Assembly (NCBI GenBank): GCA_005788235.1
Contig: SXYU01000093.1
Coordinates: 1 to 49,685, forward strand
DNA length: 49,685 bases
Direction: 5' to 3'
Origin: Cytophagales bacterium
GTDB lineage: Bacteria > Bacteroidota > Bacteroidia > Cytophagales > Cyclobacteriaceae
The notes under the pieces were generated by a model, which saw nothing but the letters and a program-made list of their open reading frames with translations, was not told the origin of the DNA and ran no database searches. How positions within the stretch are numbered: the first letter of the stretch is position 1; every line of letters starts with the position of its first letter. The translations under genes were made by a program, and so were the position numbers. This document shows positions 1-49,685 of the stretch, in pieces.

Positions 1-1
1 T

Positions 2-421
2 CACTTGGAAGAGGATATACTCCACTGCATCAATGAAAGCGAGCTTTCCAAGCGGAAGTTTCGGGAAATTGCCAGTATCGCAGGACTCGTATTTCAAGGA
101 TATCCTGGCAAGCCAACTAGTTTCAAACACATTCAAGCCAATTCAGGTCTCCTTTTTCAGGTGTTTGAAGAATATGACCCGGAAAATCTCCTACTCAAGC
201 AAGCACGTGCCGAAGCGTTAAACCAACAGATGGAACAAGAAATGTTTGTGGAAGCTGTACGAAAAATCAATGGCCAATCCATTCAGGTTCGCTACCCAAG
301 CCAATTTACCCCCTTCTCCTTCCCCATCTTAGTAGATCGATTGAGCCGAACCAGCCTATCCTCAGAGTCGGTGGAAGATAAAATCACGAAAATCCTGGCG
401 CAGATGGATTTGGAATCTTGA
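2..421 (+). CDS. C-terminal fragment of Lhr-like / ligase-associated DEXH-box helicase (5' end outside window)
   Basis: Open frame runs to the window edge; C-terminal motif 'FPILVDRLSRTSLSSESVEDKITKIL' resembles ligase-associated DEXH helicase tails. Confidence 0.7.
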   Translation, partial: HLEEDILHCINESELSKRKFREIASIAGLVFQGYPGKPTSFKHIQANSGLLFQVFEEYDPENLLLKQARAEALNQQMEQEMFVEAVRKINGQSIQVRYPSQFTPFSFPILVDRLSRTSLSSESVEDKITKILAQMDLES

Positions 422-449
422 GTAGGGTTTAAAAATCCATTCACGAGGA

Positions 450-1691
450 TTATTCTTCCAAATACCGACTGCTCTCCCCTTCTGGCAATTCCTGCACCTC
501 CTTGAGTTTGCGTTGGATGATCCGCGTGCGTACCCCGACTAACTTATCCAATTCAGAATTAGCCTCGCTAATTTTCTTTTGCGTGCGTTCTAACAGGACT
601 CCAAACTTACCAAATTCAGTTTTGATGGCACCCAAAACCTGCCATACCTCTGAGCTTCTTTTCTGGATAGCCAGGGTACGAAAGCCCATCTGTAATGAGT
701 TCAGGATGGCAGAAAGGGTGGTCGGACCTGTCACAATTACTTTGTACTCCTGCTGCAAGTATTGTGCAAGTCCCGGTTCCCGAAGAACCTCCGCATACAG
801 ACTTTCCATGGGAAGAAATAACACCGCAAAATCAGTAGTCTGTGGAGGGTGGAGGTATTTAGTAGAAATATCTGCAGCAGATTTTTTCACAGCCTTGATC
901 AAGTCCAGGCGGTATTGGTCTACCAAGGTCTTATCTGCAATTTCTAGCGCATCTACCAATCGCAAATAGGCCTCTTGAGGAAATTTTGAATCAATGGGTA
1001 AGTAAATTTCTTCACTTTGGCCCGGCATCTTGATGGCAAACTCTACCCGTTCCCGCGTTCCTGTGACCGCCGCATTGACTACATACTGATCTGGGCTGAG
1101 CACATTCTCTAGAATAGCCTGCAATTGATATTCACCGAGTAGCCCCCTGCTTTTTACATTCGTCAATACACGCTTAAGATCTCCCACTCCGCTTGCGAGA
1201 CTTTGCATTTCGCCCAGCCCTTTTTGAACCGCCTGCAGCTGGGTGCTCACCAAGTCAAAAGACTGCCCCAACCGAGTTTCTAGGGTCTTATGAAGCTTTT
1301 CATCGACGGTTTCCCTGATTTTTTCGAGACGCTGCTCCGTGTTTTTCAATAGCTCATCCTGGCGGCGACTTAGTTCGGTAAGCTTCTCCCTTTGGACAGC
1401 ACTCAAGTCACTTAAGGCCTGCCGCACCCGTTCACCAAACTGCTGTAAGGCTTCATTCTGCTCCTTGCCAGCAAGACGCTGGTTATCAAACACCAACTGA
1501 AACTGCCTATGGAGGTTTTCTGAAGCTTCTTTTCGCGCATCCGCCAAATTTTGATCTAAAGTTCTACTTAAGGCTCGAAGCTCCTCGCGCAGGGCTGCAT
1601 CATCCGCTTGTTTTCTCCTTCCAAAAAGTAGGACCCCCAATGCACCCATTGAGGCCGCTAATAGGAGGTAAACTAAATTTTCAATTGGCAT
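450..1691 (-). CDS. rmuC: DNA recombination protein RmuC
   Basis: 413 aa; N-terminal TM, coiled coil, then RmuC core 'GLLGEYQLQAILENVLSPDQY...PIDSKFPQEAY...FLPMESLYAEVL...VTGPTTLSAILNSLQMGF'. Confidence 0.93.
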   Translation of the reverse strand: MPIENLVYLLLAASMGALGVLLFGRRKQADDAALREELRALSRTLDQNLADARKEASENLHRQFQLVFDNQRLAGKEQNEALQQFGERVRQALSDLSAVQREKLTELSRRQDELLKNTEQRLEKIRETVDEKLHKTLETRLGQSFDLVSTQLQAVQKGLGEMQSLASGVGDLKRVLTNVKSRGLLGEYQLQAILENVLSPDQYVVNAAVTGTRERVEFAIKMPGQSEEIYLPIDSKFPQEAYLRLVDALEIADKTLVDQYRLDLIKAVKKSAADISTKYLHPPQTTDFAVLFLPMESLYAEVLREPGLAQYLQQEYKVIVTGPTTLSAILNSLQMGFRTLAIQKRSSEVWQVLGAIKTEFGKFGVLLERTQKKISEANSELDKLVGVRTRIIQRKLKEVQELPEGESSRYLEE

Positions 1692-2703
1692 AGGCTATTT
1701 GTTTCGACGGCTGAAGGTAGGTCTTTCGAACCTCCACACCGAGAAAACTTAGGTATTCTGCGACAGTCTCCGTCGGTATTTCTTCCATCGGCACATGTCC
1801 TGCCGTATCGAAAACAACGAAATTTGCTCCTGGAATCAGTTGCTGTAGGCGCTGCCCCTGAGACAAAGGAATCCAAGTATCTAAGGCACCCCAAAGAATG
1901 AGCGTTGGCATAGTCAGCCGTTCAAACTGAATGGAATTACTTTTTCTTGGCATGCTCAATCGATCTAAGGTCGCTCGCCGATTGCCTTCGCGCAACAACA
2001 GTTCGTAGTATCGGGTAGTAACCTCGTCTGTAACTTTAGCATCATCCCCATACACCTGTTTCATGTTGAGTTCAAAAAGAAATTTGGGGGTACAGGAAAG
2101 CAGCAATTTGGAAAAAAGGGGATGCCTGGCGACCTGAAAAATCCATGCACCTCCGGAACTTGTTTTCTTTTGGGCAGTGGAATCTGCCGTTTTCCGTTCA
2201 GGTGCTGTTGCGCCTGCAGCATCTATCAGATTAAGCGAGAGTACCTGATCCGGATGATCAGAAGCCAACTGCAAAGCGACACCTCCACCCATGGAATTGC
2301 CCGCCAAATGGTATTTGGGTAGATCTAATTTCTGAGCCAATTCATATACTAACTGGCTGTAATCTTTTGTGCTATAACGCTTTAAAGAATCAGGACCTGT
2401 AAGTCCATGTCCTGGAAAATCCAAGGAAATGGTTTGGTAGTAGGGACTCAATTCCTGTTGCCAAGGCTCCCAAGTATGTAAGGATGCAAAGCTACCATGG
2501 AGTAAAAAAATGGGTTCCCCTTCACCCCTAATTCTCACATGAACACGAATACCGCCTACTTCTATAAATTGAGATTCTGGGGTAAGGTATTTTGAATTGA
2601 CTTCATCAGGGGAAATATCTTGACGATACAGGGAAGCAAGAAATAGCACCACTAAGAGTAGTAAAACCCCTAAAACCTTTCCAATTCTTTTGATCCAAAT
2701 CAT
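1681..2703 (-). CDS. alpha/beta hydrolase, membrane-anchored
   Basis: 'IFLLHGSFAS', nucleophile elbow 'AGNSMGGGVAL', 'LILWGALDTWIP', 'GHVPMEEIP'; N-terminal TM. Confidence 0.9.
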   Translation of the reverse strand: MIWIKRIGKVLGVLLLLVVLFLASLYRQDISPDEVNSKYLTPESQFIEVGGIRVHVRIRGEGEPIFLLHGSFASLHTWEPWQQELSPYYQTISLDFPGHGLTGPDSLKRYSTKDYSQLVYELAQKLDLPKYHLAGNSMGGGVALQLASDHPDQVLSLNLIDAAGATAPERKTADSTAQKKTSSGGAWIFQVARHPLFSKLLLSCTPKFLFELNMKQVYGDDAKVTDEVTTRYYELLLREGNRRATLDRLSMPRKSNSIQFERLTMPTLILWGALDTWIPLSQGQRLQQLIPGANFVVFDTAGHVPMEEIPTETVAEYLSFLGVEVRKTYLQPSKQIAYAN

Positions 2704-2777
2704 TTATTTTTTTTAATGTATGCATCAAAACCTACAAAAATTCTGTTCAATTACCTATTTTCAGAAAAATTCCCACT

Positions 2778-4004
2778 GTGAACTTTAAAAAATTTAGCGA
2801 TTCCATAGGACCAGGGCCACTCATTACGGCAGCCTTTATTGGACCAGGTACAGTTACAGTCTGCACATTGGCAGGAATCCGGTACGATTACACCCTCATT
2901 TGGGCACTAGTTCTAAGCGTAGTGGCAACGGTTTTTTTGCAAGAGCTTTCGGGAAGGTTGGGGATTCTAACTCGTATGGATCTCAGTCAGCTTGTCCGAA
3001 CTGAAACAGGAAGTAAGTGGAAGAGATATTCCATCATGACCCTTATTCTTCTAGCTATCGGAATAGGGAATGCCGCCTACCAGGGAGGAAATATCACAGG
3101 AACTTCCTTAGGTCTTGGGATTTTTATTGAGGTACCCACTTGGCAGATCGGACGGCTAAGCCTTGAACTCGGGAATTTAGGGGTGGGTCTTCTTGCGGGT
3201 GGATTACTTTGGACGGGAAATTACAAACGGCTTGAATATATTTTGGTGGGCCTAGTCATCCTGATGTCCATTGCATTTATCGTTGCTGCTGCATTGACCA
3301 AACCAGACCTTTCCTCCCTCCTGCAGGGATTTGTACCCACCTTCTCTTCCGAGGAGCTCCCTACTCTAGTAGCGCTAATTGGCACCACTGTAGTTCCCTA
3401 CAACCTATTTCTATACGCTAGCTTGGTTCAAAAACAATGGACCACGGCAGCGGAGCTCCCATCCATGCGACGCGACCTTTGGATTTCTATTGTTTTAGGC
3501 GGGCTTGTTTCAGGCGCAATTTTAGTCGCCGGAGTTGCCAATCCATCCTCCAATCTAGAAACAGCTCAGGATATTGCCAGAGGTTTAACTGGAGTTTTTG
3601 GAGTGTTTGGCACTTATCTCATGGGCTTTGGCTTAATGGCTGCCGGTCTCACTTCTGCCTTGACAGCACCCCTAGCTGCTGGCCTAGTGATTTGCGGGAT
3701 TTTGGGTTGGAACCAAAACATACAATCCACTTCCATGCGTGCCAGTATGGGAGCAATTTTACTACTGGGAATTCTATTTTCTTCCTTTGGAATCAAACCC
3801 GTGACACTGATCACCCTTGCCCAATTGGCAAATGGGATTCTGCTTCCCCTAATCAGCGGATGGCTACTTTGGCTGAGCAGCAGCAAAAAGCTTTTAGGTA
3901 GCCATGCACTTGGAAGCAAAGGAATTCTTTTTGGCTCCTTTATTTGGTTGATAACCCTGATTCTAGGGATAAAAAGTTTTGGTGCAGCTCTAGGATGGTT
4001 TTAA
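2778..4004 (+). CDS. Nramp-family transporter (divergent metal-site motifs)
   Basis: 408 aa multi-pass protein with Nramp-like 'GPGPLITAAFIGPGTVTVCTLAG' and 'VPYNLFLYASLVQKQW'; GTG start. Confidence 0.8.
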   Translation: MNFKKFSDSIGPGPLITAAFIGPGTVTVCTLAGIRYDYTLIWALVLSVVATVFLQELSGRLGILTRMDLSQLVRTETGSKWKRYSIMTLILLAIGIGNAAYQGGNITGTSLGLGIFIEVPTWQIGRLSLELGNLGVGLLAGGLLWTGNYKRLEYILVGLVILMSIAFIVAAALTKPDLSSLLQGFVPTFSSEELPTLVALIGTTVVPYNLFLYASLVQKQWTTAAELPSMRRDLWISIVLGGLVSGAILVAGVANPSSNLETAQDIARGLTGVFGVFGTYLMGFGLMAAGLTSALTAPLAAGLVICGILGWNQNIQSTSMRASMGAILLLGILFSSFGIKPVTLITLAQLANGILLPLISGWLLWLSSSKKLLGSHALGSKGILFGSFIWLITLILGIKSFGAALGWF

Positions 4005-4102
4005 TGCGGATGCAATTCCAAAAAAATAGCTTTGAAATAACTCAAAATTCCCGAACTTATTCATTCCATTGACACCCATCCAATCACAAACCTGAAATAC
4101 TG

Positions 4103-4855
4103 ATGAAAGCCCAGCTTCAATCTACCGTAGTGCTATTGCTGCTAATTCTTAGCTGTACCAGTAGTTTTGGCCAGCAAAAATCCTATTTAGGAACTCCCCC
4201 ACCTCCTGGAGCCAAACTCTATCTGGATGGAAGTAATGCCTCCTTACAACAAAATTGGACCTATTGGAATGGCCCACGATTGGCGGCAACTCCTCCCATC
4301 AAATGGCCAGAAATGACGGATCCAGTAGATGGAAAAAAGGCGATTTCTAGCAACGATCCAGCAGGTGCTGGGGGCAAATACGGTGCGGCTGATATTGTAA
4401 CTAAGGATGAATTCAGAGATTTTGAGGCCCATGTCGAGTTTCTCATACTAAAAGAAGGCGGCAATAGCGGTGTGTATTTACAAAATCGCTATGAAATGCA
4501 AGTTTTAGATGGCGATTATGGTTTGCATGGCATGGCAGCAGTCATCAATGAAACCCTACCTGCCAAGCAAGTCTACACCGGTATTAGCACTTGGAATGCT
4601 TACGACATCCACTTTACTGCAGCACGATTTAGTGATGGTAAATTGGTAGAAAAAGCAAAAGTAACCCTGTATTTCAATGGAGTGAAAGTCCATGATCAAG
4701 TGTCCATACAGCAAGTATGGGGTGGACCAAATTCAGGTATTGATGGAGGAAATGAGGGAGGGAAGGGCATCACTGACCGACCTGGAGGACTAAAACTCCA
4801 AGCCGAAGGCCATGATGTACTTTACCGTAACATTTGGATCAAGCCCTTGAATTAG
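4103..4855 (+). CDS. secreted DUF1080 / 3-keto-disaccharide hydrolase-like protein
   Basis: Signal peptide; 'FEAHVEFLILKEGGNSGVYLQNRYEMQVLD' and 'GLKLQAEGHDVLYRNIWIKPL' are DUF1080 hallmarks. Confidence 0.9.
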   Translation: MKAQLQSTVVLLLLILSCTSSFGQQKSYLGTPPPPGAKLYLDGSNASLQQNWTYWNGPRLAATPPIKWPEMTDPVDGKKAISSNDPAGAGGKYGAADIVTKDEFRDFEAHVEFLILKEGGNSGVYLQNRYEMQVLDGDYGLHGMAAVINETLPAKQVYTGISTWNAYDIHFTAARFSDGKLVEKAKVTLYFNGVKVHDQVSIQQVWGGPNSGIDGGNEGGKGITDRPGGLKLQAEGHDVLYRNIWIKPLN

Positions 4856-4871
4856 ACGAGAAAAATCCTTT

Positions 4872-5264
4872 TTAAAATCCTTGACGAATCAAGGTGGCAA
4901 TCTCCGCAAGCTCCTCTTGGGTTAGCTTCAACTTGGGACGGGTGAAGTTGATGTCATCCACTGTTCGGAGAGGAACTAGATGAATGTGTACATGTGGCAC
5001 TTCTAAACCTATCACAGCCATGCCAATACGCGTGCAAGTCAAGCTCTTGTCCATGGCTTTGGCAACCTGCTGCGCAAACAGATGAAGGGCAGATAATTCT
5101 CCTGCTTGGAGATCAAAAATATAGGATACCTCGCGCTTGGGAACTACCAGCACATGACCTTTTACCAAGGGCATGATATCCAAAAAAGCGATGAAGTGCT
5201 CGTCTTCAGCAATAATTTCAGCTGGAAGTTCTCGGGCAATGATTCTTGAAAATAAACTAGCCAT
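4872..5264 (-). CDS. HIT family protein
   Basis: 'EDEHFIAFLDIMPLVKGHVLVVPKREV' and HIT motif 'VPHVHIHLVPL'. Confidence 0.93.
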   Translation of the reverse strand: MASLFSRIIARELPAEIIAEDEHFIAFLDIMPLVKGHVLVVPKREVSYIFDLQAGELSALHLFAQQVAKAMDKSLTCTRIGMAVIGLEVPHVHIHLVPLRTVDDINFTRPKLKLTQEELAEIATLIRQGF

Positions 5265-5308
5265 TGGTAGAAATAAAGAAATGAGTAAACCTTTAATCAG
5301 GAACTATT

Positions 5309-5782
5309 TTAAAAAGTTATTTCTAAAATTTCAAATTGAAGCTTCCCAGCTGGTGCATTGATTTCAGCAATTTCACCGACTGCTTTACCCGCCAGCCCCT
5401 TTCCAAAAGGAGATGCTAAGGATATTTTTCCAGCCTTTAGATCCGCTTCTTCTTCAGAAACGAGGGTATAGGAAACAGTCATGCCATTCTTGACATTCTT
5501 AATTTTTACGGTACACAAGATGCCAACTTTAGAAGTGTCCATTTTGCTATTATCGAATACACGTGCATTCCCTACAATTTCTTCCAGCTTTACGATTTTA
5601 AGTTCCAGAAGTCCTTGGGCATCTTTGGCAGCATCGTATTCGGCATTTTCACTCAAATCCCCTTTATCACGTGCTTCAGCAATCTGATGGGCAATATCTA
5701 TTCTCCCCTTGGTCTTCAACACATGGAGCTCATCTTTCAATTTCTTAAGTCCCTCTTCGGTGTAATACTGTACTTTTGACAT
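5309..5782 (-). CDS. greA: transcription elongation factor GreA
   Basis: 'MSKVQYYTEEGLKKLKDELHVLK...IAEARDKGDLSENAEYDAAKDAQGLLE...SPFGKGLAGKAVGE'. Confidence 0.97.
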   Translation of the reverse strand: MSKVQYYTEEGLKKLKDELHVLKTKGRIDIAHQIAEARDKGDLSENAEYDAAKDAQGLLELKIVKLEEIVGNARVFDNSKMDTSKVGILCTVKIKNVKNGMTVSYTLVSEEEADLKAGKISLASPFGKGLAGKAVGEIAEINAPAGKLQFEILEITF

Positions 5783-5814
5783 AGCTTATAATTTTTCAAA
5801 AGGCTCAAAAAACA

Positions 5815-5846
5815 AAGTAACGGTCACTTTTTTGAGACCGTTACTT
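5815..5846 (-). terminator. 11-bp stem / 10-nt loop hairpin followed on the minus strand by TTGTTTTTT; lies in the greA leader
   Basis: Plus-strand arms aagtaacggtc / gaccgttactt; minus-strand U-tract at 5814-5807. Confidence 0.75.
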
Positions 5847-5868
5847 CCTTTTGCCTTTAAATACAGTA

Positions 5869-5898
5869 CAAAGATAGGAAAGCATTTTCACAAAGCAA
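5869..5898 (-). promoter_or_regulatory. Bacteroidetes-type promoter for greA (TTG-N19-TATCTTTG)
   Basis: Minus strand reads TTG at 5898-5896, 19-nt spacer, TATCTTTG at 5876-5869; matches the TTG/TAnnTTTG consensus. Confidence 0.6.
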
Positions 5899-5914
5899 AT
5901 GCCTTACTTTCTAC

Positions 5915-6868
5915 CTAATTGATGAAATTTTTGAGTTGCTCGCCGAAAGTTTGAAAAATTTGCTTCACAAGAACTTCATTTATCCTTTGATAGGATTCTA
6001 ATGACCAGCCCGCCACATGAGGAGTAAATAGTACATTTTCTCGTTTGGCAAGCAATTCAAATTGAAGCTTTTGATCAGGACTGAAGCGATCAAATTTTTC
6101 ATTCTCCAATACATCCAAGACTGCTCCTTTCAAAATACCTAGATCAAGAGCCTGATTAAGGGTTTCCATACGAATCACCTCTCCTCTCGCTGTATTAATC
6201 AACCAGATGGGTTTCGAAAAACTTTTCAATTCCTCAAGTGAGAAAAAATCTCGGGTTTCAGAAGTTAAAGGCACATGAATGCTCAATACATCTGCCTCCT
6301 TTTTAAGGGTCTCCCAAGTTACTTCCTGAACTCCCTTTTTCCCAAAATCCTTTTTGTATTTGTCGTAAGCGAGGACTTTTACTCCAAACCCTTTCATTCG
6401 CTTGGAAAATGCTTTACCCATATTTCCAAACCCGAAAATGCCAATTGTTTTTCCTTTCAATTCAACCCCACGATTCCCCTCTCTATCCCAAATTCCTTTT
6501 CTTACCTGAGTATCTGCTTGAGTCAAGTGATTGAGTAGCGCCAATAATCCTCCAATTGCATGCTCGGCTACTGCATCTCGATTGCCTTTGGCAGCATGAA
6601 AAAGTGCAACTCCTCGCTCCTCTAAATAATCCAGATCCAACTGATCCAAACCCGCTCCTGCTCTTCCGATAAATTGAAGCTGAGTTGCCTGCTCGAGTAG
6701 GGCACGGTCCAAAGGAGTCTTGGAGCGAATAATGATTCCTTCGAAGGAACTGATTTGTTCAAAAATTTCTTCACGAGTAATCTTTGGTGCATAGGTGACC
6801 TCAAACCCATGCTTTCCCAAAAGACTAAGGATACTCTCATGCATTTGGTCCACAATCAGCACCTTCAT
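5915..6868 (-). CDS. D-isomer specific 2-hydroxyacid dehydrogenase (phosphoglycerate dehydrogenase-like)
   Basis: Rossmann 'GKTIGIFGFGNMGKAFSKRMKGFG', 'INTARGEVI', 'TPHVAGWS'. Confidence 0.9.
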   Translation of the reverse strand: MKVLIVDQMHESILSLLGKHGFEVTYAPKITREEIFEQISSFEGIIIRSKTPLDRALLEQATQLQFIGRAGAGLDQLDLDYLEERGVALFHAAKGNRDAVAEHAIGGLLALLNHLTQADTQVRKGIWDREGNRGVELKGKTIGIFGFGNMGKAFSKRMKGFGVKVLAYDKYKKDFGKKGVQEVTWETLKKEADVLSIHVPLTSETRDFFSLEELKSFSKPIWLINTARGEVIRMETLNQALDLGILKGAVLDVLENEKFDRFSPDQKLQFELLAKRENVLFTPHVAGWSLESYQRINEVLVKQIFQTFGEQLKNFIN

Positions 6869-6870
6869 TC

Positions 6871-8250
6871 CTAGAGATTTAATAACAACATGGCTACGCC
6901 AAAATAAACTGCCAATCCAAGTAAATCATTGGTTGTAGTGATGAATGGACCAGATGCAATGGCTGGATTGATACCAAAATGATGTAAAACCAAAGGGGTA
7001 ATCGTACCCATAAATGAAGATAAAAGCACTACGCAAAATAGAGCCACCCCTACTGTAACACCAAATACAGGTTCAAAACCATACAAATAAGCAACCACTA
7101 GGAAGACAAAAACTCCAAGCACAATCCCATTGAGTAGGGCCACCAAAAAACCTTTTAAAAATCGTTGCCAAGGTGTGTCATCAAAGGCAGACTTTGAGGC
7201 TAGCGACTGCACTATAAGAGAGGATGCTTGAATCCCTACATTGCCACCTGTCGCAGCGACTAAGGGAATGAAAGAAGCCAATGCCAAGTATTTCGAAAGT
7301 CCTCCTTCAAAAAAACCAATCAGTTTGGCACCCATCAACCCTCCAATAACGCCTATCAGAAGCCAGGGCAATCGGGCTTTTGAAATAGTGAATACCGAAT
7401 CCGATTCTTCAATGTCAGCCGAAACCCCGGCCATAGCCTGCATGTCTTCCTCTGCTTCTTCTTGTACTACGTCCAAAATATCATCTACTGTGATCCGGCC
7501 TACCAACTTGTTCTTGGCATTTACAACGGGCACTGATTCCAAATCATACTTTCGCATTAGGATTGCTACTTCCTCCTGATCCATGTACACAGGTACGGAA
7601 ATCACCTCATCTTCCATGATGTTTTCAATGATGGTTTCCGAGGCAGATAGAATGATTTTTTTGAGTGACACCCGACCCAGCAATTGCTGTTTGTTGTTGA
7701 CCACATAAATGGAATAGAATTTATCCACATTTTCTGCCTGTCTCCGGATTTCATTGATGGTTTGGACCACGTTCCAATTTTTGTTGGCCCGAATGAATTC
7801 CTTTGCCATAATACCCCCGGCAGTATCTTCTTCATAGCGAAGCAATTCCAAGATTTGCTCCAGCTTGATTCGATCGTCAATTTCTGCAATTATTTCTTCC
7901 CGTTCCTTATCCGAATAGAAACTAATAATATCTGCACCATCATCGGAGTCCATCAGCTGAATCCAAGATGCAATTTCCTTTATTTTTACCTCTTGAAGCA
8001 CCTTCTCAAGGGTATTATCGTAAAGTTCAATTAAAATATCAGCTGCCAGTTGACTTTCTACAAGTCGCAGCACAAAGATGGATTCAGAAGTATCCAGTTC
8101 ATCCAGAATAGCAGCAATATCCGCCACATTCACCCCCGCTAAAGAATCGAGAATGTAGGCCGTTTCCTGGACAGCAATTCCCGATTGGAGACGCTCCAGG
8201 TACTCTTTGGAAAGCTCAAATTTTTTAATTTGCTCCACGGCCTTTTTCAA
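6871..8250 (-). CDS. mgtE: magnesium transporter MgtE
   Basis: MgtE N domain, two CBS repeats, 'ARLPWLLIGVIGG' and 'FIPLVAATGGNVGIQASSLIVQSLA' TM core. Confidence 0.95.
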   Translation of the reverse strand: MKKAVEQIKKFELSKEYLERLQSGIAVQETAYILDSLAGVNVADIAAILDELDTSESIFVLRLVESQLAADILIELYDNTLEKVLQEVKIKEIASWIQLMDSDDGADIISFYSDKEREEIIAEIDDRIKLEQILELLRYEEDTAGGIMAKEFIRANKNWNVVQTINEIRRQAENVDKFYSIYVVNNKQQLLGRVSLKKIILSASETIIENIMEDEVISVPVYMDQEEVAILMRKYDLESVPVVNAKNKLVGRITVDDILDVVQEEAEEDMQAMAGVSADIEESDSVFTISKARLPWLLIGVIGGLMGAKLIGFFEGGLSKYLALASFIPLVAATGGNVGIQASSLIVQSLASKSAFDDTPWQRFLKGFLVALLNGIVLGVFVFLVVAYLYGFEPVFGVTVGVALFCVVLLSSFMGTITPLVLHHFGINPAIASGPFITTTNDLLGLAVYFGVAMLLLNL

Positions 8251-9010
8251 TTTGTTGAGTCAAAAATACAAAATCAGCCACATCCAATTGCTCTGCACGC
8301 TTATCTAAAAGGGGATGTGTTTTGAATTCTTCCGCAAGTTGGAATGATTTTAGGGAATTTCGAAGTGTTTTCCGTCGATTTCCAAAACCTCCCTTAACCA
8401 CCTGAAAGAAAAGTTTCTCATTGCAATCCAGTTGCTGTACTTGATTTCTTTTGAGACGGATGACTCCGGAATTTACTTTTGGTGGAGGATTAAACACTCC
8501 TGGAGGTACCGAAAATAGGTATTCAATGTCGTACCAAGCCTGAAGCAAAACCGAAAGAATGCCATATTCTTTACTTCCTTTTGGTGAGGCAATTCGTCGC
8601 GCTACTTCTTTTTGGAGCATACAAACTATCTCTGTCACCTGATTTTTGTGTTCTAAAACTTTAAAGAAAATTTGAGAGGAAATATTGTAAGGAAAATTAC
8701 CGACTACTGCAATCGGAGTTTGAAAAGCAGTAGACAAATCAAACTTTAAGAAATCTCCTTCTAAAATCCGGTCATTTAGGCTTGGGTACTTTTGACGCAA
8801 GTAGGCAATACTCTCCCGATCAATCTCAATCAGGTGAACTTCCAAGTTGCCCTTTACCAAAAAATCAGTGAGCACCCCCATTCCTGGCCCTATTTCCAAT
8901 ACCTGAGTGACGCCCATGTGGCCCTCAACTGCCTCAGCAATTCGTGCTGCGATGCTCAGATCAATCAAAAAATGCTGACCAAGATGCTTTTTAGGTTTGA
9001 CCTTTTCCAT
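8225..9010 (-). CDS. rsmA: 16S rRNA (adenine(1518)-N(6)/adenine(1519)-N(6))-dimethyltransferase RsmA/KsgA
   Basis: 'KKHLGQHFLID', 'VLEIGPGMGVLTDFL', 'VVGNFPYNISSQI'. Confidence 0.96.
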   Translation of the reverse strand: MEKVKPKKHLGQHFLIDLSIAARIAEAVEGHMGVTQVLEIGPGMGVLTDFLVKGNLEVHLIEIDRESIAYLRQKYPSLNDRILEGDFLKFDLSTAFQTPIAVVGNFPYNISSQIFFKVLEHKNQVTEIVCMLQKEVARRIASPKGSKEYGILSVLLQAWYDIEYLFSVPPGVFNPPPKVNSGVIRLKRNQVQQLDCNEKLFFQVVKGGFGNRRKTLRNSLKSFQLAEEFKTHPLLDKRAEQLDVADFVFLTQQIEKGRGAN

Positions 9011-9113
9011 CGTAACCCTCTGGTTTTTTTTTTGTAAATTGCCAACTCAAAATTAAGGGATTATTACCAGATGGTACGGAAATTTGTTTCGTGCCTCTGC
9101 ATTACTTAACGCC

Positions 9114-10130
9114 ATGCAAATAAAGAAACATAAACCCATCCTTGGAATTAGTATCGGAGATATCAATGGGATTGGACCAGAGGTAATCCTCAAATCACTC
9201 GCTGATTCACGCGTTTTTGGCAATTTTACTCCTTTGATTTATGGGCATGTCAAAGCCTTGTCCCACTATAAAAAATTATTGAACCTCGAAGAATTTTACT
9301 TTACCCAGGTTCGAAGTCATGAGGAAATCCAACACCGAAAAGTGAATGTCATCAACTGCCTAGAGGAATGTCCTGAAGTGATTCCAGGGGTAGAAACGCA
9401 GGAGGCAGGAAAACTTGCACTTACCTCATTTGCAGCTGCAGTGGAGGATTTAAAATCTGGAAAAATTCAGGGATTAGTTACCGCTCCACTTTCAAAAAGC
9501 AATATCAACTCCGAGGCAGTTCCTTTTGTGGGACATACCGAATACCTAATCGAAGCCACCGGGAGTAAATCAGGGTTGATGATGCTGGTAGGTGAAGATC
9601 TGAGGGTAGGTTTAGTTACGGGCCATATTCCCCTATCGCAAGTTGCTGCTGCTGTCACCAAAGAAAAAGTAATCGAGAAAACAAAAGTTTTCATCGAGAG
9701 CTTGGTGCAGGATTTTGGTATTAATAAACCAAAAATTGCCATTCTAGGCTTAAACCCACATGCAGGAGAAGATGGGTTATTGGGTTCAGAGGAAGAAACT
9801 ATCCTCAAGCCCGCCATTCAAGAATTAAAAGATGCCAAGCATTACGTTTTTGGCCCCTACCCCGCAGATGGCTTTTTTGGCATGATGCACCAGCAAAAGT
9901 TTGATGGCGTTCTCGCACTTTACCATGACCAGGGACTTATCCCTTTCAAATCCATTGCATTCAGTAGCGGAGTCAACTTCACTGCAGGACTTTCAGTGGT
10001 GCGAACTTCTCCAGATCATGGCACAGCCTATGCGATTGCCGGAAAAAATGTTGCGGATTGTTCCTCCATGAGAGCCGCATTATTCCTTGCATCTGATATT
10101 GTCGAACGGCATTCACCAAGCACAGAATAG
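9114..10130 (+). CDS. pdxA: 4-hydroxythreonine-4-phosphate dehydrogenase PdxA
   Basis: 'LGISIGDINGIGPEVILKSL', 'VTAPLSKSNINS', 'FVGHTEYL', 'LNPHAGEDGLLG'; ORF track starts at 9084 but ATG at 9114 is more plausible. Confidence 0.95.
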   Translation: MQIKKHKPILGISIGDINGIGPEVILKSLADSRVFGNFTPLIYGHVKALSHYKKLLNLEEFYFTQVRSHEEIQHRKVNVINCLEECPEVIPGVETQEAGKLALTSFAAAVEDLKSGKIQGLVTAPLSKSNINSEAVPFVGHTEYLIEATGSKSGLMMLVGEDLRVGLVTGHIPLSQVAAAVTKEKVIEKTKVFIESLVQDFGINKPKIAILGLNPHAGEDGLLGSEEETILKPAIQELKDAKHYVFGPYPADGFFGMMHQQKFDGVLALYHDQGLIPFKSIAFSSGVNFTAGLSVVRTSPDHGTAYAIAGKNVADCSSMRAALFLASDIVERHSPSTE

Positions 10131-10180
10131 CGTTAAAAAGTAAAAAAGATCAATGAAGCCGAATTATATTTTAATTTCTG

Positions 10181-10212
10181 TTTCACTGATGATAAATTAT
10201 TACCTAAATTTG
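10181..10212 (+). promoter_or_regulatory. candidate promoter for DUF177-rpmF
   Basis: TAAATTTG (10205-10212) fits TAnnTTTG; TTTC-like -33 about 20 nt upstream. Confidence 0.45.
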
Positions 10213-10237
10213 CGGACTTAATTCGAAAGGAAGTAAC

Positions 10238-10798
10238 GTGAAGTTTTGGAAAACCTTTGATATTGAAGTCATTAAATATAAGGAAGGGCTACACGAAATA
10301 GACTTCCCTATTGGAGATGCTTTCTTTCAGCAGGTGGAGGAAAACGATCTTTTGGAAAAAGGAAACTTAACCGCAAGGGTTAAGATAGACAAAGGTGCAA
10401 ACTTGATTGAACTCACTTTTCACATCGTTGGAAAGTTGGAGTTGGTTTGTGACAGAAGTCTTGAAACATTTGAACATCCCTTGGATTTCACTGAAAAGAT
10501 GATCTACAAGTATGGGTCAGAAGTAAAAGAAATAGACGAAAGCGTCATGATGATTACAAGGGACACCCCTTCCATCAATGTAGCGCAACTCATCTACGAA
10601 TTTATTCTACTGGCCTTACCCTTAAAAAAAATTCATCCCGATTACAAGAATGAATTGGATGAAGAGGACAATGAATTGGAAGGTGGATTCGTGTATTTGG
10701 ACGAGGCATTTACTGAAGATTCAGCAGAAGAAAAAGAGTCAACTACACCTGTTGATCCCCGTTGGGAGAAACTTGGAAAATTAAAAAATAAAGAATAA
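10238..10798 (+). CDS. DUF177 (YceD-like) protein upstream of rpmF
   Basis: 186 aa acidic protein immediately upstream of rpmF, 'KLELVCDRSLETFEHPLDFTEKMIYKYG', 'LPLKKIHPD'. Confidence 0.88.
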   Translation: MKFWKTFDIEVIKYKEGLHEIDFPIGDAFFQQVEENDLLEKGNLTARVKIDKGANLIELTFHIVGKLELVCDRSLETFEHPLDFTEKMIYKYGSEVKEIDESVMMITRDTPSINVAQLIYEFILLALPLKKIHPDYKNELDEEDNELEGGFVYLDEAFTEDSAEEKESTTPVDPRWEKLGKLKNKE

Positions 10799-10816
10799 CC
10801 ATAAATCACGCATAAA

Positions 10817-11008
10817 ATGGCACATCCTAAACGCAAAATTTCGAAAACCAGAAGAGATAAAAGAAGAACGCATTACAAGCTGGAGGCTCCTGGATTAGCA
10901 AAATGTCCTACAACTGGCGAAATGCACCTACCTCACAGAGCATTCTGGTTGGATGGCAAACTTTACTACAAGGGACAAGTAATCATCGAAAAAGAGATGA
11001 AGGCTTAA
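10817..11008 (+). CDS. rpmF: 50S ribosomal protein L32
   Basis: '[42 protein letters not shown]'. Confidence 0.97.
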
Positions 11009-11028
11009 TTTCCCTCAATAGATAATTT

Positions 11029-11060
11029 ATTCCACTCCCAAAAGGGGTGGAATTTTCATT
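11029..11060 (+). terminator. intrinsic terminator after rpmF
   Basis: attccactcc-caaaa-ggggtggaat stem (one G-T wobble) followed by a T-rich tract. Confidence 0.75.
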
Positions 11061-11118
11061 TTTATAAAACACAAGGAAGCTGATTCACAAGGCCTTAACG
11101 CTATTAAAATCGAAGGCT

Positions 11119-11149
11119 TTGGCGTTCAGAAGGCATTGTGTTATTTTTG
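11119..11149 (+). promoter_or_regulatory. candidate promoter for fabH
   Basis: TTG (11119-11121), 20-nt spacer, TATTTTTG (11142-11149). Confidence 0.45.
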
Positions 11150-11224
11150 AACCCGCTGACTACCCATACCCCTTGACTTTTTCTAGGAATTGGTTAGAAA
11201 GAAAAAAGAACTGAATCCGATACG

Positions 11225-12223
11225 ATGGATAAATTAAGAGCAATGGTCACTGGGATTCACGGATATGTTCCTGAGTACCGGCTTACAAACAAAGAATTGG
11301 AATCTCTAGTGGATACCAATGACGAGTGGATTTTGTCCAGAACAGGCATCAAAGAGCGAAGAATCTTAAAGGGCGAAAATCAAGGAACCTCAGTACTTGG
11401 CATCGAAGCAGTCAAAGGTTTGCTGGAAAAAACAGGAACCGACCCGCTGGAAATTGAGCTGATCATCTGCGCCACCGTGACCCCGGATATGCCTTTCCCT
11501 GCCACTGCAAACATAATTGCGGATAAAGTAGGTGCAAAAAATTCCTTTTCCTTCGATATTGGAGCCGCCTGTTCAGGCTTTCTTTATGCATTACAGCTCG
11601 GAGCTCAATTTATTCAGGCCGGAACCCACAAAAAAATTGTGGTGGTTGGTGCAGATAAAATGTCATCGATTGTGGATTACCAAGACCGCACCACTTGCAT
11701 TCTATTTGGGGATGGAGCGGGCGCTGTCCTTCTAGAGCCTACCACCGAAAACCTAGGAATTGTAGATGCCATTTTGAAAGCTGATGGGTCTGGAGAAAAT
11801 TTCCTTCACATGAAAGCTGGGGGAAGCCGCAAGCCAGCAACCTTGGAAACTGTTGCAAATCGAGAGCATTTCGCTTACCAAGAGGGAACTAGTGTTTTCA
11901 AATTTGCGGTAACCAACATGGCGGATGTGAGCGCCGAGGTAATGGAAAGAAACGGCCTCACTGGAGACGATATCGCTTGGTTGGTGCCGCACCAAGCCAA
12001 CAAGCGTATTATCGATGCCACTGCCAACCGAATGGCTGTAGGACCTGAAAAGGTTATGATGAACATTGAGCGCTACGGCAATACCACCGCAGCGACTATT
12101 CCACTATGCCTTTGGGAATACGAGAACCAATTGAAAAAGGGAGATAACCTTATTCTTGCTGCCTTTGGTGGCGGATTTACCTGGGGAGCTATTTACATGA
12201 AATGGGCCCTGGATCCGAAATAA
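11225..12223 (+). CDS. fabH: beta-ketoacyl-ACP synthase III
   Basis: '[17 protein letters not shown]', '[14 protein letters not shown]', '[12 protein letters not shown]', 'GNTTAATIP', '[10 protein letters not shown]'. Confidence 0.96.
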
Positions 12224-12244
12224 TTTATTTGACAAACTAAAAAT

Positions 12245-12808
12245 ATGGCAAGTACTGCAGATTTTAAAAATGGGCTTTGTCTCGAAATGAACAACGACAT
12301 CTTCACGATTGTTGAATTTCAACATGTGAAACCTGGAAAAGGGGCTGCCTTTGTCCGCACCAAGTTGAAGAGCTTACGAAGTGGAAAGACCCTAGAAAAG
12401 ACATTCAATGCCGGAGAAAAAGTCACCACTGCACGCGTTGAAAAAAGAGGCCATCAGTTTCTTTACAAAGATGATCTTGGATACAACTTCATGGATACCA
12501 GCAATTATGAGCAAATTTCCCTTGAGGAACGCTTAATTGAACGCCCCAACCTGCTGAAAGATGGCCAACTTGTGGATATTTTAGTACATGCCGAGCATGA
12601 AACTCCACTATCTGTAGAACTTCCTCCCTTCGTAGAATTGATGATCACCTACACTGAGCCTGGAATAAAAGGAGATACTGCCACGAATGCCCTAAAGCAA
12701 GCAACAGTAGAAACAGGTGCAATTATTATGGTGCCACTCTTTGTAGAGCAGGATACCATGATTAAGGTAGATACCCGAGATGGATCTTACTCAGAAAGAG
12801 TTAAATAA
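12245..12808 (+). CDS. efp: elongation factor P
   Basis: 'FQHVKPGKGAAFVRTKLKSLRSGKTLEKTFNAGEKV', 'FVEQDTMIKVDTRDGSYSERVK'. Confidence 0.97.
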   Translation: MASTADFKNGLCLEMNNDIFTIVEFQHVKPGKGAAFVRTKLKSLRSGKTLEKTFNAGEKVTTARVEKRGHQFLYKDDLGYNFMDTSNYEQISLEERLIERPNLLKDGQLVDILVHAEHETPLSVELPPFVELMITYTEPGIKGDTATNALKQATVETGAIIMVPLFVEQDTMIKVDTRDGSYSERVK

Positions 12809-12903
12809 GTAGTTTAAATCTCTCGATTTATAGTAAATTACTCACCCTTTTCGAAATAGTTCAACCCTAAATGCTCCATAATATGGAACAAAAAAAGAAT
12901 ACT

Positions 12904-13368
12904 ATGAAACCTAAAGAAATCCAAGATTTAATTGATTATATCTCCAATACTGGACTTGCAGAAGTAAAAATCAAGACCGAGGAGTTTGAACTTTCCGTAA
13001 AAAAATATGCAGATGGTGCAACTTCAGCACCTACAACTCAATTTATCGCAGCACCAGCTGCAGTACCTGCGCCTGCCCCAGCGGCAGCTACTCCCGCTGC
13101 GCCAAGCCCTGCACCTAGTTCAAATTTAGTAGAGATTAAATCTCCAATGATTGGTACTTTTTATCTATCCGCCAATCCTGATTCTGCTCCTTTTGTTACA
13201 GAAGGAGGATCAATCAGCGCAGGAAAAACAGTCTGCATCATCGAAGCGATGAAGCTGTTTAATGAAATTGAGGCAGAGATCTCTGGCAAGATTGTCAAAA
13301 TTCTTGTGGCCAACGCCAGCCCTGTAGAATACGACCAACCCCTTTTCTTGGTAGATCCAGCAGGTTGA
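12904..13368 (+). CDS. accB: acetyl-CoA carboxylase biotin carboxyl carrier protein
   Basis: Ala/Pro linker plus biotinyl motif '[23 protein letters not shown]'; ORF track starts at 12871. Confidence 0.96.
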
Positions 13369-13392
13369 TTTTTGTACTAAATCAAAACAAAC

Positions 13393-14742
13393 GTGTTTAA
13401 AAAAATATTAATTGCCAACCGTGGCGAAATTGCCCTCCGGGTAATTCGTACCTGTAAGGAGATGGGTATCAAAACTGTAGCCGTCTATTCTAAAGCGGAT
13501 AAAGACAGTCTTCACGTTCGATTTGCAGATGAAGCAGTTTGTATTGGACCTGCGCCAAGCCGTGAGTCCTACTTGAATATTCCTAGCATCATTGCGGCAG
13601 CTGAGATCACCAATGCGGACGCCATCCATCCTGGATATGGCTTCTTATCCGAAAACGCAGAGTTTTCAAAAGTTTGCGAGGAATATGGCATCAAGTTTAT
13701 CGGGGCCTCTCCAGACATGATTGCGAAAATGGGAGATAAAGCAACTGCTAAGGCTACCATGAGAGCAGCAGGAGTCCCAACCATTCCAGGTTCAGAAGGC
13801 TTGCTTGACTCCATCGAAGAGGGTTTAGTCATCGCCAAGGAGATGGGCTACCCCGTGATCCTAAAAGCCACTGCTGGTGGAGGAGGTAAAGGAATGCGCA
13901 TCGTAAGAGAAGACAGTGAATTCAAGAAAGCTTGGGATGATGCCAAAATGGAATCTGGTGCTTCTTTTGGCAACGATGGACTGTATTTGGAAAAGTTTGT
14001 TGAAGAACCGCGACACATTGAAATTCAAATTGTTGGTGATAGAACAGGTAAAGCTTGCCACCTATCGGAGCGTGACTGCTCTATCCAACGAAGACACCAA
14101 AAGCTTGTGGAAGAAACTCCCTCTCCATTTATTACAGATGAACTTCGAGATGCTATGGGCAAAGCTGCCATCAAAGGAGCAGAAGCCATTGGCTATGAAG
14201 GAGCAGGCACCATCGAGTTTTTGGTCGACAAAAACCGAAATTTCTATTTTATGGAGATGAATACCCGGATTCAGGTAGAGCATCCCATCACTGAAGAAGT
14301 AACCGACTTTGACCTTATCAAAGAACAAATAAAAGTAGCCGCAGGAGAGACTATTTCTGGTAGAAATTACTACCCAAAGTTATTTGCCATGGAATGTCGT
14401 ATCAATGCAGAAGATCCATCCAATGGCTTCCGACCTAGTCCTGGTAAAATTCTGAATTTGCATATCCCTGGAGGCCGAGGTGTACGGGTAGATTCGCATG
14501 TTTATGCCGGATATATCATCCCTCCCAATTACGATTCCATGATCGCCAAGCTTATCGTGAGCGGGCAAACAAGGGAAGAAGTAATTGTTCGAATGAAGCG
14601 TGCCTTGGAGGAATTTGTGATTGATGGCATCAAAACCACCATTCCCTTCCATATCGCTTTGTTAGAAAATGAAGAATTCAAGGCAGGTAACTTCACTACC
14701 AAGTTTCTTGAATCCTTCGATTTTTCGGCGATCAAAAAATAA
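13393..14742 (+). CDS. accC: acetyl-CoA carboxylase biotin carboxylase subunit
   Basis: '[25 protein letters not shown]', '[14 protein letters not shown]', '[20 protein letters not shown]'; GTG start. Confidence 0.97.
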
Positions 14743-14767
14743 AAAATTCAATTCTTGAAATTCGATT

Positions 14768-14802
14768 AAAAAAAAGGAGAAACTGAAATTTCTCCTTTTT
14801 TT
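14768..14802. terminator. bidirectional intrinsic terminator between accC and pyk
   Basis: aaaaaaaaggagaaa-ctgaa-atttctcctttttt; symmetric A/T flanks between convergent genes. Confidence 0.85.
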
Positions 14803-14828
14803 GTTCTATCCCAGAAAGCGGGGAGAAA

Positions 14829-16259
14829 TTAGCTTACCACATGTAATTTCAACATGTTTGTTTTCCCTTTTTCGCTTAATGGCATACTTCCTGTGTTCAC
14901 AATTACTTCTCCGGTATGAACTTGTCCATCTCGCTTCAAGATGGCCTCAATATCCGCAAACACCCCATCTGTAGAAGCCTGTCCTTCGTAATAATACACC
15001 CGAACTCCCCAAACGAGAGACAATTGGGTCAAAAGTTTCTGATTTCTTGTAAATATAAAAATAGTTGAAAGTGGACGGTGGGAAGCCAAACGGAATCCGG
15101 TAAACCCTGAAGAAGTAAGGCCTACAATGGCTTTTGCTTTCACATTTCTGGAGAGTCTAGCTGCCATCAGAATTAAGTTATTGCTCAAAAAGGTAGCCTC
15201 CTCCTCAGGTATTTTATACAGGTTGTGGTATACCTCTGCATTTTCTTCCAAATAGGTAATGATGCTGGTCATCGCCTTCACAGCATTAATTGGATACTTC
15301 CCAGAGGCAGTTTCAGCTGAAAGCATCACCGCGTCAGCTCCATCCAATACCGCGTTGGCCACATCGTTGGTTTCTGCACGAGTAGGACGAGGATTTTGAA
15401 TCATACTTTCCATCATTTGAGTAGCAATGATCACTGGCTTGCAGGCCAGCTTGCATTTTTCCACCATCTTCTTTTGCCAAAGAGGTACAATTTCCATGGG
15501 TACTTCTACTCCTAGGTCTCCGCGAGCAACCATGATTGCATCAGTAGCTTCAATGATGGCATCAATATTTTCGAGTGCTTCCGGCTTTTCAATTTTGGCA
15601 ACGATTTTACATTCTTTTCCTGCTTTTTTGATTCGCTCACGTAAATCTGTGATGTCCTCAGCTGAACGAACGAAAGACAGAGCAATCCAATCAACGTCAT
15701 TTGCCAATCCAAATTCTAGATCTTCAAGGTCCTTTTCAGTCAGAGAGGGCGCAGAAACCTTCGTATTCGGCAGATTGATTCCCTTTCTAGATTTCAAAAT
15801 GCCGCCATGGATTACTGTGCAATTCACATCTTTTCCATTGGTGCTATTGACCACCAATTCCAGATTTCCATCATCAATCAATATGTGTTCGCCTTCTTTC
15901 ACATCCTGAGGAAGATTCTTGTAGACAGTACTCACCAAGGAGGCTGTGCCAATCACTGGATCCGAGGTAATGGAGATTTTATCTCCTGAATTTATTTCAA
16001 CTCCGTTATTTTCAATTTCACCCACACGGATTTTTGGACCTTGAAGATCCTGAAGAATACCTAAATGGCAATTCAACTCTTGATTCACTTTTCGGATAGT
16101 CTCAAGCACTTCCTTGTGTACCTCGTGGGAACCATGGGAAAAATTAAGACGAAAGACATTTGCTCCAGCAAAGGCCAAGCTTTTGATCATTTCATAGGAA
16201 TTCGAAGCAGGGCCAATTGTGGCTAAAATTTTTGTCTTCTTAAAAGGTAAATGGGACAT
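14829..16259 (-). CDS. pyk: pyruvate kinase
   Basis: 'KTKILATIGPAS', 'RLNFSHGSHE', 'VARGDLGVEVP', 'IATQMMESMIQNPRPTRAETNDVANAVLDGADAVMLSAETA'. Confidence 0.98.
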   Translation of the reverse strand: MSHLPFKKTKILATIGPASNSYEMIKSLAFAGANVFRLNFSHGSHEVHKEVLETIRKVNQELNCHLGILQDLQGPKIRVGEIENNGVEINSGDKISITSDPVIGTASLVSTVYKNLPQDVKEGEHILIDDGNLELVVNSTNGKDVNCTVIHGGILKSRKGINLPNTKVSAPSLTEKDLEDLEFGLANDVDWIALSFVRSAEDITDLRERIKKAGKECKIVAKIEKPEALENIDAIIEATDAIMVARGDLGVEVPMEIVPLWQKKMVEKCKLACKPVIIATQMMESMIQNPRPTRAETNDVANAVLDGADAVMLSAETASGKYPINAVKAMTSIITYLEENAEVYHNLYKIPEEEATFLSNNLILMAARLSRNVKAKAIVGLTSSGFTGFRLASHRPLSTIFIFTRNQKLLTQLSLVWGVRVYYYEGQASTDGVFADIEAILKRDGQVHTGEVIVNTGSMPLSEKGKTNMLKLHVVS

Positions 16260-16265
16260 AAGGTA

Positions 16266-16694
16266 TTAATAGGTTAATAGGTTTTCTTTTGATTTCAGCT
16301 TGGAAATATCAATCCGTACAATGCTTTGAACCAAAGGATTTTGCGATAGCTTTTTCACAAAATTAATCAAATCCAGTTCTTCTGTTTCATCCTGAATCAA
16401 AAGGAAATAATCCAAGTTTTTAAGTTCAGGTATCAAATATGCAAGTTGCTGAGTGGAATTAATTGCCTTATTTTTTAGAAGCTGAATAAATCCGTGGGGC
16501 AAAGAAAGAAAATACTGTGCGATTTCTAACTTCTCAGAATTTAGAAACTCCAACTCCAAGTCATCCACTTTTACTAAATTAAGTTCCAATTCCTGGTTGA
16601 CTAGCCAAGCCATTCGATATTCTCGTATTGGAGATACGATTCCAAGCAACTCAAAGTCAAAAGCAGGTTCAATTTGGAGCTTGGCCTTCTTCAT
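16266..16694 (-). CDS. IPExxxVDY family protein
   Basis: 'YLIPELKNLDYFLLI' and synteny next to acpP typical of Bacteroidota. Confidence 0.8.
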   Translation of the reverse strand: MKKAKLQIEPAFDFELLGIVSPIREYRMAWLVNQELELNLVKVDDLELEFLNSEKLEIAQYFLSLPHGFIQLLKNKAINSTQQLAYLIPELKNLDYFLLIQDETEELDLINFVKKLSQNPLVQSIVRIDISKLKSKENLLTY

Positions 16695-16784
16695 TCGGAA
16701 AGTTCAGTATAGAGGACAAAAATAGAAATTAAAACGAAGCAAGGGCCATATTCGCAGGATGCAAAATTTACTTCCTCCATTTCT

Positions 16785-16815
16785 TTGTCAATTAGGCATT
16801 AAATATATTTCTTTG
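16785..16815 (+). promoter_or_regulatory. candidate acpP promoter
   Basis: TTG, 20-nt spacer, TTTCTTTG (near match to TAnnTTTG) about 30 nt before acpP. Confidence 0.35.
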
Positions 16816-16845
16816 CGGAGAGTTATTAACTAAACTGATCACAAA

Positions 16846-17082
16846 ATGTCTGAAATTGCACAAAAAGTAAAGGCCATCATTGTTGACAAACTTGGCGTAG
16901 AAGAATCTGAAGTAACTATGGAAGCAAGCTTTACCAATGATCTTGGCGCTGATTCTTTGGATACTGTAGAATTGATTATGGAATTCGAAAAAGAATTCAA
17001 CATCTCAATTCCAGACGACCAAGCAGAACAAATCGGTACCGTAGGCGCTGCTGTAGCGTACCTTGAGGCCAACGTAAAATAA
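16846..17082 (+). CDS. acpP: acyl carrier protein
   Basis: '[29 protein letters not shown]'. Confidence 0.98.
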
Positions 17083-17103
17083 AAATCCCTCAAATTCATT
17101 TCC

Positions 17104-18354
17104 ATGAATTTAAAAAGAGTTGTAGTAACGGGCATAGGTGCACTCACTCCGATCGGTAATACCAAAGACGAGTTCTGGAAAGGATTAGCTTCTGGTGTGA
17201 GTGGCGCCGCCCCCATTACTCATTTTGATGCTTCGCTTTTTAAAACCCAGTTTGCCTGCGAAGTAAAAAACTTTGATGTCGAGCAATTTATCGAGCGCAA
17301 AGAAGCGCGCAAAATGGATCCCTTCACCCAATATGCACTGGTCGCCGCTGAGGAGGCTATGGGTGATTCAGGACTTAACTTGGAAACCCTTGACCTTTCC
17401 CGTGCAGGGGTGATCTGGGGCTCTGGTATCGGAGGAATCAAAACATTCCAAGAAGAGGTAACCGCCTTCAATCAAGGTGATGGTACTCCTCGATTCAATC
17501 CCTTCTTTATTCCTAAAATGATTGCCGACATTGCTGCGGGATTCATCTCCATAAAATATGGATTTAGAGGCCCTAACTTTGTGACTGTTTCTGCTTGTGC
17601 TTCTGCTACAAATGCGTTAATCGATGCCTTTAATTACATCCGATTGGGCAAAGCTGATGTATTTATCAGTGGCGGATCCGAAGCTGCTGTTACCGAATCC
17701 GGTATCGGTGGATTCAATGCTATGAAAGCCCTTTCCCAACGAAATGATTCTCCTCAAACTGCTTCTAGGCCTTTTGACAATGACCGCGATGGTTTTGTTT
17801 TGGGTGAAGGTGCAGGGGCTTTGATTCTAGAAGAACTAGAACATGCCAAAGCCAGAGGAGCAAAAATATATGCCGAGTTGGTCGGCGGCGGCATGACCGC
17901 AGATGCCAACCACATCACTGCTCCACATCCAGAAGGATTAGGCGCGAGCAGTGTCATGAAAATTGCACTCGAAGATTCGGGTCTTCGGCCTGAGCAAATT
18001 GATTACATCAATGTGCACGGCACCTCAACTCCACTAGGTGATGTGAGCGAAACCAAAGCCATACAGCAAATATTTGGGGAGCATGCATACAAGATGAATA
18101 TCAGTAGTACCAAGTCCATGACAGGGCATCTATTAGGGGCTGCAGGGGCCATTGAAGCAATTGCATGTATTTTTGCTATGCAGAACAGCCTTGTTCCTCC
18201 CACAATCAACCATTTTACTGATGACGAGGCATTTGATCCTAGGCTCAACCTAACTTTCAACAGCCCGCAGGAAAGAGAAATTAACTACGCGCTTAGTAAC
18301 ACCTTCGGATTTGGCGGGCACAACTGCTCTGTCATTTTCAAAAAATACAACTGA
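17104..18354 (+). CDS. fabF: beta-ketoacyl-ACP synthase II
   Basis: 'RVVVTGIGALTPIGN', 'VSACASATNALIDA', 'NVHGTSTPLGD', 'NTFGFGGHNCSVIFKK'. Confidence 0.98.
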   Translation: MNLKRVVVTGIGALTPIGNTKDEFWKGLASGVSGAAPITHFDASLFKTQFACEVKNFDVEQFIERKEARKMDPFTQYALVAAEEAMGDSGLNLETLDLSRAGVIWGSGIGGIKTFQEEVTAFNQGDGTPRFNPFFIPKMIADIAAGFISIKYGFRGPNFVTVSACASATNALIDAFNYIRLGKADVFISGGSEAAVTESGIGGFNAMKALSQRNDSPQTASRPFDNDRDGFVLGEGAGALILEELEHAKARGAKIYAELVGGGMTADANHITAPHPEGLGASSVMKIALEDSGLRPEQIDYINVHGTSTPLGDVSETKAIQQIFGEHAYKMNISSTKSMTGHLLGAAGAIEAIACIFAMQNSLVPPTINHFTDDEAFDPRLNLTFNSPQEREINYALSNTFGFGGHNCSVIFKKYN

Positions 18355-18359
18355 TCCGC

Positions 18360-19100
18360 GTGAAGCTCTTTCAGCGATTAGGAATCCACTCCCTCTTTTT
18401 TAGTTCAAAGGACAAGCAGCTTGCTACCTCAATTCAATTGATTCTAGGGTTCAAGCCTTTTAATTTGGCACTTTACCGACTTGCACTTACGCCTGCAGGA
18501 TTGGGAGAAGAAACAGACAAAGGGTTTCGAAAGTCAAATGAACGACTTGAATTTTTAGGTGACGCAATCCTTGGTGCTGCTATTGCCGAATATTTATTTA
18601 AAAAATATCCATATAGAGATGAGGGATTTCTGACCGAAACAAGGTCCAAATTGGTTAATAGAGAAACTTTGAACGAGGTTGGAATAAAAATAGGTTTAAA
18701 GAAGACCCTGCAGCAGGTAATCGATAATCGCCAATTTGTCGCGAATAAATCCCTCTACGGTGATATCCTTGAAGCATTTTTAGGAGCTATCTATTTGGAT
18801 CGAGGGTACGCGTTTACTAAAAAATTAATTCTCCAACGGATCCTAATTCACCTAGATTTGGAAGGAATGGTCACCACCGTTTCCAACCATAAAAGTAAGC
18901 TAATTGAGTGGTCTCAGCGGGAAGGAAACCAGGTTGAATTTCAAATTGTTCATGTAAGCAGCAACCAAAGGTACAAGGAGTTTGTTGTAGCTGTGGTAGT
19001 CAACGGAGAAGAGGTTACCCAAGGCAAAGGAGAAACCAAGAAAAAAGCAGAGCAAGAAGCTTCAAAAAATGCCTGTGAGAAACTTCAGATTACCCGTTGA
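18360..19100 (+). CDS. rnc: ribonuclease III
   Basis: 'NERLEFLGDAILGAAIAEYLF', 'GDILEAFLGAIYLDRG', C-terminal dsRBD. Confidence 0.96.
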   Translation: MKLFQRLGIHSLFFSSKDKQLATSIQLILGFKPFNLALYRLALTPAGLGEETDKGFRKSNERLEFLGDAILGAAIAEYLFKKYPYRDEGFLTETRSKLVNRETLNEVGIKIGLKKTLQQVIDNRQFVANKSLYGDILEAFLGAIYLDRGYAFTKKLILQRILIHLDLEGMVTTVSNHKSKLIEWSQREGNQVEFQIVHVSSNQRYKEFVVAVVVNGEEVTQGKGETKKKAEQEASKNACEKLQITR

Positions 19101-19124
19101 TCCGTTAAATTCACTGAGGAAAGC

Positions 19125-20963
19125 ATGAATGCACTTAAAATTGCCGGCGCAACATTGAATCAAACTCCCCTCGATTGGAAGGGAAATTTTGAACGTATTG
19201 TCCTTGCAATTCAAGAAGCACGCGCAGCACAGGTGGAGCTTCTTTGCTTTCCTGAGCTCACCCTCACTGGCTACGGCGCAGAAGACCTTTTTCTAAGCCC
19301 CTGGTTTGCCGACAAAGCCAAACTACAACTCGAGCAGCTGCTACCGTATTCTAAAGACATTACCCTGGCTGTCGGACTTCCCATTCGATTGGAAAGCAAG
19401 GTTTACAACACCATGGCTATCCTTGAAAATGGTATAGTAAAAGGGATTGTAGCCAAGCAATTTATGGCTATCGATGGCGTTCACTATGAATTCCGATGGT
19501 TTACCCCTTGGCCTGCTTTGCAACAAACCACTGTTGAAATCAACGGTATACAAGTCCCCTTTGGAGATTTAACGTTTCATTTGAAAGGCATTCACTATGG
19601 ATTTGAGATCTGTGAAGATGCCTGGAGAGGAGATGCTCGGCCTGGATACCAGCTTTATGAAAGAAAAGTGGATTTGATTTTCAATCCCAGCGCCTCTCAT
19701 TTTGCTATGAAGAAGACCCTGGAGCGGAAAGCACTAGTTTCCAAGAGCTCTGCGCTGTTTAACTGCTACTACTTTTATGTCAACCTCCTTGGCAACGAAG
19801 CGGGAAGAATGATTTTTGATGGGGAGATGTTATTGGCTAGGGAAGGTGAGCTACTTGGTAGAAACCAACTGCTTTCCTTCAAATCGATTCAGGTAAGCTC
19901 CTTTACCCTCGAAAATAAAATCCAGCATATTGCACCTATTCAATCGAAGGAATGGGAGTTTGTGCAAGCGGCGAGCTTGGCACTTTTTGATTACCTCCGC
20001 AAGAGTAAAGCCAATGGGTTTGTCCTTTCTCTTTCTGGAGGAGCAGATTCTTCGACCATCGCTGTGCTTGTAGCTGAAATGGTGAGAAGAGGCATCCAAG
20101 AACTTGGTGTGGATGGATTTATATCCAAACTTGGGCTACCACTCAAGGTAAGTAAGGAGGACCCAGAGAAAAGCTTGGTAAATCAGCTCCTAACCACCGC
20201 CTACCAAGGCACGAAAAACTCTTCAGAAGCCACCTATAATTCAGCCAAAGGCTTGGCAGAAAGTCTTGGTGCCACTTTTATGAGCTGGACCATCGACGAA
20301 GAAGTGCAAGGATACACCCAAAAAATCGAAGCCGCTTTGGGAAGACCACTAACATGGGAGCAAGACGATATCAGTTTACAGAATATCCAAGCACGCACGC
20401 GCTCACCCATCATCTGGCTAGTGGCCAACCTAAAAAACGCCCTACTCCTATCCACTTCCAATCGTAGTGAGGGGGATGTGGGCTATACGACCATGGATGG
20501 GGATACCAGTGGAAGTATTTCACCTATAGCAGGATTAGACAAGGATTTTGTGATTCATTGGTTGAAGTGGGCAGAGAAAAACCTAGACCGCCCAGGCCTT
20601 CGTGAAGTGAATCGGCTTACCCCTACAGCCGAACTTCAGCCACAGGAGCGAAGCCAAACGGATGAAAAGGATCTCATGCCCTATTCCCTATTGGTTGAAA
20701 TCGAACGATTGGCAATCAGAGACCGTCGTTCACCCCTGGAGGTATTTATAGCGCTGCAGAAAAAAAATGAGTTTGAAGAGGGTGAATTGAAGGAATATAT
20801 TAAAAAATTCTTCCGACTTTGGTCTCGAAATCAATGGAAAAGGGAACGATTGGCACCCTCCTTCCACTTGGATGATTTCAATGTAGACCCCAAAACCTGG
20901 TGTCGATTTCCCATCCTCTCTGGAGGTTTTGAAGAAGAACTAAATCAATTAGACCAGAACTAA
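19125..20963 (+). CDS. nadE: glutamine-dependent NAD+ synthase
   Basis: Nitrilase-like N-terminal 'LLCFPELTLTGYGAEDL', 'FEICEDAW'; synthetase P-loop 'LSLSGGADSSTIAVL'. Confidence 0.96.
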   Translation: MNALKIAGATLNQTPLDWKGNFERIVLAIQEARAAQVELLCFPELTLTGYGAEDLFLSPWFADKAKLQLEQLLPYSKDITLAVGLPIRLESKVYNTMAILENGIVKGIVAKQFMAIDGVHYEFRWFTPWPALQQTTVEINGIQVPFGDLTFHLKGIHYGFEICEDAWRGDARPGYQLYERKVDLIFNPSASHFAMKKTLERKALVSKSSALFNCYYFYVNLLGNEAGRMIFDGEMLLAREGELLGRNQLLSFKSIQVSSFTLENKIQHIAPIQSKEWEFVQAASLALFDYLRKSKANGFVLSLSGGADSSTIAVLVAEMVRRGIQELGVDGFISKLGLPLKVSKEDPEKSLVNQLLTTAYQGTKNSSEATYNSAKGLAESLGATFMSWTIDEEVQGYTQKIEAALGRPLTWEQDDISLQNIQARTRSPIIWLVANLKNALLLSTSNRSEGDVGYTTMDGDTSGSISPIAGLDKDFVIHWLKWAEKNLDRPGLREVNRLTPTAELQPQERSQTDEKDLMPYSLLVEIERLAIRDRRSPLEVFIALQKKNEFEEGELKEYIKKFFRLWSRNQWKRERLAPSFHLDDFNVDPKTWCRFPILSGGFEEELNQLDQN

Positions 20964-20965
20964 GT

Positions 20966-22066
20966 ATGCTTTCATTTCTTTTTAGCTTTATTGTTTGGGA
21001 TCCTAGCCCCACGATTTTCGAGAGCTTTGATCGCTTCAGATGGTACGGTCTACTTTTTGCCTTGGGATTTATCATCTCCCAGCAAATCATGGTTCATTTT
21101 TTTAAGAAAGAGGGAAAAAATCCGGCATTGGTAGATCAGCTCACGATATACATGGTTTTGGCTACCATCATCGGTGCACGATTGGGGCACGTTTTGTTTT
21201 ATGAGCCTGAAAAATACCTGGAAAATCCCTTAAATATCCTCAAAATTTGGGAAGGAGGACTAGCCTCCCATGGTGCTGCGATATCTATTCCAATTGCGCT
21301 CTGGCTTTACAGCAAGCGGAATCAAGGGATGCGCTACCTATGGATTGTAGATCGGATAGCAATCGTTGTAGCACTTACTGGAGTGCTGATTCGGACGGGT
21401 AATTTGATGAACTCTGAGATTGGAGGGAAAGACACCAACTCGGATACCGGAATCGTATATGCTCGCGATACAGAAGAAATCTTGAGTAAACTACGTGTAC
21501 CCATCGAATCAATAGAAGCCTACAAGCCTTTGGATCGGGATGGGGAAATTCAAGGGACGGGAATAGTACCAGTAAACTTCGATCTAATCATCTCGAAAGG
21601 CAATTACACGAAGGAGAGTTTGGAGTCTGTACTTACGCAAGACATCAAATATGCACTCACTCAGTTTAACTCCTCCAAAGAGTTTTTGGCGGAGCCACTA
21701 AATACGCCCCTCCAGCTAGAAATCAAAGAACAAGCATCCAATTACCTTGTCACAGTCAAAACTCTTGGACGAGTAAAATACCCTACTCAGGTTTTCGAAG
21801 CAGTAACCTATTTGTTAGTCTTCCTGTTGCTGCTGAGCCTGTGGAATAAATACAAATCCAAACTCCCTGACGGGCTACTTTTCGGCATATTTTTCATTCT
21901 AGTGTTTGGATCACGATTTGGGTGGGAATTTTTCAAAGAAGCTCAAGTTGACTTTGAACAATCCATGCAGTTGAATATGGGCCAACTCTTGAGTATTCCG
22001 GTGATTACTATAGGATTGATTATGGTAATTCGAGCCTTAAAAAAAGGAAGTCCAAAAATCGACTAA
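20966..22066 (+). CDS. lgt: prolipoprotein diacylglyceryl transferase (with large insertion)
   Basis: '[13 protein letters not shown]', '[12 protein letters not shown]', '[10 protein letters not shown]', '[10 protein letters not shown]', '[12 protein letters not shown]', '[12 protein letters not shown]'. Confidence 0.93.
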
Positions 22067-22311
22067 GGCACTGGATCGTGGCCATGTCCTCCCCAAGGAT
22101 GGCATCTGCCGATCCGTTTGAATCCCAATAGCACTCCTTTAAGTACACCATGCTTGAGGATAGCCTCTTTCATGTATTGGCTGCAGGTAGGACTGTATCT
22201 GCAGCTTGCTGGAAAAATTGGTGAAATCACATATTGGTAGACCAGTACAGGAAATATGGCTATCTTTCGGAGGTAGGTCTTGAACATAGTGCTTCCCATT
22301 TTTTCAAACAT
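22063..22311 (-). CDS. yidD: membrane protein insertion efficiency factor YidD
   Basis: '[59 protein letters not shown]'; actual start may be the Met at 22287. Confidence 0.93.
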
Positions 22312-23788
22312 GAAAGGATTAGAGCAAATTTACCGGTATAAATTTTCTTTTCGCCAGTTTTTATTTGCGGTTCGCAGCTCACTTTTATTTTGCGGGGTTT
22401 TACTTTTTTCGCTTCAAGCTCAAGGTCAGGACAGCCTTCCGATTCTAGAAACTCCAAAACAAATACGCGTCAATTCCATTTACATCATCGGGAATGAAAA
22501 AACCGAAAAGGAGATAATTCTACGTGAACTGGATTTTGTTACGAATTACCAATACGATTGGGAAACCTTCCTTGGCATCCTCAAAGCAGATCAACAAAAG
22601 ATTTTTAACCTCCGCCTATTCAACGAAGTGGAGATTACGCCACTCCGAACAGGCCCAGAAGAAGTAGAGGTTTTGATTGCAGTCAAAGAGCGCTGGTATG
22701 TACTTCCTTCCGTCATTTTTGAGTTGGCCGACCGAAACTTTGCTGAATGGTGGACCAACCAGGAGCGCGACTGGTCACGGGTAAACTATGGGATAAAAAT
22801 AAACCATTCCAATGTAGGGGGAAGAAATGAAAAATTTCGTTTCTCAGGCCAACTGGGTTTTACAAAAGGATTAGAAATAATTTACTCCAAGCCCTATATT
22901 GATAGGCAACAAAAACATGGTCTTTCCTTTCAACTCAGCTACCGAGATCAGAAAACAGTTGCCATAGGCTCAAAATACAATCGTCAACTATTTTATTCTT
23001 CGCCCCTCGAAGAAGTATTACGGAAAAATTTTGCCACAGCACTTCGCTACACATTTCGCCGCACCTTTTACAACTTTCACCTACTGACTCTCGGCCATAG
23101 CACCACCTGGGTGTCCTCAAAGGTCTTGGAACAAAATCCCAACTACTTTCTCCGGCCAGGCAACCAACTATCTTTTTCCTTTTTCCAGTATTCCTTTTTG
23201 CACGATAAGCGAGACAACATTGCTTATGCCACTAAGGGGGAAGTGCTACAGTTGACCGCAACAAAATATGGGCTCTTCTCAAGAAAAGACCTAGATGAAT
23301 TGGAAATTAATGTAACAGCCAACCGATACATTCCTTTGGGGAAAAGGTTTCACTTTGCCTCTGGATTGACAGCAAGCTGGTTTATGAGCCCTAATCAACC
23401 CTATACCTTGGTACGAGGAATTGGCTACACTCCCAATTTCATCAGAAGTTACGAACTCAATGTCATCGAAGGACAGCAGTTGGTTGTACACAAGAATAGC
23501 TTGCGTTACCAACTGATCAAAACGAGTTTTGACCTATCTCGAACCATCTATAACGATCAATTCAATACCCTTCCACTCAGTATTTATCTCAGTGGCAACT
23601 TTGACCAGGGGGCAGTGCGGGATCGCAATCGGATTCCAGAAAACTTAGCACTAACCAATCAGTATCTTTTCGGCTATGGAGTGGGTATTGACCTAGTTAC
23701 AGGATATGATGCAGTATTTCGATTGGAATACTCAATCAACAAACAGGGATTGGGCAACTTTTTCTTCAATTTCAAGGCTCCTTTTTAA
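22310..23788 (+). CDS. outer-membrane protein, BamA/TamA-like (POTRA plus surface-antigen barrel)
   Basis: Signal peptide; POTRA-like '[23 protein letters not shown]'; barrel ends 'FFFNFKAPF'; ORF track starts at 22280. Confidence 0.8.
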
Positions 23789-23820
23789 GTTAAAGAAGCT
23801 TGGAGAAAATGAATCTCAAT

Positions 23821-24591
23821 CTAGAACTTCTCCTCTACGCCAAGTCCAAATAGCGCGAAATCGTACTTCACAGGATCTAGTGGGTCGAAGGATCGAAGGA
23901 CTTGGGTGAGTTCCAGGGCGGTGCCCCAATCGGTTTGCTTGCGTGTGATCAATCCTAATTTTCTCCCTACCCGATCCACATGCAAGTCACAGGGACAAAT
24001 GAGTTGGGCAGGACTAATTTGCTTCCAAATCCCAAAATCTACTCCCTGTTGATCCTGACGGACCATCCAACGCAGGTACATGTTGATCCGCTTGCAAGCC
24101 GAACGTGTAGCGGGAGAGGAAATATGCTTCTTTGTTCGTGATGGGACATCCTCCAAGCTAAAAAAATGTCTTTGAAACTGAATGAGCATGGACTCCATGC
24201 TATCTACTGCACCAGTTTGACCGATTAAAAAGGCCGCTTCCAAACTATTTTGATGCCGATAAAAACAAGATAAAAAATGAATGAAGTAAAGTGCATCGAC
24301 TTCGTTGAAGGTGCGGTGCTTAAAATCTAAAAACACTTTAAGGTCTTCTTCAGTATGATTGACTAGAAAATCATGGGGAGCATCATCCATGCGCGCGAGC
24401 AACTCCCTGCATTTATTGAGGATGGTTTTTCGTTGTCCCCAGGCCAAAATCGCTGCAAAAAATCCCGAAATTTCAATGTCTTGTTTTTTATGGAATCGAT
24501 GCGGAATTGAAATAGGGTCCAACTCAATAAAATTAGGACGATTGTAAAGTGCTACTTTTTGATCTAAAAAATCCTTGATGTGCGTGCTCAT
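23821..24591 (-). CDS. TIGR02757 family (DUF2400) protein
   Basis: 'FFAAILAWGQRKTILNKCRELLARMDDAPHDFL', 'KRINMYLRWMVR', 'LICPCDLHVDRVGRKLGLITRKQTDW'. Confidence 0.9.
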   Translation of the reverse strand: MSTHIKDFLDQKVALYNRPNFIELDPISIPHRFHKKQDIEISGFFAAILAWGQRKTILNKCRELLARMDDAPHDFLVNHTEEDLKVFLDFKHRTFNEVDALYFIHFLSCFYRHQNSLEAAFLIGQTGAVDSMESMLIQFQRHFFSLEDVPSRTKKHISSPATRSACKRINMYLRWMVRQDQQGVDFGIWKQISPAQLICPCDLHVDRVGRKLGLITRKQTDWGTALELTQVLRSFDPLDPVKYDFALFGLGVEEKF

Positions 24592-25142
24592 ACTTTTACA
24601 ACACGTTCCCCTCCCTGCGTACCATCAAACCATTTGAATACCAATTCATTGTCATTTTCTTCGGCGAGGTGCCAGTCGAAACAACTGATTTGGGTTAGAA
24701 AGCGAATGCTATCCATTTCTGGATCATAGAGGCAAATATCAAAATCTGGAAGTGCCGTTGATTCTAAGGTATTCCATTTCTCCAAAATATAACCCTTCTC
24801 AATTAAGCGCACTTTTTTTCCAAAGATATGTTCACTCAAAACCGTAGGAACACCATCTTTTCGTCTCAGCTTTACTCCTGCCGGTCCAAAAAGGATTTGT
24901 TTTTCCACTTTTGCCTCCAACAAATCATTGCAATTTGGGAGCGTTTCCCAAGCTGTTTCTACCAATACCCCACTTTTACTATCCAGCTTTAAAAGAGTCA
25001 GCAATTGGGACAACTTGGAAAATAAGAAGGTAAGCCCAATAAAAAGCAGGCCAAAACTTGCCAAGATGGGATAAGAAAGTACAAAAATTCCATTCCAAAT
25101 AAATCGGAAAAAGTGATGAAAGAAGAGCTGGATTTTTGACAT
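24588..25142 (-). CDS. hypothetical membrane-anchored protein
   Basis: 184 aa, N-terminal TM pair; 4-nt overlap with TIGR02757 gene suggests co-transcription. Confidence 0.65.
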   Translation of the reverse strand: MSKIQLFFHHFFRFIWNGIFVLSYPILASFGLLFIGLTFLFSKLSQLLTLLKLDSKSGVLVETAWETLPNCNDLLEAKVEKQILFGPAGVKLRRKDGVPTVLSEHIFGKKVRLIEKGYILEKWNTLESTALPDFDICLYDPEMDSIRFLTQISCFDWHLAEENDNELVFKWFDGTQGGERVVKV

Positions 25143-25225
25143 GCAAAATCAAAGAGAAAGCCGACTTGAATTGTAAAAGATTTACTGAAAGCAGACCAAA
25201 GACTATAGGAGCGAATCCCGTGGTA

Positions 25226-26641
25226 TTAATACAAGATTTCAACAGGAAATCGTGTATTCACTCCTTTTAATTGTTCAAATGCCGCTTTTGAAAGTTTAAT
25301 CAGCACTTTAGAGTTGTCCCCAGTCTCAGGTAAAACTCCAACCACACGAGCAAATATGGTCAGGTCATTTTCCTCATTTTTTATTCGAATCACACTGCCA
25401 ATCGGCGCGTTACGATGTAGTACCAGGTACTTTTTATTCGCTTCGGTACCAGCAATAACCTCAGCCAAACCAGACTCTTTTGTATTCGTAAATCCTCCTG
25501 AAGTGTTTGGTGCCGCAGACTCCTGCTTGGGTTCAGCAGCAGGAACAGTTACAGATAGCTCACTTTTTACTTCTTCGGCCACAACCTCAACGGCAGTAGT
25601 GGTAGTAGATGCAGTCGTAGAAGTAGTAGTGGTAGTAGATGCAACAGTAGTAACAGCTCGGCCGACTTGAAGCGTTTGACCTACTTTTATATTATTGGAA
25701 GTCAAATTGTTCCATTGAACCAATTCTTCTATGGAAGACCCATACATTTTAGCAAGTGAAAATAAAGATTCGCCAGGCTTGATAGTATGAGAAATCCAAT
25801 CTCCTGTTGCATTTATGTTCACCGTCGGGGACTTTGTGGATACAAAGACTACCTCCTTATTTTCATTGGAATTCTCATTTTTTTTAGGAGCAGCTTTGGG
25901 TTCTTCTTTAACGGCTGCTTCCGCCACTAAGGGTTCAGCTTTGGCCTCTGTACCGCTTTGCTTTGTAGGTATGGCTTTTTTAGTGATTACTTTCAAGGAT
26001 TTTCCTATTTGAAGTTTATCACTTGACAAAGAATTCCAGGATTTTAGCTCTGCTACCGAAACCTTATATTTTTTTGCAATAGTAGATAATGACTCGCCGC
26101 TTTTTACCTTGTGCGTGATTTTAACTTTTTGGATGGTGACCGCAGCTCCTGTTTTGGATGGATTAGTTCCAGACGATTCTCCAGTTGAAGCTGCTATTGT
26201 TTTATCATTTTTTGCGGGAGTTGGTAAAGGAGATGATGGAATATCCACAACGGGCAAAGAACTTGGATCAGCAGCATTTTCGGAAGTAGTATTCCGAGCA
26301 GGAGTGGTGACTTTAGCTTCAGAAGCACTAGCAGAATTTGGCGCTGAGGCATCCAAACTTCCGTCTGTTTGGACATAGGGAACTAGTAGCATTTGACCTT
26401 CCTTCAAGCCCTGTTTCAAGATTTTATTGGATTGTTGAATCTCGGACATTTGAACCTTGTATCTCCTTGAGATGGAAAACAAGGTTTCCTGATAAACAAC
26501 CTTATGAATGATAAAGGTCCTACCCTCTATTCGCTGAAAACCTATAGAATCCAATCCTTCCGTAATTACTGCAAGGGCAGCTGTCTGGAAGCTGAGAAAT
26601 AAAAAAATGCCGCAAAAAAAGAGTTTAAATCTAACAGACAT
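25226..26641 (-). CDS. LysM peptidoglycan-binding protein with three LysM modules
   Basis: Three LysM units ('IHKVVYQETLFSISRRYKVQ', 'THKVKSGESLSTIAKKYKVS', 'SHTIKPGESLFSLAKMYGSS'), low-complexity linkers, C-terminal RlpA/barrel-like 'GSVIRIKNEENDLTIFARVVGVLPETGDN'. Confidence 0.9.
   Translation of the reverse strand: MSVRFKLFFCGIFLFLSFQTAALAVITEGLDSIGFQRIEGRTFIIHKVVYQETLFSISRRYKVQMSEIQQSNKILKQGLKEGQMLLVPYVQTDGSLDASAPNSASASEAKVTTPARNTTSENAADPSSLPVVDIPSSPLPTPAKNDKTIAASTGESSGTNPSKTGAAVTIQKVKITHKVKSGESLSTIAKKYKVSVAELKSWNSLSSDKLQIGKSLKVITKKAIPTKQSGTEAKAEPLVAEAAVKEEPKAAPKKNENSNENKEVVFVSTKSPTVNINATGDWISHTIKPGESLFSLAKMYGSSIEELVQWNNLTSNNIKVGQTLQVGRAVTTVASTTTTTSTTASTTTTAVEVVAEEVKSELSVTVPAAEPKQESAAPNTSGGFTNTKESGLAEVIAGTEANKKYLVLHRNAPIGSVIRIKNEENDLTIFARVVGVLPETGDNSKVLIKLSKAAFEQLKGVNTRFPVEILY
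25595..25643. repeat. two 19-bp direct repeats (agtagtggtagtagatgca), 30-bp period
   Basis: Identical copies at 25595-25613 and 25625-25643 inside the Ser/Thr/Ala linker of the LysM protein. Confidence 0.8.
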
Positions 26642-26835
26642 AAGGGGGTAATACGAAAGGATCTGAGATAAGGCGAATAGGAACGCCTACAAAAATAACC
26701 TTCATCTCCCATTATTCAAGTTGCTAAACGGTAATTTTCCTTAAATTAGACCATTAATTTTAACCAAACATCAATTTCACTTTAGGTCCTGCTTCAAGTT
26801 AACCCATTGCTTTCAACCAAGAAAAAAAGCTTGAT

Positions 26836-28176
26836 ATGACTCGATTACTACTTATTATTTTGTTGACGATATCAACAGGCGTATTGTCTGCTCAGCAATC
26901 GCGAAAAAAGGTCTTCACCTTTGCGATTGATCAAGACATTGATCCAGGAATGAATCGTCGGGTAAAGTTGGCAATGGATCAGGCAGAAAAAATCAAAGCA
27001 GACGTGATCCTTATCCAAATGGATACCTACGGCGGAGCAGTAACGGATGCAGATGAGATTCGAACTCGAATTTTAGAATCCAAAATCCCAGTTTATGTAT
27101 TTATCAATAAGGATGCAGCTTCCGCAGGTGCATTGATTTCCATCGCATGCGATAGCATTTACATGGCTCCAGGCGCAAGTATTGGGGCTGCCACAGTGGT
27201 CAATGGCACCGATGGAACTGCTGCACCAGACAAGTACCAATCTTACATGCGCTCCATGATGCGAAGCACTGCTGAGGCTACTGGACGCAACCCAAAAATT
27301 GCAGAAGCGATGGTCGATGAGAAGTTGGTTGTGCCAGGAATTTCCGATTCTAGCTCTGTCATTACTTTTTCAGTGGCCGAAGCCATTCAAAATGGCTTTT
27401 GTGAAGGAGAGTATTCGACTACTAAAGAAATTTTAGCAGCCCAAAATTTGCAGTCGGCCGAAATCATAGCATACGAAGAGAAAACAGTAGACAGCGTCAT
27501 TTCATTCTTCTTAAGTCCAGCTGTAAGCGGTATTTTAATCCTTTTAATTATTGGAGGAATCTACTTTGAATTGCAAACTCCTGGAATAGGTTTCCCTCTA
27601 GCAGTTGCTGTAAGTGCAGCACTTTTATATTTTATTCCCTATTACTTAAATGGGTTGGCCGAAAATTGGGAGATTCTAGCTTTTGTTATTGGAATCATCC
27701 TACTAGCCGTCGAATTTTTTATAATTCCTGGCTTCGGGGTCTTTGGGGTAGCTGGAATTGTGCTGACACTTGGAGGGCTAGTGCTGGGTATGCTTCCAAA
27801 CCAAGCATTTGATTTTGACTTGGTACCCTCGTCTCAACTTTTTGGAGCTTTGCTAACCGTAATTTTGGCTGCTTTAGCTGCAGTTGGTTTGGTGTTTTGG
27901 CTCACCCCAAAAGTAAATGAATGGGGAGCATTTAAGCATTTGACCTTGGCTAGTACCCAAGAAAGTGCACAAGGATACACCGTAAGAGTCTACGATGAAG
28001 GTTTGGTCGGAAAAATTGGTTCCGTGCACACTAGACTTCGACCAAGTGGTAAGGTGGAAATTGCCGGAGAAATATACGATGCCTATTCCCGAGGCGAGTT
28101 TTTGGAACGAGGGGAGGCAATCGAAGTTATCTCCACCGAAGGAACTTCACTAAGAGTAAAAAAATTGGAGACCTAA
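26836..28176 (+). CDS. NfeD family membrane-bound serine protease (ClpP class)
   Basis: 'QMDTYGGAVTDADEIRTRI', 'DAASAGALISIACDSIYMAPGASIGAAT', C-terminal NfeD OB-like domain 'GLVGKIGSVHTRLRPSGKVEIAGEIYDAYSRGEFLERGEAIEVI'. Confidence 0.94.
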   Translation: MTRLLLIILLTISTGVLSAQQSRKKVFTFAIDQDIDPGMNRRVKLAMDQAEKIKADVILIQMDTYGGAVTDADEIRTRILESKIPVYVFINKDAASAGALISIACDSIYMAPGASIGAATVVNGTDGTAAPDKYQSYMRSMMRSTAEATGRNPKIAEAMVDEKLVVPGISDSSSVITFSVAEAIQNGFCEGEYSTTKEILAAQNLQSAEIIAYEEKTVDSVISFFLSPAVSGILILLIIGGIYFELQTPGIGFPLAVAVSAALLYFIPYYLNGLAENWEILAFVIGIILLAVEFFIIPGFGVFGVAGIVLTLGGLVLGMLPNQAFDFDLVPSSQLFGALLTVILAALAAVGLVFWLTPKVNEWGAFKHLTLASTQESAQGYTVRVYDEGLVGKIGSVHTRLRPSGKVEIAGEIYDAYSRGEFLERGEAIEVISTEGTSLRVKKLET

Positions 28177-28202
28177 GATTCAAAATTAGCTATTTTTAAC
28201 GC

Positions 28203-28586
28203 ATGAATTCCTTAGGCATACTATACCCACGCATCGGTGAATCTCCACTCCAAGAATTAACTAAAAATTTCTACTTAGAAGTTAGCAAAATCCCTGAACT
28301 AAGAAGTTTGTATCTGGAAGATTTAAAAGCTGCCGAAAGAGGTATTTATTTGTTTCTCAACCAAGTACTTGGAAGCCCTCAAACCTATTCTGAAGAAGGA
28401 GTTGACCCAAGGCTGCGGATGCGCCACATGCAATGGGAAATTGATATCAAAATGAGTGTTGATTGGATGAATGCAATGATCCAGGCGCTAGATAAAGTAC
28501 CCTTGGAACAGGAAGTTCGTGAGGAGTTTTTGAATTATTTCACGCAGGTTGCTGATTCAATGATCAACCATGACAACGTGGCGTAA
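28203..28586 (+). CDS. truncated (2/2) hemoglobin, group II-like
   Basis: 'FYLEVSKIPELRSLYLEDLKAAERGIYLFLNQVLGSPQTYSEEGVDPRLRMRHMQWEI...DWMNAMIQAL' incl. proximal-His 'RLRMRH' motif. Confidence 0.88.
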   Translation: MNSLGILYPRIGESPLQELTKNFYLEVSKIPELRSLYLEDLKAAERGIYLFLNQVLGSPQTYSEEGVDPRLRMRHMQWEIDIKMSVDWMNAMIQALDKVPLEQEVREEFLNYFTQVADSMINHDNVA

Positions 28587-29295
28587 CCGAATATATACCT
28601 ACTATGTAGCTATCGCTTTTGTCCTAACTTTCGCGATCTTATTGCCGTTATTTCTTTGCTGCATTTGGATCCCTTATTGGAATAAATATGGACGGAAAAT
28701 CAATCAATTTTGGGCAAAAGGGTTCTTTTCACTCATTTTTCTTCCCGTAAAAGTAGAAGTTAAAGGAGCTCTTAAAAAAGGAAAACCCTATATTTTCTTA
28801 GCCAATCATTTTAGCTATTTGGATGTAGCCATGATGGGTTTTGTACCTGGTGATGCTATTTTTATAGGGAAAGCTTCCATAAGAAAGGTTCCTTTCTTTG
28901 GTTACTATTTCAAAAATCTACACATCGCAGTGGACCGAGATCGTGTCAAAAGCCGCGCAGAAACCATGCGAAGAGCAGGCTTGGCTCTAGATCGAGGAAG
29001 TAGCTTAGTCTTGTTTCCAGAAGGTGGCATCTACACCCAAAATCCTCCTCATTTAGTTCCTTTTAAAAACGGAGCTTTTCGATTGGCTATGGAGAAACAA
29101 ATCTCCATTATTCCTGTAACCTTATCCTACAATCATGTAATTTTGGCAGATCAGAAGGAGTTAATTATAAAGCGAATGCCAGCCAAAATCGTACTGCATG
29201 AAGCGCTCCATCCAGCAGATTTTGTATCGGATGAATCCCTCAAGGAATGCTGTTTTAAAGTAATTCAGGAGCAATTGCTAAGAGATAATCCATGA
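28570..29295 (+). CDS. plsC: 1-acyl-sn-glycerol-3-phosphate acyltransferase
   Basis: 'FLANHFSYLDVAMM' (NHxxxxD-like) and 'VLFPEGG'. Confidence 0.92.
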   Translation: MTTWRNRIYTYYVAIAFVLTFAILLPLFLCCIWIPYWNKYGRKINQFWAKGFFSLIFLPVKVEVKGALKKGKPYIFLANHFSYLDVAMMGFVPGDAIFIGKASIRKVPFFGYYFKNLHIAVDRDRVKSRAETMRRAGLALDRGSSLVLFPEGGIYTQNPPHLVPFKNGAFRLAMEKQISIIPVTLSYNHVILADQKELIIKRMPAKIVLHEALHPADFVSDESLKECCFKVIQEQLLRDNP

Positions 29296-29347
29296 ATCCA
29301 TAGGCCTGATTTGAATCTAATTCCAAGCCACACTTTTGCCCATTCCC

Positions 29348-29635
29348 ATGAAAATTGAACAGGAATCCCTACAGAAAATCGCTCATTTGGCTCGGCTGAA
29401 TTTTGATGCCCAGGAAGCAGAAAAGATGAGCGCTGACCTTTCACAGGTACTGAATTGGGTAGAGCAGCTTCAGGAAGTAGACACGGATGGAGTGGACCCA
29501 CTCACAAATATGTCTTCTGAGGTGAATGTACTACGAACAGACGAGATTGGGGTACAACTCACTCAAGATGAGGCATTAAAAAATTCACCCCAACAGGAGA
29601 ATGGCTTTTTTACTGTTCCCAAAGTCTTGGAATAA
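29348..29635 (+). CDS. gatC: Asp-tRNA(Asn)/Glu-tRNA(Gln) amidotransferase subunit GatC
   Basis: 'IAHLARLNFDAQEAEKMSADLSQVLNWVEQLQEVDTDGVDPLTNM...NGFFTVPKVLE'. Confidence 0.93.
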   Translation: MKIEQESLQKIAHLARLNFDAQEAEKMSADLSQVLNWVEQLQEVDTDGVDPLTNMSSEVNVLRTDEIGVQLTQDEALKNSPQQENGFFTVPKVLE

Positions 29636-29636
29636 A

Positions 29637-32375
29637 ATGTCTATTCCATCCAATACCTATTTTTTGCGCAAAATTCCAGCAATCCTTTTCTTGGGAGTAG
29701 GTGCCATTCTAGCTGCATATTCTTTGATTAGTCCAAGTTTTACCCATTCCAATCTCCAAACAGGTGCTTTTTTGGATAGATTGCCCGTACCCTTTTCGAA
29801 AGTAAGTGTAGGGGAAATCGAAATTCCAATTGAAGTGGATCACTTTCTAGTTTTCCAAAACTACCAAGTAACACGCTACCCTTTTACACCAAATGAAAAT
29901 TACCTCTTCGGTATTTTTATAGTACTTGCTTCTATCACTGCATTAGCAAACCTAAGTAGGTTTAAAAAAATACCATTTCTCGGAGCTGGTGTCGGATGGA
30001 TTCTGCTCCTTACCCTTTCCAACTTCAATGGACTAAATATTGGAGGGCCTAGTTCGAATCTTTCGCTACTTTCCCTATTAGGCGCCACCATGATCCCTAC
30101 CACTTACTTCCATATCTGGGGAACGCAATCGCCCTTCTGGATCCGTTGGCTAGTCCTTGGCTGTACCACAGGAGGCACCCTCATTGCCTTCATCTGGATC
30201 AGCCCGATCCTTAATCCCAGCCTCTATTTATCAGAACAAAGTTTAATTATTGGGATGGGAATTAGCATTGCCTGGATATTTTGGCAAGGGCATGGGATGC
30301 TATCAGGACTCTTAATCCTTATTTCAAAAGCCAATGCAGGCCTAAAAACTAAAACTAGTCTTCAATTCGCTGCAGTCACCCTGCTCTACCTTGGTTTTCT
30401 TTTTGTTTTACTTCTACATGTTAAAGGGGATGTCACCTGGCCGATTGCTGATTTCATACCCCTATATCTCATCTTTCCTTTAGGTCTACTGGGATGGTAT
30501 TCCACACGAGAAAAATTAGCCCAAAGCGATAATTTAGCCAGTTCAACTCAAATCCTTCAGAACCTATATTTTTTGGGGTTTGCTTGCACCTTGTGGACGA
30601 TTTGGAAGTTGAACTTCTCCCATAATCAAGCGGGGGAAGAGCTACTGAAACATTTGGTAATTTACTCTCAACTGGGATTTTCGCTATTCTTTTTTATCTA
30701 CCTAGCAATCAATTTTTTTCCACTAATGCACCGAGGAAAGGCAATTCATCCGGTGCTTTACAAACCCTTTATTCTTCCGTATTACCACCTTCGAATCGGA
30801 GGAACGATCGCTTTTATGGTAATCACAACATTTTTGGAAGCCATTATTGCATCCCAAATTAGCGCCTTAACGAGCAATATTGTAGGGGATTACTATTATC
30901 AAACCAATCAAAAGCTTGAAGCAAGTATTCTTTATGAAAATAGTTGGGACCAATATCGGTACAACCCCAAAGCAAAAAATTTAACTGCACAACTATTTTT
31001 TGAATTAGACCAACCAAGTTTGGCCAAGGAGCACTTGGAAGAAAGCTTTGATTTAGCTCCGCAGGTAGACAATATTTTACTCCTATCGGAGCGGCTTCAA
31101 AAAGAAAATAAACCCTTTGAGGCAGTTTTTTACCTAGAAAATGGGTTACAATTCTTTCCAAATAACCCGTATCTCAGTCAAAACCTAGCCTTGCTCTATA
31201 CCCTAGTCAAAAAAGATGAAAAAGCGCAGGCAATTTTTGCTAGTCTCTCCAAAAACAACCAGGTAGCAGCTGCAAATTGGCTTGCCATTTCTGTCAAACT
31301 AGGAAAAAAAGTGGCAATCCCAAAAGCAGGAGAAGACCTCATATTTCTGATCAATCGGGTAGCCACAGAACGAAAAAACGGAATGCTCGTTGATGAGCAA
31401 ATATTGAACAACTTAAAGAAAAAGCTCGAGAAAGAAAGTTCTCCACTTCTTCTTCAAGCGGGGTATCGGAATTTGCTGGCTACCCAAAATCTAGAAGATC
31501 CATCCAAAGATATCGCCTTTTTGGATTCTCTAGCAATAAGGGAAGAATTCCTAGAATATACCATGCAGATTCAGGAAACAGCTATATTGAGGAGTTTGGG
31601 AGCAGGAAGAATCAACGAGGCAGTTAAAAATTTGAATGGCCTTGCTTTTCGAAACCCAGGTGATGCCGCCTACTACCTTAATTTGTCTGGGCTTGTACTG
31701 GCACAGCAACTCGATTTTGAAAAGGCCGCCAAGGATTTTGCTTTTTCGACCGAAAAAGGATTTCAAGCTCAGCTTACCATCCATAAAGCAATTCGAAATT
31801 GGCAAGAAAGCAGAATTGGCGAAACTGAGCAAAGCGACCGAATTCAACCGGAGTTTGCATTCTTTGGGATATTCAACCAGTCTCACCCACAAAAATTGTT
31901 TACCGAATGGCAAAATATCTTTTCGGCAAAATTCAAGTTGGAGGTCGCATTGAAACTATTGAGCCATAAAGCTCATGGACTATCCGCCCAGCAAATTCAA
32001 GAGCTTGGAGAATTCTTAAAAGGAAAAATAGATCGTGAGGCGGATCTAGCTGCATTTCTAGCGCAGCCCGATTGGACAAATCCAAATTCATTGCGCTCCT
32101 TTGCTCGGTTTATCGGATCTTCCGAAGAGCTATCCTCAAATCCCTACTTCGGCCCCTTGATTTGGAGTGCTTATTTGCAAACCAAGGATGGTTTGGAAGC
32201 GTACGAACTACTTCAAGCTGCCAGCGAATTTACAAAGGATCCACTCCTTTGGGCCAAGAAAATACAAGCAGCTCAAGCTCTGGGGCTGGATCAATATGCC
32301 ACTGAAGCTCGTGAAGAGATGAAGTCTTGGATGAATGAGGAAGAAATTGAGGCTGTTTTGGGGGAGATGAATTGA
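29637..32375 (+). CDS. large membrane protein with C-terminal TPR-like repeats, function unknown
   Basis: About 912 aa; many N-terminal TM segments, then helical repeats 'YYQTNQKLEASILYENSWDQYRYNPKAKNLTAQLFFELDQPSLAKEHLEESFDLAP'; ORF track starts at 29601. Confidence 0.75.
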   Translation: MSIPSNTYFLRKIPAILFLGVGAILAAYSLISPSFTHSNLQTGAFLDRLPVPFSKVSVGEIEIPIEVDHFLVFQNYQVTRYPFTPNENYLFGIFIVLASITALANLSRFKKIPFLGAGVGWILLLTLSNFNGLNIGGPSSNLSLLSLLGATMIPTTYFHIWGTQSPFWIRWLVLGCTTGGTLIAFIWISPILNPSLYLSEQSLIIGMGISIAWIFWQGHGMLSGLLILISKANAGLKTKTSLQFAAVTLLYLGFLFVLLLHVKGDVTWPIADFIPLYLIFPLGLLGWYSTREKLAQSDNLASSTQILQNLYFLGFACTLWTIWKLNFSHNQAGEELLKHLVIYSQLGFSLFFFIYLAINFFPLMHRGKAIHPVLYKPFILPYYHLRIGGTIAFMVITTFLEAIIASQISALTSNIVGDYYYQTNQKLEASILYENSWDQYRYNPKAKNLTAQLFFELDQPSLAKEHLEESFDLAPQVDNILLLSERLQKENKPFEAVFYLENGLQFFPNNPYLSQNLALLYTLVKKDEKAQAIFASLSKNNQVAAANWLAISVKLGKKVAIPKAGEDLIFLINRVATERKNGMLVDEQILNNLKKKLEKESSPLLLQAGYRNLLATQNLEDPSKDIAFLDSLAIREEFLEYTMQIQETAILRSLGAGRINEAVKNLNGLAFRNPGDAAYYLNLSGLVLAQQLDFEKAAKDFAFSTEKGFQAQLTIHKAIRNWQESRIGETEQSDRIQPEFAFFGIFNQSHPQKLFTEWQNIFSAKFKLEVALKLLSHKAHGLSAQQIQELGEFLKGKIDREADLAAFLAQPDWTNPNSLRSFARFIGSSEELSSNPYFGPLIWSAYLQTKDGLEAYELLQAASEFTKDPLLWAKKIQAAQALGLDQYATEAREEMKSWMNEEEIEAVLGEMN

Positions 32376-32448
32376 TAGATTTCATAAATTTTTAATGCAA
32401 ATGAGTACCTTTCCATATTGCTAAACCAACAAGTAACCAGATCACAAC

Positions 32449-33165
32449 ATGAACAAAGTCATTGAAACGCACGAAATCAATAAAACCTATAAAATGGGTT
32501 CTGAAATTATTCAGGCATTAAAATCGATTAGCATCAGCGTAAACAAAGGAGAATACGTCGCTTTTATGGGTCCTTCAGGATCAGGAAAATCCACCTTGAT
32601 GAACATCATCGGATGCTTGGACTCTCCAACCTCTGGCAGCTATGTGCTCGCAGGAAAAGATGTCAGCGACATGAGTGAAAATGAGTTGGCCGACATTCGC
32701 AACAAGGAAATTGGCTTCGTGTTCCAAACCTTCAACTTGCTACCACGAGCTACTTGCTTAGACAACGTAGCTCTTCCGCTGGTATATGCAGGCTATTCTA
32801 AATCAGATCGCCAAGAAATCGCATTCAAGGCACTAGACAATGTGGGTCTAGGAGACCGAACAACACACCGGCCAAACGAACTTTCTGGTGGACAGCGACA
32901 GCGTGTGGCCATTGCCCGAGCATTGGTCAACAGCCCAAGCATCATTTTGGCGGATGAGCCTACAGGTAACCTAGATTCCAAAACATCTTATGGCATCATG
33001 GAACTTTTTCATGAGCTTCATGCCAAAGGAAATACCATCATCATGGTGACCCACGAGGATGATATTGCCCATTATGCGCATCGCATCGTTCGCCTTAGAG
33101 ATGGATTGGTGGAATCCGATAAGGTCAATCCAAATCCTAGCCGAGCTCTAGAGATATCTGCCTAA
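32449..33165 (+). CDS. ABC transporter ATP-binding protein (LolD/MacB type)
   Basis: Walker A '[10 protein letters not shown]', signature '[16 protein letters not shown]', Walker B '[13 protein letters not shown]'. Confidence 0.95.
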
Positions 33166-33210
33166 TTCGGGTAACAATTCGATTGAAGAAAATATATATT
33201 CACCGTTGAT

Positions 33211-33759
33211 ATGAAAATTTATACCAAAACAGGGGATCAAGGAATCACCTCTTTGTTAGGGGGAGTACGGGTACCCAAATCAGATCTACGGATTGATGCC
33301 TATGGGACCTTGGATGAACTTAACTCCTATGTAGGCATGCTTCGAGATCAGGAGGTGAATAAAAAAAGATCGGAACTGCTCAAAACAATTCAAGATCACC
33401 TATTTACAATTGGTGCAGATTTGGCAACTGTTCCAGGAAAAGATAAGGTGAAGAAACCAGATCTGCTCCCGGAGGATGTGGAAGTTTTGGAAAAAGAAAT
33501 GGATGCCATGGATGCTGATCTCCCCATGCTTACCGCCTTTATTCTCCCTGGTGGGCATCCTGCAGTTTCGTTCTGTCATCTTGCCAGAACAGTTTGCAGG
33601 CGCTCCGAACGAATAGTAGTGGAGCTAGCCTCAGAAGAGCAGGTATCAGGATTGGTCATCCAATACCTCAACCGACTTTCTGATTTCCTTTTTGTTTTGG
33701 GTCGGAAAATGGCTCAAGAGTTAGAAATTGAAGAAGTAATCTGGAAACCACGTTGGTAA
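33211..33759 (+). CDS. cob(I)yrinic acid a,c-diamide adenosyltransferase (PduO type)
   Basis: 'MKIYTKTGDQGITSLLGGVRVPKSDLRIDAYGTLDELNSYVG', 'CRRSERIV', 'YLNRLSDFLFVLGR'. Confidence 0.95.
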   Translation: MKIYTKTGDQGITSLLGGVRVPKSDLRIDAYGTLDELNSYVGMLRDQEVNKKRSELLKTIQDHLFTIGADLATVPGKDKVKKPDLLPEDVEVLEKEMDAMDADLPMLTAFILPGGHPAVSFCHLARTVCRRSERIVVELASEEQVSGLVIQYLNRLSDFLFVLGRKMAQELEIEEVIWKPRW

Positions 33760-33814
33760 CCCTCTGCTGACGCAACAAAAATATCCTTCGCAAAACATAA
33801 ATGCACCCTTCCTT

Positions 33815-34879
33815 ATGAGCACCTTTTCGATTCCAGTGACCAAAACTACCCATTCCAAACTTTCGGAAACAGACTTCTCCTCCTTAGTTTTTGGAAAGTC
33901 CATTTCTGACCACATGTTTGTGGCGGACTATCAAAATGGAGCATGGGGAGATTTCAGAATTGTCCCTTATGGTCCGATGGAGATTTACCCTGGAAATGCT
34001 ACCCTCCACTATGGGCAAGCAATATTTGAGGGCATGAAGGCTTACAAAAATGAAAAAGGGGAAGTGTTGGTATTTCGAGCAGAAGCCAATGCGAAGCGAT
34101 TGAATGAATCTGCAGCACGAATGTGCATGCCACAATTGCCAGAATCCATCTTCTTGGAAGCGCTTAAGCAGCTCCTCAGCCTAGATCGTGATTGGGTACC
34201 ACAAGGAAAAGGGTCCAGCCTCTACATTCGTCCATTTATGTTTGCGATGGATAATTACCTAGGTGTCAAAGCATCAGACACCTATCGATTCATGATTTTC
34301 ACCAGCCCAGTAGGTGCCTATTATTCCAAACCAGTATCTGTCAAAGTAGAAACCACCTATACACGTGCCTGTGAAGGAGGTACTGGTGAAGCAAAGGCTG
34401 CAGGCAACTATGCTGCATCGCTATACCCTGCACTTCAAGCACAAAAAGAAGGCTATGACCAACTTTTGTGGACCGATGGCAAGACCCATAGCCAAATCGA
34501 GGAGAGTGGAACGATGAATGTAATGTTCAAAATCAAGGGGACCCTCATCACTGCTCCTACCCATAGCGGCACCATCCTCAAGGGAATCACCAGAAACTCA
34601 GTTCTCCAACTTGCAAAAGATTGGGGGCAAGCTGTAGAAGAGTGCTTTCTAACAGTCTCAGAACTCGAGGAAGCCTTAAAAAATGGAAGTTTGGAAGAAG
34701 CTTTTGGAGTAGGCACCGCCGCAACGATTGCTTTCATCCATAAAATTAAGGTAAACGGGAAAGATTATTTACTTCCAGAACCAAAGCCAGAAGCCTTTTC
34801 AAAACGTGTGCTGAGCACTTTGGATGGCATCAAGTATGGAGAGATCCAAGATCCACACCAGTGGATGACAACGATTTAA
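33815..34879 (+). CDS. ilvE: branched-chain amino acid aminotransferase
   Basis: 'LHYGQAIFEGMKAYK', 'GGTGEAKAAGNYAASL', 'IEESGTMNVMF', 'GILKGITRNSVLQLA'-like region. Confidence 0.96.
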   Translation: MSTFSIPVTKTTHSKLSETDFSSLVFGKSISDHMFVADYQNGAWGDFRIVPYGPMEIYPGNATLHYGQAIFEGMKAYKNEKGEVLVFRAEANAKRLNESAARMCMPQLPESIFLEALKQLLSLDRDWVPQGKGSSLYIRPFMFAMDNYLGVKASDTYRFMIFTSPVGAYYSKPVSVKVETTYTRACEGGTGEAKAAGNYAASLYPALQAQKEGYDQLLWTDGKTHSQIEESGTMNVMFKIKGTLITAPTHSGTILKGITRNSVLQLAKDWGQAVEECFLTVSELEEALKNGSLEEAFGVGTAATIAFIHKIKVNGKDYLLPEPKPEAFSKRVLSTLDGIKYGEIQDPHQWMTTI

Positions 34880-35436
34880 TACTTATTTCGATGTGCCTGG
34901 CAGTCACCAAAACAAAGCAAACAGGAATTGTACTGCTTACTCTCCTATTTCTTGGTTTGATGGCAACACCCTTGCTCGCTCAGGACCAACCTAGGAAATT
35001 TTTACTCCTCAAACGAGGTTCCAATCAAAAGAGCCAAATTCGGTTTTACCCTGGAGAGGACATTACCTACAAAAGCAAAAAAATCGGCTACTTCGTTACC
35101 GACAGAATCGTCAACTTGGATACCGAATTCCTCTACCTCAGTGAAAACATCCTGAATCCTTCAGATATTGTTGCCATCGACATCCGAGCGAAAGATTCTC
35201 GAAATCGAACCTTGAATAATTTAACCAACCTTTCCTTGGGAGCAGGAACAATGGCCATCGCTCTGGAAGGAATTAATAACCTATACCAGCAAGGCAAAAT
35301 CCAATTCAGCCCGGGAGTTATCAAAACCTCAGCGATACTACTAGGAACAGGATTTGGCTTACTTCCCTTGCGTTACAAAACATTTACGCTCTCAGACAAA
35401 AACAAACTGCAACTGGTGCTCCTTGAAATTGAATGA
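34861..35436 (+). CDS. hypothetical secreted/membrane protein
   Basis: 191 aa (or from Met at 34891); signal peptide '...LMATPLLAQ'; follows and overlaps ilvE. Confidence 0.65.
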   Translation: MDDNDLILISMCLAVTKTKQTGIVLLTLLFLGLMATPLLAQDQPRKFLLLKRGSNQKSQIRFYPGEDITYKSKKIGYFVTDRIVNLDTEFLYLSENILNPSDIVAIDIRAKDSRNRTLNNLTNLSLGAGTMAIALEGINNLYQQGKIQFSPGVIKTSAILLGTGFGLLPLRYKTFTLSDKNKLQLVLLEIE

Positions 35437-35498
35437 GGACATGGTCTGGTAAAACCAAGATTTTTTCCGATTTTTGAACACATTTTTAACTTAGACAG

Positions 35499-36600
35499 AT
35501 GACTTCAGACCAACTGAAAGACTTGAAAGCCCGCACATCGGCTTTGAGGAGGTATCTTTGACTATGATCGTAAGAAAGTAGAAATCCAAGACCTAGAGGC
35601 CGTATCCACCCAAGCAGACTTCTGGAACATCCCAGAAGAAGCAGAAAAAACAATGAAACAAATCCAAGTCAGAAAAGGCTGGACTTCCGCTTTTGAAAGC
35701 GTAGACCAGCAAATTCAGGATTTGGAAGTACTATTTGAATTTTTCACTGCAGGAGAAGTAACCGAAGAGGAGCTCAAAAAAGAATACCTACTGAGCAAGG
35801 AAGCAGTGGAAGAGCTTGAACTAAAAAAAATGCTCTCTGCCGAAGAAGATCAACTCAATGCAGTTATTGAAATAAACCCAGGTGCTGGGGGTACAGAAAG
35901 TAACGATTGGGCATCCATCCTCATGCGGATGTACATCATGTGGGGAGAAAAAAATGGCTACAAAGTACGTGAAATAGACTTGCAGCCCGGTGAAGTTGCT
36001 GGCATCAAGTCCGCCACCCTCCTCTTTGAAGGGCCATTAGCCTATGGCTTTTTAAAATCGGAAACAGGAGTACACCGACTTGTAAGAATCTCCCCTTTTG
36101 ATTCTGGAGGAAGAAGACATACATCCTTTGCTTCTGTATATGCCTACCCAGAGGTAGATGATTCGATCGAAATCGATATCAATCCTGGAGATATTGAATT
36201 GCACACTTCAAGATCTGGTGGCGCCGGTGGACAGAATGTAAACAAAGTAGAAACCAAGGTTCAATTAACACACAAGCCAACCGGTATTGTGGTCGTGTGC
36301 CAAGTGGAGCGCTCACAGCTTGCCAACCGGGAGTTAGCCATGCAGATGTTAAAGTCTAGGCTCTATCAATTGGAGCTGGAAAAAAGAAATGCAGAAATCG
36401 CTAAAATTGAATCTTCAAAACTAAGGGTAGATTTTGGTTCCCAAATCCGAAACTATGTACTCCACCCTTACAAGTTGGTAAAAGATAACCGCACCAGTCA
36501 TGAAACCTCCGATGCTCAAGGCGTCCTAGATGGAGGGCTTAATGAATTTATGAAGGCATTTCTTCTTGCACAAAGCGAGGAAAGTGCAAACCAAGACTAA
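35499..36600 (+). CDS. prfB: peptide chain release factor 2, +1 programmed frameshift at CTT-TGA-C (35556-35562)
   Basis: ATG 35499; frame 0 reads [20 protein letters not shown] then TGA (35559); skipping 1 nt gives [23 protein letters not shown]... continuous with the 35653 ORF; GGQ motif '[12 protein letters not shown]'. Confidence 0.95.
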
Positions 36601-36606
36601 GGTACC

Positions 36607-36634
36607 AGGCCGAGGAAATCATCTTCGGCCTTTT
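36607..36634 (+). terminator. intrinsic terminator after prfB
   Basis: ggccgagga-aatca-tcttcggcc then tttt. Confidence 0.7.
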
Positions 36635-36650
36635 CATTACTCCCAATCCC

Positions 36651-37835
36651 ATGAGGCTACTACCCTCTTTTTTTACGCTTGATTTCTTTCTACTCTGCTT
36701 GAGTAGTTTTTTATTTTTTTCAAGCTTCAACATGATCATTCCAGAGCTGCCAGCTTACCTCAGCTCCATGGGAGGAGAATCCTATAAAGGATGGATTATT
36801 GCCCTTTTTACCCTATCTGCTGGACTCTCGAGGCCCTTTAGCGGAAAGCTTGCCGATAAAATTGGGCGAATTCCCGTGATGATTTTTGGGGCTAGTGTCT
36901 GCTTTGTGGTTGGCTTAGGCTACCCACTCCTTCACTTTGTAAGTGGCTTTTTATTTCTCCGATTTGCACACGGTTTTTCTGCTGGCTTCACCCCAACAGG
37001 TACATCGGCTTATGTTGCCGATACGGTCCCATTTGCGCAGCGTGGAGAAGCCTTGGGAATTCAATCGCTTTTTGGTTCCTTGGGAATGGCTGCGGGTCCT
37101 GCACTTGGAGGGTGGATAGCAAGTATCTGGCACATCAACATACTTTTCTATGCTGCAGCCTTTACGGCAATTTTTTCAATACTCATTTTGATTCGTCTGA
37201 AAGAAACGCTACCTAAAAAAGAAGCCCTCAGACTAGAGCTCTTTAAGTTGGACAAAAACGAAATCCTAGAAAAAAGAGTGCTACTTCCTTCCACCATCTT
37301 ATTTCTGTCTGTCTTTTCCTTTGGGGTAGTCCTTACCTTGGTTCCTGATCTTTCTAGCTACCTTGGAATCAAAAATAAAGGGCTATTCTTTGCCATATTT
37401 ACACTCTCTTCACTTGGTGTTCGGTTGATTGCTGGGCGAGCATCCGATCGAGTCGGACGAGTGAGGGTGATGCGTGTAGCGAGCGCCGTCATGGTCTTGG
37501 CCATGATTGCCGTGGCTTTTGCTACAACCAAAATCATGTTGCTCGGTGGAGCCGTGCTCTTTGGAGCTGCAGTCGGCATGTATAGCCCTACAACTACGGC
37601 CTGGGTAGTAGATCGGTCCCTTGATAATTATAGAGGTAGAGCCTTAGCCACCATGTATATTTTCCTAGAATTAGGAATCGGACTAGGTGCCCTTGTATCT
37701 AGCTGGTTGTACAACAACAAGGCGGAAAATTTTCAAACAGCCTTTTTGTTTTCTGCAGGAGTTGCTTTTCTGGGATTTCTGCTTTTGATTTTCACCAAAA
37801 GCGACCGAAAACTAGAATCGCTATCAGTAACCTAG
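36651..37835 (+). CDS. MFS transporter
   Basis: 12-TM pattern; 'GKLADKIGRIPVMIFG', 'RFAHGFSAGFTPTGTSAYVAD', 'GRASDRVGRVRVM'. Confidence 0.93.
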   Translation: MRLLPSFFTLDFFLLCLSSFLFFSSFNMIIPELPAYLSSMGGESYKGWIIALFTLSAGLSRPFSGKLADKIGRIPVMIFGASVCFVVGLGYPLLHFVSGFLFLRFAHGFSAGFTPTGTSAYVADTVPFAQRGEALGIQSLFGSLGMAAGPALGGWIASIWHINILFYAAAFTAIFSILILIRLKETLPKKEALRLELFKLDKNEILEKRVLLPSTILFLSVFSFGVVLTLVPDLSSYLGIKNKGLFFAIFTLSSLGVRLIAGRASDRVGRVRVMRVASAVMVLAMIAVAFATTKIMLLGGAVLFGAAVGMYSPTTTAWVVDRSLDNYRGRALATMYIFLELGIGLGALVSSWLYNNKAENFQTAFLFSAGVAFLGFLLLIFTKSDRKLESLSVT

Positions 37836-39173
37836 GTAGTCACTTTTTCGCGGAATGGCGAGAATAGATTTTTGACGACCATTGTAGTACGTTACTTTTT
37901 TACCATCAAAATAAGCCCCTTCTTCAAGCATTACGCGAACATCCTTGTTCCATTCTTTAACGAAGACCACAGCATTCAACTCAATGGCATAGCCCGTATG
38001 GGCATGCATCGGAAAATCTCCTGCACCCGGCGTATCCCCTTGATTATCCCACATCCCAATGGTAGGGCCAGCTGAATGCCCATAGAAACCCAAGGGATGG
38101 GTATAAATACTTCCTTTGATCCCCTCTTTTGCCATTTGGTCTCGTGCAGACTTCAAAATTTGGTTGCCTGTTTTTCCAGTGGTAAAATTGGTGGTAAGGA
38201 TATCCTGCAAGCGATTACCCACCTTCAAGGCATCTTGCAAGTAGGCTGGAACTTCGGTTTCGCCAGCCTTGAGCACATAGGCCAACTCCTGTGTATCTGT
38301 ATTCAGGCGCAAATAGGTAATACCAAAATCAATATGCAGCAAATCCCCCGGAAGAATCACCTGTTCTGTGGGACGTATGGCAAAGGATCTAGAAGCCTCC
38401 TGAGAACTTGGATCTGGCCTTTGGATGTCCACTGTTGGGTGAAACCAGGTATCTAGCTTCATCTCTTTGATTTTCTCTCGGTAAAACCACACCACATCTT
38501 CGGTAGTAGTGACTCCCGGAGTGATCACCCGATCTGAAAGTCCTTCAGCAATGATGTAATGTGCCAATTCTTGAATGTGCTTGTAGGATGCCATTTCCGC
38601 TGCAGTTCGCGTTTCCAACCAGCGCACGGCTAGCGTCTGGGCAGAAACTATTTTAGCCTTCTCTTGAGCTGGAAGAATACGCATCAACTCCTCGTAATCG
38701 AAGTGCGTAAGTCCATCCGCATGGCCGTAATCCTTGGAGAAGTTCAGTCCGATTTTTTTGGGTTTCTTGGCTTCAATAAGCTCAAGTAATGCCTTCCACT
38801 GATCGGGTTGTTCTTCTGGATTCCATGCCTTTTTAAATGATTTACCTACATCGTAGCGCGCCACTGCATAGGTTTCTACAGGAGCATTTGGACTTGGCTG
38901 ATACATCAACAGGATGGTGCGTCTACGCGCAGCATGCCAAGTAGCTGGCAAGAGCGTCCGGATCACTGGATCCTCGTTGTATTCGCGGGAAACTACTATC
39001 CAAAAATCAATGCCCGTCTCAGTCATCAAGCTAGGCAATACTTGCTGGATACGATCTTCCAACCACCCGTCCACTACTGCTGCTTGCTCGCGAACAGAAA
39101 GTACAGCTGGCTCTTGGGCAAAGACTGGATAAATAAAAAAGGAAAAGGCGATGGAGAGCAGGAGTCGATTCAT
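37824..39173 (-). CDS. secreted M24 family metallopeptidase (Xaa-Pro aminopeptidase-like)
   Basis: Signal peptide 'MNRLLLSIAFSFFIYPVFAQ'; 'GDLLHIDFGITYLRLNTDTQE', 'THPLGFYGHSAGPTIG', 'GYAIELNAVV'; ORF track starts at 39197. Confidence 0.9.
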   Translation of the reverse strand: MNRLLLSIAFSFFIYPVFAQEPAVLSVREQAAVVDGWLEDRIQQVLPSLMTETGIDFWIVVSREYNEDPVIRTLLPATWHAARRRTILLMYQPSPNAPVETYAVARYDVGKSFKKAWNPEEQPDQWKALLELIEAKKPKKIGLNFSKDYGHADGLTHFDYEELMRILPAQEKAKIVSAQTLAVRWLETRTAAEMASYKHIQELAHYIIAEGLSDRVITPGVTTTEDVVWFYREKIKEMKLDTWFHPTVDIQRPDPSSQEASRSFAIRPTEQVILPGDLLHIDFGITYLRLNTDTQELAYVLKAGETEVPAYLQDALKVGNRLQDILTTNFTTGKTGNQILKSARDQMAKEGIKGSIYTHPLGFYGHSAGPTIGMWDNQGDTPGAGDFPMHAHTGYAIELNAVVFVKEWNKDVRVMLEEGAYFDGKKVTYYNGRQKSILAIPRKSDYLGY

Positions 39174-39240
39174 AAGGATAAATTTTTGAACCGTCAAGAT
39201 ACTTCTTCCCTCCTAAAAAAACACAGCCGCAGCTAGAAAT

Positions 39241-40587
39241 TTAGGAAAGGATTGTTGAGTTTATCTTCCTTTTACTTAGTCGATTAAATCGATACAGGAG
39301 CATTCCTGCAGTAAGTGTAAGCCCTATTAACAACCCAATCCAAATCCCCTTTTCTGCAAAACCCAAACTAAATGCAAAGAAATATCCTAGAGGAAGTCCA
39401 AGTCCCCAATAGGCTAAAAAAGTGACTAAGGTAGGCACCTTGACATCCTCTAAGCCACGAAGGACACCCAAGCCTACCACTTGGATTCCATCCGAAAGTT
39501 GAAATAATCCCGCCAAAACCAATAGCGAAGCAGCTAGCGAAATAACTTGTGGATCATCAATGTATAGTGTGGGTAGATAGAAGCGGAGCAAGAAAAATAG
39601 TAGCGCACAAACAAACATAAAGGTAGCTACCATTCCGAAAGCCACCATTCCTGCCTCCCGCATTCCTTTGAAGTCTTCTTTACCAATGTAATGACTGACA
39701 CGAATCATCCCAGCCGTAGCCAATCCTGTTGCCATCATGTAACTGATGGAAGCCAGGTTTAAGGCGATTTGATGTCCAGCGAGCGCATTGACACCAATCC
39801 AACCCATCATGATGGCTGCTGCACTAAAAGCGGATACCTCAAAAATAAATTGAAAGCCAGTAGGAACACCTATTTTCAAAATCCGCTGGCAAAGTGTCCA
39901 ATTGGGTTTGAATCGAAGAATTTGAATTTCAAAATCATGGTAGCGTTTTGATGTAAGCACATAGAAACCCATCAGCACCATCATTAATACACGAGAAATT
40001 AACGTTGCCCATGCAGCTCCCAAAAAACCAAGCTCAGGAAATCCCCAATGACCCCAGATCAACAACCAATTCAGAAATACATTGACCAGATTGGCAGCAA
40101 TGGTGATGAACATGGCTTGCTTGGTTTGCGATAGGCCTTCGACAAACTGCTTGAACGCTTGAAATACCATCAGCGGAACCATTGAGGCCGTGATGATCAA
40201 TAAAAAGGGCAATGCCAAAGCTTCTACTTCTTTAGGCTGATTTAATAAATTGAGATTTCTTGAAAATAAAAGAACCAAACCAAGCATTACAAGGCTTGTT
40301 AAAAAATTGATCAATAGGCTATTGCTAAAGAGTCTGGATATTTGGTTGGTTTTCCCCTTGCCATAGGCCTTGGATACTAAGGGCGTCAATCCCATCGAAA
40401 TCCCGATTCCAAACATGAGGAGTACAAAAAAAATACTGTTGGCTAGCGAGGAGGCAGCAAGTTCCAATGCACCCAAACGCCCAACCATCATGGAATCAGC
40501 AACGCCTACAGCTACTTGTCCTAGCTGACTGAGCATCACCGGATAAGCCAAAAGAAAAGTGGTTTTTACTTGTTCACGTACTGCCAT
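39241..40587 (-). CDS. MATE family efflux transporter
   Basis: 'LAYPVMLSQLGQVAVGVADSMMVGRLGALELAA', duplicated 12-TM organisation. Confidence 0.95.
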   Translation of the reverse strand: MAVREQVKTTFLLAYPVMLSQLGQVAVGVADSMMVGRLGALELAASSLANSIFFVLLMFGIGISMGLTPLVSKAYGKGKTNQISRLFSNSLLINFLTSLVMLGLVLLFSRNLNLLNQPKEVEALALPFLLIITASMVPLMVFQAFKQFVEGLSQTKQAMFITIAANLVNVFLNWLLIWGHWGFPELGFLGAAWATLISRVLMMVLMGFYVLTSKRYHDFEIQILRFKPNWTLCQRILKIGVPTGFQFIFEVSAFSAAAIMMGWIGVNALAGHQIALNLASISYMMATGLATAGMIRVSHYIGKEDFKGMREAGMVAFGMVATFMFVCALLFFLLRFYLPTLYIDDPQVISLAASLLVLAGLFQLSDGIQVVGLGVLRGLEDVKVPTLVTFLAYWGLGLPLGYFFAFSLGFAEKGIWIGLLIGLTLTAGMLLYRFNRLSKRKINSTILS

Positions 40588-40590
40588 GAT

Positions 40591-41133
40591 TTAATACCCT
40601 AAGACCCTAGCTACCCTCAAAATGGCAATTGCAGACAAGGAATCGGTAATTTTACCCTGCATCACCCAGTCCAATGCTTCCAAAAATGAAAGTTTTTTGA
40701 TGCTAATGTCTTCAGTATCTTCAAATTCTGGTTCGCCTTCAGTCAGTCCCTGAGCCAGATAAATATACCCCACCTCATCGGTCACTGAGTTGGAGGTATG
40801 GATTAACTGCAGCTCAGTCCATTGGCTAGCTGTCAGCCCTGTTTCTTCTTTCAATTCTCGCTTTGCAGAAGCCAGCGTATCCAGTTCCAGAGGGCCTCCA
40901 CCCATCGGAACTTCCCAAGAGTAGGCATCAAGCGCATAGCGGTATTGACCTACCAACCAAGTATTCCCTTCTTGATCAATCGGAAGGATGGCAATGGCTT
41001 TGTTTTTGAAATGGGTCTTGCCATAAATCCCATCCTTTCCTGCAGGGGTGATTACTTCGTGGTGCTCCACACGAATCCATGGATTCTCGTATACCGTTGA
41101 TTTGGATTTAGTTTTCCAGGGGTTTTCTGTCAT
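40591..41133 (-). CDS. NUDIX hydrolase (ADP-ribose pyrophosphatase-like)
   Basis: Nudix box 'GGGPLELDTLASAKRELKEETGLTASQWTEL'; start MTENPWK at 41133 preferred over 41157. Confidence 0.93.
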   Translation of the reverse strand: MTENPWKTKSKSTVYENPWIRVEHHEVITPAGKDGIYGKTHFKNKAIAILPIDQEGNTWLVGQYRYALDAYSWEVPMGGGPLELDTLASAKRELKEETGLTASQWTELQLIHTSNSVTDEVGYIYLAQGLTEGEPEFEDTEDISIKKLSFLEALDWVMQGKITDSLSAIAILRVARVLGY

Positions 41134-41139
41134 GGTATT

Positions 41140-41166
41140 CAAAAAAAAGGGTGGCAAGCCACCCTA
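41140..41166 (-). terminator. intrinsic terminator after the Lrp-family gene
   Basis: Minus strand agggtgg-cttg-ccaccct followed by T8. Confidence 0.8.
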
Positions 41167-41183
41167 ATATTCTTTTTGGCTAA

Positions 41184-41666
41184 TTAAGCTGGAATTGGAA
41201 GCACTTTCGAATCCTTAAAAGTAGAAAGAATCACCATGGATTGCATGGAGTCTACTTCTTTGATTTCAGAAACCTTTTCCAACATCAATTTTTGATAAGC
41301 CATGATGTCCTTGGCAATAATCTTTAAGATAAAATCGCCTGTTCCAGTGATATGGTGACATTCAATCACCTCCTGAATCAGGTTAATTTCTTTCATGAAT
41401 GCATCGATATTCCCCTTATTGTGGCCAATCAAGCTTACCAAAACGAAGGTGCTTACGCCCAATCCGATTTTCTCTGGATCCAACTTTGCGTGGTAACTTT
41501 TAATTATCCCTGATTGCTCTAGTTTTTTCACACGCTCCAAAGTAGGAGCAGGAGATAGTCCTATATCCTTTGAAAGTTGAGCATTGGTGATTTTGGCATT
41601 GCTCTGAAGTATTTCCAAAATACTCCGGTCAATTTTATCAAACTTAATTCGAATGCTGCTATCCAT
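41184..41666 (-). CDS. Lrp/AsnC family transcriptional regulator
   Basis: 'FDKIDRSILEILQSNAKITNAQLSKDIGLSPAPTLERVKKLEQSGIIKSYHAKLDPEKIG' and C-terminal RAM domain. Confidence 0.95.
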   Translation of the reverse strand: MDSSIRIKFDKIDRSILEILQSNAKITNAQLSKDIGLSPAPTLERVKKLEQSGIIKSYHAKLDPEKIGLGVSTFVLVSLIGHNKGNIDAFMKEINLIQEVIECHHITGTGDFILKIIAKDIMAYQKLMLEKVSEIKEVDSMQSMVILSTFKDSKVLPIPA

Positions 41667-41697
41667 TTTTTTGCGCTTTACAAAATATTATGTGGTA

Positions 41698-41729
41698 CAA
41701 ATTTACAATAAATGATGAAAGTTCTACAA
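41698..41729 (-). promoter_or_regulatory. candidate promoter for the Lrp-family gene
   Basis: Minus-strand TAAATTTG (41705-41698) with TTG about 21 nt upstream. Confidence 0.4.
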
Positions 41730-41871
41730 GTAAGCGAATGTTTTTTAAGATAAAATCCGAATTTTGTTAAAGATTCCGTACAATAAAACGAATAATCGAC
41801 TTATTTAGATCTCATTGTTCCACGAATTCAAATTATCTATGGCAAACGAAAAAAATTAGGGTTAACCTTCC

Positions 41872-43059
41872 TTACAGTCTATTTTTTTTGATAAAATCTC
41901 TTGCTTCCTGATGCGCCGGATGCTTACGTTTTGCATACCTCTTCACTTGGTTGAAATAGGTTCTTGCCAAAGCTTTATTTTTTTCGGCAGTAGCAATCTT
42001 TCCTAAAGAAATCAAGGAGTACAAATAATAGCCACTCTCCTGCGATTCAGATTCTTCCCCAAGAGTTGCAGTCTTGGAATAATAGCGCTTTGCCTCTAGG
42101 ATATTTCCTACACGGTAATAGTATTCCCCCAAATAAAATGAAGCATAACGACCACTGGTGGCTTCGTATCCAAATTGCTTCTTCTCCATCCGGTCTATGA
42201 TTTCCAAGGATTGCTGCATGGCCTGCGTCCACTTTCCAGTCGTATAGAGGTAGCGCGCATAGGACCGGTGGAAATAGGGATTGTTAGGAAATTTTTCGTG
42301 AAGGTATTCCACTATTCTTAAGGCATCTTCTGGCCTTTTCTCCTCTGAACCGTACAACCTAAAAAGAAAGTATTGCGCTTCTACTCGTGTATAGAAAGCG
42401 TTTGACGCTACCTTTTCAAGTTGTGATAGACCCAGTTTTTTGTTTCCTTTTGGGAATAGTGCCAGCACGGGCTTCAACAAGGGATAATTCTCAGGAATCC
42501 ACACTGAGAAATAGTTGAATAAGGCATCACCTAACAGGAGTTCAGGGTTAAACTCCTGTTCTCCCCTACTCATTTCCATGTATTTCAACGCATTTTTCCC
42601 AGCAAATGTGGCCTTAGTCCAACTTTTACGTTCGCTATACAAGCGGCCTTGAAACCCATGCCCTGCCGCCAAAAAAAATGCCGCCTCCTTATTTTTAGGA
42701 TTCTGATTCAACATTTTTTCAGCTTTGGCATTGGCGCGGTCTAGGTATTGGATGAAAATATTGTCGTATCGCTTGTTATCGACATTAATTTCAATCCGCC
42801 ACCAGTAGCTAATAGCCATCAAAAAATCTGGTAAAGGATGCTCGGGATATTGGTACATGATCACAGCAAAATCCCGTTCCGCAGTGGCGAAATCAAAATT
42901 ATACATGCTATTAATCGACTTTGTAATTCGGTATTGCAATCCCCTATCCAAAAGCAAATAAGGACCATTTGCTGTTCCTGGTGCTTGTGCCTGTACCTTT
43001 TCTACAGGGAGGCACATAAAAAAAAGAAGAAAAGCAAGCAGATGAAAGACCTGACGCAT
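41872..43059 (-). CDS. secreted TPR-repeat protein
   Basis: Signal peptide '...CLPVEKVQAQ'; helical repeats incl. 'GEYYYRVGNILEAKRYYSKTATLG'. Confidence 0.8.
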   Translation of the reverse strand: MRQVFHLLAFLLFFMCLPVEKVQAQAPGTANGPYLLLDRGLQYRITKSINSMYNFDFATAERDFAVIMYQYPEHPLPDFLMAISYWWRIEINVDNKRYDNIFIQYLDRANAKAEKMLNQNPKNKEAAFFLAAGHGFQGRLYSERKSWTKATFAGKNALKYMEMSRGEQEFNPELLLGDALFNYFSVWIPENYPLLKPVLALFPKGNKKLGLSQLEKVASNAFYTRVEAQYFLFRLYGSEEKRPEDALRIVEYLHEKFPNNPYFHRSYARYLYTTGKWTQAMQQSLEIIDRMEKKQFGYEATSGRYASFYLGEYYYRVGNILEAKRYYSKTATLGEESESQESGYYLYSLISLGKIATAEKNKALARTYFNQVKRYAKRKHPAHQEARDFIKKNRL

Positions 43060-43137
43060 AGCTCTTAGTTGGTTTACGCTGCAAATCTACGGTGAATTCA
43101 ATACAAACGTTTAGATTTACAGGGATAAGACGAGAAA

Positions 43138-43785
43138 ATGGCAACAGCACCATCCCCCTTGACTCAAAAAGTTTCAGAGGCCCTAGACTTTGATAAGCGA
43201 CTTTTCTTTGTTGTACTTGTACTTACCTTTCTTGTAATCAGATACTTGACGAATACGCTCGTATTAGAATCCATTCCTGATTCGGAACGATTGGAGGCTC
43301 AGGGTGACTTGCTATTTTTTCATATTTTTAACACGCTAAACTACCTTTGGACACCCTTTGCACTACTCTGGAAGTTTACTGTAATCGCCTTTCTTTTCTG
43401 GTCCATTGGCTTGACTATCGGATACAAAGTCAAATTTAAAGTGCTATGGCAATTCGCCTTAGTAGCCGAACTCATCTTTATTTTCCCCGAACTACTCCGC
43501 TTACTCTGGTACCTAAATCCTACGAGAACGGTGAGTTACCTGGAAATTCAAAATTTTGAGCCACTATCTGCTCTCTGGCTCCTGGGACCAGAAAATGTGC
43601 AAGAACGATTTCAATACCCCCTATCCTTACTAAATCTATTCGAAATTGGCTATGGAGTAGTATGGGTGGTTGGATTTCATACGCTTAGCCGTAGAAGCAT
43701 CCAAGAAAGCATTCCTGTGGTACTGCTGTCCTATTTCCTACCCTTATTGCTTTGGTTGGCATTTTATGCTGCCTCGTTCCGCTAA
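43138..43785 (+). CDS. hypothetical multi-pass membrane protein
   Basis: 215 aa, about 5 hydrophobic segments; no family recognised with confidence. Confidence 0.75.
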   Translation: MATAPSPLTQKVSEALDFDKRLFFVVLVLTFLVIRYLTNTLVLESIPDSERLEAQGDLLFFHIFNTLNYLWTPFALLWKFTVIAFLFWSIGLTIGYKVKFKVLWQFALVAELIFIFPELLRLLWYLNPTRTVSYLEIQNFEPLSALWLLGPENVQERFQYPLSLLNLFEIGYGVVWVVGFHTLSRRSIQESIPVVLLSYFLPLLLWLAFYAASFR

Positions 43786-43928
43786 GACGATTTTAATTTT
43801 TTAGCATCTCCCCTACAGCGGTCTGAGCAATATTTTACTTCTTCCCAGTTTTTTTCCCATTTTTTTCGCCACGTATAGGGACGGTTGCAAACCACACAGG
43901 TTTTCGTGGGTAAGTGTTGCTTTTTCAT
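43782..43928 (-). CDS. DUF2256 zinc-ribbon-like small protein
   Basis: 'MKKQHLPTKTCVVCNRPYTWRKKWEKNWEEVKYCSDRCRGDAKK'; CxxC...CxxxC; starts 1 nt after the photolyase stop. Confidence 0.88.
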   Translation of the reverse strand: MKKQHLPTKTCVVCNRPYTWRKKWEKNWEEVKYCSDRCRGDAKKLKSS

Positions 43929-43929
43929 G

Positions 43930-45396
43930 TTAGGACCAACGTTTAGAAAGGGTATGTTTGGCCAATACGCGTAACGCATCTGCTACCACTTCAGGAGCCT
44001 TTTGAGCCGCCCAGATGCGATCTCTAGCCTCAGAAGCTGCTTTTTCCACTTCGACTATAGGATAAGGGTAGGTTTCACCATAGGCAAATCCCAGCTCTTG
44101 CAATTCTATAGGAGTTAGTTCCCAAGGTGTATGCAAAAATGCAAGAGGTACTGCCGCCAGCTCTGGCACCCATTTACGAATAAAGACTCCCTCTGGATCC
44201 TGCTCTTGAGATTGTTTGATGGGATTGTAGATACGCACGGTATTGATGCCCGTGACACCAGCTTGCATTTGAAGTTGAGGATAGTGGATACCTGGCTCAA
44301 AATCTAAAAATTGCTGAGCTAGGTGGTCAGCACCCGAGTTCCAAGCCTGGCCCAAATGATGCGTAAGAAAAGAGACCACCATGGCCCGCATGCGAAAATT
44401 AAGGTAGCCTGTCGCACGCAAGCAACGCATACAGGCATCCACGAGGGGAAAGCCTGTCTTACCCTGTTCCCAAGCTTTAATCCAGACAGGTTGTGGGGTG
44501 TAGGGAAAGGATAAAAATCCACGGTTGATAGGCTCTTTTTCCATACGGGACTCCATCTCAAATTTTTGGATAAAGTGGCAATGCCACTTCAAGCGGGACT
44601 GGAAATTAGCTAGGTTACGCGTCTGAAAACCAATAGCTGACTTTTCCATAGAAGCTTGAAACACCTCTCGATGAGAAAGACATCCCCAAGCCAAATAAGG
44701 CGATAGGCGGCTACAGCCTGTTCGACTTCCTTCGGGCTTACTAATCTGTTTGCTGTAGTTTTTGACACGATCCTCAAGAAAACTTTTCAAGTACTTACGT
44801 CCATTTCTTTCTCCTCCAGGCTGCATAATATCTTGAGAAGTAGTCCAAATTTCAGGCAAAGTGGTAAAGACCTGCTGGAGTTGTCGCGCTTCAGGAATCG
44901 GAACGAAGGCAGCACGATCGAATTCTGGATGAGCGAGTGGTGCAGTCATGAACGCATGCCAAAAAGACTCCCATCCCCTTCTATTTTTGCGTTTACGCTG
45001 CACACCCTGCTGCTGGTATTCTTTCCAAGGGATGCCCTGGGCGCTGAAATAAGCTGCCATCTCCCGGTCACGGGCGTATGTGACCGCAATACCTGTTTCC
45101 TGATGCGAATAGACGGACCTTATGGAATAATCTTGCTGGATTTGTGTAAAAACCGTTTTTACTTCGGCTCTAACGATCAATAGATTGGCCTGCAGTGGAA
45201 GTAATCGCTGCTCCATGTCTTTGAGGCTTTCGCAGACAAAGCGCCAATGCCGATCGCTGCTTTGCGAAGCAGCCAGCAGGGAAGGTTCAAAGCAGAACAA
45301 AAGAAGTATTGGAAATCCTGCGGCAATGGCTTCAGCTAAGGGTTGGTGATCACTCAACCTCAAATCGCGCTTCAACCAGACCACAGAAATTTTCAT
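43930..45396 (-). CDS. cryptochrome/photolyase family FAD-binding protein
   Basis: '[21 protein letters not shown]', '[13 protein letters not shown]', '[34 protein letters not shown]', '[26 protein letters not shown]'; start taken at MKISVVW (45396). Confidence 0.93.
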
Positions 45397-45442
45397 ATTC
45401 TTAAAACCTTGGGAGCAGCTCAAGGTTTTAAGAATATGAAAA
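45390..45442. repeat. perfect 22-bp inverted repeat with 9-nt spacer spanning both divergent start codons
   Basis: Left arm TTTTCATATTCTTAAAACCTTG (45390-45411), spacer GGAGCAGCT, right arm CAAGGTTTTAAGAATATGAAAA (45421-45442). Confidence 0.97.
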
Positions 45443-45723
45443 AATTAAAAGAGCTTCCGCTCTCGGATATTGATCGCATTATCGAAATGGCCTGGGAGGA
45501 CCGCACTCCTTTTGATGCTATTTTGAGTCAATTTGGAATTACTGAGGGAGAGACCATTCAACTGATGCGTCTTCAAATGAAAAAAAGTTCATTCAAAATG
45601 TGGCGTGCACGAGTGCAAGGCCGCAGCACTAAACACAGCAAAAAAGCGCCTGAAGACTTACTTACTTTCAAATCCAGGATGCAAAAAGGAATTACTCTCA
45701 ATAAAATGCCAAAGCGGGGATAA
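45436..45723 (+). CDS. TIGR03643 family small protein
   Basis: '[59 protein letters not shown]'. Confidence 0.88.
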
Positions 45724-45768
45724 TTTTAAAACGGGACAGCATCTAGTTGTTCTGGAACTCAAGTAGCC

Positions 45769-46641
45769 TTATTTCTTACCGTTCCATGGATGGGTAAGTT
45801 GCTGAAAAAATGTCTTCGGAAAAGTTTCTTGATCCTCAAAACCCAATTGCTGATTTGCGTTTTGATTGGGAATGTAGGCAGTACCAAAAAGGTAGTCCCA
45901 GAGGCTGAGCGAAATTCCATAGTTCACGGCATTACGATTCGCTGGAACTTCCTTGGCATGGTGCCACAAGTGCATGACTGGATTATTTAAGACATACTTC
46001 AGAGGTCCATAGGTGATTTTCACATTCGCATGGTTCAAATGACCAATTAATATAGTAACCATGTGCAGGATAAAGAAATCATCTAACCCAAAGCCAATCA
46101 TGGAAAGTGGAATGTATTGGACTGTTTTGTAGACAATCGTCTCCATCCAATGGTAGCGCAAGTGTGCCGCAAATCCCATCTGCTCCACAGAATGATGGAC
46201 CTTATGAAATTCCCAAAGCCAAGGACTGTAATGCAACCAACGGTGTACGTTCCACTGAATAAAGTCTGCTACCAAAAATAAAAGCAGGAATTGAGACCAA
46301 ATTGGCCATGAAGCAATCTGGAATGCTACTAAATTGTTGATTCCAAAAAGCGCTAGGAAATCATTGAATACTTCAACGGCTACATTGGATACCGCATTGT
46401 AACCAATCAGGGAGAAGATAAAGAAGTTGAAAAACATGTAAAAGCCATCCAACCAAAAATCTTCCCGTAGAGCTGCCTGATTTTTGCGCCAAGGGAAAAC
46501 CAATTCAAGACTCCAAACCACTAAGGAAATACCCAATAGCCACCAAAAATAGTTATGCCAAGAGGGGTACAAAATTTCCACGCTGAGGTAGTTCCAATAC
46601 CCGTAATATCCATCTAAGAAGACTTGAAAGTATGCTTGCAT
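45769..46641 (-). CDS. sterol desaturase / fatty acid hydroxylase family protein
   Basis: His-box motifs 'HRWLH', 'HKVHH', 'HLWHH' in a multi-TM protein. Confidence 0.92.
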   Translation of the reverse strand: MQAYFQVFLDGYYGYWNYLSVEILYPSWHNYFWWLLGISLVVWSLELVFPWRKNQAALREDFWLDGFYMFFNFFIFSLIGYNAVSNVAVEVFNDFLALFGINNLVAFQIASWPIWSQFLLLFLVADFIQWNVHRWLHYSPWLWEFHKVHHSVEQMGFAAHLRYHWMETIVYKTVQYIPLSMIGFGLDDFFILHMVTILIGHLNHANVKITYGPLKYVLNNPVMHLWHHAKEVPANRNAVNYGISLSLWDYLFGTAYIPNQNANQQLGFEDQETFPKTFFQQLTHPWNGKK

Positions 46642-46647
46642 AACAGT

Positions 46648-47454
46648 CTAGATAGCCATTAATTCTGTTGTAATAATATAGATTCCCATAAGTAACACAA
46701 ACCATCCAAAACCTGTTTTCAGAATCTCTTCATTTATTTTTTTGGATAGGGCACTTCCGATAAAAATTCCGACAATAGATAGTGATGTGAAGATCAGTAA
46801 CATCTGCCAATCAATCGTCTGGGTTGAAAGATCCCCCAAAAACCCTAGGAGTGATTTGGCAGCAATAATCAGTAAAGAAGTCCCAACCGCCATTTTCATG
46901 GGCAGCTTGGCTAGCAAAACTAAGGCTGGAATAATCAAGAAGCCACCACCTGCCCCAACAATACCAGTAATGACTCCTACCACTGATCCTTCCAGCGCTA
47001 TCATAGGAAAGTTGAATGAAACCGGTGCGTCTTCGTCAGAATCCACATATTTTTTGGTGGTAATCATGGAGTAAGAAGCGGCAAGCATAATCAGCGCAAA
47101 AAACACCATGATCCCGATATTTTTGGTAATTATTGCTTCGCCTATGGAAAACAAATGGTCAGGAAGTGCTGGGACAAGAAATTTTCGTGTCAAAAAAACG
47201 GCAATAAAAGAGGGGATGGCAAATACTAAGGCGGTTTTGTAATTCACCAATCCTTTTTTCATGTAAGTGGCCGTACCTATCAGAGAAGTGCTCCCAACCA
47301 CAAACAAGGAATAGGCAGTGGCCAAAACAGGATTTATCCCCAAAATATAAACTAGAACAGGAACGGTTAAAATAGAACCTCCTCCACCTATCAAACCCAA
47401 ACTTACTCCAATCAAAATAGCAGCAGCAAAACCAATAATTACGATAACGTCCAT
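46648..47454 (-). CDS. sulfite exporter TauE/SafE family protein
   Basis: 'GLIGGGGSILTVPVLVYILGINPVLATAYSLFVVG', 'GVITGIVGAGGGFLIIPALVLLAKLPMKMAVGTSLLIIA'. Confidence 0.94.
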   Translation of the reverse strand: MDVIVIIGFAAAILIGVSLGLIGGGGSILTVPVLVYILGINPVLATAYSLFVVGSTSLIGTATYMKKGLVNYKTALVFAIPSFIAVFLTRKFLVPALPDHLFSIGEAIITKNIGIMVFFALIMLAASYSMITTKKYVDSDEDAPVSFNFPMIALEGSVVGVITGIVGAGGGFLIIPALVLLAKLPMKMAVGTSLLIIAAKSLLGFLGDLSTQTIDWQMLLIFTSLSIVGIFIGSALSKKINEEILKTGFGWFVLLMGIYIITTELMAI

Positions 47455-47669
47455 CAGGATGACAAGTTAGAATTAACTTCCCAAAAATAGCATACCCAGC
47501 TCCTAAAAAGCGGTGACAAATGATACAAGGCTAGTTAAATACACCTTCAAATACAGGAATAATGGTGATGGGTAATTTCCATCAGAGCTTTTTGGAAGAG
47601 CGATTCACCAAGGGTGATTCCATTCAAATGGCTTTTCAGACTAATACTACCTCTGCTCTTTTACGTTAA

Positions 47670-48236
47670 CTATTTGGCAATCAATTCTTCGAAGTCGTCT
47701 CGAATGTAAATAACATTTCTTCCCAATTCAATCCATTTTTTCTTTTCCAATTGCATCATCTTTGTGACAATGTAATTCATCAATCACTCATCCATTCGCT
47801 TGAAAACTATGGCATCCAATACGGCCTGCAACTCTTGAAAACGGTGTAGGTAGGTGCTTGAAACAAAATCCTTTCCTTTCTTGAAATCATCCACCAATTC
47901 CTCGTGAACTTGAATTGGGATAAAAAGTAAAGTGGCTTACTCCTCTATAACAGCTTTGATTTCACTAGGTTTTGCTGTAGCGCAGCAGGTCAAGGACAAA
48001 GCACAGGTTTCCCCAAGTTCTAGGTAATATAAAAAAAGCTCTTTTCCATCTTCATCCACCCGCATGATCATGATGGATCCCTTCAAAAACAATGGAACAG
48101 ACTACATAAATTGGCTAGGTTCCATCAGCGTTTTTCCTAATTCAGAAGTCGTAAACTAAACCCTTTCCAACAAATGATCGAATAATTTAGGGTTAGATAG
48201 ACTAGGAAGTATTTGCCTCAGCAAATCTCGTATCAT
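47670..48236 (-). pseudogene. degraded Crp/Fnr family transcriptional regulator (4 in-frame stops, HTH region missing)
   Basis: Minus-strand translation: MIRDLLRQILPSLSNPKLFDHLLERV*FTTSELGKTLMEPSQFM*SVPLFLKGSIMIMRVDEDGKELFLYYLELGETCALSLTCCATAKPSEIKAVIEE*ATLLFIPIQVHEELVDDFKKGKDFVSSTYLHRFQELQAVLDAIVFKRMDE*LMNYIVTKMMQLEKKKWIELGRNVIYIRDDFEELIAK*. Confidence 0.88.
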
Positions 48237-48279
48237 AAATTAAAAGTAGGCAGCAAAAATGAATCAGCACAGGGTTTGA

Positions 48280-48295
48280 ATTTAGTGAACTAAAT
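48280..48295. repeat. short inverted repeat ATTTAG-TGAA-CTAAAT between the regulator relic and the TonB receptor
   Basis: Perfect 6-bp arms, 4-nt spacer in a divergent intergenic region. Confidence 0.4.
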
Positions 48296-48380
48296 CACAC
48301 AGAGTTAAAAAAATACCATTCATCTAAATCTTCCTACGTTCCTGTGAATTCAATTCTTAATTTTGATTCCGCAATTCGAA

Positions 48381-49685
48381 ATGAAATTCTTAAGTTACTT
48401 TCTTTTACTTCTAATTGGAACTAGTCCTATTGCACTAGCTCAGCAACTCCTTGTCCTCGATTCCGAAAGCCAAAAACCACTTACAGGAGTCCAGATTTTT
48501 GATAGAAAATCAAAAGCAAGCAACTTCACTACAGAAGAAGGAATTGCCAGCCTTTCCGAGTTTCAAGGTAGAAATCCACTTACTTTTTCTCTGCTAGGAT
48601 ACAAAAACAAAACATTTTCTTGGGAAGAACTCGAGGCATTGAATTACTTGATTTACCTAGAATTCAGTTCCCTTACCCTTGCCACTACGGTTATTTCTGC
48701 ATCACGGTGGAACCAAAACGAAGCCGATGTGCCCGGGAAATTGCGACAGCTAAAATCAGAATGGCTTGACTTGCGCAATCCCGCCACTACTGCAGACTGG
48801 TTAGGATCCTCAGGAGAAGTATTTGTTCAAAAAAGTCAATTGGGAGGTGGAAGCCCCATGATTCGGGGATTTTCAGCCAATCGACTCCTCTACTCCATCG
48901 ATGGGGTGAGGATGAATACAGCAATTTTTAGAAGTGGCAACCTCCAACAGGTGATTTCAATCGACCCATTTTCACTTCAAAATACAGAGGTTCTTTTTGG
49001 ACCAGGAGCAGTAATGTACGGATCAGATGCCATTGGTGGGGTGATGGTCTTTGAAACGCTACGTGCAGATCATGAAAATCAGCAACTCAAAGGAAATGTG
49101 GTAAGTCGGTTTTCCTCCGCCTACTCGGAAGAAACGTTTCATGCAGATTTTACTTATGGCAAAGGGAAATGGGCATTCGTTACAAGTGCCTCCCACTTTT
49201 CCTTTGGAGATTTGATCATGGGGAAAAATAAAGGTCAAGGCTCTTACCTTCGGTACTCCTTTGTGGAAAGAATCAATGGGATAGACCAAGAAATCACCAA
49301 CTCCAATCCAAGAAAACAGATAGGCTCTGGCTACAAGCAGGTGAATCTGATGCAGAAAATCAGTTTCAAAGGTTCCGAAAATTCGACCATCGACTATGGA
49401 TTTCATTATTCATCTACCAGTAATATTCCTCGTTACGACCGCTTAATTGAAAGGAATAACGGAAAATTAAGATTTGCAAGGTGGGATTATGGCCCTCAAC
49501 GCTGGATGATGCAGCAGCTCAACTGGAAGACCACAAACCCTTCTAAGCTTTATGACCAAGCAAAAATTACAGCAGCTTTTCAATTTTTTGAAGAAAGTCG
49601 AATCGACCGTCAAGTAGGCAATGCAACTCAATTTGAACGTGTCGAAAAGGTTGATGCTTCTTCGATCAATGCTGACTTTATCAAA
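48381..49685 (+). CDS. TonB-dependent receptor, heme/hemoglobin-receptor-like (3' end outside window)
   Basis: Not in ORF track because no stop in window. MKFLSYFLLLLIGTSPIALAQQ...; plug 'GSSGEVFVQKSQLGGGSPMIRGFSANRLLYSIDGVRMNTAIFRSGNLQQVISIDPFSLQNTEVLFGPGAVMYGSDAIGGVM'. Confidence 0.92.
   Translation, partial: MKFLSYFLLLLIGTSPIALAQQLLVLDSESQKPLTGVQIFDRKSKASNFTTEEGIASLSEFQGRNPLTFSLLGYKNKTFSWEELEALNYLIYLEFSSLTLATTVISASRWNQNEADVPGKLRQLKSEWLDLRNPATTADWLGSSGEVFVQKSQLGGGSPMIRGFSANRLLYSIDGVRMNTAIFRSGNLQQVISIDPFSLQNTEVLFGPGAVMYGSDAIGGVMVFETLRADHENQQLKGNVVSRFSSAYSEETFHADFTYGKGKWAFVTSASHFSFGDLIMGKNKGQGSYLRYSFVERINGIDQEITNSNPRKQIGSGYKQVNLMQKISFKGSENSTIDYGFHYSSTSNIPRYDRLIERNNGKLRFARWDYGPQRWMMQQLNWKTTNPSKLYDQAKITAAFQFFEESRIDRQVGNATQFERVEKVDASSINADFIK

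Follow-up and report, generated by a model that had tools for sequence, protein, structure and literature searches.

The inverted repeat between phr and the TIGR03643 gene

The window, by which we mean the whole 49.7-kb stretch of DNA analysed here, belongs to a MAG of the genus Algoriphagus and contains a divergently oriented gene pair, encoding a photolyase/cryptochrome family protein and a TIGR03643/DUF2805 protein, with a perfect inverted repeat embedding both starts. The features of the locus are as follows:

43782..43979, − strand: DUF2256 gene (DUF2256, 78.9 bits), overlapping the 3′ end of phr
43930..45396, − strand: phr, photolyase/cryptochrome family, 488 aa; the − strand GTT lies 8 nt ahead of the start
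45390..45411, no strand: left arm of the inverted repeat (22 bp, perfect), TTTTCATATTCTTAAAACCTTG
45404..45428, no strand: AAAC-N17-GTTT, the self-complementary core and putative ECF promoter for both directions (based on AAAC/GTTT invariance and a held-out matrix)
45404..45407, + strand: AAAC, which would serve TIGR03643 as −35 box and, through its complement, phr as −10 box
45421..45442, no strand: right arm of the inverted repeat (22 bp, perfect), CAAGGTTTTAAGAATATGAAAA
45425..45428, + strand: GTTT, which would serve TIGR03643 as −10 box and, through its complement, phr as −35 box
45436..45723, + strand: TIGR03643/DUF2805 gene, 95 aa; GTT lies 8 nt ahead of the start

Domain matches confirmed both gene assignments of the first-pass annotation (photolyase and TIGR03643): the product of the 45436..45723 gene matches the TIGR03643 model with 109.8 bits (cut-off 66.6) and DUF2805 with 112.1 bits, and the phr product contains FAD_binding_7 (224 bits) and DNA_photolyase (77 bits) domains. 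The DUF2256 gene is likely co-transcribed with phr. Beyond TIGR03643 lie convergently oriented genes of the fatty-acid hydroxylase family (45769-46641) and the TauE/SafE transporter family (46648-47454), and the order of hydroxylase and TauE/SafE genes after TIGR03643 is repeated in G002 (L109). A Bacteroidota-type TIGR03643 protein with 66% identity is also encoded by a sequence titled Williamsia sp., an actinobacterium (L219, JADCRZ010000114.1), which is probably a mis-binned contig.

The repeat has the architecture originally described for it, namely, two 22-nt arms with 100% complementarity flanking a 9-nt spacer, with the start ATGs at equal offsets in the two arms (phr, 45394-45396, − strand; TIGR03643, 45436-45438, + strand), 39 nt between the start codons and an in-frame upstream extension encoding QGFKNMK possible for both genes. 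The two coding starts share ATGAAAA in this genome. The repeat is real and exceeds by far what chance would produce: no other close inverted repeat in the window has arms of this length, the next perfect one reaching 14 nt, and 12 first-order Markov windows matched in composition had longest arms of 10–13 nt. The 22-mer of the arm has a single occurrence in the genome, and the fold of the repeat region has a z-score of −9.4 for DNA and −9.5 for RNA (−31 kcal/mol). The first-pass annotation had allowed for an assembly artefact, which is contradicted by the presence of the same perfect repeat in two independent congener genomes, G005 and G007, the latter with a compensated change in both arms. 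In the MAGs G036 (contigs C163/C86) and G007 (C81/C118), contigs end near the repeat with overlapping sequence, as if the assembly had been interrupted there by the hairpin or by strain variation.

Conservation of the core and of the outer arms

The core and the outer parts of the arms differ in how they are conserved among Algoriphagus congeners. In a column-by-column comparison of 17 distinct species, in which AAC and GTT, but not the adjoining A and T, served as selection criteria and set the register, AAAC and GTTT were invariant. All examined congeners with the divergent pair keep AAAC-N17-GTTT, with a start codon 8 nt past GTT on at least one side and usually on both. The TIGR03643 start occupies this position in nearly all of them, and the phr start is found at the mirrored distance as ATG in the closest relatives and as GTG in many other congeners. 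The two halves of the core covary among congeners (AAACC/GGTTT, AAACT/AGTTT and AAACCA/TGGTTT); in Belliella, the halves are non-complementary (AAACA/AGTTT). Both core halves are also kept before TIGR03643, with a spacer of 18, in G002 and G006, which have no phr beside this gene. In G006 (L118, C75:36169-36408), TIGR03643 itself appears disrupted, with an in-frame TGA and a shortened frame, and the proposed promoter core is still there despite the apparently broken gene and the missing adjacent phr.

The outer 7 nt of the arms match at all seven positions in the present genome (G000), G005 and G007, at six in G027, at five in G036 and G008 and at 0–4 elsewhere; of six near relatives, just three have perfect outer arms. 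Because only the core is kept genus-wide and the outer arms are rarely perfect, a long hairpin or a long operator is not the conserved function. On this comparison, the long perfect symmetry appears to be recent, specific to a sub-lineage and dispensable, and the core is the conserved part. The first-pass annotation had regarded close relatives without the symmetry, but with unchanged expression, as evidence against its proposals; relatives outside the closest clade do lack the long symmetry, but retain the core.

The strict pattern AAACYTT-N11-AARGTTT, when searched for elsewhere in relatives, produced scattered intragenic matches in the loci read and no clear regulon. In G019, the contigs C17, C26, C27, C41 and C46 carry the same AAACTTTAACTAAAATTCAAAGTTT copy, mostly near contig ends, and these copies are probably part of a repeated mobile element.

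A shared module before light, repair and carotenoid genes

A unidirectional version of the core, AAC-N17/18-GTT-N7-10-start, precedes orthologues of genes encoding a SOUL heme-binding protein, an AlkB-like dioxygenase and cryptochrome-DASH, as well as crtZ-litR and ispH. Orthologue sites parsed with the module number 11 for SOUL, 13 for alkB-like and 7 for cryptochrome-DASH genes, and in the SOUL, alkB-like, DASH and crtZ families the spacer is 17 or 18, with a near-fixed distance to the start (7-9 nt). In small-genome congeners for SOUL and in much of the genus for alkB, AAC, GTT and the start distance are kept while the flanks change. The cryptochrome-DASH upstream region reads CAAACAYT...CTGTT-N8-ATG; crtZ, which opens the litR-ECF operon, is preceded by AAC-N17/18-GTT-N9-start in most congeners, and the module is also found before ispH of the carotenoid cluster and before a second carotenoid desaturase of the CrtI/CrtD type. 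Otherwise, the unidirectional sites are asymmetric, as in SOUL (AAACTTTTTT...TAGTTT) and alkB (AAACCA...GAGTTGA), and the base beside AAC/GTT is complementary in 27 of 50 such sites, a set that includes one Algoriphagus site with divergent phr; this is more than in shuffles (p = 0.004, uncorrected for kinship). For the class-I-type photolyase (about 435 aa), no motif was present in the single upstream region that could be read without ambiguity (L143).

Searching the genome itself for AAAC-N17/18-GTT-N7/8-ATG yielded 18 matches, among which the convincing gene starts are those of phr, TIGR03643, the SOUL heme-binding protein and the AlkB-like dioxygenase. The pattern is not enriched in this genome (18 matches vs 42 for the reversed-pattern control) and, therefore, the match list alone proves nothing; the case for the module as a functional unit rests on which genes carry AAC...GTT and on its conservation.

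Among 80 TIGR03643 loci drawn from across Bacteroidota, the start-anchored motif was found at 18 TIGR03643 starts, compared with 2 of 250 other ORFs at the same loci (Fisher p about 2e-10). Both control matches are of the photolyase type, one being the Belliella phr and the other a photolyase-related protein of a Chitinophagaceae member, an assignment based on the N-terminus alone. The 18 motif-bearing TIGR03643 genes include some from Algoriphagus/Belliella with divergent phr and others without divergent phr. We also scanned both strands of the 49.7-kb window with a weight matrix built from SOUL, alkB, DASH and crtZ sites only, with phr and TIGR03643 left out: the two strands of the repeat ranked second and third overall and first and second among ATG-anchored sites.

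The genome carries the operon crtZ-litR-ECF-crtI-crtB-lycopene cyclase, where LitR is a protein with MerR and B12-binding domains that is nearest to CarH, yet falls below the cut-off of the CarH model; no anti-sigma gene was seen beside the ECF gene. With regard to autoregulation of the sigma gene through its own motif, a feature of ECF promoters, the AAC...GTT motif precedes crtZ, the first gene in crtZ-litR-ECF, rather than the ECF gene directly. The latter is directly preceded by a LitR-box-like dyad, TTGTTTAA...TTAAACAA, which is conserved in many Bacteroidota and is likely the operator of LitR (B12-MerR). In the present genome (L096, G000:C283, 3653-3846), the dyad between litR and the ECF gene reads TTTTGTTTAATC-N12-GATTAAACAAAA, and variants of TTGTTTAA/TTAAACAA lie upstream of the ECF gene in L295-L311.

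In a sample of 28 further genomes, the carotenoid-operon ECF group, called at E below 1e-40, was present in 11 of the 12 genomes with the TIGR03643 motif and in 6 of the 16 without it (p = 0.006), an association that is confounded by phylogeny, given that the sampled Flavobacteriia tend to have neither. One motif-bearing MAG was without an ECF match, and litR and/or crtI adjoin the ECF-group genes of this sample in most cases. Within the genus, a test based on absence of the ECF is uninformative because nearly all Algoriphagus congeners have it.

A candidate two-way ECF promoter

We consider that the 25-bp core probably promotes transcription in both directions under an ECF sigma factor, the likeliest candidate being the one encoded in the crtZ-litR-ECF-crtI-crtB operon, which would co-induce both genes. 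The sequence itself, its conservation, the recurrence of the module at other light-gene starts and the association with the ECF are observations, from which we infer the identity of the sigma factor, the transcription start sites, light control, the mutual exclusion of the two orientations and the origin of the outer arms. Because AAC and GTT are reverse complements, AAAC-N17-GTTT is identical on both strands and, with −35 and −10 boxes that are reverse-complementary to each other, RNA polymerase and its sigma factor should be able to bind either way. The same four bases would double as the −35 box of one gene and, on the opposite strand, the −10 box of the other, producing face-to-face promoters. 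With initiation about 8 nt past GTT, both transcripts would begin at their start codons or a few bases away, as near-leaderless mRNAs; polymerase bound in one orientation should block binding in the other, and light, acting via LitR on the ECF gene, may jointly induce phr-DUF2256 and TIGR03643. Of the two promoter locations deduced in the first-pass annotation, inside the repeat or in the opposing gene, the former fits this evidence.

ECF promoters are characterized by AAC in the −35 and CGT in the −10 box, with AAC and CGTT described for EcfG (PMC8103513). The core contains the AAC of the −35 box, and AAAC is the same in SOUL, alkB and DASH; ECF-type spacing with a tolerance of about 1 bp and a start just downstream were found across the gene families. 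The AAC and GTT boxes, their ECF-like spacing and their location at the starts of stress and repair genes resemble known ECF promoters (PMC8103513), whereas the −10 box of the module, GTT(T) preceded by A, G or T and without the C of the usual CGT (that is, NGTT), the palindromic layout and the presumed near-leaderless transcripts set it apart.

The symmetry of the core would also suit an operator for a dimeric regulator, of the MerR/LitR type or another, exerting symmetric control over both genes. MerR-family sites, such as that of CueR, have half-site spacing like that of AAACYTT-N11-AARGTTT, and share with the core a dyad; by contrast, the module occurs in asymmetric unidirectional versions and with a variable spacer. 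A MerR/CueR-like operator, our first idea based on the ACCTT-N11-AAGGT spacing, was demoted on account of these asymmetric, variably spaced unidirectional copies, and a LitR/CarH operator was rejected because the box before the ECF gene, assigned to LitR by inference, differs in sequence from 45404-45428. The true dyad symmetry, the covariation of the halves among congeners, some excess of complementarity beside AAC/GTT even at unidirectional sites and the presence of a LitR gene in the genome all speak for a dimeric regulator. Against it stand the spacer, which is 17/18 between the genes and 18 where phr was lost, the otherwise asymmetric SOUL and alkB sites, the non-complementary halves in Belliella and the near-fixed 7-9 nt to the start codon, which leave no conserved space in which a separate promoter could sit. 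The symmetric operator suggested in the first-pass annotation accordingly retains some plausibility, but the recurring asymmetric AAC...GTT, with its 17/18 spacer and near-fixed start distance, fits a sigma promoter better; we leave about a fifth of the probability with a dimeric regulator because of the palindromic core and the excess complementarity in unidirectional sites.

Two other mechanisms put forward initially fare worse. The idea that read-through transcripts form an RNA hairpin which hides both start codons draws on the very stable fold in this genome, but pairing extends over about 7 bp in most congeners, of which L012, L019 and L017 fold no better than shuffles, and near-leaderless starts, if correctly deduced, would leave the hairpin out of the mRNA; we consider this very improbable. 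An inversion-duplication that gave both genes one leader would explain the perfect identity over 22 bp in this genome, but outside the closest relatives the non-core arms are unrelated while the core stays. With such unrelated leaders, and with GTG as the phr start codon, at an unchanged offset, in many congeners, there was no ancestral duplicated leader, and this scenario is the least credible of all. The long perfection itself is rather likely to be a functionless by-product of quasi-palindrome correction, or of chance, over the short core and the shared ATGAAAA, an explanation that concerns the outer arms only and is compatible with the ECF promoter. The restriction of full outer matches to G000, G005 and G007, and the joint change of both arms in G007, are consistent with this origin; on the other side, it draws on a handful of genomes (six for the template-switch inference) with poorly resolved relationships and order of events, so that selection acting on the outer arms keeps some probability. 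Under the ECF promoter reading, the outer symmetry would be a lineage-specific addition, aided by ATGAAAA and plausibly shaped by hairpin-templated correction, that the promoter would not require.

Bidirectional promoters, in which RNA polymerase binds pseudo-symmetric DNA in two ways and transcribes divergently, have been described by Warman, Grainger and colleagues (PMC12825309, PMC10268837). In the known cases, a near-symmetric −10 box of the housekeeping sigma is shared and the starts are 18 (also 10 or 23) bp apart (PMC12825309, PMC10268837), and in Escherichia coli the two orientations are mutually exclusive (PMC12825309). The locus analysed here does not conform to a shared −10 box with starts about 18 bp apart, considering the distance between its start codons; instead, we propose reciprocal −35/−10 boxes, a separation of about 40 bp between the two starts and recognition by an ECF sigma factor. 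Light control is an analogy-based proposal, since it is modelled on the Streptomyces cascade, in which light acts through LitR and the ECF sigma factor LitS on crtE (PMC12705666). As in Streptomyces, a B12-MerR photosensor gene lies beside an ECF sigma gene and carotenoid genes, but the Bacteroidota system has its own box sequences, and its putative targets include phr, TIGR03643, SOUL and alkB. The blue-light response of Vibrio cholerae, which involves MerR, ChrR and SigE and induces photolyase/cryptochrome genes (PMC5241685), likewise combines MerR-type and ECF regulators with such genes; it differs in the SigE motif, TGATC-N16-18-CGTAW as opposed to AAAC-N17-GTTT, and in having an anti-sigma factor, none of which adjoins the ECF gene here. 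Among the papers available to it, our literature search found nothing on a Bacteroidota LitR-ECF light regulon or on ECF face-to-face promoters.

More broadly, and tentatively, the carotenoid-operon ECF of Bacteroidota may have reverse-complementary AAAC/GTTT boxes, making the promoters of its regulon near-reversible; at this locus, they would form a 25-bp, near-leaderless two-way promoter whose exclusive orientations balance the photolyase operon against TIGR03643. The proposed promoter would provide a promoter code and a candidate light regulon for a Bacteroidota ECF group, encompassing photolyase, TIGR03643, cryptochrome-DASH, SOUL, alkB-like and carotenoid genes, and its reciprocal −35/−10 boxes would represent a two-way promoter design differing from the shared −10 type. 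The TIGR03643/DUF2805 family, so far uncharacterised, would also gain a link to the light response in several orders.
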